Shown here: piece after piece, positions 1-61,425 of the stretch
How the letters are laid out: each line of letters opens with the position of its first letter
How positions within the stretch are numbered: position 1 is the stretch's first letter
DNA from: a bacterium
Lineage (GTDB): Bacteria; Actinomycetota; Acidimicrobiia; Spongiisociales; Spongiisociaceae
Direction: 5' to 3'
Assembly (NCBI GenBank): GCA_026710435.1
Contig: JAPOQZ010000029.1
Coordinates: 1 to 61,425 of the forward strand
DNA: 61,425 nucleotides
The notes under the pieces: model-generated
What the model was told of the DNA's origin: nothing
The model's input: the letters and a program-made list of their open reading frames with translations, nothing else
The model's database searches: none
Translations under genes and position numbers: made by a program

Positions 1-184
1 CATGTTGCCCACCCAGCCCCTCGTGGAGGGTACGGCGGGACGCGTTCGACGCCGAGGAGGTGGCGGGTGGGGGAGGGCCCGCCGGAGGAGACCGCCTCGA
101 CGGTTTTCGCGGTCTCGGCTCCCCGGAACCGGTGCGTGCCAGGCGGAGGAGGCTATCTCCAGCGAATTCCCGATACAGGACACT
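1..184 (+). repeat. Dispersed repeat family R (left-truncated copy)
   Basis: Partial copy of a roughly 325-bp dispersed element, cut by the window edge. It shares the stretch around gcgggacgcgtt, the block gccgaggaggtggcgg and the block acggttttcgcggtctcgg with copies at 12059, 16865, 19680 and 61194. It ends in a short inverted terminus (rc of tacaggacact at 173-183). The sequence between it and the ATPase gene (185-489) holds no convincing gene. Confidence 0.75.
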
Positions 185-489
185 AGGACACGGTTTCCGT
201 AACTGGACAACTACCGGCTAAGGCTCCTACTCCACTGTGGAATAACCCGGTATACTGCCCGTACCAAACGAATACGAGGCCGCAAACCCCCATTAGCCGC
301 GTAGAGCCTGCAATCTCCATGCTACCGGAGAGACCGGGGAACCAGACCACGGCTCAACGTACAGTAACCTCAGGCGGGGGTAGCGGGCGTGTAAGCGGTC
401 GAGACCAGGGACGCTATCGCAGGTGCCAGAACCGGGAGTCTCCAGCTCGCTCTCGGGATTCGCCCAGGTCATCGTAGGGAGGAGGGACA

Positions 490-1644
490 GTGCGCATAGA
501 GCATCTTTCGCTGATGAACTGGCGCAACTTCAAGACGGTCGACATTGCCGTCGGTGATCGTCTCTTCGTCGTCGGGCCCAATGCGTCGGGCAAGTCCAAC
601 CTCCTGGATGCCCTCATGTTCCTCCGGGACGTAGCGACGGTGGGCGGAGGTCTACAACAGGCTCTGAAGATAAGGGGTGGAGTCGCAAGGGTCAGATGCC
701 TGGCCGCGCGGAACTTCAACCACGGTTGGGTGGGTATCGAACTAGATCTGAGGACCGGAAGGAGCGGTCCCACATGGACCTACCAGCTCCACTTCACTCG
801 TGAGCGACGAGAGGCCCATCGCCCCATAATCCGCCGGGAACTCGTCAAGAAGGACCAGCACACGATCCTCGACCGTCCGGATGTAGACGACAAGGCTGAC
901 AAAGAACGCCTGACCCAAACTTCAATGGAACAGGTGAATTCCAACCGGGAATTCCGACCTGTCGTGGAATTCCTCGCGGCGGTCCGCTATCTCCATCTGG
1001 TACCCCAGTTGATCCGTGACCCTGAGCTAGCTCAGGGACCAAATGGAGGATCGTTCGGAAGCGACTTCCTCGTACGAATTGCCAAGACACCGGAGAGAAC
1101 CCGAACCGCTCGCCTCAACCGCATCAACACCGCTCTCCGCTCCGTCGTGCCTCAACTCGAGAACCTCTCCCTCGAACGCGACGAGGCGGGGAGACCCCAC
1201 CTTCAGGCCCGTTACAGACACTGGCGCATAGAGGGAGCGAGGCAAGACGAGCAGGACTTCTCGGACGGAACGCTCCGGCTGATTGGTTTGTTGTGGCTGC
1301 TGCAAGAAGGATCGGGGAAGGCCGGCCGCGTGATCCTGCTTGAGGAACCGGAACTATCTTTGCATACGGAGATTGTCCGGCGCCTCCCAACGGTGCTCAG
1401 CAGGGCCGCGCGGCACGGTAAGTCGCAGATCATCCTCTCCACACACTCCACCGAGTTGTTGAACGATCCCGGTCTCGGGTTGGACGAAGTGCTGGTGCTG
1501 AAGCCGGGTGATGAAGGAACTACGGGAACAGCCGCCTCACGGATTTCGGATGTCGACTCTCTCCTAGGCGCTGGCATGAGCCTTGCTGAGATTCTCGGGC
1601 CCGAGACGGCTCCGCCTTCCGTGCACCAACTGACCCTCCTCTGA
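490..1644 (+). CDS. AAA family ATPase (RecF/SMC-like, AAA_21 type)
   Basis: A 384-residue cytoplasmic ATPase. Walker A is GPNASGKSN near residues 29-37, after the typical opening MRIEHLSLMNWRNFK. Walker B is VILLEEPELSLH near residue 280, followed by an H-loop-like LSTHS. It starts with GTG directly after the Shine-Dalgarno ggaggga. Its last codon overlaps the start of the next reading frame (stop tga, then atgcaatatg), so the two are translationally coupled. Family knowledge: such single-gene ABC-like ATPases paired with a small TOPRIM- or DUF4276-type partner are common in defence islands. The partner here is frameshifted, so the pair may no longer work. The defence role is inference. Confidence 0.85.
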   Translation: MRIEHLSLMNWRNFKTVDIAVGDRLFVVGPNASGKSNLLDALMFLRDVATVGGGLQQALKIRGGVARVRCLAARNFNHGWVGIELDLRTGRSGPTWTYQLHFTRERREAHRPIIRRELVKKDQHTILDRPDVDDKADKERLTQTSMEQVNSNREFRPVVEFLAAVRYLHLVPQLIRDPELAQGPNGGSFGSDFLVRIAKTPERTRTARLNRINTALRSVVPQLENLSLERDEAGRPHLQARYRHWRIEGARQDEQDFSDGTLRLIGLLWLLQEGSGKAGRVILLEEPELSLHTEIVRRLPTVLSRAARHGKSQIILSTHSTELLNDPGLGLDEVLVLKPGDEGTTGTAASRISDVDSLLGAGMSLAEILGPETAPPSVHQLTLL

Positions 1645-2269
1645 TGCAATATGTTCGGTACGCGGTTGAAGGACCCAGCGACGAACCCGTAGCCGAGAAA
1701 CTGCTCCACTCCGTCGGGTTAAAACCCCATCGGACCCTAACTGCCCACGGGAAGGGGAATCTCGACAAGAAACTTCCCGGTCTGACCCGAGTCTGGCGGG
1801 TTGGTGATCCGCGATTTGGACAGGGACTACAGCGAACTCTGCATACCCGACCTGAGATTGAGATTGCTGGGGGGGCGATGCCAGCGGAGGGATGTGCTTT
1901 CGATTGGCGGTCCGAGCCACCGAGGCTTGGCTATTAGCCGACCACGGTGCATTTAGCGACTACTTCGGCGTAAGCCGCCGACTTCCCAGCCGGGTTGACC
2001 AACTGAACGATCCGAAGCAGTTCCTGATTGGACTCTGCCGAGGGTCGAGGAAGAAGGACATAAGGGAAGGTCTACCTCCTAGGCCCGGTAGCAGGCGGGT
2101 GGTGGGCCCGGAATACGTTGCGATCATTCGCGAGTTCAGCCTCGCCCACTGGGAACCACAACGTGCGAGAAGTCGATCGGCCAGCCTGGAACGCGCATTG
2201 GGATGTCTCGCCGTACTCCGGACATGGCTTGAAGGGCAGAAACCCGCGGCTGGCAGGCCATCGCAGTAG
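1644..2269 (+). pseudogene. DUF4276-like partner of the ATPase, two frameshifts
   Basis: Three consecutive reading frames together give one DUF4276-like protein. The first (from 1644) opens MQYVRYAVEGPSDEPVAEKL, typical of this family. The middle frame, about 1800-1870, gives LVIRDLDRDYSELCIPDL. The last, from about 1871, gives DASGGMCFRLAVRATEAW and later KKDIREGLPPRPGSRRVGP-like sequence. The frame changes fall near 1795-1802 and in the run of seven G at 1869-1875. Two indels mean either a decayed gene or sequencing error in homopolymers. It overlaps the ATPase stop by one base. Its family is often a putative nuclease or TOPRIM-like partner of AAA ATPases; no activity can be claimed here. 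Confidence 0.7.
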
Positions 2270-2411
2270 TACCTTGCAGTTCGGAACAATGGAAGAAGGC
2301 AGGGTGAAAAGCGACAAGAACCTTGGCGTGCCGACGTCGAGCCGCTCTGCACGTCCCCGAAGGCACTCGGTCTTTCCGCGACCCCCTCGGCAGGAGGCTC
2401 GGCCGGCTCAG

Positions 2412-3971
2412 TCAGTTACCGATCCTCCGTAGGACCCGGCCCGCGGTGGTGTCGGCCAGGCGGCCGGCTTCGATGGCGGCGTGTCCGTTGACGAACACGT
2501 AGTCCACGCCGGCCGCGTTGGTGCGGGGGTTCTCGAAGGTGGCCCGGTCCTGGATGCGGTCCGGGTCGAAGACGGCCAGGTCGGCTGCGGCACCGGCCCG
2601 GATGACGCCCCTGTCGGCGAGTCCGTAGCGGGCGGCGGACATAGAGGTCATCCGGCGGACCGCGTCGGGAAGCTCCAGCCAGCCCTTCTCCCGCACCAGA
2701 TGTGCCAGGACGCGGGCGTGGGCGCCGAAGCCTCTCGGATGGGGGTAGGCGCCCCGGAACAGCCCGTCGGAGCCGACCATGCCCAGGGGATGGGTCATGG
2801 CGCGGCGCAGCTTCGGCTCGTCGAACCAGCGGTACACCATCAGAACACGCATGCGGCAGTCGACCAGCAGGGTGCAGACGGCTCCGGCCAGGTCGTCCGC
2901 CACCGATCCGACCGCGTCGGTCAGCGGGCGCCCCTCGAGGTGCTGGTGGGGACCGGGCGGCACCGAGGAGAAGAACGCGTTGGCGGGTGTCGCCACGTAC
3001 GCCTCGAAGAACTCCTCGATGTCGGGGGCAATCCGGGAGCGCACCGACGGGTCGTCCAGCAACTCCAGGATCCGTCCGGGCGGACCCTGGTCGACCCATT
3101 TGGGGAGGCAGAACGCCAGGTGGCTGCTGGCAGCCATGTACGGGTAGGCGTCGAAGGTCACGTCGAGACCCCCGACCCGGGCGTCGGTGAGCAACTCGTA
3201 GAGCTGGTCGGTTCCGAACAGATGCGAGATGTGGACCGCCACCCCCGCCTCCCGGCCCACCCTCAGTGCTTCTTTCACGCCGCCTTCGGTGTCGCCCCGG
3301 ATCCCCCGGACGTGGGTGCTGTACACCCCTCCGTACTCGGCTACCGCACCGGCGACGGCGATCAACTCCCCGGTGGTCGCATGACCCGACGGGAAGTAGT
3401 CGAGACCGACCTGGATCCCCGAGGCTCCCTCCTCCATGCCCTGGCGGGCCAGGTCACACATGTGGTCGATCTCGGCGGGCGTGGCGGGACGGGGCTCCCA
3501 GCCGACCGCCTCGGCCCGCACCGCGTTGAAACCCACCTGGGGAACCACGTTGATCCCCACCCTGCGGTCGAACATGTCCAGGTATTCGCCGGTCGTCGAC
3601 CACTCCCATGACGGGTCGGCGGCCCCGTTGAACACCTCCAGGTAGGCCTCCATCTCGGCCCGGCGCCCCGGGGAGAGGGGGGCGTAGGCGAAACCGTCCG
3701 GCGACAGCAGATCGGTGGTGATCCCCTGCCGGAGCCGGGCATCGACGTCGACCCCTCTGAGCAGCGAGAACTCGGAGTGGGAATGGACATCTATGAAGCC
3801 GGGGCAGACGACGGAGCCGCTCACGTCCACGGTGCGTTGGGCGGCCCGGCCGTCGAGGATGCCGACAGCGGCGATCGAGTCCCCCACGAGGCCGACGTCG
3901 GCCCGGAATCCGGGGTCTCCGGTCCCGTCCAGCACGGTGCCTCCGGCCAGCAACCAATCAAGCATGTCCAC
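2412..3971 (-). CDS. N-acyl-D-amino-acid deacylase (D-aminoacylase family)
   Basis: A 519-residue amidohydrolase-fold enzyme expected to hydrolyse N-acyl-D-amino acids in the cytoplasm. The opening LLAGGTVLDGTGDPGFRADV is typical of the family and is followed by GFIDVHSHSEF, where the HxH pair binds metal. Internal HISH (near residue 247) and a late GSDGLFRGAYPHPR segment fit the catalytic Asp region of D-aminoacylases. The C-terminus returns to the small beta-sandwich domain (ADLAVFDPDRIQDRATF). Length is normal for the family. It stands alone on its strand. The exact substrate cannot be read from the sequence. Confidence 0.88.
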   Translation of the reverse strand: MDMLDWLLAGGTVLDGTGDPGFRADVGLVGDSIAAVGILDGRAAQRTVDVSGSVVCPGFIDVHSHSEFSLLRGVDVDARLRQGITTDLLSPDGFAYAPLSPGRRAEMEAYLEVFNGAADPSWEWSTTGEYLDMFDRRVGINVVPQVGFNAVRAEAVGWEPRPATPAEIDHMCDLARQGMEEGASGIQVGLDYFPSGHATTGELIAVAGAVAEYGGVYSTHVRGIRGDTEGGVKEALRVGREAGVAVHISHLFGTDQLYELLTDARVGGLDVTFDAYPYMAASSHLAFCLPKWVDQGPPGRILELLDDPSVRSRIAPDIEEFFEAYVATPANAFFSSVPPGPHQHLEGRPLTDAVGSVADDLAGAVCTLLVDCRMRVLMVYRWFDEPKLRRAMTHPLGMVGSDGLFRGAYPHPRGFGAHARVLAHLVREKGWLELPDAVRRMTSMSAARYGLADRGVIRAGAAADLAVFDPDRIQDRATFENPRTNAAGVDYVFVNGHAAIEAGRLADTTAGRVLRRIGN

Positions 3972-4102
3972 CCTCGTCTCCGGCTAGCTGACCGCGGATG
4001 CTACCGAGTCCCGATCGGCAGAATCTCCGCCGCGGGCGGAGGCATCCCGCCCGCCACCGGCATCGTACGGGCCGGAACCGGCGCACGGGCCCCGGGAAGA
4101 GC

Positions 4103-4207
4103 CTAGGAGGGTGTTGAGCAATCCACCGGCGGCTTGCCAATCGGCGGCAAAATGCCTGGGTCGCCGAGCGGCAGGCCCGAGCAATCGTCATCGTTCAGCA
4201 CCCTCCT
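4103..4207 (-). repeat. MITE-like palindromic element, copy A
   Basis: About 105 bp with inverted termini taggagggtgttgagcaat and, on the other strand, a close match ending at the distal ccctcct. Related copies are at 17199, 37774, 42467 and 43973. This copy is in the reversed orientation compared with those at 17199, 37774 and 42467. No coding capacity. Confidence 0.8.
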
Positions 4208-4284
4208 GGAACGAGGGTTCTCCGACCGTCTCCGGCGCCTCCTATGCCGCAACGGGCCTACTTGTCCTGGGGAGGGGGCAACAG

Positions 4285-4476
4285 ATGAAGCCGGCATGTG
4301 AGGGCTGCGACTGGACGACGGAGGGGGAGACGGCCGACGGACTGCTCGCCGCGATGACGGAACACGGCGAGGAGGGCCACGGGAACCTCTTCGAGGGCAA
4401 GGGCGGCGACGAGATCGAGGCGATGCAGACGATGATGGAGGCACACGTCCGCCGGATGATCGTCGACCAGAACTGA
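4285..4476 (+). CDS. Small Cys/His protein, DUF1059-like
   Basis: A 63-residue cytoplasmic protein starting at an ATG preceded by the strong ribosome site ggaggggg at 4271-4278. The N-terminus KPACEGCDWTTEGETADGLL, then HGEEGH, gives CxxC and two His, a pattern seen in DUF1059-type small putative metal-binding proteins. The C-terminal half is a charged helix. The upstream in-frame extension runs through repeat copy A and was rejected as the start. Function unknown; metal binding is inference from Cys/His spacing. Confidence 0.65.
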   Translation: MKPACEGCDWTTEGETADGLLAAMTEHGEEGHGNLFEGKGGDEIEAMQTMMEAHVRRMIVDQN

Positions 4477-4870
4477 CTAGCCGGAGCAGAGCCCGGGACA
4501 GGCCGGCTATTGCGGTTGGGAAGGCGACCGGCCGGCTAGCCACACCCGCCGGCTAGGAGAGGCCAGGGGAGCGGCACGGGCTTACCCGTTTCGGGTTCCC
4601 CTCCCACCCGCCGCCACCGTTCCCGTGTGCAGGCTCCGGGCGCAGGCAGCCGCGCTCGGAGCCGGATCGTTCGTGCCGGCTAGCTGGGGCCCTCCGCCGG
4701 TTCGTCGCCCGAAGCGTCGCCCCGACCGGATGCGACCCCGTTGATGATCGCCCCGGTCCGGACCGGGCCGATGTTTCCTCATGGTCAATATGCGGCATCC
4801 GGACTCGATGGTCAACCCCTCCGTCGAGCCCTGATCTCCGGAGGGACGGCCTTCCCCGCCGGGATCTGAC
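4477..4870. other. Intergenic stretch with no recognised gene
   Basis: No frame on either strand shows a recognisable protein or a good ribosome site here. I see no strong hairpin. Confidence 0.5.
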
Positions 4871-5036
4871 TAGGGCGCGTTCACGGTACGCGCAGTCGCC
4901 ACGGCACCACGGGTCCCGTGGTTGGTCTGTAGGGCGGCGGTGGGATATCGCGCCGCAAGCGGCGTCTATGGCAAGGACTCGCCGACGACGCCGTACCCGC
5001 AGGGTACGTCGAGAAGGCAGGACACAGCCAGAGGCG
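4871..5036 (+). repeat. Direct repeat flanking the amidohydrolase gene, upstream copy
   Basis: The segment beginning tagggcgcgttcacggtacg, through ggtctgt and then aaggcaggacaca (5015-5027), is matched in the same order and orientation at 6460-6550, just after the amidohydrolase stop. The two copies bracket that gene as imperfect direct repeats. Confidence 0.6.
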
Positions 5037-5132
5037 TCGATGGCGTTCCAGAGCACGCCGCCCGCAACGCAGACCGACCACGATCAAACTAGATTCCGGG
5101 CGGAGCCCAATTCAAAGAAAGGAGCGGACCCC

Positions 5133-6458
5133 ATGTCTGCTACGGCGCTGGTTGGAGGAAACGTTATCGACGGCACCGGGAGGGAACCCATCGACGACGC
5201 GGTCGTGCTGATCGACGGGGAACGGATCGATGCGGTGTTCCGGCGGGGTGACATGGAGGTACCCTCCGGCGCCGAGGTGGTGGACATCTCCGGCTCCACG
5301 GTGATGCCGGGCCTGATCGACTGCCATGTCCACGTCGGGGTGCTGGCCGACAACTCCTTCCTGCAGGTGGAGGATCCGGGCTCGCTGGCCGATCTGTTCA
5401 TGACCACCCTGCTCAGTCACGGGGTGACGACGGTCCGGGACACCGGCAACTTCGATCCCGTCGAGGTGTTCCACGCTTTCAAGCAGGGCCGCGACAGCTG
5501 GCCCCGCTTCTTCGGCGCGGGGACGATCCTGGACGGTCCCGCCGACCCTCCTGCACCGTGGCGGTGGCTGGCCATCATCGACGACGAGGCAACGGCCCGG
5601 GAGGAGACGGCCCGCCTGATCGACGCCGGGATGGACTTCATCAAGATCTACGTGTGGACCCGGCTCCCGGTGCTACGGGCGGTGGTCTCCGAAGCCCACA
5701 GGCGAGGGGTTCGGGTGGCGGCCCATGTGGGTCACGTGGTGACCGTCGAGGAGGCGGTGAAGGTGGGTGTCGATGCCCTCGAACACGTGCGGATCGGCCG
5801 TGAGCTGGTGCCCGAGGAGCACCGGGAGGATCTGGCGGGGCTGCCGGGGCGCATCCTGGATCCCCTGGTCGGCTTCCAGCCGTGGCGCTTCATCGACCCG
5901 GCCTCCGACCTGGCCAACGGGTTGATAGCCCTGATGGCCGAGCGGGGCACCTTCATCACTCCCACCCTCACCCTCTCGCAGAGCATCCTGGCCGGCAACA
6001 CGCCGGAAGCCTCGAACCCGGCCGGACTGGACGAGATGCCGGCCGCGGTCGCCGAGCAGTGGAGCCAGTACGCCTACCCGTTCGACTACAGCGAGACGGA
6101 CTGGGAGGCGGCCCCGGTCGAGTTGCGCAACCAGATGGCGTTCATCGGACGGGCACAGAGAAGCGGTGTGAAGGTGACAGCCGGTACCGACCTCACCAAC
6201 CCGTTCGTCGTCCCGGGCCACAGCATGCACGAGGAGTTGCGCCTCCTGGTGGAGGGCTGCGGGTTCAATCCGATGGACGCCATCGTGGCAGCCACCAGCC
6301 GGGCCGCGGAGTTGCTCGGGCAGAGCAACGACCTGGGAACAGTCGAGAAGCGCAAGCTGGCCGACCTGGTGATCCTCGAAGCCGACCCGCTGGATGACAT
6401 ACGCAACACGCGGCGCATCTCCGCCGTATACAAGGGGGGCCGGCCGGTGGCCGCCTAG
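5133..6458 (+). CDS. Amidohydrolase (imidazolonepropionase-like/prolidase-type)
   Basis: A 441-residue metal-dependent hydrolase. It opens ALVGGNVIDGTGREPIDDAV, followed by the metal-binding GLIDCHVHVG. Later come FIKIY (lysine of the metal site), AAHVGHVV and DALEHVRIG (His ligands) and TAGTDLTNP (catalytic Asp). The C-terminal sandwich closes with KLADLVILEADPLDD. The start at 5133 was chosen because aaaggag lies 8 bases upstream; a longer in-frame extension to 4968 has no such site. Cytoplasmic and monocistronic, bracketed by direct repeats. This subfamily includes Xaa-Pro dipeptidases and enzymes acting on carbamates or modified amides; the substrate is not readable. Confidence 0.87.
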   Translation: MSATALVGGNVIDGTGREPIDDAVVLIDGERIDAVFRRGDMEVPSGAEVVDISGSTVMPGLIDCHVHVGVLADNSFLQVEDPGSLADLFMTTLLSHGVTTVRDTGNFDPVEVFHAFKQGRDSWPRFFGAGTILDGPADPPAPWRWLAIIDDEATAREETARLIDAGMDFIKIYVWTRLPVLRAVVSEAHRRGVRVAAHVGHVVTVEEAVKVGVDALEHVRIGRELVPEEHREDLAGLPGRILDPLVGFQPWRFIDPASDLANGLIALMAERGTFITPTLTLSQSILAGNTPEASNPAGLDEMPAAVAEQWSQYAYPFDYSETDWEAAPVELRNQMAFIGRAQRSGVKVTAGTDLTNPFVVPGHSMHEELRLLVEGCGFNPMDAIVAATSRAAELLGQSNDLGTVEKRKLADLVILEADPLDDIRNTRRISAVYKGGRPVAA

Positions 6459-6459
6459 C

Positions 6460-6525
6460 TAGGGCGCCCTCACGCTACGCGGAGTCGCGTGATAACGCAG
6501 CTCCCGTGGCCGGTCTGTGGAGCGA
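6460..6525 (+). repeat. Direct repeat flanking the amidohydrolase gene, downstream copy
   Basis: Starts tagggcgccctcacgctacg at the stop of the amidohydrolase and matches 4871 onward, including the cccgtgg..ggtctgt block. The shared aaggcaggacaca motif follows at about 6531. Confidence 0.6.
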
Positions 6526-6529
6526 CCGA

Positions 6530-6704
6530 AAAGGCAGGACACATCAACCACATGATCGTGACTGGGCCTGGCTTCACCCGACGGGTGAAGGTCCCGCCGG
6601 GCCGAGACGGGATTGTAGAAATGGCCGTAGTCCCTGGTCAGAAGCTTATATCCCGCACTCTGCTCGCCTAGTGCAAACCCCCGCATGGAAAAGTCGGGGC
6701 TAGG
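6530..6704 (+). repeat. Dispersed repeat family S, copy 1
   Basis: About 170 bp containing gggccgagacggga, then ccctggtcagaagct and a terminal segment caaacccccgcatgga ending in cggggctag. Related copies are at 30384-30497 (same strand) and 38390-38572 (reverse complement). The end overlaps the last codon of the VOC gene on the other strand. Confidence 0.7.
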
Positions 6705-7554
6705 TAGGGACGATTCTCAGCCGGGCTCCGGCCGCGGCGTCCGGGTCGATGTCGATACCCTCGGACGACTCCTCGTAGCGGACCCGGTTCCGGGACAGCG
6801 TCCGGGCGGCTCCGGCGAGGTCGCCGGAGGACAGCAGCAGGAGGAGAGGTCCTGGTCCCCTCCGGTCCAACTCGGTCGCCACCGCTCCGGCGCCGGTCGG
6901 CCGGTGGATCCCCAGACGGAACCCGGAGATCGGGTAGTGGCGGCTGCGCGCCTGCGGCCACCGGTGTCCCTCCCCCGGCCGCAGGCCGAGGCCCTGCTCG
7001 TAGAGGGCGGCTGCTCCGGGCAGGTCATCCACTGCCAGTTCGATGCCCGCCACTCCGGTGACCCCGCACGCGTGGTCGCCGGGCGGATCCCATTCGAGCA
7101 GGTCGCTCGCGGTGGTGATCCAGTCGATCAGGTACGGCCATGGTCTGCGCCACGGCGAGGCGCCGGGCAGCACGAGGCGCCACTCCAGCCGCCCTCCCCG
7201 GGCATGGATTCGGTCCATCTCGAACGGCCCTTCCACCCCGACGTCCAGCGCCCGGAGCGCGTCCGCCTCCTCGTCCAGTCCGGACCCGGCCAGGACGAAC
7301 CCCACCAACCCCGAGTCCCTTTCGAGGAAGTCCAGCAGGTCCGACCCGAAGGCACCGCGGGACCGGGCGGTGTCAGGGTGCTCGACCGTGAGGAGTTCCA
7401 GGTAGTCGAGGCCGAAACGGACGATGGCGTTGCGGGTCCCGAGGGACGGGTGGCGCCCTCCTTCCGCCACGTCGAATCCGAGGCGCCCGAAGGCCTCCAT
7501 CGCTCCCCCGAGGTCGGGAACCCCGATCACGGCATGGTCGAAGCGCTCGATCAC
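6700..7554 (-). CDS. VOC superfamily (glyoxalase-like domain) protein
   Basis: A 284-residue soluble protein with two vicinal-oxygen-chelate-like halves. The first opens MIERFDHAVIGVPDLGGAME (His near residue 7) and has the usual GLDYLELLTV. The second begins near residue 165 with GVAGIELAVDDLPGAAALYE. This matches the glyoxalase-like family (about 200-280 aa). It is 7 bp downstream of the oxidoreductase gene on the same strand, so the two probably share a transcript. Substrate unknown; family members act as dioxygenases, lyases or epimerases, or have no known activity. Its stop codon lies in the edge of repeat family S. Confidence 0.8.
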   Translation of the reverse strand: MIERFDHAVIGVPDLGGAMEAFGRLGFDVAEGGRHPSLGTRNAIVRFGLDYLELLTVEHPDTARSRGAFGSDLLDFLERDSGLVGFVLAGSGLDEEADALRALDVGVEGPFEMDRIHARGGRLEWRLVLPGASPWRRPWPYLIDWITTASDLLEWDPPGDHACGVTGVAGIELAVDDLPGAAALYEQGLGLRPGEGHRWPQARSRHYPISGFRLGIHRPTGAGAVATELDRRGPGPLLLLLSSGDLAGAARTLSRNRVRYEESSEGIDIDPDAAAGARLRIVPT

Positions 7555-7561
7555 GGGACGC

Positions 7562-8548
7562 TCATCCCACCAGCGCCGGAAGCACGTGTTCGGTCACCCG
7601 CCGGAACTGCTCCGCTTCTTCGTAGCCCACCAGCCTGAGCGTGACGGTGGTGGCTCCGGCTTGCACGAAGTCGCGGATCAGGCCGATGCACCGGTCGGGA
7701 TCGCCGATCGCCACCCACCTCTCCAGGAACGCCCGGTCGTAGTCGACCCCGTAGTAGTCCCTCAGGTACGAGGCGACCTCCTCCATTCCCCGCTCCCGGT
7801 CGTCGGTGACGTGGACGTTGTAGTACAGGCAGGCCTCGAAGCCGTCCGCCAGGGGCCTGCCTTCCTCGACCCCGTAGCGGCGGATAGCGGCCAGGTTGGC
7901 GGCGAGGCTCTCCGGAGTGTTGGCGGTTGTCATCCAGCCGTCACCGAGCCGGGCCACCCGTCTCAGTGCCCGCTCGGCCAGCTTCGGATAGGCGGGATTC
8001 GGGTTGGCGGTCACCCAGATCGGAAGGGGCAGGCGGACGGGCCGGGGAAGCACGGTCACGTCCTCGAACCGGTTGTAGGTTCCTTCGTAGGAGGCGTTCT
8101 CGGTCTCCGAGACGAGCCGGAGGATCTCGATCGCCTCCTCCATGCGGCGGCTCCTCGTGGCCGGGTCGATCCCGAAGGCGTCGAACTCCTCGGCGAACTT
8201 CCCACCGCCGGCCTCCCGCTGGCCCTGGCAGGCCACGAAGATGGAACGCCCCCCGGAGACGTAGTCGAAGCTCAGCCACTGGTAGGCCAGCAGGAGCGCA
8301 TCTCGCAGGGGCATGCTGGCCATGCACCCCACCCCGAGACCGACCCGCTCGGTGCGGGACGCCAGCGCGCCTAGGGCCACGAGGGCGTCGAGGCGCGGCT
8401 TGGCGAAGATCGAGTCACCCAACCAGACGGAGTCCCACACCGTGGCCGAGTCCGCCGCGACCGCCAGGTCGACCATCTCCTCGACGGTAGACATGCCCAG
8501 CAGGACGCTGCGGTTGGAGAGCGTCAGCCCGTACTTCGCCACCGTCAT
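7562..8548 (-). CDS. LLM class flavin-dependent oxidoreductase
   Basis: A 328-residue luciferase-like TIM-barrel protein. It begins VAKYGLTLSNRSVLLG and has SVWLGDSIFAKPRLDALVAL and GLGVGCMASMPLRDAL, the usual bacterial luciferase-like signature. The C-terminal part (DPDRCIGLIRDFVQAGATTV) is the characteristic last strand and helix. In actinobacteria these enzymes often use F420 or FMN; which one cannot be decided here. First gene of a two-gene unit with the VOC protein. The start ATG follows a weak ribosome site (gagttggatg). Confidence 0.88.
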   Translation of the reverse strand: MTVAKYGLTLSNRSVLLGMSTVEEMVDLAVAADSATVWDSVWLGDSIFAKPRLDALVALGALASRTERVGLGVGCMASMPLRDALLLAYQWLSFDYVSGGRSIFVACQGQREAGGGKFAEEFDAFGIDPATRSRRMEEAIEILRLVSETENASYEGTYNRFEDVTVLPRPVRLPLPIWVTANPNPAYPKLAERALRRVARLGDGWMTTANTPESLAANLAAIRRYGVEEGRPLADGFEACLYYNVHVTDDRERGMEEVASYLRDYYGVDYDRAFLERWVAIGDPDRCIGLIRDFVQAGATTVTLRLVGYEEAEQFRRVTEHVLPALVG

Positions 8549-8696
8549 CCAACTCCTCGGTCCGACCGCCTGAACCTAGCAACCCGACCCCGGTCGCCCA
8601 AGAAGAACCCCGGACCGGTGGAACCGCCCACGCACCCGGCGAGGGTGGTCTCCGGCCGACGGTCCCGCCCTTCACTCCCCGGTTACACTCCGGCGG

Positions 8697-8990
8697 ATGA
8701 GCGATCTACTTACAGTCGTAGCCTGGATCAGGGCCACCCCGGGAGCGGAGGACACCGTCCGCGAGGCGCTGGCGACCATCGTCCCGCCCACTCTCCAGGA
8801 GGAGGGGTGCATCGAGTACAAGCTGCATGTGGTCAACAACGACCCGGGCCTCTTCTACTTCGTCGAGTTGTGGCGCAGCGAGGAGGACCTGGACATCCAC
8901 CTGGCCTCCGACCATGTCCGGGAGGCCATCGCCGGGGTGGATGACAGCATCGAGGGGATCGACATCCAGCGGATGACCCGCATCGCCTGA
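8697..8990 (+). CDS. Antibiotic biosynthesis monooxygenase (ABM) family, paralogue 1
   Basis: A 97-residue ferredoxin-like-fold protein, putative quinol monooxygenase of the YgiN/ABM type. Typical motifs are VREALATIVPPTLQEEGCIE, NNDPGLFYFVELWRSEEDLD and HLASDHV. Family members are cofactor-free dimers acting on quinols or small aromatic substrates. Two closely related genes of identical length sit at 11082 and 11435, so this is one of three paralogues. Confidence 0.88.
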   Translation: MSDLLTVVAWIRATPGAEDTVREALATIVPPTLQEEGCIEYKLHVVNNDPGLFYFVELWRSEEDLDIHLASDHVREAIAGVDDSIEGIDIQRMTRIA

Positions 8991-9059
8991 CCGACCCCCA
9001 GGCCGGGAACGGACAAAGTCGGTTCACCGGGTAACGCCGGGGTTGCGGTTGTCACAGCC

Positions 9060-9125
9060 ATCCTGCATATTGGAAGGTGTCGTAGCACAAACATCGCCGC
9101 AGTTCCGGAAACGGCGATCATTCCC
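9060..9125 (+). repeat. Dispersed repeat family T, copy 1
   Basis: The segment ctgcatattggaaggtgtcg ... acaaacatcgccgcagttccgga, then cggcgatcat, is matched at 18560-18620 (ctgcatatcggtaggtgg ... cagacatcgccgcc). About 60 bp with imperfect dyad symmetry (gccgca...cggcga). Confidence 0.55.
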
Positions 9126-9347
9126 GGATTCCGGACCGACGTGGAAATCATAGGATTAGCTTGACGACTCTGGGGAGTCCCGCCGGTTGGGACGACGATG
9201 TAGCCGGCCATTTCCGAGGCGCGGTTGTGACTGCTCACACTGTCAGGAGGGGTGGGTACCCGAAGAAGCTACCGAGAGACGGAGCGCTGGCTACGGTCCC
9301 GTTGTTCTTCCCCGCAAGGATGACTCCCGCTTGTGAACAACCTTCCG

Positions 9348-9480
9348 CTAGTCGGCTTGAGCGAAGATCGCCCGCACCAAGTCTTCAGTCGACCGGGGTT
9401 CAGGCACCTGCTCCGCTCGTCTGGTCCGACGAATGCGAGAGCCCTGAGATCGTTCTCGCGGCTTCGTAGCTCTTCTCGAA
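9348..9480 (-). pseudogene. Relic of the small basic protein of the 60.9-kb module
   Basis: The frame ending at the tag at 9348-9350 reads RTRRAEQVPEPRSTEDLVRA then IFAQAD. The intact 52-residue gene at 60754-60912 reads RIRIQVDEVRPPRSAQDLAR then AIFTHAD. No start codon is present in this frame, so it is a fragment. It lies downstream of the homologous soluble/membrane pair, whereas the intact module has it upstream. A different frame over the same bases (YTTEERIAIRARIREELRSR) also looks protein-like, so a frameshift is possible. Confidence 0.45.
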
Positions 9481-9723
9481 TTCTTGCGCGTATAGCTATG
9501 CGCTCTTCTGTTGTGTAGTTTCTGGCGGTACCCGACGGCACCCCACGGTCGCGTGTTTTTCCACGTAACTGCGCAAGAGGCCCGCAGTAGTCTTTACCGT
9601 TGTGGCGACCTCTGTCCGATGCTCGCACATGTGTGTCTCAGAGCTAAGAGTTGCGAGCCCAGCCGACAGAGCGTCCAGGTTATCCACACATTGATCGATC
9701 AGGGCAACTGGGAGCGTTCAAGT

Positions 9724-9945
9724 CTATTCACGGTCGTGGTCGGCACACTTACCCCCGCAGAGCCCGATCACAGCCCAGCCAGCGATACTCACCACTCCCG
9801 CAAGCAGGGCACCTACGATCCAGCGCATAATGTTCACAGTCGTTTCGAGCTTGGTGATGCGGTTCTCCAACTCACGGGGCCCCATCCAATCAACGGCCGG
9901 ACTGACATTCGCTGCGGGGAACGCCCTCTCATCGCCTTCGCTCAC
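9724..9945 (-). CDS. Small single-pass membrane protein (module copy 1)
   Basis: A 73-residue protein if started at the GTG whose bases overlap the tga stop of the upstream gene (GTGA). A polar N-terminal half with a short coiled region (ELENRITKLETTVNIMRW) is followed by one hydrophobic segment (IVGALLAGVVSIAGWAVIGL) and a short tail GGKCADHDRE. The pair soluble-91-aa plus small membrane protein recurs at 60272-60764, with overlapping coding there too. An ATG at 9996 would add 17 residues, but overlap coupling favours 9945. Function unknown. Confidence 0.65.
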   Translation of the reverse strand: MSEGDERAFPAANVSPAVDWMGPRELENRITKLETTVNIMRWIVGALLAGVVSIAGWAVIGLCGGKCADHDRE

Positions 9946-10217
9946 TCCGAGCGCTCTCCCAGAGCCATCCACTCCCACATAGTGCGCTTGTCCCAACCGG
10001 AGTATGCCCTGTTGAGCTTGAACACGGCGCCGGGTTGGCCTTCTGTGTCAGATAACCCGAGTTCTTTGGCTACGTCACTAGACAAAGTGTCGCTTCGCAC
10101 AAGGTAGAAACGCTCCGACACCCGAAAGTGCTGTAGCTCGGGGAAAGCCTTACGGAGAAGCTCGGCCTGTTCCTCAATGGCGTCGCCCGAGAGGTGAATA
10201 GCATATGTCGCCAACAC
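9942..10217 (-). CDS. Conserved 91-aa soluble protein (module copy 1)
   Basis: A 91-residue protein with a GTG start 5 bases after the good ribosome site aaaggag. The homologue at 60489-60764 has exactly the same length. It shares the LVRS motif mid-protein, ELG, G.VF.LN..Y.G and a terminal W.WM (here FKLNRAYSGWDKRTMWEWM). No signal peptide or membrane segment. It is followed with overlap by a small membrane protein. I do not recognise the family; a toxin-immunity, defence or regulatory pair are possibilities, none shown. Confidence 0.7.
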   Translation of the reverse strand: MLATYAIHLSGDAIEEQAELLRKAFPELQHFRVSERFYLVRSDTLSSDVAKELGLSDTEGQPGAVFKLNRAYSGWDKRTMWEWMALGERSE

Positions 10218-10394
10218 TGTCTCCTTTCTCCCTTGGGGAGATTGTACGCTAGGGCACTCCCTACTGGGCTGGCAAGAGCGCGAACCTCAAGACGCAGGGG
10301 GTCGTGGTCCACAAGCCTGCTGGTAGCCGTCATGACGGTGTAGCGAAGCTACCGACCTTCCGTACCCTTGGCCAGTGCAGCCTCTGATCAAGTT

Positions 10395-10713
10395 GTGTCG
10401 AGGTCGCGGACGTTATGGCGTCGATGCTTGAAGCTCCATTGTGTGGTGGGTGCTTCCCAAGACGGTCCCGGCACGCACCGAGAAGTACTTCCGGCACGAG
10501 CCGCAGCGCTACGGCATGGGCTTGCCCGACGCTACAGCGGCGATTCGGCCGATGGTCCCGCAGCGCGGACAAGAGGCCCACACTGCGTGGCCGGCGGACA
10601 TTCTCGAACCAGGATACGGCGGCTATCTCGTTGGGGAACATGTCGAACAGTTCGATACTCGAGATGCCGTCACAGGTCCGAACGTCCCGGGTACCCTCTT
10701 GTGTAGCTACCAT
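10395..10713 (-). pseudogene. IS1595-type transposase, N-terminal relic
   Basis: The first frame gives IELFDMFPNEIAAVSWFENV, typical of the start of IS1595 (ISXO2-like) transposases. After a frame change the zinc-ribbon part appears as CPRCGTIGRIAAVASGKPMP, then RCGSCRKYFSVRAGTVLGST. The sequence stops there, with no DDE catalytic domain. So this is a frameshifted and 3'-truncated remnant. Terminal inverted repeats were not located. Confidence 0.75.
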
Positions 10714-10899
10714 AGTGCGTCATACTAATACAGTGTTTATTACTAACTAAGCAGATTAGGCACGGCTTGACGAACTAAGAATATGATTCCGAGTCGACGC
10801 ACTGCGGCCACGGTGCCTCTGAGCAGGGAGTCGTCGGCGGAGTTCCGGGCGGACCGCAGGACACCGGGCCCACGAACCCGCTCGCCGGTTCGTCCGTCC

Positions 10900-10978
10900 G
10901 GTCCCAGGTGGTGGCGGCGGGGGGAGGGCCCGCAAGGGATAGCCATAGTCCACTCCGGGACGGTTTTCGCGAACTCGT
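10900..10978 (+). repeat. Fragment of dispersed repeat family R
   Basis: The blocks ggtggcggcggggggagggc and cgggacggttttcgcg match the right half of family R as seen at 50-115. Only this part is present. The rest of 10714-11081 shows no gene. Confidence 0.5.
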
Positions 10979-11081
10979 CGTGCGGGGGAGTGAGGTCTGT
11001 CCGCCACCCATGCGCTGAACCGCTCGGAAGTAAGAGCACCGGGAACCGCCGGTAACCGTGCGGGCACTAGAGTCGAACGCT

Positions 11082-11375
11082 ATGACAGAGACCCTCACCC
11101 TCATTGCCCGTATCCGGGCCCGCAAGGGCTCGGAGGATGTGGTCCGCGACGCCCTGGCGGCGCTCGTCCCACCGACCCTCGAGGAGGACGGCTGCATCGA
11201 GTACCGCCTCCACGCGGTGAACGGCGACCCGGGCCTCTTCTACTTCGTCGAGCAATGGCAGACGGCCGAAGACCTGGACAGGCACCTCTCGTCACCGCAC
11301 ATCCGCAACGTCGGCACCGTGCTCGAGGGACATGTGGAGGACAGCTGCGACACGCGGATGACCCGCATCGCCTGA
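11082..11375 (+). CDS. ABM family monooxygenase, paralogue 2
   Basis: 97 residues, same length as the proteins at 8697 and 11435. Motifs are VVRDALAALVPPTLEEDGCI, NGDPGLFYFVEQWQTAEDLD and the shared ending RMTRIA. The start is the ATG at 11082; the in-frame extension upstream lacks a ribosome site. It lies 59 bp before paralogue 3 on the same strand, so the two form a tandem pair. Putative cofactor-free quinol or aromatic monooxygenase; substrate unknown. Confidence 0.85.
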   Translation: MTETLTLIARIRARKGSEDVVRDALAALVPPTLEEDGCIEYRLHAVNGDPGLFYFVEQWQTAEDLDRHLSSPHIRNVGTVLEGHVEDSCDTRMTRIA

Positions 11376-11434
11376 GCAGCAGTCAAGCCCACGCTCCCGG
11401 GATCTCCACGCGGGGGAGAGGTAGAGTCGATCCC

Positions 11435-11728
11435 ATGAGCGAGGTTCTCACGGCCGTCGCCCGGGTCAGGGCTGTCCCCGGTTCGGAGGCGGTGGTCCGC
11501 GACGCCCTGGCGGCCATGGTGGCACCCACGCTCGAGGAGGCAGGATGCATCGCCTACCGGCTGCATGTCGTGGGTGACGATCCCGGCCTCTTCTACTTCG
11601 TGGCGCTGTGGCGGAGCGAAGCCGACCTGGACGCCCACTTGGCGGAACCCCACATCGCCGACGGCCTCGCCGCCGTGGAGTCCCACATCCGGAGCATCGA
11701 CATCAAGCGCATGACCCGCATCGCCTGA
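11435..11728 (+). CDS. ABM family monooxygenase, paralogue 3
   Basis: 97 residues starting with the ATG at 11435, preceded by gggggagagg (11412-11421). It reads VVRDALAAMVAPTLEEAGCI, then DDPGLFYFVALWRSEADLDA, and ends KRMTRIA. It is closer in its C-terminal part (HIRSIDIKRMTRIA) to paralogue 1 (SIEGIDIQRMTRIA) than to its tandem neighbour. The longer upstream open frame runs through paralogue 2 and is a shadow. Confidence 0.86.
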   Translation: MSEVLTAVARVRAVPGSEAVVRDALAAMVAPTLEEAGCIAYRLHVVGDDPGLFYFVALWRSEADLDAHLAEPHIADGLAAVESHIRSIDIKRMTRIA

Positions 11729-12058
11729 CCGCGGTCCTCGATCGAAGATCTTCAGGCCTTGGTGGAGGAGGCCGCCGAACCGGCTGCATGACCATCGAAG
11801 TTCCCGTACCGGTCTCCGTTACATCGGTCCTCGCCGGCGGAGCCGCACTCGTAAACGCAGTGGCCAGCTTCGTTGCTGTTCCCGGGCGGGAAAAAGCCAT
11901 GCCGTCGAGTCCGGAACCCGGGTCTGGGAGGGTGCTGTCAACCTCGCCATGGCTGCCGGGATCGAGGATGAGGTTGTGCAGCGCCGTGAACGCACCACCT
12001 AACGCCCTGTTCATCGGGCACCTCTCGAGGGTGTTGACGGACGTCGGGGAGGAACGCG
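11729..12058. other. Intergenic stretch with no recognised gene
   Basis: No frame shows recognisable protein sequence or a coupled ribosome site between the ABM gene and the family R repeat. Confidence 0.5.
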
Positions 12059-12389
12059 ACTGTCCTGGATCCTTGTTTCGGTACCTCTGGAGAGCCGGTG
12101 TTGTGACAGGAGAGATGGTTCTGTCATAGGCCCGTCGCATACTGGTGGATAACCGCAAAGCACCAAGCGGTCCGTGTTTGGGTACCGACCGGGCCGGGCT
12201 GGGATCATGCAGACCGTACGACCCCGGTAGGGGCATGGCGGGACGCGTTTCGGCGCCGAGGAGGCGGCGGCAGGGGGTGGGACCCGCCGGAGGCGACAGG
12301 CCCGGCGTTTTTCGCGTTCTCGGGACTCCGGTGCCTGTGGTCCGACCGTGGTTGAGGAGTCAATCGGCGATTCCGAGAATCGGGACAAA
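12059..12389 (+). repeat. Dispersed repeat family R, full-length copy
   Basis: About 330 bp from ctgtcctggatcc to gaatcgggacaaag. The core includes taaccgcaaagcaccaagcg, gggtaccgaccgggccgggc and gcgggacgcgtttcggcgcc. The ends are short imperfect inverted repeats of the consensus gtgtcccgagtc. Same-strand copies are at 16865, 19680 and 61194, with a reversed divergent copy near 41000. No open frame is conserved between copies, so it is probably non-autonomous. Confidence 0.8.
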
Positions 12390-12394
12390 GGACG

Positions 12395-13831
12395 TTACAG
12401 CCCGGGGTTGCTCCCGGATCCCGAAGGTCGGCGCCGCGTGGTAACGGCGACCTGCTCGACGAGGCGGTCGGCGGTCACCGTGCGGGTGCGATGCAGGTCG
12501 GTGGCTGCCCGGCCGTGCCAGTAGGCCGCCGATCGGGCCGCCGAGGGTCCGTCGAGGCCGGCGGCCCGGAAGGCCCCGATCATGCCGGCCAGGACGTCGC
12601 CGGTCCCGATGGTGGCCAGTTCGGGACCTCCGGAGTTCACCAGCCACCGCTCGCTTCCCATCACGAAGGTGGGACCGCCCTTGAGCAGCACCGTGACACC
12701 GGTATAGCCGGAGAGCCGGGCGGCCTCACGGTAGGTGGCGGTACGCCCGGCGAGCCGGAGGAACTCCCCGGTGTGGGGGGTGATGACCGTCTCGCCTTCC
12801 CTGGCGAGACGGCGGGGGCCGTCCAGAGCGTTGAGAGCATCGGCGTCGGCCACCACCGGGCCGTCCCACCCCTGCAGGAAGCCGCTCACGAAGCCGCCCA
12901 GGCCCGAAGCGGTCCCGAGGCCCGGCCCGACGACGACCACGTCGAAACGTCCGGCGAGTTCCAACACCTCCGGAAGGTCGGAGACGGTGAAGGTCCGGCT
13001 CGTCCCGATCGCCCTGGTCATGATCTCCGGGGACCGCACCTTCTCCTCCACCGTCGGGGGGCAGGCGATCATCACCGCCCCCGCCCCGGCCCGCAACGCC
13101 GCCCGGGCGGTGAGGGTGGCCGCCCCGTCCAGCCCGTCGGAGCCCCCGACCACCAGCACCGACCCGGCCGACCACTTGTGGGCGGTCCGGGCACGCACGG
13201 GGAGAGGCGCGTCCTCCTCGTCGCACAGCCACATCTCGGGCTCCACGTCGGGCAGCCCGATGTCCGCCACGGTGACCTTTCCGCAGAGGTCCGGTCCGGA
13301 ACCGACCAGGTGCCCCACCCGGTAGCCGTGGAAGGTGACGGTGGCGTCGGCGACCAGCAGGCCTGCGGTGGGGTCGCCGGTGCTGGCGTCGAGGCCCGAG
13401 GGCACGTCCACGGCCAGGCACGACGGGACCTCCCGCCAGGCCGACAGGTCGGGCAGCGTGCCCCGGAAGCCGGCTCCGAAGAGGGCGTCGATCACCAGGT
13501 CGGCCGGCCGGGGATCGTCCCAGGCCCGGACGGCCATCCCCGCCCGTGCGGCCAAGCCGTGGGCCCACCGGGCCGGACCGGACCTCGGATCGGTCAGCGG
13601 GTAGGCGCACACGGAGACTCCCCGCCCGGCCAGGTAGCGGGCGGCCACGTACCCGTCGCCCCCGTTGTTGCCGGGACCGGCCAGGACCGCCACCCTGGAC
13701 CCGTAGCCGGCTCCCAGCGCCACCGCCTGCAGCGCCACCGCCAGGCCGGCCCGGTCCAGCAGGGTCCGGGGGTCCACATCGGCCAGGGCGTCCTGGTGGC
13801 GGGACTGCTCGGAGGTGAGCACCGGTCTCAT
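12395..13831 (-). CDS. nnr: Bifunctional NAD(P)H-hydrate epimerase / ADP-dependent dehydratase
   Basis: 478 residues from the ATG at 13831. The N-terminal epimerase domain (about 1-210) carries GPGNNGGDGYVAARYL and the catalytic Asp region LVIDALFGAGFRG. The C-terminal ribokinase-like dehydratase (about 225-478) carries VLVVGGSDGLDGAATL, VLLKGGPTFV and the diagnostic TIGTGDVLAGMIGA. Together the domains repair NADHX and NADPHX, converting S- and R-hydrates back to NAD(P)H at the expense of ADP. The longer in-frame extension to 14062 has no ribosome site and low-quality sequence, so I excluded it. Stands alone on the minus strand. Confidence 0.92.
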   Translation of the reverse strand: MRPVLTSEQSRHQDALADVDPRTLLDRAGLAVALQAVALGAGYGSRVAVLAGPGNNGGDGYVAARYLAGRGVSVCAYPLTDPRSGPARWAHGLAARAGMAVRAWDDPRPADLVIDALFGAGFRGTLPDLSAWREVPSCLAVDVPSGLDASTGDPTAGLLVADATVTFHGYRVGHLVGSGPDLCGKVTVADIGLPDVEPEMWLCDEEDAPLPVRARTAHKWSAGSVLVVGGSDGLDGAATLTARAALRAGAGAVMIACPPTVEEKVRSPEIMTRAIGTSRTFTVSDLPEVLELAGRFDVVVVGPGLGTASGLGGFVSGFLQGWDGPVVADADALNALDGPRRLAREGETVITPHTGEFLRLAGRTATYREAARLSGYTGVTVLLKGGPTFVMGSERWLVNSGGPELATIGTGDVLAGMIGAFRAAGLDGPSAARSAAYWHGRAATDLHRTRTVTADRLVEQVAVTTRRRPSGSGSNPGL

Positions 13832-14047
13832 GATGCAGAACCCTATACGCAACCTGATCCGGGTGGGCTCGCATCCCGTCGGTCCAGCCTCGGCGGCCTC
13901 GGGGCACGCCTCATGCGTACCTGAGCCCGCCGGGCTTGCCGGCCGTCGCGATCGCGGTCCTCGGATGCGCCACGGGTTCTCGAGCATCCGTTTCGATACC
14001 GCTGTTAGGGTCGTGACGGACTCCTGAATGCGAACGGAACTCTTCTC

Positions 14048-15601
14048 ATGTACACCCAGCACCTCCTCGGCCGTCTGGCCCCGCCGTCTGTGTCCCGCCG
14101 CGTGTCGTGGCCGATCCTCCTTCTGGCCGTGGCGGTTATGGCCACCGCGCCGGCACCCTCACGGGCAGGCGCGCAGGATGCCGGTTTCGCGGATTCGGCG
14201 GATGCGGGGGTTCACCGGCCGGCGGTCGATGCCCTGGCCGGCTGGGGCTACTTCGAGGGAACCGAGTGCGACACCGGGCGGTTCTGTCCCGAGGATCCGA
14301 TTGACCGGTGGGTGATGGCCGTCTGGTTGGTTCGGGCACTCGGCTACACGCCCAGGGACACCGGCGAGTCACGCTTCGACGATGTGTCCGCCGACGAGTG
14401 GTGGTCGCCCTACGCCGAGCGCATAGCCCGGCAGGAGATCACATCCGGATGCGAGGAGGCGCCGTTGAGATACTGTCCCGATCGACCCGTGACGAGGGGA
14501 ATGATGGCAACGTTCCTGGTGCGGGCCCTGAGAATAGAAGAAGCGCCTCCCGCCGGTTTCGTCGACACAGCCGGAGACACCCACGAAGCCGCCATCGACG
14601 CGCTGGCCGCCGCCGGGATCACGTCGGCGTGCAAGACCGAACCGCTCAGCTATTGCCCGAGCAAACCCGTGACCCGCGGCCAGATGGCCACCTTCCTGCA
14701 CCGAGCCATCCGCACATCCGATCGGGCCATCCTCGCAGTCCTCTACCACACGACGGACGGCCCCAACTGGACCAGCAACAAGAACTGGCTGACGCCGGGT
14801 CCATTGGAGGGCTGGGGCGGTGTCACGACCGACGACGACGATCGTGTCACTCACCTGGTCCTGGAAGCCAATGGGCTGGCGGGTCCGATCCCACCCCTGC
14901 TGGCGTATCTCTCCCAACTCGAGTCCTTGAAACTGCCCAAGAACAGCTTGACCGGGCCGATACCTCCCCGACTGAACTCTCTCCGGCAACTCAAGGTGCT
15001 CGACCTCTCCGACAACCTGCTCGACGGCCCCATCCCCTCCGGGCTGACCGAGCTCACCCTGCTGGAGTACCTGGCCCTCGGCGGCAACAAACTGAGCGGA
15101 GCCATCCCATCGGGATTCGGGAACCTTGCCGACCTGGAATTGTTGTCCCTGCGCGACAACAGGCTGACCGGGGCGATACCTGCCGAGGTGGGAACCCTGA
15201 CGTCCCTTACCTGGATGTCCCTCGCCCGGAACGGGTTGGACGGTCCGATACCTCCCGAGTTGGGCAACCTGGCGAACCTCCGGGCCCTGATCCTCTCCTA
15301 CAACCGCTTGTCGGGCTCCATTCCCCCGGAGCTGGGAAGGCTGTCCGACCTGGTCAACCTTTACCTCGATAACAACCACCTCACCGGTGAGATCCCAGAC
15401 CAGCTGGGCAACCTGACCCTTCTCACTCTCCTGGATGTGGCCAACAACTGGCTGGAGGGTCGAATTCCCGCCTCCCTCGGCGACCTTCCCGACCTCAACT
15501 ACGTACGTTTCCACGGCGGGAACCGGTTCGTCGGATGCGTGCCGGCGGGATTGATGGACACCAGCCACGACTTCAGCCTGATGGAACTCCCGTTTTGCTG
15601 A
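14048..15601 (+). CDS. SLH-domain leucine-rich-repeat surface protein
   Basis: 517 residues. Signal peptide at about 1-40 (RVSWPILLLAVAVMATAPAP), then three SLH repeats (about 45-222) with Cys pairs such as GTECDTGRFCPED, SGCEEAPLRYCPD and SACKTEPLSYCPS. An LRR cap follows (LYHTTDGPNWTSNKNWL), then about eleven plant-type LRRs with the pattern LxGxIPxxLGxLxxLxxLxL. It should be anchored to the cell-wall polymer by SLH, with the LRR solenoid outside for binding. It is first in a same-strand run with the two selenoprotein redoxins, and its SLH type (two Cys per repeat) is the same as in the SLH redoxin at 17343. Confidence 0.88.
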   Translation: MYTQHLLGRLAPPSVSRRVSWPILLLAVAVMATAPAPSRAGAQDAGFADSADAGVHRPAVDALAGWGYFEGTECDTGRFCPEDPIDRWVMAVWLVRALGYTPRDTGESRFDDVSADEWWSPYAERIARQEITSGCEEAPLRYCPDRPVTRGMMATFLVRALRIEEAPPAGFVDTAGDTHEAAIDALAAAGITSACKTEPLSYCPSKPVTRGQMATFLHRAIRTSDRAILAVLYHTTDGPNWTSNKNWLTPGPLEGWGGVTTDDDDRVTHLVLEANGLAGPIPPLLAYLSQLESLKLPKNSLTGPIPPRLNSLRQLKVLDLSDNLLDGPIPSGLTELTLLEYLALGGNKLSGAIPSGFGNLADLELLSLRDNRLTGAIPAEVGTLTSLTWMSLARNGLDGPIPPELGNLANLRALILSYNRLSGSIPPELGRLSDLVNLYLDNNHLTGEIPDQLGNLTLLTLLDVANNWLEGRIPASLGDLPDLNYVRFHGGNRFVGCVPAGLMDTSHDFSLMELPFC

Positions 15602-15756
15602 CCGGTGGTCGGCGCCTGCACCCGCAACATGTCGGCAGGATGACTCTGAGTGCGGGGGAGACCGGACTCTTCGATGACCGGAACGGTCGCCATCGGGACC
15701 AGCTCCGGGTCGGCCGCCTTCTCCCCCTTACCTTCGGGCAGCCGGATGACCCGGCA

Positions 15757-16680
15757 GTGAGGCGACGGACACCGGCGCTGGGGAGAATCGAAACAACCCT
15801 CCCCGATCACCGGGCCAACCGGTTCACCCGCAGATGTGCAGGTCTGGCGGTGGCGGCCGCCCTATTGCTCGCTGCCTGCGGTTCCTCCAGCAGCACAACG
15901 GGCACGGACCTTCCCGAGACCACGGCCCCTGCAACCGCCGCAACGGCGCCTGTTTCCTCCACCGAGGCCACGACCGCCGCCCCATCCGCGTCCGTTACTA
16001 CCCTCTCGCAGCTCACCACGGAGACGAGCGCCGTGGCCTCCACATCCGCTCTGGAGGAACCGACCGTTGGAGCCACTTCCTCGACGGTGCCGGACAGCAC
16101 GCCGGCCTCCACAAGCGTGAGTGCGGGGCCCGACAATTCCCCAACCACCACAGTCGCGCCCGAGGAGCCGGCAGGAAACGAGGCCGAACCTACCACTACC
16201 CGGGTGGAGGCCTCGACCACCCAGGCCCCCACAACCACCACCCAGTCAGAGACCGTCGTGGCGATCTCCGACGACGTGCCCGACTACGACATGATCGACG
16301 TGTACACGGGTGACACAGTCAACCTGCGGACGGTGGTGAAGGGGGACAAGCCGCTGCTGTTCTGGTTCTGGTCGCCCTTGTGAGAGACGTGCCGGGCCGA
16401 GGGCCCGGCCTTCGAGCAGTTCGCTCGGAGCAACGCCCACCGGCTCGAGGTGGTAGGTGTCGGCGGGCTGGGCACCTTCGAGGACACCCAGGAGTACGTC
16501 GCCCTCACAGGCGTGACCTTCACCCTGCTCTGGATCGACACCTGGGACATATGGGACCACTACGGCATGCAGAGCACCTCGGACTTCATGCTCCTCGACC
16601 GGTTCGGCAACCGGGTGACCGAAGTCGCCCAGCCCTACGACGAGGCCGTCATCGAGAGCCTGGTGGCAGGCCTGTTCTGA
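15757..16680 (+). CDS. Secreted lipoprotein thioredoxin-like selenoprotein (UxxC)
   Basis: Read through the in-frame TGA at 16381-16383 the gene gives 307 residues. A lipobox LLLAAC has its lipid-modified Cys near residue 41. A long Thr/Ser/Pro linker (about 42-165) follows, then a redoxin domain. The active site reads FWFWSPL-U-ETCRAEGP, where a normal thioredoxin or TlpA protein has CxxC; Sec would be residue 209 and the resolving Cys 212. Both sides of the TGA are one frame and one domain. The downstream half ends YDEAVIESLVAGLF at a second TGA. The paralogue at 17343 has TGA at the identical site. The start (GTG 15757) is uncertain, with no clear ribosome site. Expected role: extracytoplasmic thiol-disulfide or peroxide chemistry. 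Confidence 0.85.
16381..16409 (+). promoter_or_regulatory. UGA-Sec codon with candidate bacterial SECIS hairpin (gene 15757)
   Basis: Directly after the TGA, gccgggcc (16391-16398) pairs perfectly with ggcccggc (16402-16409) around the loop gag. An 8-bp stem with a 3-nt loop starting with G, about 15 nt after UGA, fits the known general form of bacterial SECIS elements. It lies inside the coding sequence as expected for bacteria. Confidence 0.7.
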
Positions 16681-16864
16681 GTCGAGCCCGGCATACCGAC
16701 TCCCCCCGCGAGACCGGCACCAAGCCGACCGAGAGTGACCATGTCGACTAGGAGCGGCCGAGGTCGAGACCACCGGCGGGCTGGTTTGATCGTGGTCGGT
16801 CAACTACGGACCCGGCGATAGAGAACGACTACCCAATAAGGTAAGGGGTGGGGGAACGCTCCCT
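16681..16864. other. Intergenic stretch before repeat family R
   Basis: No gene or clear terminator recognised between the lipoprotein gene and the repeat. Confidence 0.5.
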
Positions 16865-17197
16865 AGTGTGCCGAGTCTTTGCTTCCGTTACGTTTGGGGT
16901 GCCGGTGTTATTGCAGGAGATATGGTTCTGTCACAGGCCCGTCGCATACTGTAGGTAACCGCAAAGCACCAAGCGGTCCGTGTTTGGGTACCGACCGGGC
17001 CGGGCTGGGATCAAGCCGACCGTACGACCCCCGGGCAGGGGTATGGCGGGACGCGTTTCGGCGCCGAGGAGGCGGCGGCAGGGGGTGGGACCCGCCGGAG
17101 GCGACAGGTCCGGCGTTTTTCGCGTTCTCGGGGCGCCCGGGCCGGTGGTCAGGCAGTGGGTAAGGAGTCAATCGGCCAGTTTTGAGAGTCGGGACAC
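16865..17197 (+). repeat. Dispersed repeat family R, full-length copy
   Basis: Starts agtgtgccgagtc and ends gagtcgggacac, imperfect inverted termini. The core is nearly identical to the copy at 12059. It sits directly beside the MITE-like element at 17199, between the two selenoprotein genes. Confidence 0.82.
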
Positions 17198-17198
17198 G

Positions 17199-17303
17199 AG
17201 GAGGGTGTCGAACGATGACGATTGCTGGGGCTTGCCACCCCCCGACCCAGGAGTCATGCCGGCGATCGGCGGGCCGCTGGTGGATTGCTCCGCACCCTCC
17301 TAG
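17199..17303 (+). repeat. MITE-like palindromic element, copy B
   Basis: Begins gaggagggtgtcgaacgatg and ends gcaccctcctag. Same orientation as copies C and D. It lies 39 bp before the SLH redoxin start, so it may sit in or near that gene's promoter. Confidence 0.75.
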
Positions 17304-17342
17304 GATCAGGGTTGGCTCGTCGACGATGGGAGCGTGACCGTC

Positions 17343-18467
17343 ATGGCAACATCCGGCAGTTTCTTCACTGTTCGACGGGGACGGCGCGGGCGCCGGTGGG
17401 CGGCTCTCGCAGCCGTGGCGCTGGTGACCGCTCTAATCGTTCCCGTCCCCGCCGGTGCCGAGTCCGACTTCACCGACGTGGAGGGCACCACCCACGCGGA
17501 GGCCATCGACGCCCTCGCCGCCCTCGGGGTCCTGGACCGCACCGGATGCGGGGAGGGCATGTTCTGCCCGGACGAGCCCGTCAAGCGATGGGTCATGGCC
17601 GTATGGCTGATCCGGGTTCTCGGCGGCGACATGACCTCGGACGGCACCTCCCGTTTCGACGACGTCGACGCGTCCGAATGGTGGTCGCCGCTCGCCGAGC
17701 AACTCGCCATCCGCGAGATAACGGCGGGATGCAAGACCGGCCCGCTGCGCTACTGCCCCCAGGCCTCGGTGACGAGAGGCCAGATGGCGACCTTCCTCGT
17801 GAGGGCCTTCGATCTCCCGACTGCCGCGGCGGCCGGATTCGTCGACACCGCCGGCAACAGGCACGCCGCCAACATCGACAACCTGGCTGCCGCCGGGATC
17901 ACGTCCGGGTGCAAAGCGGACCCGCTCAGCTACTGCCCCGATGCTCCGGTGAGGAGAGGCCAGATGGCCAGGTTCCTTCACACGGCGCTCCTCAAGCAGA
18001 AGGACGAGGAGATGACCCCGGAACCGGTGGAGATCAGCGACGACGTGCCCGATGTGGAGCTGACCGACATCAGCACCGGCGAGACGGTCAACCTGCGTTC
18101 GCTGATCCCGGGCGACCGGGCGGTGCTCCTGTGGTTCTGGGCCGACTGGTGACCCATCTGCCGGGGGCACGCCCCCAAAGTCGAGCAGTTCGCTCGAGAT
18201 AACGCAGACAGGGTCAAAGTGATAGGCATCAACCCGGCCGGTCTCAGGGGCCGCATCGACAGGGCACGACCCTTCGTGAACGGTTTCGGGCTGACGTTCG
18301 ACAACCTGCTGGACGGAACCGACGGTGTCTACAGACACTACGGCCGCCCCTACAACTCCCATTACTGGCTGCTCGACCGCAACGGTGACCGCGTGGGCTC
18401 CACCACATCCAGCTTCTCGGCCGCCAGGATCGAAAGGGCGCTCGACAACCTCGAGCAAGGCGGGTAG
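17343..18467 (+). CDS. SLH-anchored thioredoxin-like selenoprotein (UxxC)
   Basis: Reading through the in-frame TGA at 18150-18152 gives 374 residues. Signal peptide at about 1-39 (RRWAALAAVALVTALIVPVP), then three SLH repeats (about 40-215) with Cys pairs (GCGEGMFCPD, GCKTGPLRYCPQ, GCKADPLSYCPD), then a redoxin domain from about 228. The active site is LLWFWADW-U-PICRGHAP, so Sec is residue 270 and the partner Cys 273. The frame continues to a TAG at 18465 with typical redoxin sequence (DRVKVIGINPAGL, YWLLDRNGDRVGS). The domain aligns along its length with the gene at 15757 (ISDDVPD at its start, VEQFARDNADRVKVIG after the active site). ATG 17343 was chosen because gggag lies about 10 bases upstream. 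The protein should sit in the wall layer beside the SLH surface proteins. Confidence 0.87.
18150..18176 (+). promoter_or_regulatory. UGA-Sec codon with candidate SECIS hairpin (gene 17343)
   Basis: After TGA, ggggg (18163-18167) pairs with ccccc (18172-18176) around cacg. Position and form parallel the hairpin after the other Sec codon. The loop lacks a G in its first two bases, so the match to the usual bacterial consensus is weaker than in gene 15757. Confidence 0.55.
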
Positions 18468-19122
18468 CTAACGGTGCCTGGCATCGTCCAGGCGGCGGGG
18501 CCAACGCCCTGTCGGGACCCCACAAAGGAACGGGAGGGTTGCACCGGCAACTCCCCTGCTGCATATCGGTAGGTGGCCGCAACCACAGACATCGCCGCCG
18601 GGCCGGAGGGCGGCGGTCATCAGCCGTCTCCTTCCCGGTCACCGATCCGGTCTGGACGTGAACGCTTCGACACACGGCAAACACAGGGCGCCATCATCCT
18701 CCGAACACTCCGTCCGGCAACAATCCCGAGTCATGGAGTGATGGCTACCCGGCTTGGTGGAGCCGGCCTTGACTACCTGGATCAGCGATACGGCGGGGTG
18801 GTTGTTGCACCGGATACGTACATAAGGCCCATACCCGGGGTAGAAGACTTCGGTCAAGCCTGGTGTCGCGAAGGAGGCACCATCCCCCGCCGGTAGTGCT
18901 CACCGTTGCACTCCGAAGCGTTCCTCCGTGCCGACCGTCACCGGCTAAGCGTGTCCGTCCCCGTAGCATCTCCGGATCCAGCGACCGGGGCCGCATTCCG
19001 GCCAGGAGTCCCTAAAGGTTGTGCCTACACCGATGGCGTCCCCGTAGCCGGACAGCGACCACAACCCATCGAGCCCATCGCGATGGTGGTCCGGCGCTAC
19101 AGCCGCGATCGAACTCCCTGGT
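18468..19122. other. Gene-free stretch with family T repeat
   Basis: No convincing gene. The segment 18560-18620 (ctgcatatcggtaggtgg, then cagacatcgccgcc) is the second copy of repeat family T first seen at 9060. The remainder shows nothing recognisable. Confidence 0.5.
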
Positions 19123-19323
19123 TCATAGTTTGAGCACTGTCTGACCGGGCAGCCGGACGGGGCGTGGCAGCGGTTCGTGTTCGCCGCACCAGTCACGGGC
19201 GGCGGTCAGGGGCCATTCGGGCTGCGGTGGGTACCGCCGACACCAGCCCAAGCCGGCCTCGATGTCGGGGATCGGCGCGTGTTGCCACCAAAGGCAGGTG
19301 TGGCATGGCGGCCGGTCAAACAT
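19123..19323 (-). CDS. Small Cys-rich putative zinc-binding protein
   Basis: 66 residues from the ATG at 19321-19323. It carries FDRPPCHTCLWW, GWCRRYPPQPEWPL and RDWCGEHEPLPRP: a CxxC, a C and a CxxH in the order seen in small zinc-ribbon-like proteins common in phages and accessory DNA. A TTG six codons earlier is an alternative start. It is alone between repeats. Function unknown. Confidence 0.6.
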   Translation of the reverse strand: MFDRPPCHTCLWWQHAPIPDIEAGLGWCRRYPPQPEWPLTAARDWCGEHEPLPRPVRLPGQTVLKL

Positions 19324-19679
19324 GCTGGGAGGGTAACGCAAACCGGAACCTGACGGGGAGTTCTAGGCTCACCCGTCGCGAGTTGTTCTCCACCGTCGCC
19401 ATCACCAACTGATGGTGTGACCAGCGGATGCAAGACCCATCCGCCCCGCTACCGGCCCGGCAATCCGGTCACGCGAGCACACATGGTCACATCCCTGACC
19501 GGAGTGCTCGGACTGCTCTAATCACCCTCCTACCGCCAAGACCGAACCCTTCTCACAGGCTGGGCAAGATCCACACCTGCCCCTCCCCAGCGCGCGATGA
19601 GGTAAATCCTGCTGATCGACAGCGGCGATGTTCTGAACCGCGCACGCCTACCCGAGTAACCGCCGGCATGGCGCGTCTC

Positions 19680-20004
19680 GTGTCCCGAGTCGCTGTTTCG
19701 GTTACGTTTGGAGTGCCGGTGTCGTGACAGGAGGGAGCTCTTGTCATAGGCCCGTCGCATACTGGTGGGTAACCGCAAAGCACCAAGCGGTCCGTGTTTG
19801 GGTACCGACCGGGCCGGGCTGGGATCAGCCGACCGCAAGACCCCGCTAGGGGATGGCGGGACGCGTTTCGGCGCCGAGGAGGCGGCGGCCGGGGGTGGGT
19901 TCCCGCTAGAGGCGACCCGCACAGCGGTTTTCGCGGTCTTGATGCGACGGCCGGTGCGGTCGGGTGGTTCGGGAAACTTCGGCGGATCCCCGAATCAGGA
20001 CACT
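19680..20004 (+). repeat. Dispersed repeat family R, full-length copy
   Basis: Runs from gtgtcccgagtcgc to gaatcaggacac, about 325 bp with inverted ends. The core matches copies at 12059 and 16865. The surrounding 19324-19679 and 20005-20373 hold no recognised gene. Confidence 0.82.
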
Positions 20005-20373
20005 GGTTCGACGGTGGTCGAGTCCCTGAGAGGACAACCTGAGTTACCTGCGCTTCTCCGCCTGTCGAGTTCGCACCGGCCGGGAACAGGTCCCATCGAT
20101 GTGCAACCGGGATCAGTCGAGGGCCGCGTGCGTGAGGTCGGTGGCGTCTGGCGGAACTCGACACGGATGGCAGCCGCCCCGGGATGAGACTGTATCCGGT
20201 GGGTTCGCGCAGGTCGGCGACCGTTTCGGAGAGACGGTTCCGGGCACCCTTGGGTGGTTTGCGGGTCGGTTTCGTTTCGTTTCGGTCGTCGGAGCGTAGC
20301 TAGCATCGCCGCCTATGGCTCAGCAGTACCGTCGGTCACAGTCGTTGGTCACGCCGTGGGCGGGGAGCCGATT

Positions 20374-22167
20374 GTGAGCGCATCCTCGGGGCGAAGGCCG
20401 ACCACGATGGTTGCCGTCCTGTTGTCGCTGGTGATGTCCTGGTCGTTTCCTCTCTCGGCGGTGTCGGCTCTGGAGGATGGGCCTCCGTCGGGCGTTGCCG
20501 GGCCGGGCGGGTCCGGCGTGGTAGCCCAGTCGTCCACATCGGAGCGGTTGTGCGATTACTCGGGGGTGACGCAGTTCAACGATGTGGGCTCGTACGACTT
20601 CGCCTCGGAGTACATCCTCTGTATGAGAGCACTGGGGCTGGCGGTCGGATACGGCGACCAGAACTATGGACCCGGTCTTGGATTGACCAGGGGCCAGATG
20701 GCGTCGTTCCTGGTCCGCTTGTATGCCGATGGGATCGTCTGCCTGTACAACCTCGAGATCGCGTACGGCAGGACCGCAACGAGGTACGCCCCCGGGGACA
20801 GGCTCCAGGTATCTCAGATATCGCGGTTCCTGTTGAGGATGGACGAGAGGGCCGGCCACAGCTGCCCTCATCTGGACTCGGAACTCGAGAAGGCCGTCGA
20901 GTGTCTGCTCGATCTTCGGGTCATCCCGAACACCGGCGAGGGGCGAAGCAGCGAGACGGTTCTACGGTCACAGATGGCTGTCTATCTGGTGGGTATGTGG
21001 CATAACCTGGCCGGTCGTGGCCTTCCCCCGTTCCCGCCGGAGTCGATTACTACCGGCAGGTCGCTACGCCCCATGACGGGTGCTTGGACGGTGGCGGTGG
21101 TGATCTGCGCGCCCGGCGACCGGTACACGACCAAAGACCTGCAGCGTCAGGTGGCGAGACTCAACGACAGCCTGAGCTCGAGATGGGAGTGGGAGTCCTC
21201 CGGCCTCTTCTCCATCGACTTCGTCGAGGGTAGCGTGATCTCACCCGAAGGCCTGTGGCCAGACGGACCCGGCAGCGGGAGCTCTGACGAGGGTCTTCCG
21301 TCGTGGCGTCGTTACACATCGGAGTGCAGATCCCATGCGGGTGGGCTGCCGCCGCTGGTGCTCTTCTACGGACCCCACGCCGGACAGAATGCGGCCGTGT
21401 CCGGGGGTTCGGCAACAGCCGGCGTCCCGACCCAGGATCTCGGCACTGAACTGCATGAGTTGGGTCACTCGGTTCTAAGACTGGGACACACCCGAGTTTG
21501 CCGCGCCCTCGTCCGCGGTGTCGACATTCACCAGACGCTGCTCTGCGGACACGGATCACATGTGGGCGCGGTGCCGAACCAAGGCGACTCGGTAACCGTG
21601 GTTCACGACCGGGGGAAGGCCCAACACGATCTGATCGGTGACCAGAACATCGAGGGTGCTCGACCGCAGGAAGGTCTGGGATCGTTGCTTGACCTCGACT
21701 TCGTCGGCGACTCCCTGGCGTGCTACGAACGCGAGATACTGGGTTGGCCGGTCGGCGGGGACAGCCCGCCATGCGTCCGGCTGCCGCCCGAGGCCCCACA
21801 AGGTGTCACCGTTGAGGGCACCGGCGGGAAGGTGACCGTCAACTGGACTCCCCCCGAATGGACCGACGGAGCACCCGTAACCGGCTACACCGTATCCGTG
21901 TCCTGCTTTGACTCCAGCTATGACGGTCACCTCGAAACGCCTGAACGGATGGTGCCGCCAGATGCGAGATCGGTCACGTTCGACGTCGAGGCCGACGGCC
22001 TCCTCGACGATCTCGACTATCGAAGCTCCCTGGATGTGCCACCGCCGGACTACGTGACCAACTGCTACTTCACGGCCTATGTCAACGCGTTCTCGAAGTA
22101 CGGGAAGGGAGCAACCGGGTTCATTCACTTCGGACGCAGGCATGGCAACAACCTGGAGTTCTCCTGA
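20374..22167 (+). CDS. Secreted SLH metalloprotease-like protein with Fn3 domain
   Basis: 597 residues from a GTG preceded by ggggag. Signal sequence near residues 12-35 (MVAVLLSLVMSWSFPLSAVS). The SLH region follows (about 50-220) with GDQNYGPGLGLTRGQMASFL and several Cys. Then comes a domain with TELHELGHSVLRLGHT, which contains the HExxHxxxxxH zinc-binding pattern of M12/metzincin-like peptidases. A fibronectin type III-like domain ends the protein (about 495-590: APQGVTVEGTGGKVTVNWTP). Expected to act at the cell surface on proteins or peptidoglycan partners. I do not recognise the exact family; the zinc motif is clear but substrate and activity are not. Confidence 0.8.
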   Translation: MSASSGRRPTTMVAVLLSLVMSWSFPLSAVSALEDGPPSGVAGPGGSGVVAQSSTSERLCDYSGVTQFNDVGSYDFASEYILCMRALGLAVGYGDQNYGPGLGLTRGQMASFLVRLYADGIVCLYNLEIAYGRTATRYAPGDRLQVSQISRFLLRMDERAGHSCPHLDSELEKAVECLLDLRVIPNTGEGRSSETVLRSQMAVYLVGMWHNLAGRGLPPFPPESITTGRSLRPMTGAWTVAVVICAPGDRYTTKDLQRQVARLNDSLSSRWEWESSGLFSIDFVEGSVISPEGLWPDGPGSGSSDEGLPSWRRYTSECRSHAGGLPPLVLFYGPHAGQNAAVSGGSATAGVPTQDLGTELHELGHSVLRLGHTRVCRALVRGVDIHQTLLCGHGSHVGAVPNQGDSVTVVHDRGKAQHDLIGDQNIEGARPQEGLGSLLDLDFVGDSLACYEREILGWPVGGDSPPCVRLPPEAPQGVTVEGTGGKVTVNWTPPEWTDGAPVTGYTVSVSCFDSSYDGHLETPERMVPPDARSVTFDVEADGLLDDLDYRSSLDVPPPDYVTNCYFTAYVNAFSKYGKGATGFIHFGRRHGNNLEFS

Positions 22168-22443
22168 GCCCACAAGCCGCGTGTCGCCACACCGCTGGCA
22201 CTGCCCATCGATGCCCGACCTGCCGGGTGGTAACTCCCGGGCTCGGCGCCGGATGAGGCAGAGGCGCCATCAGCGACATCCCAGCCCGCCAAGGGTTCCA
22301 CTACCTGACTCTCGCCCTGGACCTGGCACCGCGCCGTGTGGTCGTACTCTCAACGGTCGACCCGAAGCTACGAGACCGGCGCCTACGGGAAGGGGAAACT
22401 CGTTGGTCGACTCCGAGGACTTTCAGTGATCGCCCTCATTACT

Positions 22444-23193
22444 TCACATCGTTGTTCGGCCGGACGGATCTGGTTCGGCCGGGGGACGGACAAGTCTAAG
22501 GATCGAGGCGTCGTCAAGGACCAACTCGATTGTGAAGCCCGGTCCGGTCTCTATGCGTACGCCGGAGATCGACTTCCCGATGGCGGCTTCGATTTCTTCG
22601 GCTAGCTCGAACGTTCGGAACGAGTCGAACCTGGCGATCGCGTACCGTAGGCGGTTCCGCTCCACCGGCGAGAGGCACCAGCGTCGAGTCGTGACTGCTT
22701 CCCTGTCGATGGTACATCGATAAGTGAGGTCGACTACGCATTCAGGAAAGGAGCCGTCGGGTGATGCAGGTAGAGGGAAGAATCCCACCAGGCGTCCGGC
22801 TCGGTAGTTGCCGCGGCTATCGCGTTCGAGGTCGTCGAGGGGAACGAGAGGGCTGGCCTGGAATGTCCGATCCAGGGTCGGGTCTTCCTCGGCAATAGCT
22901 TCCGCTTCCTGCGGGTCCATTCCGCTCCTGATGAGGCGGCTGCGCTCCGTGTTCCACTCCTTGTCGTGATGACAGTCGTGAGAGGTAACCATCACGAGCG
23001 CGCGTCCCGAGAGCACATGAATACTGTCCTCCCCAAGCGGGGAACGATCGACCTCGTGTTCTGTCTGGTCCAGTCGATCCCACTTGTCCGGAACGAACAG
23101 GTTTGAAGCGGCCACGCGTGCAACGGGAGCTATCAGAATGTCGCCTTGGTTCAGGGGTCCATGGGCCGGGAGGAAAGCTGAACCACCTTCCAT
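22444..23193 (-). CDS. Unknown 249-aa protein, third gene of TIGR04255-HTH operon
   Basis: No signal peptide or membrane segment. It contains PLNQGDILIAPVARVA near the start and a VMVTSHDCHHDKEWN segment with a Cys/His cluster. The C-terminal part carries RRWCLSPVERNRLRYAIARF. Its ATG overlaps the tga of the HTH gene (ATGA), so it is the last gene of a three-gene coupled operon. Proteins with a TSHDC-type segment next to small regulators occur in mobile or defence loci, but I do not recognise a named family. Function unknown. Confidence 0.7.
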   Translation of the reverse strand: MEGGSAFLPAHGPLNQGDILIAPVARVAASNLFVPDKWDRLDQTEHEVDRSPLGEDSIHVLSGRALVMVTSHDCHHDKEWNTERSRLIRSGMDPQEAEAIAEEDPTLDRTFQASPLVPLDDLERDSRGNYRAGRLVGFFPLPASPDGSFPECVVDLTYRCTIDREAVTTRRWCLSPVERNRLRYAIARFDSFRTFELAEEIEAAIGKSISGVRIETGPGFTIELVLDDASILRLVRPPAEPDPSGRTTM

Positions 23194-23912
23194 CAGATCC
23201 GCCGGCGTCGTGGTTGGCTTGGCGTCCGGTTGGTTAGCACTGCCTTCGACAGGTCCTGTTCGTACACGGCTCGGTCACGAGCCCTCCCACGACCGATGGG
23301 CGTATCCTGCTGGCTAGCCCATACGGATGCAGCTGTTCTGTACAAAGGTTCCCGCGAGTCTCTGTTTCGTATCTTGAGGCCGGTCGTCTCTACCAAGCCG
23401 CTCCGTGCTGCTGCTGCGTGTAGAGCGTGCCGGATATCCGTTCTTCCTTCAGCGATCAACCGGAGCGGAGAGGTTTCGGGACTCTCTCCACGTAGCACCT
23501 CCCGGGCATGCTCACCGAACTCCCCGGCAGCCCACTCTGCCGTTGTGGCAAGAATCCGCAACATCTCGAGTCGCTCAGGAGTAGGACGGATTTGACCGGA
23601 TACGAACCCTGACAGCGATCTGCGGTCAACTCCGATCGAGCTTGCAATCTCCTGCCGTGTGAGCCTCGTCTGCGCACTGATGTGGTCTCTTAGATGCTTT
23701 ACCATTGCCGATACCGTCCTGCCGACAGCTCGTCTGGTGATGATCCAGGACGTGGTTTCCGCCTTCTTTATGATGTGATAACGCGCGGGGACACCAAGTC
23801 GATGGCTCGTGCCGGGTTCGTAGCCCTGGCTGAGCGTTGAGCCCAGCAGCCTGTACTCACGGTCGTGTTCCGTACCAAACACCGCAGAAGCAACCGGTTC
23901 AGCCAGGGACAT
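23193..23912 (-). CDS. Helix-turn-helix protein, second gene of TIGR04255 operon
   Basis: 239 residues from the ATG that overlaps the stop of the TIGR04255 gene (ATGA). An internal helix-turn-helix at about 90-135 reads RQEIASSIGVDRRSLSGFVS followed by RPTPERLEMLRILA. The N-terminal part (GTEHDREYRLLGSTLSQGYE) is not recognised. Likely binds DNA; the perfect inverted repeat upstream of the operon is the obvious candidate operator, which would make it an autoregulator. The longer open frame to 24065 overlaps the neighbour and was rejected. Confidence 0.72.
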   Translation of the reverse strand: MSLAEPVASAVFGTEHDREYRLLGSTLSQGYEPGTSHRLGVPARYHIIKKAETTSWIITRRAVGRTVSAMVKHLRDHISAQTRLTRQEIASSIGVDRRSLSGFVSGQIRPTPERLEMLRILATTAEWAAGEFGEHAREVLRGESPETSPLRLIAEGRTDIRHALHAAAARSGLVETTGLKIRNRDSREPLYRTAASVWASQQDTPIGRGRARDRAVYEQDLSKAVLTNRTPSQPRRRRI

Positions 23913-24709
23913 CAGGATCCTGCTCCGAAAGTATCCAGAAAGTCTTCGGTGATCGCCCACCGAAAGTAGCGGTATATGCGGTCGGTGAACACCCGCACCT
24001 GTTCTTGGATGGCAGTTGGTTCGAAAGCCCGCTCTCCATGCGACGCGTCGAGATCCAGAACCCACGAAGATCTGTCGACGGGATCGACAGCAGGATCAAA
24101 GGTCGCACCCGCAGGCAGCAAGCCCCACCGCGCTCGGAGACGCGAATTGTCGGCGAACCGGTACTGGTACTCGGCAAGGCTGTGCTCAAGTTCGACAGGT
24201 GCTTCGGTGTCAAGGGCGACAGGGCCAAGCACTTCGGCCCGCACCAGACGGCGGATGTCACCTAGATGCTCCGCGCCGATCCGGTCGATGTACCGAACGC
24301 CGAGGCGCCGAACCTTCTTTGGATTCAGCCACGCACCGAGTGCTTCGAGTAAGACTCCGAGCCGACCCGCGAAGTCTGCCCTGCTCGTATACCTGTTCGT
24401 TGCCAGCGCGAGGAACTCGGACGCGAGTGCCACTTCCCAGCCGCCTCTGTCGTCGGTGAAACGCCACACCTCGCCCGATTGTTCGAGTTGCACCCCGGCC
24501 GGCCCCACGAGAACCTGCGTCTCCTTCTCTCTTCGTAGGTCGCTGTAGGTACCACGAATCCGCTCCTGGAAAGGGCCGATAAAGTCTTCCTTGCTGATCG
24601 AGGCGATCATCGGGAACCTGACTTGAGCAACCACGAAGCTAAGCGGCGACTTTGCCAACGGTACTGATGGAACTGCCGCCCCGAACGGTGTCAACACGTC
24701 ACTTCCCAT
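23912..24709 (-). CDS. TIGR04255 family protein
   Basis: 265 residues, typical of this sporadically distributed family. It opens with PLAKSPLSFVVAQVRFPMI and carries the conserved core VRRLGVRYIDRIGAEHLGD, then LEHSLAEYQYRF, and ends TDRIYRYFRWAITEDFLDTF. Cytoplasmic. First gene of a three-gene operon with ATGA overlaps. The family often occurs in accessory regions next to regulators or defence genes; its molecular function is not known to me. Confidence 0.85.
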   Translation of the reverse strand: MGSDVLTPFGAAVPSVPLAKSPLSFVVAQVRFPMIASISKEDFIGPFQERIRGTYSDLRREKETQVLVGPAGVQLEQSGEVWRFTDDRGGWEVALASEFLALATNRYTSRADFAGRLGVLLEALGAWLNPKKVRRLGVRYIDRIGAEHLGDIRRLVRAEVLGPVALDTEAPVELEHSLAEYQYRFADNSRLRARWGLLPAGATFDPAVDPVDRSSWVLDLDASHGERAFEPTAIQEQVRVFTDRIYRYFRWAITEDFLDTFGAGS

Positions 24710-24742
24710 GTTACTTCCCGTCTGCTAGGTTTGGGAAGTAAC
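24700..24742. promoter_or_regulatory. Perfect 10-bp inverted repeat plus half site, operator candidate
   Basis: gttacttccc at 24710-24719 is the exact reverse complement of gggaagtaac at 24733-24742. A third half site, cacttccc, lies at 24700-24707 and overlaps the TIGR04255 start codon. Its position just upstream of the operon suggests binding by the HTH protein encoded in it. Confidence 0.7.
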
Positions 24743-24811
24743 CCTAGCGGCCTAGTGGTGAAAGTGCTGATCCCCATGGCTTGGCGGCCGCCGGAAGGGC
24801 TACATCCGCAG

Positions 24812-24831
24812 CTAGGAGGGTGCTGTCGAAC
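24812..24831 (+). repeat. Solo terminus of the MITE-like element
   Basis: ctaggagggtgctgtcgaac matches one terminus of the 105-bp element without the remainder. Confidence 0.5.
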
Positions 24832-24913
24832 CCAATAGCACCGCGGCTGAGAAGTCAGCAGAGGCTGCAAATGGTCCGACCTCGGATGTGTCGGCCGGAC
24901 GGGGGTAGCCGGT

Positions 24914-26665
24914 TCAGTCTGCGTCGGGGTGTAGGGGAAGGTAGTGGAACCCGCGTCCGATCCGCTGCGGTCGGCTACCGGCGAGCAGCCCGTTGCCTGC
25001 GAGGGAAGCGAGGAGTTTGCCTGCGTAGACCACGGTGAGACTGCACAGGTCGGCGACTTCAGTTGAGGATACCCGACCTCTTGACCGGGCCCAGTCGAGG
25101 ATGACCGACTTGCGACGGTCGGGTGTCCGGTTCGGTCGAAGGCGGTGGGCCAGGACGTTGCGGGAGTGATCGGAGAGGCGGTAGGCGGGCGGGTGATCCG
25201 CCGGGACGCCGTGCACCCGAGCGATGATCGGCGATCCGCTACTCGTAACTGCCTCGACACGGTTCAGCGCGGCGCCCGATTCCATCGAGGACCGCTGCAG
25301 CACAGGCGCTACCGAGCGTGCGTCGACCCAGCCGGTGCTGATGAGGTGCTCCACGATCAGGAGCAGGTCCACGTCGTCTTCCGACGCTCTGGGTTCTGTC
25401 GCGTCCAGGAAGCTGATCATCTCGTGATCGGGTTCGCCGCCGACCAGGCCGACCCGCACGTACGGTCCCGGGATCTCGTGGAACTCCGGCGCAGGCCGGC
25501 CGATGGCCAACATGTCCCGTATCATGCGGTCCACTCCGATACCCTCCCGCTCGGCGAGCCGCAACGCCGCCATCGCTTCGGCCAGGGACCGGTATCTGGG
25601 TACCGCCGGGTGGGTGATGATGTTCGTGACGCTGACCCCTCCTATGAACCCGCCGGGCGAAGTAACCGTCATCTGGTCGCCGATGTGCTCGACGGTGGTG
25701 GGCTGCGGAGAGTGCCAATCCCGGTGGACGACACCGTTCACGATCGCTTCCCGTATCACCAGGGTCGGGATGGAGCGTGTCCTGCGAACGACGAAACCGA
25801 GGGGAACGTGCAGGGTCCGGTTGGCATCCGCTGCGGCCTTCTCCACATCGGCGATCTGGCCCAACAGCGGCCCTCGACCACGAACACGGTTGGTGCTGTC
25901 TCCTCCCGGCGCATCGCGACGGATGTAGTCGATGCCGATGTCGGGAGTATCGACGAGGAGCAACGACCCCGCATTGGTGAGCCGCCCGCTGCCGTCCACC
26001 AGGTTCAGGCGCCTGATGAGGTCCTCGTCGCCGGCATCGGCCAGGTCGCCGGCATCCCGCTGGTTGCTTCGCCTCAGGTAGCGGCGAGCGATCTCAACCG
26101 CGATGGGACTGGCGTCGGCGAAGGTGTGCCCGGATGGTTGCGCCGACCAGTCGTGTCCCAAGCTGTGCAGCCGCCGGCTGTACCATGTCGTGGGATCGAC
26201 CTCCACGCAGTTGTCGGCCACCCGCCACCGGATCCGTCCCCGGTGGCGAATAGGTTCGACGGCCTCGTGGGTGGAGAGCACCAGGAGGCGGCAGCCATCT
26301 AGCTCCGCGACCCTTACCGCTACGGTGAGCTTCCCCTCGGTCAACTCCCAGATCCGATAGCGGAGCCATCCCGGTTCCAAGCTGGTACCGATCCGGGTTC
26401 CGTCGTCGGCAATCCCCACGATAATGGCCCCTCCGCCCGCCGTGTTGGCCATACACGCCATCTCACCGGCCAGGTAGCTGGCCGCCTTTTCGTTCTCCCG
26501 GCTCCCCGGCAGAACACGTCCCCCCTGGCCCCGGCGTCCAGGCTCCTCCTTGATATCGACCCGGGATACTTCAACACGGTTAGGAGCCCGGCCCCGCTCC
26601 AGAAGAGCGAACGTCTCTTCTATTCGTTCTTCCAGCGGGTCAGGTCCCAAGAAGCGAGAGGCCAC
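24914..26665 (-). CDS. AlbA_2-domain putative DNA-binding/ATP-binding protein
   Basis: 583 residues from a GTG. The N-terminal AlbA_2 (schlafen-like) domain (about 35-175) has VDIKEEP, then MANTAGGGAIIVGIADDG. The middle has the ATPase-like element typical of this family: LVIREAIVNGVVHRDWHSPQ, then SPGGFIGGV. The C-terminus carries winged-helix-like segments (SVILDWARSRGRVSSTEVAD). Such proteins are cytoplasmic putative regulators or helicase-like accessory proteins, common in defence and mobile regions. Expressed divergently from nothing obvious. An inverted repeat lies in its promoter region. Confidence 0.82.
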   Translation of the reverse strand: MASRFLGPDPLEERIEETFALLERGRAPNRVEVSRVDIKEEPGRRGQGGRVLPGSRENEKAASYLAGEMACMANTAGGGAIIVGIADDGTRIGTSLEPGWLRYRIWELTEGKLTVAVRVAELDGCRLLVLSTHEAVEPIRHRGRIRWRVADNCVEVDPTTWYSRRLHSLGHDWSAQPSGHTFADASPIAVEIARRYLRRSNQRDAGDLADAGDEDLIRRLNLVDGSGRLTNAGSLLLVDTPDIGIDYIRRDAPGGDSTNRVRGRGPLLGQIADVEKAAADANRTLHVPLGFVVRRTRSIPTLVIREAIVNGVVHRDWHSPQPTTVEHIGDQMTVTSPGGFIGGVSVTNIITHPAVPRYRSLAEAMAALRLAEREGIGVDRMIRDMLAIGRPAPEFHEIPGPYVRVGLVGGEPDHEMISFLDATEPRASEDDVDLLLIVEHLISTGWVDARSVAPVLQRSSMESGAALNRVEAVTSSGSPIIARVHGVPADHPPAYRLSDHSRNVLAHRLRPNRTPDRRKSVILDWARSRGRVSSTEVADLCSLTVVYAGKLLASLAGNGLLAGSRPQRIGRGFHYLPLHPDAD

Positions 26666-26681
26666 AGCGCCATCCCCCGAT

Positions 26682-26712
26682 GAGTTATATTTTGATCCAC
26701 GAATGTATAACT
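26682..26712. promoter_or_regulatory. Inverted repeat gagttata...tataactc upstream of AlbA_2 gene
   Basis: gagttata (26682-26689) and tataactc (26705-26712) are exact reverse complements separated by 15 bases, in an AT-rich stretch unlike its surroundings, 17 bp before the gene start. It is a good candidate operator or promoter element on the minus strand. Confidence 0.6.
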
Positions 26713-26904
26713 CGTTTGCTGAACTGCTGATGGAGTAATCGTTTTGACCGGCGAGGCTCTATCTCGTCGACTTCGGTGGTGTCGACCCTGAGTGCGATGC
26801 TCACCCCCCAGGAGGGTGTGTATCCACCACGCGAAACCGCGGATCCGGTCTCCATCAGACGGATATCGCCAGCTAATCCGGGGATCGGGACCCCAGAAGG
26901 GGGA

Positions 26905-29010
26905 TCAGGCGTCGTCGAACTCCCGGGTGTTGGTCAGGTCGAACGTGTTGGAGTCCTCCGGGTCGTGCGAGTAACGGCCGTAGCTGATCCGGGCGTAGGC
27001 GCCGGAGTAGAGGGCCTCCTCGAAGGACTCGATACGGACGGAGGCGCCACGGATCGAGAAACGATCATTGTCGTCGTAGCGAACCAGTTTGGGGTTGCCG
27101 GCATCGTGGAGGATGACGTTCTCTCCCACGTCCTGCAGCAGGATCGGCACTCCCAGCGCGGAACGTCCCTTACCCTGGGAAGCAGCCCAGTAGTGGTTGA
27201 CGGGTCGGGCCGTGACGATCCCGCCGGCGGTCTCGGCGGAGATGAGTTCGGGGGCGGCCACGGTACCGTTCCAGATGTAGCGCAGTGAGGCGGCGCCCCG
27301 GGCGTCAGTGTCCCTGACCACCGGCGCCGCTCCGAGCCCCGAACCTTGATCGGAGCGGAACTCGATCCCGGCACCTGCCACCGCGTCGCCGTACTGGTCG
27401 GTGAGGAGCGCCCTCACCACGTTGACGGGACCCGGTCCCGCCTCCGTCAGTTCGTGGTAGGCGACCGCCTGCCGCAACCGGAGGGTGGTGGCCACCGGGG
27501 CCTGCTCGGACCAGACGACCGGCACGTCCCGGGTGTCGTCACCCGCCACGACCCCGAGGGTGGTCCTGTCCACCACCGCGAGCGGCTGCACCCGGACGTC
27601 GATGTCCAGCGTGATCTCGTCGTCGGCGGCGGCCCGGTCGGGGTCCGCGGCCGGGAACGAGACGGCCACCCGGCCCCCGACATCGGTCCGGTGCGTCTTG
27701 GTGGTGGTCAGGTCGCTGACCCCGTTCGTCTCGTAGGTAGTGGAGACCTGCACCCTGTGTCCGGCTTCGGCGACCGGCCTGCCGTCCTCGTCGATCAGCT
27801 GGAACACGAAGCTGATCGGGTCCCCCAGCTTCATCGCTTCGGCCGTGATCGCCATGTCGTCGGTGACCCGCACCGCCGACACCGGTTTCAGCACCTGGAC
27901 GTCGATCGTGGTCGACGGGGTGGTGCCCAGCCGGAACTCGTTGCCCAGGGAACCGGTCCAGGCCCACAACCGGACGTTGTCGGGGGGTTCGAGGACGACT
28001 TCCAGGTTGCCGAACTCGTCGAGGCGCTGGTCGGACCGGTCGATAGCGCACGCCCGACCGCCGAAGGCCACCTCGGCGCCCCGCAGGCAGCTTCCATCGC
28101 TGTCGAAGTAGACGAAGGGGTCGTCGGGCGAGGTGGAAAAGACGTCGACCAGTCCCCCGGCCCGGGGACGGAAACTCTGGTCGCGGGCCGAGATCTGCAC
28201 TTCCAGCGTGTCCCCTGCGGAGATCACCGCCGCGGTGCTCTGGATGGTCACCCCTGCCGGGCGGGCGTGGGTGTGGGCCAGCACCCGGGTCACGAACAGC
28301 GCCATCTGTGCCCTGGTCAGCAGCGTGTACGGCGAGAACGTCGAGGCGGTCACCCCCACCGTCACACCCATCTCGTATATGACCCGCACGGCGGTGACCA
28401 CGTAGTCGGGCTGGCCGCCCAGATCTTCGAACACGTCGTCGTCCGGAGTCACCTGGGAGGCGTCGGCCCCACCCGGCCCGGTGGGGGCCAGCAGGAGGAA
28501 CCGGTACAGGAAGAGTGCCATCTGGCGCCGGTCCATGGGGGAGTCGGGATGGAACGTGGTGGGCGACGTGCCCCTCGTGATCCCCATCGCGGCCAACTGG
28601 TTGACCGCGTCCTGGATGTGGGACGAGTGGTGGCCGATGTCCGCGAAACCCCGATCGGACGGCGCCGGGACGTTGATCCCGGCCGGGCCGGCGGCACGCA
28701 CCAGGAACATGGCCATCTGCCAGCGGGTTATCGGCTGGTCGGGAGCGAAGTGGTCCGGAGTCTTGCCCACCGTGATCCCGTAATAGGCCAGGCAGTTGAT
28801 ACCCTGTTCCGCGAAGTGACCGACCACGTCCCGGAACCCGGTCGAGTTGTTGGCATCCCCGATGCATGCCGAGTATCCGGCCAGATGGTCGGGCCGGCCG
28901 TCGAGGGCCCGGACCGGGGTCGGGAGCACCGCCATGGTCGAAGCGACGAGGAGAACTCCCAGCAGAGCCGCCGCTAGCCGCTCCGGAAATCCTGCCCTTG
29001 TCCAGCCCAT
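26905..29010 (-). CDS. SLH/Ig-like surface protein, paralogue 1
   Basis: About 701 residues. Signal peptide at about 1-36 (RLAAALLGVLLVASTMAVLP), then three SLH repeats (about 45-255). The first SLH has the conserved Cys pair (SACIGDANN ... GINCLAYYGIT). The marker HTHARPAGVTIQ ends the SLH part. Next comes a domain with the second Cys pair (SCLRGAEVAFGGRACAID), then Ig-like domains (RVTDDMAITAEAMKLGDPIS; LTDQYGDAVAGAGIEF) and a C-terminal module with YDDNDRFSI and FDLTN. Start at 29010 is the last ATG before the signal peptide; a GTG 36 bp upstream is possible. Expected at the outer cell surface in the S-layer. The C-terminal end, TNTREFDDA, differs from the other paralogues. Confidence 0.85.
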   Translation of the reverse strand: MGWTRAGFPERLAAALLGVLLVASTMAVLPTPVRALDGRPDHLAGYSACIGDANNSTGFRDVVGHFAEQGINCLAYYGITVGKTPDHFAPDQPITRWQMAMFLVRAAGPAGINVPAPSDRGFADIGHHSSHIQDAVNQLAAMGITRGTSPTTFHPDSPMDRRQMALFLYRFLLLAPTGPGGADASQVTPDDDVFEDLGGQPDYVVTAVRVIYEMGVTVGVTASTFSPYTLLTRAQMALFVTRVLAHTHARPAGVTIQSTAAVISAGDTLEVQISARDQSFRPRAGGLVDVFSTSPDDPFVYFDSDGSCLRGAEVAFGGRACAIDRSDQRLDEFGNLEVVLEPPDNVRLWAWTGSLGNEFRLGTTPSTTIDVQVLKPVSAVRVTDDMAITAEAMKLGDPISFVFQLIDEDGRPVAEAGHRVQVSTTYETNGVSDLTTTKTHRTDVGGRVAVSFPAADPDRAAADDEITLDIDVRVQPLAVVDRTTLGVVAGDDTRDVPVVWSEQAPVATTLRLRQAVAYHELTEAGPGPVNVVRALLTDQYGDAVAGAGIEFRSDQGSGLGAAPVVRDTDARGAASLRYIWNGTVAAPELISAETAGGIVTARPVNHYWAASQGKGRSALGVPILLQDVGENVILHDAGNPKLVRYDDNDRFSIRGASVRIESFEEALYSGAYARISYGRYSHDPEDSNTFDLTNTREFDDA

Positions 29011-29266
29011 CGCGGTCCAATCAACCCGGAATCCAAACCTCACGGACCCGGCCGGCAAGCAACCGGTCCATCGGGAAAGAGCGTAGTGCAATGCCCCCTG
29101 ATTGCAATAAGACGGTGCGCGGATAGGCGGACCTCGGCCGCACATGTCAATTACTGTGTCCGATTCTCGGTTACCCCCTGCCACTATCCGCGCCATCCCG
29201 ATGGTTGCACCGCGGAGACCTTCTACCCGGTCGGCAAACCCCGGAGCCGGACGGAGGGCCGGCGGG

Positions 29267-30268
29267 TCAATCGAGCGGGATGGGCGAGTTCTCGATGTGA
29301 GCGACCAGGGCCCGGCCGGTTCCTGCCTCTCGCATCCCGTACAGGGATCCGCCGGGGCTGGTCAGGTCCGCCAGGGACCCACCCCGAGCGGCTATCGCCC
29401 ATACCGCACTGGTGCGGACATGCCGCAACGACCATCCCGTGCCGTAACCGGCGTAGTCGGCAGCCTCCTTGACCCGGCGCCGTATCGAAGCCGGTGACAG
29501 CCCCACTACCGAAGCGGCGGTTCCGCGGAGCTCGGACAGCAGGTCGAGACGCCGGGACAGACCCTTCGAGACGGGACACCAGCCCCCCCGATCCTCGTAC
29601 CTCACCCTGGATCCGGGAAGGTCCACGTTTGACCATTCGAGCCCGGCGATCTCGGTGGCGGTGGCCAGGGTCTCCCAACCCAGGCCGATGATCACAACGT
29701 CGAGGGTGGCCCGCAGGCGGGTCCGGGAGTGCTTCTCCCTGCGGGTTCCCATCCCGACGCGATAGACCCTTCCCTCGCTGGTGGCAGCGACGAGGTCGGC
29801 CGCGTCGTCGGCGGTGATCCGTTCGCCGTCCGGGAGCCTGGCGAGGGTCGCCGGGATCCGATCGTCAGCCGGGAGCAGCCTCCCACCCATCTTCTGATGC
29901 CGCCATCTGATGGACGCCAGCACCGTACGCGCACCGGTTGCGGGAGCACCGAGCATCAGCAGTCCCATGATGTATTCGGAGATAGACGCGGGATCTGCGG
30001 GAAGCGGGGAGTGACCGTGGGACATGGCCCACATCTCCCACCGTGACCATTCGCGAGCGTCGTATCGGCTTCGGGTCTGATCGTAGAGCAGGTCCTCGCT
30101 CCTTTCTGCTTCTCGTCGCACGGATCCAACATCGTTGAGGGGGCGATCCTCGCAGCCGGCGCCCGAGTCGGGGTTTCCCGATCTCCGCACACCGGGGGAC
30201 CGCCCACCGTTGCAGCGGTCATGCCTCTCGACCCGTGGAATCATCCAATTACCCAGGCGCAAGGCCAT
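29267..30268 (-). CDS. Tyrosine-recombinase-like integrase, possibly degenerate
   Basis: 333 residues as an open frame; the first 60 (arginine-rich) may not be translated. An N-terminal SAM-like domain (YDAREWSRWEMWAMSHGHSP, then ASIRWRHQKMG) precedes a catalytic-like region. That region has TATEIAGLEWSNVDL in the place where integrases have R plus EL..L.W.D, and later LRHVRTSAVWAIAARGG resembling the HxxR helix. The first catalytic Arg is not seen, and no clear terminal Tyr motif follows. It may be a diverged or dead recombinase. It lies between two SLH paralogues, where a recombinase could shuffle surface genes; that is speculation. Confidence 0.55.
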   Translation of the reverse strand: MALRLGNWMIPRVERHDRCNGGRSPGVRRSGNPDSGAGCEDRPLNDVGSVRREAERSEDLLYDQTRSRYDAREWSRWEMWAMSHGHSPLPADPASISEYIMGLLMLGAPATGARTVLASIRWRHQKMGGRLLPADDRIPATLARLPDGERITADDAADLVAATSEGRVYRVGMGTRREKHSRTRLRATLDVVIIGLGWETLATATEIAGLEWSNVDLPGSRVRYEDRGGWCPVSKGLSRRLDLLSELRGTAASVVGLSPASIRRRVKEAADYAGYGTGWSLRHVRTSAVWAIAARGGSLADLTSPGGSLYGMREAGTGRALVAHIENSPIPLD

Positions 30269-30383
30269 CCAGCTTAAAGCTACCAGAAGTTAACTCCGGC
30301 TAGTCGCTTAAACGTCCGGGAATCTTCCTAGACCTTACAAGGCATAACAACAATCGCCCAGCTGCCGGTACGCGAACAAAGGA

Positions 30384-30497
30384 ACCTCCCGCCGGGCCGA
30401 GACGGGACTATCGAAACAGCCCCGATCCCTGGTCAGAGGCTCATGTCCCACACCCCGTTCGCCCATTACAAACCCCGGCATGAACAATCGGGGCTAG
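30384..30497 (+). repeat. Dispersed repeat family S, partial copy
   Basis: Contains ccgccgggccgagacgggac, ccctggtcagaggctcatgt and tacaaaccccggcatgaa, ending cggggctag as in the copy at 6530. The flanking 30269-30383 and 30498-30670 hold no recognised gene. Confidence 0.65.
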
Positions 30498-30670
30498 CGG
30501 AACCGGAATCCTCTTCCTGTCGCCCGCGCTTGGGGGACAGCATCATTGCTTATAACACGGACATGTCAGGAGCCCCGTCGTATTCGTAGCCGGCCCGCGC
30601 CGTCACCTGAGCGAGCCTGCGTGGTCACGATCAGCGATCTCCACGCATAGTGGGTGGGTTGCCCTTTCTG

Positions 30671-30712
30671 CCGGGGATCAAACTCGGCTTGACTCGACCC
30701 CCTCGGCAGGGG
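30671..30712 (-). terminator. Imperfect hairpin downstream of SLH paralogue 2
   Basis: On the minus strand, ctgccgagggggtc pairs imperfectly with gatccccggcag, just after the stop of the gene at 30716. No T-run follows, so it is only terminator-like. Confidence 0.35.
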
Positions 30713-30715
30713 ATC

Positions 30716-32791
30716 TCAACGGTTGCCGAGGGTGAAACTGTTGACCGTCGCGGACCGTTGATTGGTAATCGCGTATCTTAAGGTATCGCCGACGGTGAGA
30801 TCGTCCTCGAAGTCCGAATAGCTGACGGGCGATGGGCCGATCTTGAACGCGTCGTTGGAGTCGTACTCGATGAGGAGGACCCTCTCGTCATTGGTCACCA
30901 ATATCGTCGTGTCGTCGTCGGTGTCGACCACCCGGACGGTGCCCGAGCCGTCGGCAGCTCCCGATACCCGCATGACCCAGTACTGGCGAGTGGTGTCCCT
31001 TATCCTGTCGAACGAGCCAGTGATCCGCTCGGCAAAGCTCTCGGCGGAGTCCCGCTGGTAGTTGAGGCCGGCCACCCCTCTCGAGTTGGTGGTACGGCGA
31101 ACCCCGTTGGGGACCCCCCGGCTGTCGTTGGACGAGAACACCACCTGCTCGCCCCGCACCGGACCACCGTACTGGTCGCTGAGTGTGGCATGCACGGTGG
31201 CCGCTGCACCGCTTCCCGCGGACGAGGCAACAATGTACTCCCGCACGACCGCGAGCTCCAGCGTGGTGGGCTCGGCCCGATCGTCGGACCACTCGAGGGT
31301 GGCGTCGTCACGCGAACCGTCGTCGTCGACGATCCCGACGGCAGTCCCGTCCCGGACCGCGAGGCCTCCACTGGTCCGCACGTCCAGATCCAGGAAGGCG
31401 ACATCACCCGGTTCAGCGAACGGATCGACATGGAGGAAGGTCTGGCGGGCGGAACCGTCCGGCCCGGTGGTCTTGGTGAGGGTAGTGCGTTCCAACTGCG
31501 TCCCAGAGGTCCGGGACTCCTGGACTTCCAGAACGAACCGTACGCCCTCTCTCGGCACCGGGAGGCCGTCGTTGTCGACCAGCTGGAAAGTGAACGTCAC
31601 TGCTTCTCCGAAGGGCACCTTCACGGCACTGGATGGGAGGCTGTCGGTCACCATTAGAGCAGTGGGCGAGGCGAGGGTGGCAATGTCGATCGTGGCGTAC
31701 TGGGTAGTGTCCTCGTTGAAGACCTCGTCGCGGTTGCCCGTCCACATCCAGACCCTCAGCCTCTCGGCGTCTTCGCCCCCCACACCTGCCCTTAGGTTGC
31801 CTGACATGTCGGTAGCGGGATCCGTACCGTCGATGACGCACTCGCGCGCTCCCACCGCCGGACGAGCTTCCGCCGTGCATGTGCCCTTGTCACTGAAGAC
31901 CATGGTCGGATGGTCAGTAGTGAAGAGGTCCACCGACCGGTTGACGAGAGGCTGGTGACGCGTGTCGCGCAGCGATATCGCGATTTCCACCGGGGAGTCA
32001 CGGAACACCAGATCCTCGGTCACCTGCGCCGATACGCCCACCGGCCGGGCGTTGGTGTGGGCCAGCATACGGGTAATGAACACCGCCATCTGGCCCCTGG
32101 TCACCCAGCCCTCCGGGGAGAAGGTGGTAGCAGTGGTGCCCTGGGTCACGCCCATCTCGTAGAGCCGCCGGATTGCTTGGTTGGCGGTGAAGGAGACCTG
32201 GCTCAGGTCCTTGAAGTTGCTGTCGTCAGGCCGGACGGTATCTATGTCCGTACCTCCCGGTCCGGTGGCGGCCGCCGCCAGGAACCTGGCCAGCAGCAGG
32301 GCCATCTCCTTGCGGGTCACCGGTTCAGACGGCCTATAGGTGGTGTCGGTGGTCCCGGGCATTATGCCGCTTGCAGCCATCTGGTTGATCCCCGCCTGGA
32401 TGTGGGAAGCGAACGAGCCCAGATCGGTGTAGCCCTGATCTGCGGGCCCGGGTAGCACTATCCCGGCGGGAACGGCCGCCCGCTGCAGGAACAGGGCCAT
32501 CTGCCAGCGGGGGATGATGTCGCGGGGGGAGAACCTCTCCGGCGTCTTGCCGTAGGTGATCCCGTAGTGGGCCAGGCAGTTTGCAGCTTCCTCCGCGAAG
32601 TTGCCCACCATGTCCTCGAATCCGGCTGACTCAGCCGCCGCGGCTACGCACGCCGATTGCCCGGCCCTATGGTCGACGACCCCGTCCACACCGCCCGCAG
32701 GCGGCACAGATCCGAACAGCAGGGAGCCCGCCAGCAAGAGGGCGCTTGCCGAAAATGTCCAGCGGTTGCGCAATCCTGCTGCCTCCAACAT
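30716..32791 (-). CDS. SLH/Ig-like surface protein, paralogue 2
   Basis: 691 residues with a good ribosome site (gaaggag) before the ATG. Signal peptide at about 1-34 (ASALLLAGSLLFGSVPPAGG), then three SLH repeats (about 38-250). Cys pair one is SACVAAAAE with NCLAHYGITYG; the boundary marker is HTNARPVGVSAQ; Cys pair two is CTAEARPAVGARECVID. Ig-like domains follow (VPFGEAVTFTFQLVDNDGLP; LSDQYGGPVRGEQVVF), and the C-terminal module has IEYDSNDAFKIG, GDTLRYAI and NSFTL. Surface-exposed wall protein. Same strand and order as its six relatives. Confidence 0.87.
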   Translation of the reverse strand: MLEAAGLRNRWTFSASALLLAGSLLFGSVPPAGGVDGVVDHRAGQSACVAAAAESAGFEDMVGNFAEEAANCLAHYGITYGKTPERFSPRDIIPRWQMALFLQRAAVPAGIVLPGPADQGYTDLGSFASHIQAGINQMAASGIMPGTTDTTYRPSEPVTRKEMALLLARFLAAAATGPGGTDIDTVRPDDSNFKDLSQVSFTANQAIRRLYEMGVTQGTTATTFSPEGWVTRGQMAVFITRMLAHTNARPVGVSAQVTEDLVFRDSPVEIAISLRDTRHQPLVNRSVDLFTTDHPTMVFSDKGTCTAEARPAVGARECVIDGTDPATDMSGNLRAGVGGEDAERLRVWMWTGNRDEVFNEDTTQYATIDIATLASPTALMVTDSLPSSAVKVPFGEAVTFTFQLVDNDGLPVPREGVRFVLEVQESRTSGTQLERTTLTKTTGPDGSARQTFLHVDPFAEPGDVAFLDLDVRTSGGLAVRDGTAVGIVDDDGSRDDATLEWSDDRAEPTTLELAVVREYIVASSAGSGAAATVHATLSDQYGGPVRGEQVVFSSNDSRGVPNGVRRTTNSRGVAGLNYQRDSAESFAERITGSFDRIRDTTRQYWVMRVSGAADGSGTVRVVDTDDDTTILVTNDERVLLIEYDSNDAFKIGPSPVSYSDFEDDLTVGDTLRYAITNQRSATVNSFTLGNR

Positions 32792-33146
32792 CTATGCTCC
32801 TTCGTCGTTCCGGTGTCCGCCGAGCCGGTGGCGACTAACACCCGTGTGTTAGCTCACAGTGACATGTTACGGCAGAACGGCGCTGAGCACGCAACATCCC
32901 GCGATGCCGCCCCCGCCGTGACCGGACAAGGACCTGCGTCTCCTGCGTACCTGGTTGACCGTGCCAGGGGTCTGCGGGCAACGCGACGGTCCGGGCATCG
33001 CTGCATCCACATGCACCGACCGCTCGGTACACCAACGCCAAAGGGCCGAAGCTGTCACACTCGTGTTGCACAATGATATGTAACCGAAAGCACCAACGGT
33101 ACGTCTACGACGTCAAGCGGACCGGAAGGGACAAACTTGCACGGGG
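32792..33146. other. Spacer between SLH paralogues 2 and 3
   Basis: 355 bp without a gene. Two similar short blocks, cagtgacatgttac (32860-32873) and cacaatgatatgtaacc (33068-33084), may be promoter elements of the minus-strand gene at 32791 or part of a degenerate repeat (taaccgaaagcaccaacgg resembles family R). Confidence 0.4.
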
Positions 33147-35249
33147 CTATGGCCGGCGGGTGAAGATGTTCGTATCGTCGGGATCGTGGGACTGGAGATC
33201 CAGGTCCATGGTGTCGCCTTCTTCGAGGTCTTCCCGGAACCGGTCATAGCGCTCGGTGCTGTTCCCGAGGTTGAACTGGTCGTACCGGTCGTAGACGACT
33301 ATGAACGTGCCTTCTGTTCCCTCGATCACTAGCGTGTTGCGGTCCCGGTTGTGGACCTTCACCGTGTACGAGGTGAGGGCTCGGCCGGTCGGCGCGTCGT
33401 CCACCCAGTAATGCTCCAGCGGATCGTCGCGATCCGTCGATACCTGGCGATCGAGGCCCTCTGTGAAGGCCGAGATGCGCTCGGTTCCGTCGTCGTTCGA
33501 GTTCCAGCTGTAGCGGACCGTAGCCTGGCCGCGGCGGTTGGTGGTCGGCCGATGGTTGGGCTTGGCCATGTCCGGCGCGTCCTGGCCCAAGCCGTTCGGG
33601 CCCTGCGAGATGAAGTGTATCTTCACACCGCGCACCGGGTCGCCGTACTGGTCCACCAGGGTGGCGGTCACGGAGTTACGTCCCCGGCTTCCGGTGGTGG
33701 CATACCGGTACCTCGCGGACTGTTCCAGCACCAACGTGGTCGCCACATCGTCCCCGTCGCTCCACGCAAGTTGGACCATGCCGTTGGGGATCGGTTTGCC
33801 GTTCACGTCGATCACGTCGTAGCCGGCCGCGTCATCGACGGTGAACTCCAGGAGACCCTCGTCGTCGTCGTTCACCGGACGGAAACGGCTTAGCGGGAAG
33901 GTGAGCTCCACCCGGCCCGAGGAATCGGTGCCGTAGGTTCGGGTGCGGCGATTGGTCACCCGACCTTCGAGCGTCTCCTCGCTCACCACGGTGATATCGA
34001 CATCCTCCTCATAAACAGGATCCCCGTCCCTGTCCACCAGTTGGAAGGTGAAGTCGACACGCTGCCCGAACCGCACCTTCTTGGCTGCAGGATGCAGGTC
34101 GTTGCTGACCTCGATGGCGACGGGCGGTTTGGTGGTGATGAAGTGGAGCGAGACGTAGTCGGTTCGATCCTCGTCGAAGTCCTCCCTCAGGTTCCCTGTC
34201 CACGCCCACAGGATCAGGCTCTCGTCCACCTGAAGGTCGTAGACCAGGTTGCCGTCCCCGTCGGTGGTCTCGTCGTCGAGGTCGATCTCGCAGAGGTCGT
34301 CGCCAAACTCGGGAGTCAGACTCTCGTCCTTGCACCGGCCGCTGTTCGTGAAGTGGTCCTCCCGGCGTGGAGCGGAGAAGAGGTCCACCGGAGCATCCGC
34401 GACCGGCCGGTGGAAGCGGTCCCGAAACGAAGCGACGACCTCGACCGTGTAGCCTTCCGTGACCACCTCGTCCTCGGCTTGGAGGGTCAGCCCGGCAGGC
34501 CGGGCGTTGGTGTGGGCGAGCATCCGGGTGACGAACAGCGCCATCTGGGATCTGGTCAATTCGCGGTCGGGATGGAAGCGGTCGTCCGTTGCACCGTGGG
34601 TGATCCCCATCTCGTACAGGACCCGGATGTCCCGGTAGTAGGAAAGGGGCAGGTCGTCGATATCGTCGAAGACGTCGCCGTCGGGGTCCACGTCGTCGAT
34701 GTCCGCCCCACCCACGCCCGCCGGGGCCAGATCCAGGAAACGGGCGATGAACTTGACCATCTGCCGCCGGGTCACCAACCCCATCGGGTCGAAGGTGGAG
34801 GCGGTCTTGCCGTTGGTTATCCGAAGTTCGGCGAGCTGGTTGATCGCGTCCCGGAAGTATCGGGGATACCTGCCAATGTCACGGAAGCCCTGATCGGAGG
34901 GCTCCGGCAACTCGATCCCGACCGGTCCGGCCGCCCGGATCAGGAAGAGGGCCATCTGCGCCCTGCTTATCCCGTCCCGGGGCGAGAAGTACCCCCGAGC
35001 GGTCCCGATCGTGATCCCGTAGTGGGCCAGGCAGTTGATGGCATCCTCTGTGTCATCGGAATAGCTGCTGATGTCCCGGAATCCAGCCGATTCCAGCGCC
35101 GATCCCACGCAGGCCGAGTAGAGGGGAAGCTCGTCCTGCTCGCCGTTCCTCGCGGCCACGGGGAGAGCGGATCCGGCCAGCAGAGCGCCAACCAGTATCA
35201 CCACACCCGGCAACGTAAACCGCGCCCGCAAACGCAAGAACGCAGCCAT
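33147..35249 (-). CDS. SLH/Ig-like surface protein, paralogue 3
   Basis: 700 residues from the ATG at 35249, preceded by ggggagga; the in-frame ATG at 35294 lacks such a site. Signal peptide at about 1-33 (FTLPGVVILVGALLAGSALP), then three SLH repeats (about 38-250). Cys pairs: SACVGSALE with NCLAHYGITIG, and CKDESLTPEFGDDLCEID. The marker is HTNARPAGLTLQ. Ig-like domains carry RFGQRVDFTFQLVDRDGDPV and LVDQYGDPVRGVKIHF; the C-terminal module has VVYDRYDQFNLG, EEGDTMDL and DPDDTNIF. Rich in Asp and Arg. Closest in layout to the paralogues at 44813 and 49659. Confidence 0.87.
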   Translation of the reverse strand: MAAFLRLRARFTLPGVVILVGALLAGSALPVAARNGEQDELPLYSACVGSALESAGFRDISSYSDDTEDAINCLAHYGITIGTARGYFSPRDGISRAQMALFLIRAAGPVGIELPEPSDQGFRDIGRYPRYFRDAINQLAELRITNGKTASTFDPMGLVTRRQMVKFIARFLDLAPAGVGGADIDDVDPDGDVFDDIDDLPLSYYRDIRVLYEMGITHGATDDRFHPDRELTRSQMALFVTRMLAHTNARPAGLTLQAEDEVVTEGYTVEVVASFRDRFHRPVADAPVDLFSAPRREDHFTNSGRCKDESLTPEFGDDLCEIDLDDETTDGDGNLVYDLQVDESLILWAWTGNLREDFDEDRTDYVSLHFITTKPPVAIEVSNDLHPAAKKVRFGQRVDFTFQLVDRDGDPVYEEDVDITVVSEETLEGRVTNRRTRTYGTDSSGRVELTFPLSRFRPVNDDDEGLLEFTVDDAAGYDVIDVNGKPIPNGMVQLAWSDGDDVATTLVLEQSARYRYATTGSRGRNSVTATLVDQYGDPVRGVKIHFISQGPNGLGQDAPDMAKPNHRPTTNRRGQATVRYSWNSNDDGTERISAFTEGLDRQVSTDRDDPLEHYWVDDAPTGRALTSYTVKVHNRDRNTLVIEGTEGTFIVVYDRYDQFNLGNSTERYDRFREDLEEGDTMDLDLQSHDPDDTNIFTRRP

Positions 35250-35833
35250 GCAGTCCTCCCCGGTTTTCCCGCTCTTGGCTAATAGTATGGCCACTTTCGG
35301 CGACTAGCCAGTTGTGTACGGGCAAATAGCGCGAATCAACACCTCCGAACGCTCCAGACAATCGGGACCCAACACTTCAAGCCTCTGCTTGGCCTCCGAA
35401 AACGGCTTGCCAAGAGCCGAAAGGCCGGTGTCATACCCGGAGGAGTGATCCCATTTCAGACCGCCGGTCAGGGAGTCGACATGGCTCCGAGGAACCTCTC
35501 GAGGTTCCAAGGTAGACCCGGTTCGGCAGCGCCCACACCGGGTCGAGGCCGTTCGTGTGGACCCTTTCCAAGACTAGGAGAGGTAAACGGGGAACCAATT
35601 GATCGCCAACACACCCCATCGGGCTAGTGAACTGCGTCGACGATACCCGAAACCCCCCCGACCACCACCGGCCCCGGGGTCGAGACCGCGACAATCGCCC
35701 GACCGGTCGCCTCCGGCGGGTCCCGCCCCCGGGCGGTCTTACTAACGCGCCTTAGGTACCTGTACCCTTGTCCCCAATAGGGTCACTATCCAGTAGCATG
35801 GGAAGGCGTCAGCCACAGGAAGGACCCCACCCG
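35250..35833. other. Spacer without recognised gene
   Basis: About 580 bp. It contains the upstream region of SLH paralogue 3 (an AT-rich tactatta on the minus strand near 35284 could be its -10) and the leader of the gene at 35834. Nothing else is recognised. Confidence 0.4.
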
Positions 35834-36133
35834 ATGGCTCGTCGTCGTACCACAGGGATAGTCCCATCCTCGGAACGCGCGGCCGTGACCTGGCACGAAA
35901 CCTTCGCTGCCCCATTTCGCACGTTCGGTCCCGCTGTTCTCGCTGAACCGAACTCGCTTGAAAGGGTTCGGCCAACTACCCGTGCCGACAAGGATGCCTT
36001 CGTCCTTGTCTGCGTAGCGCGGATGGCATCCGGTGCTAGCCGCGAGCAGATTATGGACCTACTCGATTGGGACCTTGACCGTCTCGCCCAGGCTGCGCGG
36101 ATCGGCAAGACGATGATTAGGCAGATGGGATAG
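35834..36133 (+). CDS. Hypothetical 99-aa protein
   Basis: Starts at an ATG with aggaagga upstream. The sequence TRADKDAFVLVCVARMASGA then SREQIMDLLDWDLDRLAQAA is compatible with a small helical protein. No recognised family, signal peptide or membrane segment. The next frame (GTG at 36134) directly follows its stop and encodes a possible 66-residue protein with one hydrophobic stretch (VFPAFALQFHFLLWIAVGAA), which I regard as doubtful. Confidence 0.45.
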   Translation: MARRRTTGIVPSSERAAVTWHETFAAPFRTFGPAVLAEPNSLERVRPTTRADKDAFVLVCVARMASGASREQIMDLLDWDLDRLAQAARIGKTMIRQMG

Positions 36134-36390
36134 GTGGTTGATTGTATTGCCGAGGCGCTAGGAGTCTTCCCTGCCTTCGCCCTTCAGTTTCACTTCCTGT
36201 TGTGGATTGCCGTAGGGGCGGCTGGCGCAAGGCTTGTCCTCTGTGTTAACCATTCGCGCCCGAGTGTCGAAGGTTGCGGCCGATGCTCACAACGCGTGGC
36301 GGCCGAACGCACTAGAGGACTTGCGTCGGTATGAAGTAGAGAGCTGATTCGGGGATCGGGACACTGCGAACCGGATGACCTACCCGTGCT

Positions 36391-36513
36391 CTGGGATGAT
36401 CGGCAACCGACGGCTGTACCGGGACTTGGCCGCCCGTCACCTGGGCTGTAGCAGCGTGAGTTCGGTGTCGGCCTTGCTCGGTTGGTCCTACGTATCGGAA
36501 GGCCCACGGCTTC
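36391..36513 (+). repeat. Dispersed repeat family U, copy 1
   Basis: gggatgatcggcaaccgacg ... ggccgcccgtcacctgggc, then gttggtcctacgtatcggaa and ggcccacggctt. A full second copy is at 40186 and a half copy at 38250. The element abuts the 3' end of the HD-hydrolase relic and appears to have truncated it. Confidence 0.7.
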
Positions 36514-36523
36514 GGCTTGTGTG

Positions 36524-37175
36524 TTACCGCCTCTTGTCAGCATCGAACGGGCCATTCACGATCATGGCGCCTTCGAAGGATTCCTTGATCCCATTTCCGG
36601 CGATGACGTTTCCGATCCGCGTCGGGTCTAGATCCATTCTGTAGTGCTGGTTCAATTCCTCGAAGAACCGACCCGCAGGCCCGGTGTCGAGTAGTAGAGC
36701 TCCGATTACTTCGTGAGGCGAACCGTTGGGATACAAGGCTTCCTGTTCCGCGGCGTAGGTCAGGTCGGCGAAGAGCCCTCGTTTTGCAGAGTATGCCTCC
36801 TCGCTCAGATGAGAGAACGGCCCGTGACCGATGTCGTGTAGGAGGGCCGCCGCGCTCAGGTCGTCGTGCAAAGGGTCGCCCCTTGCGCGGCCGAGTACCT
36901 GAGAGACGAGTTCCTTGGTACCGCTGCATACAACCCAAGGAGTGATCGAAGCGTGTGTGCAGCGCGGTGGGGAAGGTCAGGTAGGCCAATGACGTCTGGT
37001 GGATGTTCCGCAGACGCTGGAGCAAGGGGAGGTCCATGATTGCGACCTCCCAGCCTTCGAAGGTCCTGGTACCCCAAACCGAGTCATGAACTATCTTCTG
37101 CTCGGGCCACGGACCATCCCGCCGGAACAGAACCTCACCGAGTTCGGAGAGCTTGCGCGTCCAAATTGGCGTCAC
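36524..37175 (-). pseudogene. HD superfamily phosphohydrolase, frameshifted and 3'-truncated
   Basis: The first frame (GTG at 37175) has MDLPLLQRLRNIHQTSLAYL then FPTALHTRFDHSLGCM, the start of a COG1078-type HD hydrolase with the first His. After a frame change near 36920 it continues as AAALLHDIGHGPFSHLSEEA, the HD metal motif. It ends abruptly after GPFDADK, where family members continue (DADKLDYL...), beside repeat family U. So the gene has a frameshift and has lost its C-terminal part. Intact relatives hydrolyse (d)NTPs. Its start overlaps the stop of the gene at 37175 (tagtg). Confidence 0.75.
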
Positions 37176-37597
37176 TAGTTGGTTACGAGTAAACGCTCAA
37201 GTTTCGACGATCGATGAATGGCGAGAAGTGCTCCATTGAGTACTTCTGCTGCCTTTTTGATCGTATCAACAGATACTGCTGCCTCGTCGAATCGCCTGCT
37301 TAGAAACCTGTTGTAGTAGTCCAGCAGCGTACTCTTGTTCAGATCGTATGTGACCAAGTCCTTGTTGTATCTGCTGTAGAACCCTGACGCAGCGAGGCTG
37401 TCGAGGGCGGCTTCGATAGTGGGCGACGATACGTATGCGCCGACCTTCCCAAGAGAGACCTGGCCAAGAAGCTCTGGAAACTCGCTCGCTACCTCACGAA
37501 ACCCTGCTTGTAGTTCCGTTGAGGTGGACTTGAACCGGTCCTCGGGAAAATGGGCCAATAGTGCTGCCACCACGTCCGCTGTCAGAAACTCGGGCAC
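37175..37597 (-). CDS. Hypothetical 140-aa protein upstream of HD hydrolase relic
   Basis: Soluble, mostly helical by appearance: VSSPTIEAALDSLAASGFYS, YNKDLVTYDLNKSTLLDYY, KAAEVLNGALLAIHRSSKLE. The stop overlaps the start of the HD relic, so the two were once coupled. No family recognised. With the HD partner broken, its present role is doubtful. Confidence 0.6.
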   Translation of the reverse strand: MPEFLTADVVAALLAHFPEDRFKSTSTELQAGFREVASEFPELLGQVSLGKVGAYVSSPTIEAALDSLAASGFYSRYNKDLVTYDLNKSTLLDYYNRFLSRRFDEAAVSVDTIKKAAEVLNGALLAIHRSSKLERLLVTN

Positions 37598-37773
37598 ATC
37601 CGACTCCCTCCGTTGTTTTCGTTAGGCAACGGGCACATCCCGCCCGATCCCGTTCCGTCTAGCGTCATCCTAAGCACTTTTTTCGCGTTCTCCACCACTT
37701 CCGGCTCCCCACGTCTCCAATATGGAATCTAGCTGTGACAACGAGTCCTCGCCGTCTCGGATGGTCGATTCTC

Positions 37774-37880
37774 CTAGGAGCGTGCTGAACAATGACGATT
37801 GCTCGGGCCTGCCGCCCGCCAGCCCAGGAATAATGCCGGCGGTTGGCAGGCCGCTGGTGGATTGCTCAGCAGCCTCCTAG
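37774..37880 (+). repeat. MITE-like palindromic element, copy C
   Basis: ctaggagcgtgctgaacaat at the left; attgctcagcagcctcctag at the right. The termini are inverted over about 19 bases with few mismatches. Directly followed by tgtcccgagtcggaagttcg, which looks like one end of family R. No gene was found in the rest of 37598-38249. Confidence 0.8.
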
Positions 37881-38249
37881 TGTCCCGAGTCGGAAGTTCG
37901 TTACAGCGAAGCGGGCTACACCCCCACTCCCCGAACAGCCCCGCGCACGAGAACACCGCCCGAACGTGCCTCTCCACTTGGGTTCCCGCCCCCGCCGCTA
38001 CCTCCAAGGGTCACGGAGGCGACCTTCTTTCCCCTGTCCGGGCCCGCTCCGGATAATACGAACCCTGCCACGGTTCTGCTCGACGTCGGAAACGAACCGC
38101 CGGTGCATGCGACTTCTACCATTGTGCAGCGAGCCTGTGACAGATACAACCCGGCCCTGCGCGAAGGCGTGGGATGGGGGGTTAAGTCCTTGCGGCCGCC
38201 GCAACATCCGGGTTCGGAACACTTCGGGAGTGGATGGGTTGTCCGGGCA

Positions 38250-38330
38250 CTGGGATGATCGGCAACCGACGGCTGTACCGGGACCTGGCCGCCCGTCACC
38301 TTGGGCGTAGCAGCCTGAGCCGGCTCATCA
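38250..38330 (+). repeat. Dispersed repeat family U, half copy
   Basis: gggatgatcggcaaccgacg, then ggccgcccgtcaccttgggc and gtagcagcctgagccgg; the second half seen at 36391 and 40186 is missing. Confidence 0.65.
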
Positions 38331-38389
38331 CCCTTCCCCGACATCAGCCGGTAGGGATCAGCGCTTCTCTGGTGCGTCCCGCCACTAGC

Positions 38390-38572
38390 CCCGATTCTTC
38401 ATGCGGGGGTTTGCACTGGGGCGATCGCGGTGTGGGACATGAGCTTATGAGCAGGGACTACGGCCGTCTCGATAGTCCCGTCTCGTCCCAGTGCGACCTT
38501 CACCCGTCGGGTGGAGCCCGGCCCAGTCGCCGTGGTGTGGTCGATGTGGCATGTTGCTGTGGCTGTGTCTGA
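38390..38572 (-). repeat. Dispersed repeat family S, reversed copy
   Basis: ctagccccgattcttcatgc ... gggactacggccgtctcgat ... cttcacccgtcgggtggag is the reverse complement of the copy at 6530-6704. Confidence 0.7.
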
Positions 38573-38630
38573 GAATATTAGAATTGGGCGATGATGCGCC
38601 GTTGGTGCACAGCGGGAGGGAGAGGGCCGG

Positions 38631-38923
38631 ATGCGTATCACCCGCGAAGAAGCCCGGACACAGGCTCGAACGAACCACCAGGTCTTCTGTTCTGACTACC
38701 TTCCAAGTCTCCTGGGATCCCACCGCGGACAGTGGGTAGTACTTCGAGACAGCGCTGTGGTCGAACTGCTCCCCGGGCACGAGACGCCTCCGGCGTACGG
38801 ACAGCTACGAAGATCGTGCCCGGAGGATGCTCGAGGGGATCGGGACCTACGATGCTTGCCGCTTACGGGACCGGCTACGAACGGTTTCCTGGTGAACGGT
38901 TCTCGATCCAGCAAGTGGAATAG
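38631..38923 (+). pseudogene. Small DUF5678-like protein, frameshifted
   Basis: The first frame (ATG 38631) reads SDYLPSLLGSHRGQWVVLRD then SAVVELLPGHE. A second frame ends AYGTGYERFPGERFSIQQVE at 38923. Joined, they resemble short proteins of the DUF5678 kind (a 'kh.GkWVa.rdg' strand followed by a terminal 'pf.Iq.V'). At least one frame change lies between, near 38790-38850. Either a relic or a gene with sequencing indels. Confidence 0.5.
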
Positions 38924-39193
38924 CAGCGGCCGATCGAGATGGGCCACCGTCCCTGCGGCTGGGGCTGTTAGGGGTGTGGCGTCGCCAAGGATCGATCGTC
39001 TAACCGGAGACCCACAGGATCAACCAAGGCGCACGATGTTTGTCGGCGTGAGGGATACCGCGTGGATCCTCGGGGACTAGCATTGACGGCCCCTGCTGCG
39101 AAGTTCGCTACGGCAAGGCTCGAATGCACCTCCCTGATCAAGAGAAACGATATAGTGCCCGTAAATTACATGGATGAAAGACAGGAGGTCGTT

Positions 39194-39778
39194 GTGCCGT
39201 CGCTCCTCCGACGGAAGCTGCTAAGAATCCTGCGCGACAAGGCGCTGGGTACTCATGAAACGCCGATTCGACTGTCGTCGGGGGCGCTGTCCACTGACTT
39301 CGTCGACGGAAAGAAGGGCCTTTGCCGCTGGAAGGACCTTTACACGGCGGCCGAAGCGATCATGGAAGCAGTGGAGGACGCCGGTATCGATTTCGACGCT
39401 GTAGGTGGCCCGACAATGGGCGCTGACGCCCTAGCCGTCGGGATCGCAGCAGCTTCAGATTCTCGATGGTTCTTCATCCGCAAGCAGCCGAAGGAACATG
39501 GAACCGGACGGCGGATAGAAGGGGCGCGCATCGGTTCGGGGGACAGAGTGCTCCTAGTCGACGATGTGGTCACAACCGGAGGATCCATTCTCGAGGCTGT
39601 CGATGTGGTCCGTGAGACTGGCGCCACGATCGCAGGCGCGGTCACGCTCGTGGATCGCAGCGAGTTGGCGGGTCCGGAAATGACAGCCTCGGGCGTTAGA
39701 TACCTACCCATGGCCACGTACGAGGATCTCGATATCAAGCCGGTAGGCCGTGGAATCGTTACTGCAGCAGCTAGCTGA
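39194..39778 (+). CDS. Orotate phosphoribosyltransferase-like (PRTase fold) protein
   Basis: 194 residues from a GTG 6 bases after aggagg. The PRPP-binding loop is VLLVDDVVTTGGSILEAVDV and the upstream PRTase loop is GGPTMGADALAVGIA. The N-terminal sequence LSSGALSTDFVDGKKGL matches orotate phosphoribosyltransferases, which use PRPP to make OMP. No other pyrimidine gene is nearby, so it could also be a salvage or accessory PRTase. It overlaps the next gene by 29 bp. The open frame upstream to 39062 lacks a ribosome site. Confidence 0.83.
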   Translation: MPSLLRRKLLRILRDKALGTHETPIRLSSGALSTDFVDGKKGLCRWKDLYTAAEAIMEAVEDAGIDFDAVGGPTMGADALAVGIAAASDSRWFFIRKQPKEHGTGRRIEGARIGSGDRVLLVDDVVTTGGSILEAVDVVRETGATIAGAVTLVDRSELAGPEMTASGVRYLPMATYEDLDIKPVGRGIVTAAAS

Positions 39779-40070
39779 CGAAGGATTCGAAGCTCTCCCT
39801 CCCGCCAAGTTGGGCCAAATCAGCATCTGGTGCCGCGACTACTGCTGGGCATCGGGCGACGCCGCCTACTGCGTCTTGGCTGATCTGTTCTGCAAGCTTG
39901 ATGATGCCTGGCGAACGGGTCCGATCCGGGTGGATACGGAAACCCTTGTAAGTATCGCGTTGCAGCGGGAGCTGCCGGCAGTCCTAACTAGTAACAGGGA
40001 AATGGCACTGGCAACCGCCCGGACCCTTCGAGAAGAGGTACTGCAGATCCTCACCTCACAACGTCGATAG
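39750..40070 (+). CDS. Hypothetical 106-aa protein after the PRTase gene
   Basis: GTG start inside the PRTase gene end. It reads FEALPPAKLGQISIWCRDYC then WASGDAAYCVLADLFCKLDD and has several Cys. The overlap suggests translational coupling with the PRTase. No recognised domain. Confidence 0.5.
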   Translation: MESLLQQLADEGFEALPPAKLGQISIWCRDYCWASGDAAYCVLADLFCKLDDAWRTGPIRVDTETLVSIALQRELPAVLTSNREMALATARTLREEVLQILTSQRR

Positions 40071-40185
40071 TGTCCCACCCACCCCAAGCCTGCAAACAGC
40101 CACCGAAAGGGGACTTTGCAACCATACCCACCAGCACATCTGATGTGGGAAATCTGGATGATCGACCATAGGGACTCTCGGTGAT

Positions 40186-40308
40186 CGCCATCACGGCAAC
40201 CGGCGGCTGTACCGGGACCCGACCGCCCGTCACTTGGTGCGTAGCAGCCTGAGCCGGCGCCGGCCTGACTCAGTTAGTTGGTCCTACGTATCGGAAGGCC
40301 CACGGCTT
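40186..40308 (+). repeat. Dispersed repeat family U, copy 2
   Basis: ggcaaccggcggctgtaccg, then gttggtcctacgtatcggaa and ggcccacggctt, as at 36391-36513. It lies just beyond the decayed 3' side of the dGTPase relic, as copy 1 lies beside the HD relic. Confidence 0.7.
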
Positions 40309-40479
40309 GTGAGTTTCCGCTCTTCCGGGGACATTTTCTCGATGCCTTGAGAGTGGCCCGAGTGCTTGGTGAGGTAGTTCACCTCTGCGTTGAGGATGTT
40401 GACGAGGGCCACGGATTTTTTGTTGAGTCTCGTAGCCGCTCGCGGCGCCCTCTGTCCTTGGCCGAAGAGACGGAAGCCA

Positions 40480-40723
40480 CGTTCCACTGCGATCCCTCCG
40501 CGATCAGCAACCGCTCGACGAGCCGACGGTCCACCTATGCGACCTTCAAGGAATGCGTCAGGCGGTTGTGGAAGACATCCCCCTCGCCCGCCGACGCCAC
40601 TTGGGTTACACCGCTGAGGCGACGGAACTCAGCAGAATAGAGGATTCGGTCGCGATCCCGCTGAAACGATTCTCTCGGATCACCAACACTCGAGCGGCGA
40701 AGTCGGTCCTCCCGACCGCTCAC
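40480..40723 (-). pseudogene. dGTPase (deoxynucleoside triphosphohydrolase) N-terminal relic
   Basis: SFQRDRDRILYSAEFRRLSG, then HNRLTHSLKVA is the diagnostic N-terminus of dGTPases (COG0232). An in-frame TAG at 40535 follows, where relatives have Gln. The same frame continues VDRRLVERLLIAEGSQWNVA and then decays. The HD-metal part is absent. Start overlaps the stop of the upstream gene (ATGA at 40720-40723). Confidence 0.75.
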
Positions 40724-40953
40724 CGATGAGTTACACGGATGCCGTCGAGGGCGTATCGCAGTTTGCCTTCACAGACCAAGCGGCCCACCGCCACACCCAC
40801 ATCTATGTCCTCCACATCGGAGCCCTTCTCCTTCATGGATTCGAACAACTCGACTACGTCTCCGAATGGTGACCTTCCGTCCTTCTCGCGCTTCTGGAAG
40901 AACCCCAGCACCTCGTCCTTGCGGGACCGAACAGCTATGGCCTCTGCCTGCAT
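40720..40953 (-). CDS. Hypothetical 77-aa protein upstream of dGTPase relic
   Basis: Starts at ATG with gggagga upstream. It reads KDEVLGFFQKREKDGRSPFG, then DVGVAVGRLVCEGKLRYALD. The C-terminal part resembles a small winged-helix-like fold, which would suit a regulator, but this is a guess. Coupled by ATGA to the dGTPase relic. Confidence 0.55.
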   Translation of the reverse strand: MQAEAIAVRSRKDEVLGFFQKREKDGRSPFGDVVELFESMKEKGSDVEDIDVGVAVGRLVCEGKLRYALDGIRVTHR

Positions 40954-40999
40954 GACATCCTCCCTTCGATAGGAATCACCCTAATGAAATTATCATCGG

Positions 41000-41130
41000 G
41001 GTGTGACATGGGCGGCCAGGTACAACAGCTGCCCACCCAACGGCTCCCGCAACATGATCCCCGCCCCGGTCCGATCAATACCGTATACGGACCGGTGGTG
41101 TTTACGGCTACTTACCAGTATGCGACGGGA
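41000..41130 (-). repeat. Dispersed repeat family R, divergent reversed copy
   Basis: The reverse complement reads cccgtcgcatactggtaagt, then accaccggtccgtatacggt, matching the left half of family R. It is clearly more diverged than other copies. The rest of 40954-41396 has no recognised gene. Confidence 0.55.
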
Positions 41131-41402
41131 CTGCGACACGGACAACCCCCTCGCTACGAAAGCTCGGTCCCGGTGGGCGCCGTGAGCGGCCGGCGATGCC
41201 GCATCGCTGGGGCTACCGCGGTGGGGTAACACAGCGAACCAAGGAACTCGGGACTCCGGTCGTCGGCACCGTACAGAGCACGAACGGTTCAGGAAGTCGG
41301 GATGCACCGGCGGACCTGCGGCGGGTCCCGATCGGTCGGGCCCCTCCGCCGAAGCCACCCTCTCACTAGGCTCAACCCGATCCGCACTCTGGAAAGTTGC
41401 CC

Positions 41403-42244
41403 GTGTCAACACGATGCTCGCTGACACCCGCTCCGGTCAAATGGTGGTTGCTCGGGGTGGTGGCAGCCGCTTCCCTCCTCTGCGCCGCCCCTGCGCGAGC
41501 CGAGTCTCCTTGCGACTCCGAGACCGTGATCCCCGCCGACCGGGAAGCCTTACGAAACGACTGCGAAGCCCTCTGTGCCTTCTACACCGGACTTGACGAC
41601 CCCGGCATGCTCGACGCCCCGGACAACCCGGACGCGTGGGGATCCACCACTCCCTTCGCCGACTGGCAGAGGGTATCGGTGAGGCGAGACGGGGTAGTGG
41701 CCGTGACTCCGGAAGGCGCCGGCCTCTCCGGTCCGCTCCTCGCCGGCTCTCACGGAGTTGACCAATCTCGACACTCAGCCTCGAGAGAAAACCAGCTGAC
41801 CGGGCCCGTACCCTCCGGTTCGGTCGGCTCACGAAGTTGACCTTCCTGAACCTCCACAGCAATCTGCTGAGCGGTGAGATCCCCGCCGGCCTGGGCCAAC
41901 TGGCCAACCTCACATCGCTCGTCCTTCACACCAACTGGCTGACCGGTCCCCTACCTCCCGAACTCGGTCGGCTCTCGAAGTTGACCTTCCTGGAACTCGG
42001 GGGAAACAGGTTCACGGGCATGCTCCCGCCCGAGATGGGGAACCTGGCCTCCCTCACCTATCTCGTGATCCACAACTCCGAGATGACCGGACCGATCCCG
42101 CCGGAATTCGGGGGTCTCGCCGAGTTACGGCAACTACACATGCCCTCCAACGAGCTGACGGGACGCATCCCGCCTGAGTTGGGGGACCTGGCAAGGAGGC
42201 GCCGGCTAGACACACCAACACACACGGAGTGGGGAAGTCGATGA
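41403..42244 (+). pseudogene. Secreted LRR protein with frameshifts
   Basis: The first frame has a signal peptide (KWWLLGVVAAASLLCAAPAR) and a Cys-rich N-cap with DCEALCAFYTGLDDPGM. LRR sequence then jumps between frames near 41740-41840: LTELTNLDT appears in one frame, ENQLTGPVPS in another. A clean run follows in the frame from 41837 (LGQLANLTSLVLHTNWLTGP and LGGNRFTGMLPPEMGNLASL). It ends in non-LRR sequence DLARRRRLDTPTH. At least two frame changes, so the gene is broken. Same plant-type LRR as the SLH protein at 14048 but without SLH. Confidence 0.7.
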
Positions 42245-42340
42245 TCGACTTCGGGGAATTCCACTGATCGCCAACAGAGGCACGGCGGGGCAGTTTTCGC
42301 GTTTTCGGGGGTTACCAGGTCACCAACAACAACGGCTTGG

Positions 42341-42465
42341 TGACCAAACGGATGTTGACGATGCCTGATCGAACTGCCGTGGCAATGTGCGTAGTCCCGG
42401 GAGTCGCCTTGGTAGGTTCAGCGGCCAAGAACTCCTATACCCGTGGATGCTCCACGGGCCAGAGC
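42341..42465 (+). repeat. Dispersed repeat family V, copy 1
   Basis: aacggatgttgacgatgcct ... gaactgccgt ... tggtaggttcagcggccaag ... acccgtggatgctcc. Matched at 47255-47375 in the same orientation and order. Confidence 0.65.
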
Positions 42466-42466
42466 C

Positions 42467-42573
42467 CTAGGAGGGTACTGAACAATGACGATTGCTCGGG
42501 CCTGCCGCCCGCCGGCCCAGGAATTATGCCGGCGGTTGGCAGGCCGCTGGTGGATTGCTCAGCACCCTCCTAG
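42467..42573 (+). repeat. MITE-like palindromic element, copy D
   Basis: ctaggagggtactgaacaat ... attgctcagcaccctcctag. Inverted termini as in the other copies. Its right edge supplies the stop codon of the DUF2335 relic on the other strand. Confidence 0.82.
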
Positions 42574-42999
42574 CCCGATGGAGGTCGACGTTGGAACCGT
42601 CGAGCAGTAGTGATCGCAGCTACCGCCAAGCCTGCTGCCAGCGGCAGCGCTCCAACAGCCAGAGTGTTGCTTCCCATGCGTGGCCCCCAGATCGAACCGG
42701 CTATACCGAATGCGATTAGCCCGAAAGCAAGTATCAACTCCAATACCTGAACGAGTTGCTGCCGCTCAGCCATCCTGAGGATGCGTTCAGACGTGCCGGG
42801 CTGAGCTTGCTCGTACGCCGCGAAGTCGTCCGGCGGGGGTAAGGGGACCAGACCACGACGATGATGTGGAGACTATACGCTGGAGGAATCTCTCTACTTC
42901 CCGAAGTTCGACTGGTGCGTCCGTCGGAGCCGCCAGCGGCGAGGCCGCGTCTGGATCGGGCGATGCATCGGCGTCTTAGTGCGGTAGGTTCTCACTCAT
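42570..42999 (-). pseudogene. DUF2335 family membrane protein with stop and frameshift
   Basis: The ATG at 42999 overlaps the stop of the upstream gene (ATGAGTGA). Codon 8 is TAA (42976-42978). The frame then continues DADASPDPDAASPLAAPTDA, PVELREVERFLQRIV and SWSGPL. A shift near 42835 leads to PPPDDFAAYEQAQPGTSERI, the DUF2335 signature, and on to MAERQQLVQVLELILAFGLI with two membrane segments. The last residues and stop come from the MITE edge. The 67-residue frame 42570-42773 may still be made alone. Either a relic or a gene with errors at two places. Confidence 0.7.
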
Positions 43000-43372
43000 G
43001 AGCGCCGTCGGCCGGTCTCGTCTCCAAGTCGTCCATGGCTCTCTGAAGATAGAGGCCCACCTGTTCCCAGCTGCACCGGATATCGTGTGCCTGCTCCGAA
43101 AATGCTTCTATCATGTGTTCGTAGGGAGAGGGTGGCCGCGTAGCTGCCCAACGTCTCAGTGCTTGACCCATAAGGCCGAGTTCGCGCCGATGTGGCGCCA
43201 GCATTACGACCACTCTCGAGATCTGCTCATGGAGATGCTGCAACTGGTCCTCCGACAAGGTTCGCAGTGCGGACTCCATGGTGGACACGTCGGCAGGCGC
43301 CGGCGTCCCGGTCGCAACAGTGGTAGACGCCACGTCCTTCTCCTTCAAGCGCTTGACGAGATCCGATGACAT
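42992..43372 (-). CDS. Hypothetical 126-aa protein, operon with DUF2335 relic
   Basis: Start at the ATG at 43372 with ggagtttg upstream; the longer frame to 43474 crosses the operator-like repeat. Helical sequence: MESALRTLSEDQLQHLHEQI, then PPSPYEHMIEAFSEQAHDIR. No recognised domain. Its stop overlaps the start of the DUF2335 relic. DUF2335 genes often sit beside small unknown genes in accessory regions. Confidence 0.6.
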   Translation of the reverse strand: MSSDLVKRLKEKDVASTTVATGTPAPADVSTMESALRTLSEDQLQHLHEQISRVVVMLAPHRRELGLMGQALRRWAATRPPSPYEHMIEAFSEQAHDIRCSWEQVGLYLQRAMDDLETRPADGAHE

Positions 43373-43393
43373 CAAACTCCGTACGTAGACTGT

Positions 43394-43410
43394 AACACCG
43401 CACGGGTGTT
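43394..43410. promoter_or_regulatory. Inverted repeat aacacc-gcacg-ggtgtt, operator candidate
   Basis: Perfect 6-bp arms around 5 bases, 22 bp upstream of the hypothetical gene start at 43372. Placement suits a repressor site. Weak evidence because of short arms. Confidence 0.45.
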
Positions 43411-43538
43411 GTTGAGATACTGCGATTTGACCAAGAGACCCGATGGCAGTGCTGTCCAGACAAGGGAAGGGCACCGTGGAGCTCCGTCACGAACCTACGG
43501 CACAGAATGCCGACGCCGGCGCGCACGGATCTGCCTCG

Positions 43539-43632
43539 GGGGTTCGGGGAACCTCGAGATTCCCCGTACCAATGGGTAACGTGATTGGTTCGGCGGCGTT
43601 ATAGCGAAGAGCGGTTCACGTCGTCGGGAACC
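43539..43632 (-). pseudogene. 3'-end relic of an SLH surface gene plus its terminator
   Basis: On the minus strand, cccgacgacgtgaaccgctc then ataacgccgcc matches the end of the SLH gene at 49659 (PDDVNRFTL then stop; here PDDVNRSSL and stop). It is followed by a hairpin cggggaatctcgaggttccccg like the one at 49609-49631. Only about the last ten codons and the downstream hairpin remain. It shows an eighth SLH copy once lay here, or that an SLH 3' end was copied in. Confidence 0.65.
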
Positions 43633-43677
43633 ATGAGCCCGTGTCGGCCAGTGACGGGCTCCCAACCAGCAGACAAA

Positions 43678-43735
43678 CGCTCGGGCTCCGGGGAATCCCG
43701 GGGCCCGAGGTCAGTCAGGGGATGGCCTTGGCTCA
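43678..43735. repeat. Hairpin repeat family W, copy 1
   Basis: acaaacgctcgggctccggg ... cccggggcccgaggtcagtc then aggggatggccttggct. The stem is about 13 bp with one G-U pair and loop gaat. Confidence 0.6.
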
Positions 43736-43972
43736 TCAGGACACGATCGGATCGGTAGTACTGGAAGGCCAGACCCGATCATCTCGACCGCTCACTTCCC
43801 GACAAGGTGGATGCCGTCGGAGGCATACCAGCGTTCGCCTTCACCACCACCACATCAAGGTCTTCAAGACAGCAACACATCGAACGCCAATGGAGCGATC
43901 TCTTCTCCGCTGAGCGTGATCGTGGTCAGTGGCCTCGTCTTAGTCGTCGTCGGTGGGGGTGTGCTGACGGCC

Positions 43973-44079
43973 CTAGGAGGGTGCTGAGCAATCCACCAGC
44001 GGCCTGCCAACCGCCGGCAGAATGCCTGGGCTGGCGGGCGGCAGGCCCGAGCAATCGTCACTTTTCAGCACCCTCCTAG
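43973..44079 (-). repeat. MITE-like palindromic element, copy E
   Basis: ctaggagggtgctgagcaat ... ttcagcaccctcctag. Reversed orientation compared with copies B, C and D, like copy A. Confidence 0.82.
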
Positions 44080-44169
44080 TGGGTGGTTGCGGCTCTCCGT
44101 GTTGTCGACGGTTGGGCTGCCTGCCCACTGTTGAAACAGGCGAACCACGCAGCAACGCTTGATGGCAGA

Positions 44170-44237
44170 TCAACAAACGCTCGGGCCCCGGGGGGTGGCT
44201 CCCGGGGCCCGAGGTCCGTCAGGGGATGGTCTTGGCT
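44170..44237. repeat. Hairpin repeat family W, copy 2
   Basis: acaaacgctcgggccccggg ... cccggggcccgaggtccgtc then aggggatggtcttggct. A perfect 13-bp stem at 44180-44213. Same flanks as copy 1 at 43678; the two bracket the MITE-like copy E. Confidence 0.65.
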
Positions 44238-44812
44238 ACGGAGTTATACCTCAAGTCAGGGCAAAGAGCCTCCGTATGGCCAGAGTCCCGGCCTTCCACG
44301 AGATTGGACTCGCCCCGCAGTGTGGACAGTCTTAGTTAGGCACCAATCTACCAACTGGGGGCTGTCGGATTGTTGCTTTCGTAGACGGGGGCGACTGCGG
44401 GGCGGGACTGCTTGCGGGTGGCGAAGCCGCTCCGGTCCAAGAGTACGGTCGCGAGGGTGGCGAGTGATGACGTTGCCAAGACACTGCTGTCCGTAGGCTG
44501 CTTCGACCAAGAGATCGCTGAGAGTTGGATAGGTGCACTCGGACTATCAGCCGGGAGCGGGCGGGGTGTTCGGGCACGTATCGGGCTTTGGAGGGTGCAG
44601 GCCGATGGTGACCGCGAGCGGAACGGCCCCTGGTGCCGAGAGCTGGTCGCGGCGTTGACGATGTAACCCTATCGACCGCCCAACAAGTGGGGCACACCCG
44701 GTATGAGTAAGTTTCGCTGATCGTTGAAGACACGCTCATCAGGAGAGCTCCCCCATCAGGGTCTTGGAGAGTGCCGGTCGATTCTGGTCTTCGGATCCGG
44801 TGGCTGGGCCCG
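44238..44812. other. Gene-poor stretch before SLH paralogue 4
   Basis: An open frame at 44412-44666 (SDDVAKTLLSVGCFDQEIAE) looks weakly protein-like but has no ribosome site or recognised family. No other feature seen. Confidence 0.35.
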
Positions 44813-46918
44813 CTAGAAGGGATTCCTGGTGAAGCGGTTCGTATCGCTCGCTCTGTGGCCAGATACCACCACCGTTAGGGTGTTGCCCTCCATCACTTCC
44901 TCGCGGAAGGTGGCGTAATTCTCGGTGTCGGTGCCGTTGTTGAACTGATCCTCGGAGTCGTAGGTGATCACGTAGGGTCCTCCGGTGTCCGGCTTGATCA
45001 CGAGGGTGTTCCTTCTGGCGTCGTGGTGCTTGAGCTCGCCAGTGGTCTCACCGGCCGGGGCGGGACGCACCCAGTAATGCTCTGTCGTCTCTACGGTCAC
45101 TCCTGGGATATCTTCGACAAGGGCATCTATGAGCTCGATATCCGGCTCCGCGGAGTCGCGGAAGTAGGCGACCGTCGCCTCTCCCCGGCTATTGGTGGTC
45201 TTCCGGAAGGCCTCCTTGGCCATGTTCGGGTCCGACGCATCCGTACCCAAGCCCTCATCGTCGCCGGACTTGAAGTGGATCAGTTCGCCCCGCACCGGGT
45301 CGCCGTACTGGTCGAGAAGGGTGGCGAACACCCGGTTACGCCCGCCGGAACCCGAAGTCACAGCGGTGTGGTAGGAGACCGTCTGGGTCAGCACCAGAGT
45401 CGTGGCCTCGTCGTCCTCGCTGGACCACACCAGCGACACGTCCGTGTCAAGGACGCCCACGGTGGTCTCGTCGATCACGTCCAGCCCGGACGATTCCAGC
45501 ACGATGACATCCAGGAGGCTGTCCCCGTCGCGGTCGCCGTAGCGGGGACGGTCTATACGGTACCTGAGGGTGACCCGCCCCGCTGAGTCCGTGTAATGGG
45601 ACCTAGTCTGCCTACGGGCTAGCCTCCCCCCGCTCCTCTCCTCTGTTGTGATCTCGATCTGCTCGTCCTCGCGGCGTACCTGCTTCCCATCCTCGTCAAC
45701 CAGCTGGAACGTGAAGGTGACCGACCTCCCGTACGGCATTTGCAGAGCATGGGGTCGCATATCGTCGGTCACCTTGAAGGCGTCCGGCGGCGGCACAACG
45801 GTGAACTCGATCGAGACATACTCGGTGCTGTCGACGTCGAAGCGATCCCGCAGGTCCCCGCTCCATGCCCAAAGGGTCAGGTCCTCGTCGACAAACAACT
45901 CGTACACCAGGTTCCCGTCCGCATCCGTGGTCTCGTCGCTCTGATCGATCTCGCAGGGATCGGCGCCGAGCAGGGCACGTACCTCCGTCTCCTCGCACCG
46001 GCCTCGGGAGTCGAACAGATCGGTCGAGCGGGAGTAGGGCTCGGCCGACTCGAACACGTCCACCAAGGCGTCGACTAAGGGCCGATGCCACCGGTCCCGC
46101 GCCGAGATCACCACCTCGGCGTCGGCAGATGCGTCCACCACGATCCCGTCCGTCTGGATCGTAACGCCGGCGGGCCGAGCGTTGGTGTGGCCGAGCATCC
46201 GGCTGATAAGCAGCGCCATCTGGGCTCGGGTCAGAGGCCTGTCCGGGCTGAAGGTGGAATTAGAGGTGCCCTCGACCACCCCCATCTCGAATAGAGTTCG
46301 CACCATGTCGTAGACCCTGATCGGCACGTCCCCTAGGTCCTCGAAATGCGTGTCATCGGGAAACACATCGTCGACATCGACCCCTCCAGGACCGACCGGG
46401 GCCAAGTCGAGGAACCGGTACAGGAAGAGGACCATCTGACGGCGGGTGACCGTATCGTGGGGAGCGAACGCTGAATGGGTCTTGCCGACAGCGATGCCCA
46501 TCTGGAGCAGTTGGTTAATGGCGTCCCGGGTCTCGTCGGACAGCCCTTCTACATCCGTGAAACCCGCAGCGGCCCGGCCGGTAGGTCTCGGCACGTCAAT
46601 CCCTGCCGGACCGGCCGCCCGGACCAGGAACAGAGCCATGTGTGATCGGAGCACCGGAGCGTCTGAGGAAAAGGAACCGGCGTGGGTCCCGTAAGTAATC
46701 CCGTAATGGGCCAGGCAGTTTATTGCCTGCCTGGTTTCGGCGGGATACGTGCGGATGTCCGAGAACCCGGCATCCTCCAACGCCGGGCCCACGCAGGCCG
46801 AGTAGAGGGCAGGCTCGTCGGCTTCCCCGTTCCAGGCGGCGGCAGGAACCATCGAGAGCCCCAGCAAGACCGAAAGCACGGCCACCGCCGACCAGACCAT
46901 AATCCTCGACGGGAACAT
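44813..46918 (-). CDS. SLH/Ig-like surface protein, paralogue 4
   Basis: 701 residues from the ATG at 46918 with gggaggac upstream. Signal peptide at about 1-29 (VWSAVAVLSVLLGLSMVPAA), then three SLH repeats (about 33-250). Cys pairs: SACVGPALE with NCLAHYGITYG, and CEETEVRALLGADPCEID. The marker is HTNARPAGVTIQ. Ig-like domains carry YGRSVTFTFQLVDEDGKQVR and LLDQYGDPVRGELIHF. The C-terminal module has VITYDSEDQFNNG, EGNTLTVV and DTNRFTRNPF. First of four adjacent relatives after the decayed middle region. Confidence 0.87.
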   Translation of the reverse strand: MFPSRIMVWSAVAVLSVLLGLSMVPAAAWNGEADEPALYSACVGPALEDAGFSDIRTYPAETRQAINCLAHYGITYGTHAGSFSSDAPVLRSHMALFLVRAAGPAGIDVPRPTGRAAAGFTDVEGLSDETRDAINQLLQMGIAVGKTHSAFAPHDTVTRRQMVLFLYRFLDLAPVGPGGVDVDDVFPDDTHFEDLGDVPIRVYDMVRTLFEMGVVEGTSNSTFSPDRPLTRAQMALLISRMLGHTNARPAGVTIQTDGIVVDASADAEVVISARDRWHRPLVDALVDVFESAEPYSRSTDLFDSRGRCEETEVRALLGADPCEIDQSDETTDADGNLVYELFVDEDLTLWAWSGDLRDRFDVDSTEYVSIEFTVVPPPDAFKVTDDMRPHALQMPYGRSVTFTFQLVDEDGKQVRREDEQIEITTEERSGGRLARRQTRSHYTDSAGRVTLRYRIDRPRYGDRDGDSLLDVIVLESSGLDVIDETTVGVLDTDVSLVWSSEDDEATTLVLTQTVSYHTAVTSGSGGRNRVFATLLDQYGDPVRGELIHFKSGDDEGLGTDASDPNMAKEAFRKTTNSRGEATVAYFRDSAEPDIELIDALVEDIPGVTVETTEHYWVRPAPAGETTGELKHHDARRNTLVIKPDTGGPYVITYDSEDQFNNGTDTENYATFREEVMEGNTLTVVVSGHRASDTNRFTRNPF

Positions 46919-47254
46919 CAGTCCTCCCACCTTTTTCTCGTTCTGCCCCCAGGATAACGGGCGATGGTCCGTGTAGGGCGACGGAGAGGTCGTTGAACGG
47001 TCCGAGGCGACCCTGGGCTCAGAACACAATCTCGGTTCGACGGGCCGCCAGGGCTATTTCGGCATCCGGGCATTCAGGCATCGCCGCACGCACTCAAGCC
47101 ACCCTCCCGCCTTCACCGAGAGAAGTGCGGGGGTCTGCAGCACAGGCCCCCGACGATCACTTGCGCTAGCCCAAAGGAAGCTACTGGCGGAGGCATTCTT
47201 GCTCTGACATCCGGATCAGGGCGATGTGATTAGTGAACGCTACCAGACACCGAA
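46919..47254. other. Spacer upstream of SLH paralogue 4
   Basis: No gene. A GC-rich hairpin-like tgcgggggtctgcagcacag then gcccccgacg lies near 47126. Confidence 0.35.
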
Positions 47255-47375
47255 CGGATGTTGACGATGCCTATTGAACTGCCGTAGGCAACTGTGTGCA
47301 GTCCCTGGTGTCGCCGTGGACGGTTCAGTGGCCGACAAGTCCTACACCCGTGGATGCTCCGCAGGTCAGGACTCT
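47255..47375 (+). repeat. Dispersed repeat family V, copy 2
   Basis: aacggatgttgacgatgcct, gaactgccgtaggcaactgt and acccgtggatgctccgcagg, as at 42341-42465. It lies just beyond the 3' end of SLH paralogue 5. Confidence 0.65.
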
Positions 47376-47381
47376 AATCCC

Positions 47382-49448
47382 TTACGCGAGGTTCGGGGTG
47401 GTGAGCGTGTAGGTGTTGGGGGTGTTGGTGGGGGTGATCTGGTAGGCGAGGGTGTCGCCTACGGTGAGGGCATCCTCAAAGGTGGCGAGGCGAACACGTT
47501 CGTCACCGATCATGAGGTGATCAGCGGTGGTGTACTCTACGAGCCAGACATTGGCGTCTGCCACTAACACGGTCCGATTGTTGGCGGGATCGATCACTAC
47601 AACCTTTCCCGAACCATCGGCATTTGCTGGGATAAGGGCGGCCCAGTACTGACGGGCGCTGGCCACCAGATTCCCGAACCGGGCAGTGATCAACTCGGTG
47701 GCGCCAGAATCGGCGTCCCGGCGGTAACCGAACGTGGTTACACCGCCCGAGTTGGTGGTGCGCTCGACATTGTTCGGCGCCACGTTGGGATCAGTCGAAG
47801 TGAAGGTGATAGCCTCGCCCCCGGCCGCTCCGGACCCGTACTGATCGGTGAGGTCGGCCCGCACCTTGTTTTTCGCACCGGTGCCCTCCGATGTGGCAAC
47901 CACGTATTCTTCTGGCACCGACAGCGTGAGGGAAGTGATCACTCCCTTCTCGTCAGACCAGTCGAGCAGCCTGTCCCCGCTGTTGCCGTCGTTTGTCAGT
48001 ATCCCGAGGGTGGTCAGGTCCCTCACTTCCAGCGTGCCGGTGTCCACGAGATCGAGGTCCAGCCGGGCGATGTCACCCGTGTCCTCGGGCTCGGGATTCG
48101 GATCTGCGTGGCGGAACTCCATCTCTACTGAGCCGTCCGGACCGGTCTCCTCCGTGATGGTGCCGGACCCGGAGCTACGCCCGTTCCGTGACCTCTCCAC
48201 ACCGACGCTGAACTTCACGCCCGGCTTGGGTACCGGGGCGCCATCAGCGTCGACCAACCGGAAGGTGAACGTCACCGTGTCGTCGAAACGGAGCTTGCGG
48301 GCAGTGGGTCGCATATCGTCGGTCACTTCCAGGGCGGTGGGGATGGCGAGGGTCCTGACATCGAAGACCGTCGCCGTGCCGGCACCGTTGTCGTACACGG
48401 CCCCGTAGGGACCTCGCCAGGCCCAGATCCGCAGCGCGCCCGTGTCTGGTGCAATGTCCAGATCGATCCGCAGGTACCCGGAGGGGCTCGTGACGCTGTC
48501 GGAGCTATCCACCACGCAGGCCCGCCCGAGCCCTACGGGCGAGAAGACATGGCCGGTACAACGGCCGGCGTCGTCAAAGGCCATTTCGGGGTTGGTGGAC
48601 GCGAATACGTCCACCAGCCGGGCCGCCCGGGGTCGATGGTTGCCGTCCCGGTAGGAGACCGACACGGTGACATCGGAGTCCCCGGAGAGGGCCGGCTCGG
48701 CGGCCTGGATGATCAACCCGACCGGTCGGGCATGGGTGTGGGCCAGCATGCGGATGATGAACACGGCCATCTGTCCCCGGGTCACCGCCTTGGTGGGCGA
48801 GAAGGTGAAAGCCGACGTCCCACTGGTCACCCCCATCTCGTAGATCTTGCGGACGGCAGTGCGGGTCTTGAAGTCAACCGAGGACAGATCCGTGAAGTGG
48901 TTGTCGTCCGGTTCGACCTCATCGACATCAGCACCTCCCGGGCCGGTGGGAGCAGCGCTGAGGAAGCGGACCAGCCACAGCGCGATCTTGCTGCGGGTAA
49001 CCGGGCCATACGGGTCGAACGTGGTCGACGAGGTTCCTTCGACTATTCCGAGTTCGGCTAGTTGGTTGACGGCGCCGGACCCGAAGTCGAGGTCGGTGAA
49101 CCCCTGATCGGATGCCTCCGGCAGTTCGATCCCGGCCGGACGGGCCGCCCGCGCCAGGAACAGGGCCACCTGCAGGCGGGTCACTGACTGCCCCGGCGAG
49201 AACATCTCCGGGCTGGTCCCAAAGGTGATCCCGTAGTGGGCTAGGCAGTCGGACGCGAACTCGGCAAAGCTGCCCTCCGTGTCGCGGAAACCCGCCGGCT
49301 CGAGAGCAGGGCCCACGCAAGCCGAGAGACGGGCCGGGTGGTCCGGAACACCGTCGACGCCCAGGACCGGTGCGGCGGGGACCAGAAAAAGAGAGGCCGA
49401 AAGCACCAGGACATCCAGCCGTATCCGCCACTGACGCCGGCCCGCCAT
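47382..49448 (-). CDS. SLH/Ig-like surface protein, paralogue 5
   Basis: About 688 residues from the ATG at 49448. Signal peptide (RLDVLVLSASLFLVPAAPVL), then three SLH repeats (about 36-245). Cys pairs: SACVGPALE with DCLAHYGITFG, and CTGHVFSPVGLGRACVVD. The marker is HTHARPVGLIIQ. Ig-like domains carry RFDDTVTFTFRLVDADGAPV and LTDQYGSGAAGGEAITF. The C-terminal module has LVEYTTADHLMIG, TVGDTLAYQI and TYTLTTPNLA. The ribosome site is weak, so an upstream start remains possible. Groups with paralogues 1 and 2 by its GVDGVPDHPARLSAC-type N-terminus. Confidence 0.85.
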   Translation of the reverse strand: MAGRRQWRIRLDVLVLSASLFLVPAAPVLGVDGVPDHPARLSACVGPALEPAGFRDTEGSFAEFASDCLAHYGITFGTSPEMFSPGQSVTRLQVALFLARAARPAGIELPEASDQGFTDLDFGSGAVNQLAELGIVEGTSSTTFDPYGPVTRSKIALWLVRFLSAAPTGPGGADVDEVEPDDNHFTDLSSVDFKTRTAVRKIYEMGVTSGTSAFTFSPTKAVTRGQMAVFIIRMLAHTHARPVGLIIQAAEPALSGDSDVTVSVSYRDGNHRPRAARLVDVFASTNPEMAFDDAGRCTGHVFSPVGLGRACVVDSSDSVTSPSGYLRIDLDIAPDTGALRIWAWRGPYGAVYDNGAGTATVFDVRTLAIPTALEVTDDMRPTARKLRFDDTVTFTFRLVDADGAPVPKPGVKFSVGVERSRNGRSSGSGTITEETGPDGSVEMEFRHADPNPEPEDTGDIARLDLDLVDTGTLEVRDLTTLGILTNDGNSGDRLLDWSDEKGVITSLTLSVPEEYVVATSEGTGAKNKVRADLTDQYGSGAAGGEAITFTSTDPNVAPNNVERTTNSGGVTTFGYRRDADSGATELITARFGNLVASARQYWAALIPANADGSGKVVVIDPANNRTVLVADANVWLVEYTTADHLMIGDERVRLATFEDALTVGDTLAYQITPTNTPNTYTLTTPNLA

Positions 49449-49608
49449 TCCGCCGGGGAGGCTGACCGCCGATCGAGGACCAGCGACCGACACAGACGTG
49501 AACACCCGGAAATTCACAGTAGTCCCTACTCTCCTCGTGCTTGGCGACATGGTAGTCCACAGCCCAAGTGAGCGGCACCCTCAACCTAAGGGTTCGGGGA
49601 AGGGGGAT

Positions 49609-49631
49609 GCGGGGAACCTCGGGCTCCCCGC
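49609..49631 (-). terminator. Hairpin downstream of SLH paralogue 6
   Basis: gcgggga and tccccgc (7 bp) around a 9-base loop, 28 bp after the stop. Matched by the hairpin beside the relic at 43539. No T-run. Confidence 0.5.
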
Positions 49632-49658
49632 ACCGTTGGTGGGGTGGCGTCGGGGGTG

Positions 49659-51761
49659 TTACAGCGTGAAGCGGTTCACGTCGTCGGGATCGCTGCTGTC
49701 TATGTCGACATCGATATTGTATGGGGTCCCGGCCGCCTCAGCCTCGGCCAAGGCCTCCTTGAAGGCCTGGTAGCTGACCGGCACCTTCGTGCCGGGGTCG
49801 CCGGGGAGGCCGTCGTTGAACTGGTCCTCGCTGTCGAATGCGATCGCGTAGAGATCGGTGCCGTCCTCGATCACCAACGTTTCGTTATCGGCGTCGTAGT
49901 GCAGCACCGTACCATCCGCGATCATCACGTCTTCCGGGTCGTCATCGACCCAATAGTGCGTGATCGTCTCCAAGCAGGCGGTGCAGCCTTCGGCTAGGGC
50001 GGTAATCTCCTCTGTCCGCGAGACGCTCGAATTGCGGGTGTAGGTGACCGTGGCCACTCCCCGCCGGCTCGTGGTCTTACGGTGGGCGTTCAGGGCATCG
50101 CCGTCGGATTTCTGATGCAGGCCATCCTCGTCGGTGGATGTGAAGTGGATCCGCTTGCCGCGCACCGGGTCACCGTACTGGTCGATCAGGGTCGCTGTCA
50201 CCCGGTTGCGACCCGTGTTCGAAGCCGTGCTGTATACCGAAGTCTGTTCGAGCAGCACGGTGGTGGGATCGGAGTCGTCGTCCGACCACCGCAAGCGGTT
50301 GCTCGGGGTGTTGATCTCCACCGTACTCTTGTCCGTCATCCTCCCGTAGTCATGCCTCAGCACCTCTAGGTTGAGTTCTCCATGGGGGTCGTTGCTGTTC
50401 GAATTCGGGTCGGTGAGCCGGAAGGTGAGCTGTACCCGCCCTGACGAGTCGGTCGAGTAGGTCCTGGTCCGATCCCGGATTTGGCGGCCGTCGTTCTCCT
50501 CCACGGTCAGTATGCGAATCTCGGCGTCCTCCTCACGTACCGGATTGTCGTCCTCATCCACCAACTGGAACGTGAACGTCACGGTCGCGCCGAACGGGAG
50601 CCGTACCGCGCCCTTGGGCATATCGTCGGTGAGCACGAACCCGTCCGGGCTCTTGGCAACGCTGAACTCCAAGGTGACGTGGTCGGTACTGTCGATATCA
50701 AACCGGTCATTGCCATCGCCGGACCAGGCGTACAGCGTCAGGCTCTTGGGAATCTCCATCGTGTAGAACAGGTTCCCGTCGGCATCGGTGATCTCCTCGC
50801 CGGAATCTATAGCGCACCGGCTGTCGCCTGCCTCGATGATCGCTTTGCTGCTGCACCTGCCGCTCGAGACGAAGCCGGTATCGCCCTCGGCCACATAGAA
50901 GAGGTCGATTGGCTCGTCGACCATCGGTTCGTGATTCTCGTCCCGCAGCGACACCACCAAGTCGACCGTGTCGCCAGCCGTCACCGAGGTGTCCTCCACC
51001 TGTATGGTGATGCCGGCCGGGCGGGCGTTGGTGTGACCCAGCAGTCGGCTGAGGAATATGGCCATCTGCCCCCGCGTAACAGGGTCCTCGGGACCGTACG
51101 TGGTGGGGGTGGTGCCCTTCGTAACGCCCAACTCGTAGATGAGCCGGATGGCGTCGTAGGGATCGTGGGGGAGATCCTCGATGTCGGTGAACACCCTGTC
51201 GTCGGGCACGACCGACTCGACCGCTACTCCCCCTTCGCCAACCGGCGCCAACGCTAGGAAGCCGGTGAAGAACTGGGCCATCTGGCGGCGGTTGACCACC
51301 GTGTCGGGCGAGTAGGTCGAGGCGGTGACTCCCCTGGTGATACCCAGTTGGGCCAGCTGATTGATCGAGTATCTAACCTCGGCGGGCAACCCGACGATGT
51401 CCTTGAAGCCCTGGTTGCGGGGGTTCGGCACATCCATTCCTGCGGGGCCAGCCGCACGGATCAGGATCAGAGCCATCTCCTGGCGGGTCACCCCCAGTCC
51501 TGGCTCGAACATCGTCGGGGAGGTACCCGGCATGATCCCGTAATGGGCCATGCAGTCGATGGCATCGCTGGCGACGCTACTCGCCGGGACGTCCTCGAAC
51601 CCGGCCGGTTCTATGGCGGAGGGCACACATGCGGTGTAGAGCGGTACTTCGTCCGCCTGTCCGTTTGTAGCAGCCGCGGGCAGCCCCGGCAGGGCCATAA
51701 GAGACCCAACCAGAGACAGCAGGGCCAGTACGGCCAACGGTGAACGCCTCGACATCAGCAT
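49659..51761 (-). CDS. SLH/Ig-like surface protein, paralogue 6
   Basis: 700 residues from ATG at 51761 after gaggag. Signal peptide (SPLAVLALLSLVGSLMALPG), then three SLH repeats (about 36-250). Cys pairs: TACVPSAIE with DCMAHYGIMPG, and CSSKAIIEAGDSRCAID. The marker is HTNARPAGITIQ. Ig-like domains carry PFGATVTFTFQLVDEDDNPV and LIDQYGDPVRGKRIHF. The C-terminal module has IAFDSEDQFNDG and ends DPDDVNRFTL. An extra CTACLE Cys pair lies before the final module. Its last codons and terminator are those duplicated as the relic at 43539. Confidence 0.87.
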   Translation of the reverse strand: MLMSRRSPLAVLALLSLVGSLMALPGLPAAATNGQADEVPLYTACVPSAIEPAGFEDVPASSVASDAIDCMAHYGIMPGTSPTMFEPGLGVTRQEMALILIRAAGPAGMDVPNPRNQGFKDIVGLPAEVRYSINQLAQLGITRGVTASTYSPDTVVNRRQMAQFFTGFLALAPVGEGGVAVESVVPDDRVFTDIEDLPHDPYDAIRLIYELGVTKGTTPTTYGPEDPVTRGQMAIFLSRLLGHTNARPAGITIQVEDTSVTAGDTVDLVVSLRDENHEPMVDEPIDLFYVAEGDTGFVSSGRCSSKAIIEAGDSRCAIDSGEEITDADGNLFYTMEIPKSLTLYAWSGDGNDRFDIDSTDHVTLEFSVAKSPDGFVLTDDMPKGAVRLPFGATVTFTFQLVDEDDNPVREEDAEIRILTVEENDGRQIRDRTRTYSTDSSGRVQLTFRLTDPNSNSNDPHGELNLEVLRHDYGRMTDKSTVEINTPSNRLRWSDDDSDPTTVLLEQTSVYSTASNTGRNRVTATLIDQYGDPVRGKRIHFTSTDEDGLHQKSDGDALNAHRKTTSRRGVATVTYTRNSSVSRTEEITALAEGCTACLETITHYWVDDDPEDVMIADGTVLHYDADNETLVIEDGTDLYAIAFDSEDQFNDGLPGDPGTKVPVSYQAFKEALAEAEAAGTPYNIDVDIDSSDPDDVNRFTL

Positions 51762-52004
51762 CTCGCTCCTCGCCCGTGGTTTGGTCACCACTCTAACGGA
51801 GTAGTAGCCCAAACCGTGGCACTTCAGGTTTCGCGGGGGACGTATGTATGGCAAGGGAGAGGAGGACGCCGTGGGTGACGTCCGCAAACCCACGGATCGC
51901 GGTGGGCCCGGCAAGTCGGAGAAGACTGGCTCGAAAGGATAGGGTCGGTCGCTTTGGTGACGGATGCGCATGCTGTTGCAAGTAGTGAACGGACCCTGGA
52001 CGCG

Positions 52005-52034
52005 GGAGGGTCCCGGCGTATGCCGGGACCCTCC
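52005..52034 (-). terminator. Strong hairpin downstream of SLH paralogue 7
   Basis: ggagggtcccggc (52005-52017) pairs perfectly with gccgggaccctcc (52022-52034). A 13-bp stem with a 4-base loop, about 33 bp after the stop of the gene at 52067. Confidence 0.7.
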
Positions 52035-52066
52035 GTGTTCTCAGGCTCCTAAAAGGGAGCAGACGG

Positions 52067-54388
52067 CTAACTGGTTGTGAAGTCGAACGTATTTATGTCG
52101 TCCTCATCATCACCGATCACGGCCGCGATGCTGGCTACAACAGCGGGAGTGGCATCCGGGTCGGCCACTTTGAGGGCCTTCTCGAAGGCCTCCATCGTGG
52201 CGGCGGCTCCGCCAACACTGAACTGATCGCCAGCCTTGTAGGTCACCAGCCACGGTCCGGTGACACCATCGACGGTGGCAGTAACCACGATGCTGTTGTT
52301 GTCCTTGTCCGCTACCAGAACGGCTCCGCTCGCAGAGTCACCGTCGACCCTCTTTGCCCAGTAGTGATTGACGGTATCATCAGCGTCGATGGGTTCGTCA
52401 TTAGCTTGCGGGGTGGTGCCATCAGTATCGAAGCACGTCTCGTCGGCGCCCTCGTCCTTAGCGTCCTCACAACCGACGATCCTTATGTACTGAGCGTTAA
52501 GCACCTCCGTGTCCGGGTCTGTCGCCGATCGGTCGTAGGTCTTGGTAGCTACACCCCTGCGGCTAGTGGTGCGCCGATCAGCCGGGTCGGCTGCTGAACC
52601 AGGCCCAGCGGGACTAGCGTCCGTAACGGCACTTCCCCTGCCTAGACCCTCTGACGAACCAGTCGCCGGATTTGCAGCGTCGGACCAGACCGCGACCTTC
52701 TGGCTCCTGACCGGATCACCGTACTGGTCGACCAGGGTGGCCATGAGCGTATTGGCAACCCCGTCGTCATTGGTCTCGTGATACATGACCCTTTGACTGA
52801 GCGTCAGGGTCGTGGCCTTCACGTCGTCGTCCGCCCAGATCGCCTGGAATATGTTATCCGTGGTTACCGAGTCCTCGGCCATGTCGTGGTCATTGACGCC
52901 ACTGCTATCCAGAGCGGGGTTACCGGTACGGGTCAGGGTCAGGGTCAGGGTCACACGATCCCGATTGTCCGTATCCCCATCCGGATCGTCTTGGGTGAAG
53001 GGGACCTCAATCCGGCCTGCAGCGTCCGTCTTGTAGGTCTTCGAACTGGTGCTGGTAGTCGGACGAAGCTGCCCCGTCCCATCATCACCGGTCGCAAGCG
53101 GAGTCGTGTCCATGATGACCGCTTGGATCGTGACCTCGAGATCCTTTTCCGCCACTGGCTCATCGTCTGAGTTGACCACCTGCAGCGTGTAGGTCACGGT
53201 GTCGCCGAACTTGAGGAAGTTGGAGTTCTTCTTCATGTCGTCGGTGACCTCGATCATGTCCGCCGGCAGAGCGACGTCGATCTCGATCGGTGCGAACTCG
53301 GTGTCGTCCATGTCGAACTTGTCACCGGCTTCACCGGTCCACACCAGCACCTTCAGGGTACCAGCCGCATCGGGAAGCATGACAGTAACGCCATCGGTGT
53401 TGCCATCCGGATCGGTAGCCTCATCACCGGTGGTGATTTCGCAGTTACCGGTCACGTTCTTCATCACGCACGCGCCGTCATCATCGAACGCTTCATCCGG
53501 TTTGGTGGTGCTAATCACGTCGACCAGCGCGTCGGGCACCGGCTGATGGTCCATGTCACGGACCGATATCGTGATGTCATGGGATGTACCGGCATCGCCC
53601 ATAGCCATCCCCTGTACGGTGACGCCTGCAGGACGGGCATTGGTGTGGTCCAGAGCTCTGGTGACGAATGCCGCCATCTGAGCACGGCTCACCAGCGAAT
53701 CGGGATCGAAGGTGGAACCGTCGCCCTTGCCCTCCGCGACACCAAACTCGTAGAGCCGGTTGATCGCATGGTAGGCCGAGACGGGCACACCGTTGATATC
53801 GTCGAACGGCGTGTCGATGTCGGCATCCTTCACCTTGAAGTCATCCTCCAGATCGACATCAGCCGCCATGAGGAACGCGTCAAGGATTACGGCCATGTCG
53901 GCTCGGCTCACCGAGGCGGTCGGGTTGAACATATCGTTGCTGTCTCCCGACATGATTTCCGCGGCAACCACTTGGTTTATGGCGTCCTGGATGTCGTCCG
54001 TCCAGTTACCGATATCACCAAGCCCCTGATCCTCGGGATCATCCAACTCGATTCCTGCCACGCCAGCGGCCCGCTTCATGAACGAAGCCATCTGAGAGCG
54101 TAAGATCGAGTCGTTGGGCGAAAAGACCATTTCCTCGGTGGAGGTTCCTTGTGCTATCCCGTAGTGGCTCAAGCAATTGATCGCGTCCTCCGCGAAATTG
54201 CCAACCGTATCGGTGAATCCGGCATCCTCGGTCGCAGCGGCTACGCAAGCTTTGTACATAGCCGTGGCAGTGGGCTTCTCGTCCTTTGCGGCGACCGCTG
54301 GCACCGCTGAAACGGCAAGAAGTGAACCCACCAAGGCCAGCACGGCCAGCACAGCCAACCGCGAACGCTGCCTTGCTATCAGGGGCAT
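52067..54388 (-). CDS. SLH/Ig-like surface protein, paralogue 7 (acidic, longest)
   Basis: 773 residues from an ATG after ggagggc. Signal peptide (LAVLAVLALVGSLLAVSAVP), then three SLH repeats (about 40-260). Cys pairs: KACVAAATE with NCLSHYGIAQG, and CVMKNVTGNCEITTG. The marker is HTNARPAGVTVQ. Ig-like domains carry LKFGDTVTYTLQVVNSDDEP and LVDQYGDPVRSQKVAVW. The C-terminal module has VTYKAGDQFSVGG and INTFDFTTS. Distinctly richer in Asp, Thr and Met, and with more A/T in its codons, than its relatives; an extra CEDAKDEGADETCF pair. The composition, strong ribosome site and terminator suggest it may be the main S-layer protein (inference). Confidence 0.88.
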   Translation of the reverse strand: MPLIARQRSRLAVLAVLALVGSLLAVSAVPAVAAKDEKPTATAMYKACVAAATEDAGFTDTVGNFAEDAINCLSHYGIAQGTSTEEMVFSPNDSILRSQMASFMKRAAGVAGIELDDPEDQGLGDIGNWTDDIQDAINQVVAAEIMSGDSNDMFNPTASVSRADMAVILDAFLMAADVDLEDDFKVKDADIDTPFDDINGVPVSAYHAINRLYEFGVAEGKGDGSTFDPDSLVSRAQMAAFVTRALDHTNARPAGVTVQGMAMGDAGTSHDITISVRDMDHQPVPDALVDVISTTKPDEAFDDDGACVMKNVTGNCEITTGDEATDPDGNTDGVTVMLPDAAGTLKVLVWTGEAGDKFDMDDTEFAPIEIDVALPADMIEVTDDMKKNSNFLKFGDTVTYTLQVVNSDDEPVAEKDLEVTIQAVIMDTTPLATGDDGTGQLRPTTSTSSKTYKTDAAGRIEVPFTQDDPDGDTDNRDRVTLTLTLTRTGNPALDSSGVNDHDMAEDSVTTDNIFQAIWADDDVKATTLTLSQRVMYHETNDDGVANTLMATLVDQYGDPVRSQKVAVWSDAANPATGSSEGLGRGSAVTDASPAGPGSAADPADRRTTSRRGVATKTYDRSATDPDTEVLNAQYIRIVGCEDAKDEGADETCFDTDGTTPQANDEPIDADDTVNHYWAKRVDGDSASGAVLVADKDNNSIVVTATVDGVTGPWLVTYKAGDQFSVGGAAATMEAFEKALKVADPDATPAVVASIAAVIGDDEDDINTFDFTTS

Positions 54389-54470
54389 TTGCCCTCCCTT
54401 CCTTCCTTCGTATGCTTAGTCGGCCACCGAGCAGGATCGTTTAAACCCAACACTCGGCTAGCCCTGCAAT

Positions 54471-54501
54471 ATAACACGCCGCCCACCCACGCGCATGTTA
54501 T
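54471..54501. promoter_or_regulatory. Inverted repeat ataaca...tgttat upstream of SLH paralogue 7
   Basis: ataaca (54471-54476) and tgttat (54496-54501) are reverse complements 19 bases apart, extended by gc pairs inside, about 83 bp before the start codon. Could be a promoter or regulator site. No gene is recognised from 54502 to 55071. Confidence 0.4.
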
Positions 54502-55071
54502 GTGAAGCGTGCTGTACGCAACTTTCGCGGCGGGCCTGATCAGCCATGTGGGGGTTACGGTACCGATGCCAAGCCGCGAAAGCAAGCCACTTCGGGCTTC
54601 GGTCGCTGCCGTCATACGGTCCGGACGCCTTGTAGCCAATCCACCTAGAGGACGTTTCGGGACGGTTCGCAGCATCATTGAGCGGTCTGTTGTCGCACTT
54701 TGTGGCCGGTAGCTCTGCTCAGCCTGTAGCGGCTGTTCGGGATATGCGGGCCTTGGTTTCTCGGGAAAGGGGTCCGGTCACGATTCGGCGTCTGAACGTA
54801 GACTTTTTGCGACCTGAGGGAATCTGTCGGGGGTCACGGCGGCGTATCCCGCCGGCGATGTGCCTCATTATCCAGTGAGCTCGGGCCTTCCAGCCGGTAA
54901 TCGGTGACCGCAGGCAGGTCGGAGGGCACTCGACACGGCAAGGCAACTGACAACATGCCGGTCGAGCACACCGGAAAGTGCCGACCAACTGGGCCACAAC
55001 CGGCCACCGATCATTGACCCCTCGTACCAGTGCATCCCCCGGCGGGGACACCGTGAGGCTGTCCCGGCAGG

Positions 55072-55410
55072 CTACGGTCCCGTCGGTCCCGAGGCCGCAG
55101 GAGTTCGGACGCCGATGCCGACGGCCATGAACTTCCCCTCGGGCAGGTTTGGTGCGCCCTCGGCGAGCGGCTGGTGGCCCGGTGCTCTGACCAGCCATAA
55201 GGCCACCACCCAGCGATGTATCGGATCCCCGGGACACGACAGACCGCCTGTGCAGCCGGTCCGGTCCAGGATCCCCTCGGCTGCGAGGAGGTCGATGGCC
55301 GGTTCGTGGACCCAGCCGTCGCCGTCACTGGAGTCACACCTCTGCCCGACGGCGGCGGCCATCCCGACGAGGAGGAGCAGGACCGGGAGGCCGGCCCGTC
55401 AGAGGAGTCC
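55072..55410 (-). pseudogene. Cys-type SLH protein relic
   Basis: The minus-strand frame reads RAGLPVLLLLVGMAAAVGQR (signal peptide without an upstream start, TGA before it), then VHEPAIDLLAAEGILDRTGC, TGGLSCPGDPIHRWVVALWL. This is the first SLH repeat of the type seen in the genes at 14048 and 17343. After VRA the frame leaves the family and ends PTGP. So only one repeat survives. Confidence 0.65.
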
Positions 55411-55646
55411 CACACCTTGTATATGTGTTCCCTATATATATGTGTATGTGGAGCTACCCCGATCGAACCATGCACCCACCGGTACATCCTGCCGGTTCTC
55501 TACCGATCCCGGCCTGTGGGACGGTCCGGTTGTCTGGACGCTGCCCGACGGGATCGGCGGCCGGTGCAATGTGGTTTCGGGTGCGGGGACCGGTGTCCCT
55601 CGGGATTGCCGACTGATGTTCGTTCTCCAATGTCGCTGAGACGGCC

Positions 55647-55995
55647 ATGGCCTTCTCCAACGCCGGCGGTGGGGTGATCCTTGCGGGAGTGACGGACCGG
55701 GGTTTCGTGAATGGCGCCGATCTGAATGTTGCGAGCGAGACGGCTCCGCGTCAGGCATTGGGCCGACTTCGGGATCTCGGCCGCTACCGGATCTACCGCG
55801 TGGTGGCCGATGCTCGTGTGGTAGTGACGGTATCGGTGGGTTCGCGCAAGGACTCTTTGCGCAGTTGCGCAGCGGTCAGGTGAAGCAGCGTCGGAGTGCG
55901 TCGAACCACACGCTGCTGGGCGAAGATCTCGCCGATTTCATCGCGAGGCGGTCCGTTCGCTGTCGAACTATGGGCAACTACGCCGCAACACCGAC
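55647..55995 (+). pseudogene. AlbA_2 domain fragment, frameshifted
   Basis: MAFSNAGGGVILAGVTDRGF is the core of an AlbA_2 domain. After a shift near 55860 it continues RSASNHTLLGEDLADFIARR, the following family segment. The N-terminal part of the domain is missing and nothing continues after about 55990. A matching C-terminal piece of such a gene lies at 59940-60290. Confidence 0.65.
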
Positions 55996-56466
55996 CGGCG
56001 TACCCACCACCGGCTAGCGCAACTCGCCCTCGCCATCAAGCTCATCAACTGGAGAAACCGCTGGAACACCACCAACTAGCAATCCGCACGCCCTCACAAT
56101 GTCCGGCTAGCTTCGGGAGGTCCGGATGACCGACCCTTACTTAGAGGGACTCGCAGCAGGCCCCGAGGCCCTGGCATCGCCCTCCGGCAACGGTACGAGG
56201 CGCTCTCAGCCGCCCTTGCCGCAGGGCACCCCAGCATGTCGTGGCAACCGCGGGCGGCACTCCGCACCGGGCAGGTGGACGGGAGTGGAGTACGTTCGGT
56301 GGTTCATAGCCCCTCATCCCCTCGACGACCCAGGGCCGTCGAGCCCTGACCGACTCCGATCAGGCCGCATTGCTGAACGAAGCCCACGGTTGTCTGCCAC
56401 ACCGCCTCGGTCAGATTGTCATAAATGTTTGTTATCGGACAAACGGTTCCTCGACGTCCGACCCTC
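55996..56466. other. Stretch without recognised gene
   Basis: An open frame at 56126-56638 on the plus strand has no recognisable sequence and overlaps the gene on the other strand. Nothing supported. Confidence 0.4.
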
Positions 56467-57471
56467 CTATGGGTCAACGCCGGGGTGGGGTTTCCCTGTC
56501 TGGCCTCCTCCGGCGTCACCACCAGAGACTCCTACCAGGTGTTGCACCAAGGTTCGCAACCGGACGAACCAGACGACCGCTATCGCCACCGTCCCGGGCA
56601 CCGTCTGCGGGTCACCTCCGAGTCGGAACGCCGGATAGTCCCGAACCCGTTCGGCTACAGCCTTGGGTGAGCCGTGCAACTCGCTGCTCATAAGGGGGTA
56701 GAAGAGGTCATGCTCGTCTGCCCGCTGCCTAATCCGGTCGTCAAGCTGCCCCGCCTGCGCGGTTCCATCCGGTGGATCCGCGATCTTCTCATAAGCTTCT
56801 ACTACCACGGGCAGGATGTCACCCTTCCAGCTCATGTCATACCGCCAGCTCCCACGAAACCGGCTTCCAAAGCGCTTATGTGAGAACTCGCTAACCGCTC
56901 TTCGGAGGTCGGAATCGGCGAAATCGGGGGGAAGGCCCAGATTCCGAAGGTGAGCAAGATCCCTCAGGTCCTGGCGCCAACGCTCCAGGCTCTCGTCCAC
57001 CTCTGATCCGGCTAGCCTCCCGGCCGCTTCGATATGGGCGGCGGCCAAGCATCTCTGGTAGAACTCGAAGTCGGAGTAGCGGTCCAACAAGTCCGGTTTT
57101 GCGAACAGAAGGTAGGCGTCCACTTCGCTCTCGTACATGGAACGGGCGAGACCCAGTGCCTCCTCGCCGTAGCCCCGCTCCGCGAGGACTCGAATACAGT
57201 CCAGGTAGGTGAGCGCTCGCGAGTAAATCCCAAGCACCACGAGATCAACCCGCCTGTCAACCCGCAGCGATTCAGCATCGAGCTCAAGGGCATCCAGTTC
57301 ATCACGAGCGCGGTCCCGCATCGACACTAGAGCATCGAGGTCTGATCCGAACTCGTGCTCTACCGCCGACCGAGCCTGGAGTACCTCCGGCCAATCCCGG
57401 TCAGGCAAACCTTCAAATGCGCGGGTCAACGTGCCGTCCCTCCCCAGCCATGAAATGAGAGCCCCTTCCAA
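56467..57471 (-). CDS. DUF5677-like helical protein
   Basis: 334 residues if the TTG at 57471 is used; a TTG at about 57430 with gagggac upstream is an alternative. Helix-rich: VVLGIYSRALTYLDCIRVLA then EEALGLARSMYESEVDAYLL, the typical DUF5677 helix with Arg and Glu. Later comes FYPLMSSELHGSPKAVAERV. The hydrophobic VPGTVAIAVVWFVRLRTLVQ near the end is probably an inner helix rather than a membrane anchor. Such proteins occur in accessory and defence regions, function unknown. It is next to the RloB/RloA-like pair on the same strand. Confidence 0.7.
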   Translation of the reverse strand: MEGALISWLGRDGTLTRAFEGLPDRDWPEVLQARSAVEHEFGSDLDALVSMRDRARDELDALELDAESLRVDRRVDLVVLGIYSRALTYLDCIRVLAERGYGEEALGLARSMYESEVDAYLLFAKPDLLDRYSDFEFYQRCLAAAHIEAAGRLAGSEVDESLERWRQDLRDLAHLRNLGLPPDFADSDLRRAVSEFSHKRFGSRFRGSWRYDMSWKGDILPVVVEAYEKIADPPDGTAQAGQLDDRIRQRADEHDLFYPLMSSELHGSPKAVAERVRDYPAFRLGGDPQTVPGTVAIAVVWFVRLRTLVQHLVGVSGGDAGGGQTGKPHPGVDP

Positions 57472-57474
57472 AGA

Positions 57475-57520
57475 CCTAAACGAGCATCTCGGATACTACA
57501 AAGAGTTCAGATTCACGGAA
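57475..57520 (+). pseudogene. Relic of module membrane protein (LNEHLGY)
   Basis: The plus-strand frame reads KDLNEHLGYYKEFRFTESG. The intact small membrane protein at 60272-60499 has SDKLNEHLGYHEGHRFTLAL. About fifteen codons only, wedged between the DUF5677-like and RloB-like genes. Confidence 0.5.
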
Positions 57521-57974
57521 TCAGGCCCGCATCCGTGCGGCGCTCACACTTGTAGGCGAAACCGACAGCGAGAGCCTTGCCTAAGCACAGCCGCTGCTGA
57601 ACCAGGCGGCAAAGCTGACCCACGAGTTCTGCACCCACGTCCTCACGGGCAAACCCCACCGGCTCGACTCGGCAGAACTCGCCAGACAGATCCACGAACT
57701 CCACGAAGGGGGACGGTGGCTCACACCGCCACTCGGTTCTCTCCGTCGCGTTCCTTCGTCTTCGTTCCCGAATATCTGCACGCGCCCGATCGACAAGTGA
57801 CTTCGGCACCATACCGCCTGGCCCAAAGGTGAGGGTCACCCTTGTGTTGCCACTGGCGACACGTCTCAAGTAACCGGGTTCGGTTACAGTTCCCTCGCTA
57901 TAGACCCGAACGATCCGGCGAACCTCCTCCCTACCCAGGCCGCGGGTGGGTCGCCCTCCTTTCGGGCGCTTCAT
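57513..57974 (-). pseudogene. RloB-like protein, C-terminal part not recognisable
   Basis: Open for 153 residues. The first 75 (EEVRRIVRVYSEGTVTEPGY, then VPKSLVDRARADIRERRRRN, ERTEW) match the RloB start, with the acidic GTxTEPxY strand of this TOPRIM-like family. After TEW the sequence does not resemble RloB, and the NPCFELW-type C-terminus is absent; relatives are about 200 residues. On the opposite strand, 57594-57725 reads HEFCTHVLTGKPHRLDSAEL, possibly another inserted fragment. Its start overlaps the end of the ATPase gene (ATGA). Probably inactivated. Confidence 0.6.
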
Positions 57975-59302
57975 CCGAGGGAGAGCGTCGACGCCGGGGC
58001 TCGTTGGACAGCTTGCTCGAATTCTCCACTATTGAGGGCCGGTACGCCCCCGTAGCGACCTTGAAGGTAACGACGCTCAAGCGCTTGGTCGTGGCGCGGG
58101 CCGAAGGCGCTCAGGGGGTACATGCTGGTTGCACCTCCGGGGCCCTTCTCGGTGAACCAGATCTGATCGCGCCCGAGAGCTCGGCGCTTGCTATCGCCTA
58201 GCACACTGACATCGTGAGCGTTGAAGACAAGTTGCGCACACCGTGAATTCGATCGGTTGCTCTGGAAGAGTTCGATGAGTTGCTGAACAAGGTGAGGATG
58301 CAGGCTGGCGTCGAGTTCGTCTGCGAGGAGCACCCTACCCCCGTCGAGCGCTTCTAGAACCGGTCCAATGAGTCCGACCCAAACCAAGGTTCCTTTGGAC
58401 TCGTCTTCCGGGTCGACCTCGACAGAGGCGGATACACCTTCGTGGGTGAGTCGAACGGTCTCGTTGACGACAAGCGCGGGCTCGTCGCTGTCTGATTCGC
58501 CGTCGTTACCGGCCAGAATCCGAAACGCTCGGCTAAACAGATCTCTGGCGTCGGGGTCGAGTTCGCTGGAGGCAACCCTGGCATCGGTGATGCCCAGATC
58601 GGCGGCCCGTAGCAAAGCGAGGACCCTGTTCCTGTCGGCGGGACTCTCCAGCATTTTTGCTGTGTACATAGCGCGGGCGGGTCGACTCGACTCCTCGGCG
58701 AGCCGAAGATTATCAACGAACCAGCGGAATAGTGGAGTGAGCGCCTTGTCGTCGGCGGCTCCGGCGACCGAGAGCAACAACGAGTTGTCGCGTACCAACG
58801 TTGCCAATGCCCGGCCACCTGCACGGAAGGAAGGCCCGAATCTGAGGTTGGAATCCTCTCTCTCGAACACTGTCGCCCGACGTCCGCGAGGTAGGTAATA
58901 GGCATATTCGCCATGCACGCTGTCGTCGCCGATCTCGAAACCGTATTGCCAGCGAACCCCGTTCAGAACGATATCGATGTGGAATTCGGATGGCGCGGAC
59001 CTCGAACGTTCGTCCAGCAGGAACGGCTGTCGGTCGAGCCGAGTCGTGCGATCACCTCGCCGGAAGGAAGTCAACACCAGTCTGCGCATATCGGCCATGA
59101 CGTGGAGTAGCCGCGACTTCCCGGACGCGTTGCCACCGAAGATCCCTGCGGTGGGTAGTACTTGGACCGGCTTCGCGGTGCCGGCGATCTCGATATCGCG
59201 CCGAACGTCTTCGTCGGCGATCCTTGTCGCGAGGAGGGACAACTCAACCTCATCCCGAAAGGACCTCACGTTCTGCGCGCGGAAAGACAAGAGTACACTC
59301 AA
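57971..59302 (-). CDS. RloA-like AAA ATPase
   Basis: 443 residues from a TTG 5 bases after aaaggagg; the ATG at 59320 lies before that site. It opens SVLLSFRAQNVRSFRDEVEL. Walker A is GIFGGNASGKSRLLH, Walker B is GGRVLLADELDASLHPHLVQ, and the H-loop is LVFNAHDVSVL. Typical of RloA-type ATPases (AAA_15/AAA_21, about 400-450 aa) paired with RloB. Such pairs are found in restriction loci and defence islands and are inferred to act against phage. The coupled partner here looks broken. Cytoplasmic. Confidence 0.85.
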   Translation of the reverse strand: MSVLLSFRAQNVRSFRDEVELSLLATRIADEDVRRDIEIAGTAKPVQVLPTAGIFGGNASGKSRLLHVMADMRRLVLTSFRRGDRTTRLDRQPFLLDERSRSAPSEFHIDIVLNGVRWQYGFEIGDDSVHGEYAYYLPRGRRATVFEREDSNLRFGPSFRAGGRALATLVRDNSLLLSVAGAADDKALTPLFRWFVDNLRLAEESSRPARAMYTAKMLESPADRNRVLALLRAADLGITDARVASSELDPDARDLFSRAFRILAGNDGESDSDEPALVVNETVRLTHEGVSASVEVDPEDESKGTLVWVGLIGPVLEALDGGRVLLADELDASLHPHLVQQLIELFQSNRSNSRCAQLVFNAHDVSVLGDSKRRALGRDQIWFTEKGPGGATSMYPLSAFGPRHDQALERRYLQGRYGGVPALNSGEFEQAVQRAPASTLSLG

Positions 59303-59633
59303 GCTCGCCTCCTTTGCCATCTTATCATGATCCTCGTGGAAAACCCTCCCAAAAGCCAAGTTGAGCCAATCGATACCTCATAATAGGGTTCTCCAGACGG
59401 TTGAGTTGAACGAATCCACCTCGGATTTTCCCGGTGTCCTGAGGGCTGCCGCCACCGCCCATACCAGCCGAGAGACCGGCGGTAGGTAAAGAGATTCCAG
59501 CGAGACACTGCTCCCGGCGAGGTCACCGGCACCTTCGTCGCAGCGGAGAACGCCCTTCAGACCCTCTCGAGATAGAGCCATAACGGTCACGCCCCGAGAT
59601 GCGACCCCGACCACCCGGGCCGGGAACGGGGCG

Positions 59634-60291
59634 GTGACGGTGACTTCCGGGGATGCGACCCCGACAACCCTGGCCGGACCGGAGGCGACCACCGGGAGCA
59701 CGGCGGCTGACGCTGGCGGAGCGGATCCGGAAAAACCACCGGGGAGTGCCGAGATTGCTTTCACTCCGGCAATCGCGTTCGCACGGGTGTTCGGTGGAGG
59801 GGTTTGGGTGATGGATGCCGACGGTTCCGATTACCAAAGGGTCTCGACGGGTGCTGAAAGGTTGGTCGGGCTTCTCCGGTGGTCGCTGGACAGTACCCGG
59901 ATTGCCTTTCTCAGCGTCGACGGCCTTTGGATAGTGAGTGAACCGGGTGTCGACCTGGCCGTGGTCGGTGTCTGGCGCCACGAGCTTCATCGTCTGCCCC
60001 GTGCGGTGGTGAGCGAGGCCATCGCCGACGCCGTCGCTCACCGCTCGTATGCGGCCCTGGGCGAAGCAGTCCGCGTCAAGATGCGGCCCGGCCGTGTGGT
60101 GGTGCGGTCACCGGGTGGGCTACCCCGCGGTGTTTCTCCTGGACAGTCCTTCCCACCAATCCGTCCCCCGCAATGTGCTGGTCATCCGGACACTGCGGTT
60201 CTTCGGTGTCGCTGAGGACGCCGGCCGGGGCGTGGATCCGATGCACCGTCCCACGGCGCTGAACCTGATGGTTAGACGAAGGCGGCGATGA
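59634..60291 (+). pseudogene. Chimeric fragment: TolB-like propeller piece joined to AlbA-type ATPase end
   Basis: The plus frame begins with a Thr/Pro-rich linker (two imperfect 12-codon repeats DATPTT.AG at 59600 and 59648). It continues as a PD40/TolB-like blade (GGGVWVMDADGSDYQRVSTG, DSTRIAFLSVDG). At about 59945 it switches to RAVVSEAIADAVAHRSYAAL then VVRSPGGL, the ATPase-like end of AlbA_2 genes. After a frame change, SVPRNVLVIRTLRFFGVAED follows. No signal peptide or start for the linker is present. Two unrelated gene fragments have been joined; probably not functional. Confidence 0.6.
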
Positions 60292-60499
60292 GTATGGCCG
60301 TGGCTGTTACCAGCACACAGATGAGCGGCACCAGCAACGCTAGGGTGAATCTGTGGCCTTCGTGATACCCGAGGTGTTCGTTTAGCTTGTCGGACAATGG
60401 CTTCAGTAGTTCTTGCACATCGGCTCGGGTGGAGTAGTGACGCCTCACTTCCCCTTCGAAGCCATGCTGCGAAAACTCGTCGGGCGTCTTATACGGCAC
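60272..60499 (-). CDS. Small single-pass membrane protein (module copy 2)
   Basis: 75 residues, GTG start overlapping the stop of the upstream gene by 11 bases. A soluble N-terminus (FEGEVRRHYSTRADVQELLK, LNEHLGYHEGH) is followed by one long hydrophobic segment (FTLALLVPLICVLVTATAIL). Counterpart of the protein at 9724, with little sequence identity but the same position, size and topology. A relic with the LNEHLGY motif is at 57475. Function unknown. Confidence 0.7.
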   Translation of the reverse strand: MPYKTPDEFSQHGFEGEVRRHYSTRADVQELLKPLSDKLNEHLGYHEGHRFTLALLVPLICVLVTATAILIAAFV

Positions 60500-60764
60500 G
60501 ACTCATCCAGTCCCAAGTGTTCTGATCAGCACGACCCCAATAGGTTCCGTTGAGCCGGAACACGACCCCTGTGCCAACCGGGTCATCGCCCATGCCTAAC
60601 TCGTTGCAGAGGTCTCTCACGAGCAACGGAGAGCGGACGAGCCAGATGTTGGCTGTCAGATTGTGTCGATCTGGCAGCTTCTCGATGCGTTTGATGACCT
60701 CCTTGTCGACCCCGGGATTCGTGACGACCACAATGAAGGGAGGATCTTGCCGGTCAAGCGCCAC
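60489..60764 (-). CDS. Conserved 91-aa soluble protein (module copy 2)
   Basis: With the GTG at 60764 the protein is 91 residues, exactly the length of the homologue at 9942-10217. Shared pattern: WLVRS in the middle, ELGMGDD, VVFRLNGTYWGRADQNTWDW. The GTG overlaps the upstream stop by 11 bases, the same overlap as with the downstream membrane gene, which supports this start over the ATG at 60788. No known family recognised. Confidence 0.75.
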   Translation of the reverse strand: MALDRQDPPFIVVVTNPGVDKEVIKRIEKLPDRHNLTANIWLVRSPLLVRDLCNELGMGDDPVGTGVVFRLNGTYWGRADQNTWDWMSRAV

Positions 60765-60912
60765 GTCGGGTCCGCTTCCGGTCCGCATGGGTGAAGATGG
60801 CCCGCGCCAAGTCCTGCGCCGACCTCGGTGGGCGTACCTCGTCTACCTGGATGCGGATACGTCGAGTCCGCTTGGTGCTCGTGGGGAGGCCACCCCCTGT
60901 CAGACCACTCAT
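60754..60912 (-). CDS. Small basic 52-aa protein, first gene of module copy 2
   Basis: Starts at ATG (60910-60912) with a strong ribosome site, aggagagg, and ends at a tga within the next gene. Basic: GGGLPTSTKRTRRIRIQVDE, then RPPRSAQDLARAIFTHADRK. A relic with the matching DLVRAIFAQAD motif is at 9348-9480. Size and charge suit a nucleic-acid or protein-binding peptide, for example an antitoxin or regulator; this is inference. Confidence 0.65.
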   Translation of the reverse strand: MSGLTGGGLPTSTKRTRRIRIQVDEVRPPRSAQDLARAIFTHADRKRTRRGA

Positions 60913-61193
60913 GCCTCTCCTACGCGTCGAAATCTGATGCTCTGCGTCAACGGAGATTCTAGCCGCCCTGTCAAGCTATGCCTAGTTGAGCAGAACGATT
61001 ACCATCATCAACTACCTCAGTCAGGCTTCCCCCTCGTTCCATGATAGCCTGTGGTTGGTGGACTCTACTCCGGTCGAGTACGGACGAAGCCGCGAGACCG
61101 CCCGCCGTCCGGAGTTCGCCGACTGAGCAGAGTACGGCAACTGCGCGTCCTATTCCCGCTGTTTCTGGGGGTTACGTCTGCATCTTGTGGCTA

Positions 61194-61425
61194 AGTGTCC
61201 CGAGTCTTTAGTTCGGTTGTGTGTGGAAGACGTGCAGTCATGCGACGGGTTGGTTGTGTCACAGGCCTGTTGCATGCTTGTAGGTAACCGCAAAGCACCA
61301 ACGGTCCGCTTTCGGTACCGACCGGACCGTGATTTGGTTCATGTTGCCCACCCAGCCCCTCGCAGAGGGTACGGCGGGACGCGTTCGACGCCGAGGAGGT
61401 GGCGGTTGGGGGAGGGCCCGCCGGA
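61194..61425 (+). repeat. Dispersed repeat family R, right-truncated copy
   Basis: Starts agtgtcccgagtc and continues through taaccgcaaagcaccaacgg to ggagggcccgccgga, where the window ends. Its last 87 bases are near-identical, not identical, to bases 1-85. The rest of 60913-61193 has no recognised gene. Confidence 0.82.

Follow-up and report, generated by a model that had tools for sequence, protein, structure and literature searches.

Redoxins that carry selenocysteine (Sec) have already been catalogued. Table 1 of PMC13188914 includes a Prx-like thiol:disulfide oxidoreductase (PF00578), a Redoxin family protein (PF08534) and a thiol-disulfide isomerase-like protein (cd02966), all with a UxxC motif. 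Since Sec redoxins of these domain families are in that table, the catalytic unit discussed below is already known. The same paper describes the bSECIS as a stem of 4-16 bp with a loop of 3-9 nt and a G in loop position 1 or 2, with 16-37 nt from the UGA to the loop and a minimum free energy (MFE) of -7.5 kcal/mol or lower (PMC13188914). In E. coli, the SECIS is a 17-nt stem-loop 11 nt from the UGA (PMC8659212). Thioredoxin-like proteins that work outside the cell are also known. Etrx1 and Etrx2 are surface thioredoxin lipoproteins, which are fed by CcdA and reduce MsrAB2 (PMC3914529), and Etrx3 of Rhodococcus equi is extracellular and required for hypochlorite resistance (PMC7063783). In sponge symbionts, a study from 2017 found SelA/SelB in most symbiont bins, while they were missing from most related references (PMC5649159); the word selenoprotein is absent from the main text of that paper.

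Here, we describe two neighbouring genes in a window of 61,425 nt, the whole stretch of DNA that was analysed, which is contig C216 of a genome bin (4.9 Mb, 95.3% complete, 7.6% contaminated). Judging from sequence evidence, Sec is very probably inserted at an in-frame UGA in both genes, and the products would have a thiol-disulfide role in the envelope.

Two neighbouring redoxin genes with an in-frame TGA

Gene 1 (15757..16680; this and all features below lie on the + strand) encodes a predicted lipoprotein Sec redoxin of 307 aa when its TGA is read through. A lipobox-like LLAAC, with the Cys codon at 15877..15879, and a long Ser/Thr/Pro-rich linker were recognized by eye. The in-frame TGA at 16381..16383, the predicted Sec codon of U-E-T-C, is residue 209 (...LLFWFWSPL-U-ETCRAEGPAFEQFAR...) and is followed by 98 more open codons up to the TGA at 16678-16680. 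The start codon, GTG at 15757, is uncertain, and the frame stays open farther upstream. Gene 2 (17334..18467; 377 aa with the TGA read through) joins a region of SLH repeats (~17460..18000) to a predicted Sec redoxin domain. Its in-frame TGA at 18150..18152, the predicted Sec codon of U-P-I-C, is residue 273 (...VLLWFWADW-U-PICRGHAPKVEQFAR...), and 104 more open codons precede the TAG at 18465-18467. The claim of an earlier note that TGA occupies the first CxxC position in both genes, with redoxin sequence continuing in frame after each, was thus confirmed.

Both proteins share the motif WxxUxxC of the thioredoxin/TlpA type, in which the TGA stands where CxxC has its first Cys. When the read-through proteins were searched against Pfam, AhpC-TSA (PF00578) matched gene 1 with 30.0 bits and gene 2 with 45.7 bits (cut-off 26), and the match spans the TGA residue in each. 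SLH (PF00395) matched gene 2 with 36.8 bits (cut-off 20.8); three repeats had been claimed, and three can be recognized by eye, whereas Pfam calls one. No NCBIfam model exceeded its cut-off on the products of gene 1 or gene 2 or on the homologue P0005 (see below), and WAxxUGC_long (NF041054) gave gene 2 only 21.7 bits against a curated cut-off of 300. The lipobox would keep the product of gene 1 at the membrane, and the SLH repeats would anchor the product of gene 2 in the wall, farther out. A surface location had been proposed before; the SLH repeats and the lipobox-like motif are present, and the location is a prediction from these motifs.

The gene upstream of the pair (14048..15601) encodes an SLH protein with leucine-rich repeats (LRR) and is given as context. 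In a congener (G001), genes for SLH/LRR proteins and NAD(P)H-hydrate dehydratase are found near the pair, as in the window. For the neighbours, ORFs were called in ten retrieved stretches as well as at other loci, and 20 proteins were searched with Pfam, 14 of which flank the close family (window, L148 and L149). These 14 matched SLH/LRR, fn3, glyoxalase-like, luciferase-like, NAD(P)H-hydrate dehydratase, dehydrogenase, Schlafen-like/RecG-like or DUF4349 families, or nothing. No evident electron partner was seen among the 20 neighbours.

Conservation of the TGA and the selenocysteine machinery

Together with two further close paralogues, gene 1 and gene 2 make a set of four in the genome, and the TGA occupies one and the same column in all of them. 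Contig C20 adds a fifth redoxin, more distantly related and lipoprotein-like, which also has a TGA (WAEWUPSC). A profile HMM search of 44 fetched sources gave 47 matches of at least 35 bits; in 45 of them the TGA takes up exactly the first position of [UC]xxC, and the remaining 2 have Cys. These sources were mostly picked because they match, and weaker matches were dropped. In 40 further regions, after matches below 50 bits had been dropped, we obtained 33 genes with the TGA, each of them at UxxC, and 13 genes with Cys. Because both scans split frames at TAA/TAG, these codons are visible only in the class-level row count. At this level, 80/395 genomes match at E<=1e-15, making 113 rows: 94 have one TGA, 19 have no stop, and TAA or TAG occurs in none. 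This count speaks against two chance events as the source of the shared TGA, as the earlier note had argued, and relatives with other stop codons, which it had named as a point to look for, did not appear in these rows; the fetched genes retain the downstream domain. Among the rows fetched and checked (66/94 with TGA and 15/19 without stop), the TGA is at UxxC in 66/66.

Homologues without the TGA have Cys at the Sec column in P0005 and in 15/15 fetched genes, and never Trp or Gly; the search for a Cys/Sec pair at this column was thus successful. P0005 is an orthologue of the SLH form that has Cys; over 331 aa it shares 79% identity with the Sec paralogue on contig C99. The Cys homologues are for the most part less closely related than the Sec genes; the scores of three (L158-L160) fall among those of the f7 Sec genes. 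P0005 is the only full-length protein among 17 homologues in the protein search, and the other 16, of which 15 have a precomputed SLH domain, end one residue before the Sec column. Their redox half is thereby invisible to annotation. As they are known from protein records, it is presumed that their stop is TGA. A DNA scan of named genomes gave one locus, in an Acidimicrobiia MAG and with similarity in SLH only, from which the organism is presumed to belong in this class or close to it.

These 16 endings would suit an explanation in which the TGA is a true stop, the truncated SLH protein and lipoprotein are functional, and the redoxin half behind it is the remnant of a pseudogene pair. However, the downstream half is conserved as protein in the four paralogues and the 66 fetched Sec genes, a third-position excess is seen, the class-level rows hold no TAA/TAG, and TGA is on the catalytic column in every fetched gene, so that we give a true stop almost no credence.

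The 66 Sec genes vary in their anchors. Regular expressions assigned 39 as lipobox-like, 11 as SLH, 1 as RCC1-like plus SLH and 1 as RCC1-like, leaving 14 unassigned. Several of these 14 look lipoprotein-like by eye. The neighbouring lipoprotein/SLH pair occurs again in G006 and G001.

A scan for selA, selB, selC and selD had been proposed, and tRNA-Sec, selA, selB and selD were all found in the bin. The tRNA-Sec scores 73.7 bits with anticodon TCA (UCA in RNA), and the next match, at 47.6 bits, is a tRNA-Ser. selA (427.6 bits) and selB (345 bits) both exceed NCBIfam cut-offs and overlap on contig C124, and selD (374.9 bits) has its own in-frame TGA within GGGUACK. selA/B, selC and selD are on contigs other than that of the window, and the 7.6% contamination of the bin is a point against the Sec reading. 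In a set of 99 genomes of relatives, selB is over the cut-off in 83, and a close Sec redoxin is present in 20 (own genome included), 19 of which also have selB; G013 has a TGA redoxin and no selB match at E<=1e-40. In the scheme favoured here, Sec would be inserted at the TGA by means of this tRNA-Sec together with SelA, SelB and SelD.

An open frame would equally result if the TGA were read as a standard amino acid, by a Trp/Gly code change or programmed read-through. Such decoding is hardly credible, since gene 1 itself terminates at another TGA, homologues without the TGA have Cys and not Trp or Gly, the tRNA-Sec, SelA and SelB are encoded, and an RNA hairpin (hairpin 2, below) is kept in Sec genes and absent in Cys genes.

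Two hairpins behind the UGA

The earlier note reported a GC-rich hairpin directly after each TGA. It is present (hairpin 1), but conservation is better for a second hairpin directly behind it, which that note did not mention. Hairpin 2 is at 16412..16428 in gene 1 and 18181..18197 in gene 2. It is 17 nt long, begins 28 nt past the UGA, and in both genes has 6 bp and the loop AGUUC at 34 nt from the UGA, a UGA-to-loop distance shared in an ungapped alignment (A4) of 66 genes. This 66-gene set omits 12 TGA matches below 80 bits (11 family C genes and L106), whose hairpin is located elsewhere. The 5-nt loop is [AG]GUUN in 66/66 Sec genes, with GUU invariant and G within the first two positions in all. 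The stem has 6 pairs in 60/66 and 5 pairs in 6/66; in L183 one pair within the stem is broken, and in five other genes the outer one. The MFE is -8.4 and -8.8 kcal/mol in the window genes, and -7.5 or lower in 60/66 and weaker in 6/66. Thus, hairpin 2 of both window genes agrees with the published bSECIS model in loop, stem, G, spacer and MFE (PMC13188914). A check for a bacterial SECIS had been suggested for the first hairpins; a bSECIS-like element does exist, but hairpin 2 and not hairpin 1 fits the model.

Hairpin 2 is more stable than synonymous recoding permits in 33/33 close genes; one control stretch (+61) reached significance in 7/33. It was absent in 15/15 Cys homologues examined, most of them more distant than the Sec genes. 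Compensatory changes are seen; other measures are less strong, as the two-sided pairs were reached by 12/500 shuffles and the pair types by 500/500, and in this kind of test related sequences may outscore shuffles even without structure. A chance hairpin was rejected. While the selection on the RNA is evident, we infer from the sequences that hairpin 2 is the SelB-binding bSECIS.

Genome-wide scans were also made. At the gathering score, Rfam has no match in the window. With an RNA model (R1), the four redoxins come top in their own genome at 54.7-64.9 bits, but they are part of its training set, and the C20 redoxin is a weak match (19.7 bits, E 0.007). After the four comes a match on C141 (24.7 bits, E 2e-4), whose frame is closed by TAA/TAG a short way off on either side; two matches on C210, at 21 bits each, are repeat copies. 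Of 11 occurrences of the motif GAGCRGTTNGCTC in the genome, 4 have a TGA 30 nt upstream and correspond to the four redoxins, and 7 have none there; its reversed control pattern occurs 5 times.

Hairpin 1 is at 16391..16409 in gene 1 (8 bp, loop GAG; MFE -17.8 for 21 nt) and at 18163..18176 in gene 2 (5 bp; MFE -10.2 for 21 nt). Against synonymous recoding, its mean Z is -1.78 and -2.13, with single significance in only 12/33 and 22/33 genes. In one fixed register, it is paired in 59.8% of cells, and pair counts made with that register are weak, the covariation score of the whole structure being reached by 29/500 shuffles and the two-sided pairs by 315/500. The proteins could also be selenoproteins whose SECIS is hairpin 1, hairpin 2 then being accessory or overlapping. 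Hairpin 1 is nearer to the UGA and more stable than synonymous recoding, and family C redoxins rely on a single near hairpin (loop AGUUG, 16 nt from the UGA). However, its register and loop vary, and the loop of gene 2 starts with C-A and has no G in the first two places, for which reason hairpin 1 as the sole SECIS was set aside, whereas hairpin 2 has the invariant GUU in 66/66 and conforms to the model in both window genes. We therefore regard this assignment as unlikely and take hairpin 2 as the probable SelB-binding element.

Hairpin 2 would then bind SelB, and the variable, GC-rich hairpin 1 may absorb the extra length to the UGA. By collapsing the gap, hairpin 1 would show the GUU-loop hairpin at 34 nt to SelB as if it were ~10 nt away. 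In the second type of Sec redoxin of the same bacteria, an equal geometry may come from one hairpin beginning ~10 nt past the UGA. If hairpin 1 folds, the unpaired path from the UGA to hairpin 2 has a median of ~9 nt and a range of 0-18 in the 66 Sec genes, and the same estimate of exterior nucleotides gives 2 to 16 in 15 Cys genes. Because this spread is wide, the folded spacer is proposed as a hypothesis only. Taken jointly, the data might reflect a class-wide surface selenoproteome, in which modular Sec redoxins on lipid, SLH or RCC1-like anchors use a two-hairpin, folded-spacer SECIS and a second redoxin type reaches the same geometry by one hairpin; this full picture is tentative, and we rate it at somewhat less than an even chance.

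Predicted redox role and comparison with described systems

An AlphaFold2 model of the gene 2 product has a mean pLDDT of 66.6, with the redoxin part mostly >80, from an alignment of 19 rows. Its first Foldseek matches are M. tuberculosis DsbE and DsbF, followed by ResA. The TMt is 0.80 to 1lu4 and 0.84 to 3ios. Among the 50 fold matches listed, ResA entries are the commonest, and pneumococcal Etrx1 (4hqs) is at rank 18. The genome has one CcdA/DsbD-type protein (DsbD_TM, 53.8 bits), which is on contig C123 and not on that of the window, and one match to the MsrB family, a 169-aa frame on a third contig (C162). In light of the fold matches, the Etrx precedent and the CcdA-type and MsrB-family genes, the pair is read as Sec versions of extracytoplasmic reductases.

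From fold and motif, the two proteins would be thiol-disulfide reductases of the ResA/DsbE/Etrx type, with Sec as the nucleophile and Cys as the resolving residue, and they may act on disulfides or sulfenic acids outside the cell. In the weakest step of the scheme, electrons might pass from cytoplasmic thioredoxin to a CcdA/DsbD-type membrane protein, then to the lipoprotein and perhaps to its wall-anchored partner. The substrate, the partner and the direction of electron flow are those which we infer, and the reducing direction seems reasonably probable. Alternatively, they could be selenoproteins that act as AhpC/TSA peroxidases or as DsbA/DsbF-like oxidants forming disulfides, which is compatible with the decoding, the hairpins and the anchoring proposed above. 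AhpC-TSA is the best Pfam family, the nearest solved structures include DsbF, named as a disulfide bond forming protein, and no reducing partner was identified beside the pair. On the other hand, the motif is the thioredoxin/TlpA-type WxxUxxC, the peroxiredoxin motif PxxxTxxU (as given in PMC13188914) is absent from both proteins, ResA is the most frequent among the fold matches listed, and a CcdA-type carrier is encoded in the genome. A peroxidase or oxidizing role is thus possible though doubtful, and the role we prefer is that of a reductase.

With regard to novelty, searches of open-licence literature brought up neither a selenoprotein anchored by SLH repeats or a lipobox nor a bSECIS made of two hairpins, and the main text of PMC13188914 contains none of the words S-layer, SLH, surface, cell wall, lipoprotein, hairpin and RCC1. 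The earlier note knew of no described family of SLH-anchored Sec redoxins. These searches likewise gave no description of such anchoring, but redoxins with Sec, taken by themselves, are in the published catalogue (PMC13188914). Such Sec redoxin families are candidates for what SelA/SelB of sponge symbionts serve, although this link is speculative. As Sec genes retain hairpin 2 and Cys genes lack it, their contrast allows a direct test of how SelB recognizes its targets outside E. coli.

The pair can finally be set against its closest relatives. M. tuberculosis DsbE (MPT53) and DsbF are the best matches both by PDB sequence and by fold. Their nucleophile is Cys and not Sec, and the matched chains are single-domain (134-150 residues), unlike the modular proteins of the window. 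With the catalogued Sec redoxins, the pair has in common the domain family and the UxxC position of Sec (PMC13188914). Compared with the bSECIS consensus in the same paper, hairpin 2 conforms, while here an extra hairpin occupies the spacer and the loop is [AG]GUUN. Like Etrx1/Etrx2, the pair consists of two paralogues of an extracytoplasmic TlpA/ResA-type fold, one a predicted lipoprotein, in a genome that encodes a CcdA-type protein. Unlike Etrx1/Etrx2, it has predicted Sec for Cys, one member is SLH-anchored, and the CcdA-type gene is on a separate contig.

Anchors of the Sec redoxin domain

At one locus of the congener genome (L092, G001:C83) and one of the genome that carries the pair (L038, G000:C218), the Sec redoxin domain is also fused to CWG repeats that look RCC1-like on visual inspection, so this domain is found on several different anchors.

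Surroundings of the gene pair

Three copies of a dispersed direct repeat, about 150-290 nt each, surround the pair, at 12076-12368, at 16883-17176 between gene 1 and gene 2, and at 19742-19899. No Rfam family matched the window at the gathering score. Further along, at 26905-54388, the minus strand carries several long ORFs of about 690-770 aa, most of which show SLH-like matches to the gene 2 product. From these sequence matches, this region is perhaps an envelope-protein cluster.

SelD and a second type of Sec redoxin

The selD gene of the same genome (L034, G000:C88:2731-3657) has an in-frame TGA at the U of GGGUACK, and SelD is predicted to be a selenoprotein too. A second, lipoprotein-like type of Sec redoxin, with the motif WAEWUPxCRRELP, is found in two genera (L155:9947-10690 on G000:C20; L154 on G030:C1). 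Since ccmE, ccmF and a CcmG-like AhpC/TSA protein gene lie within about 6 kb of it in both, the neighbourhood hints that this redoxin may act in cytochrome c maturation.
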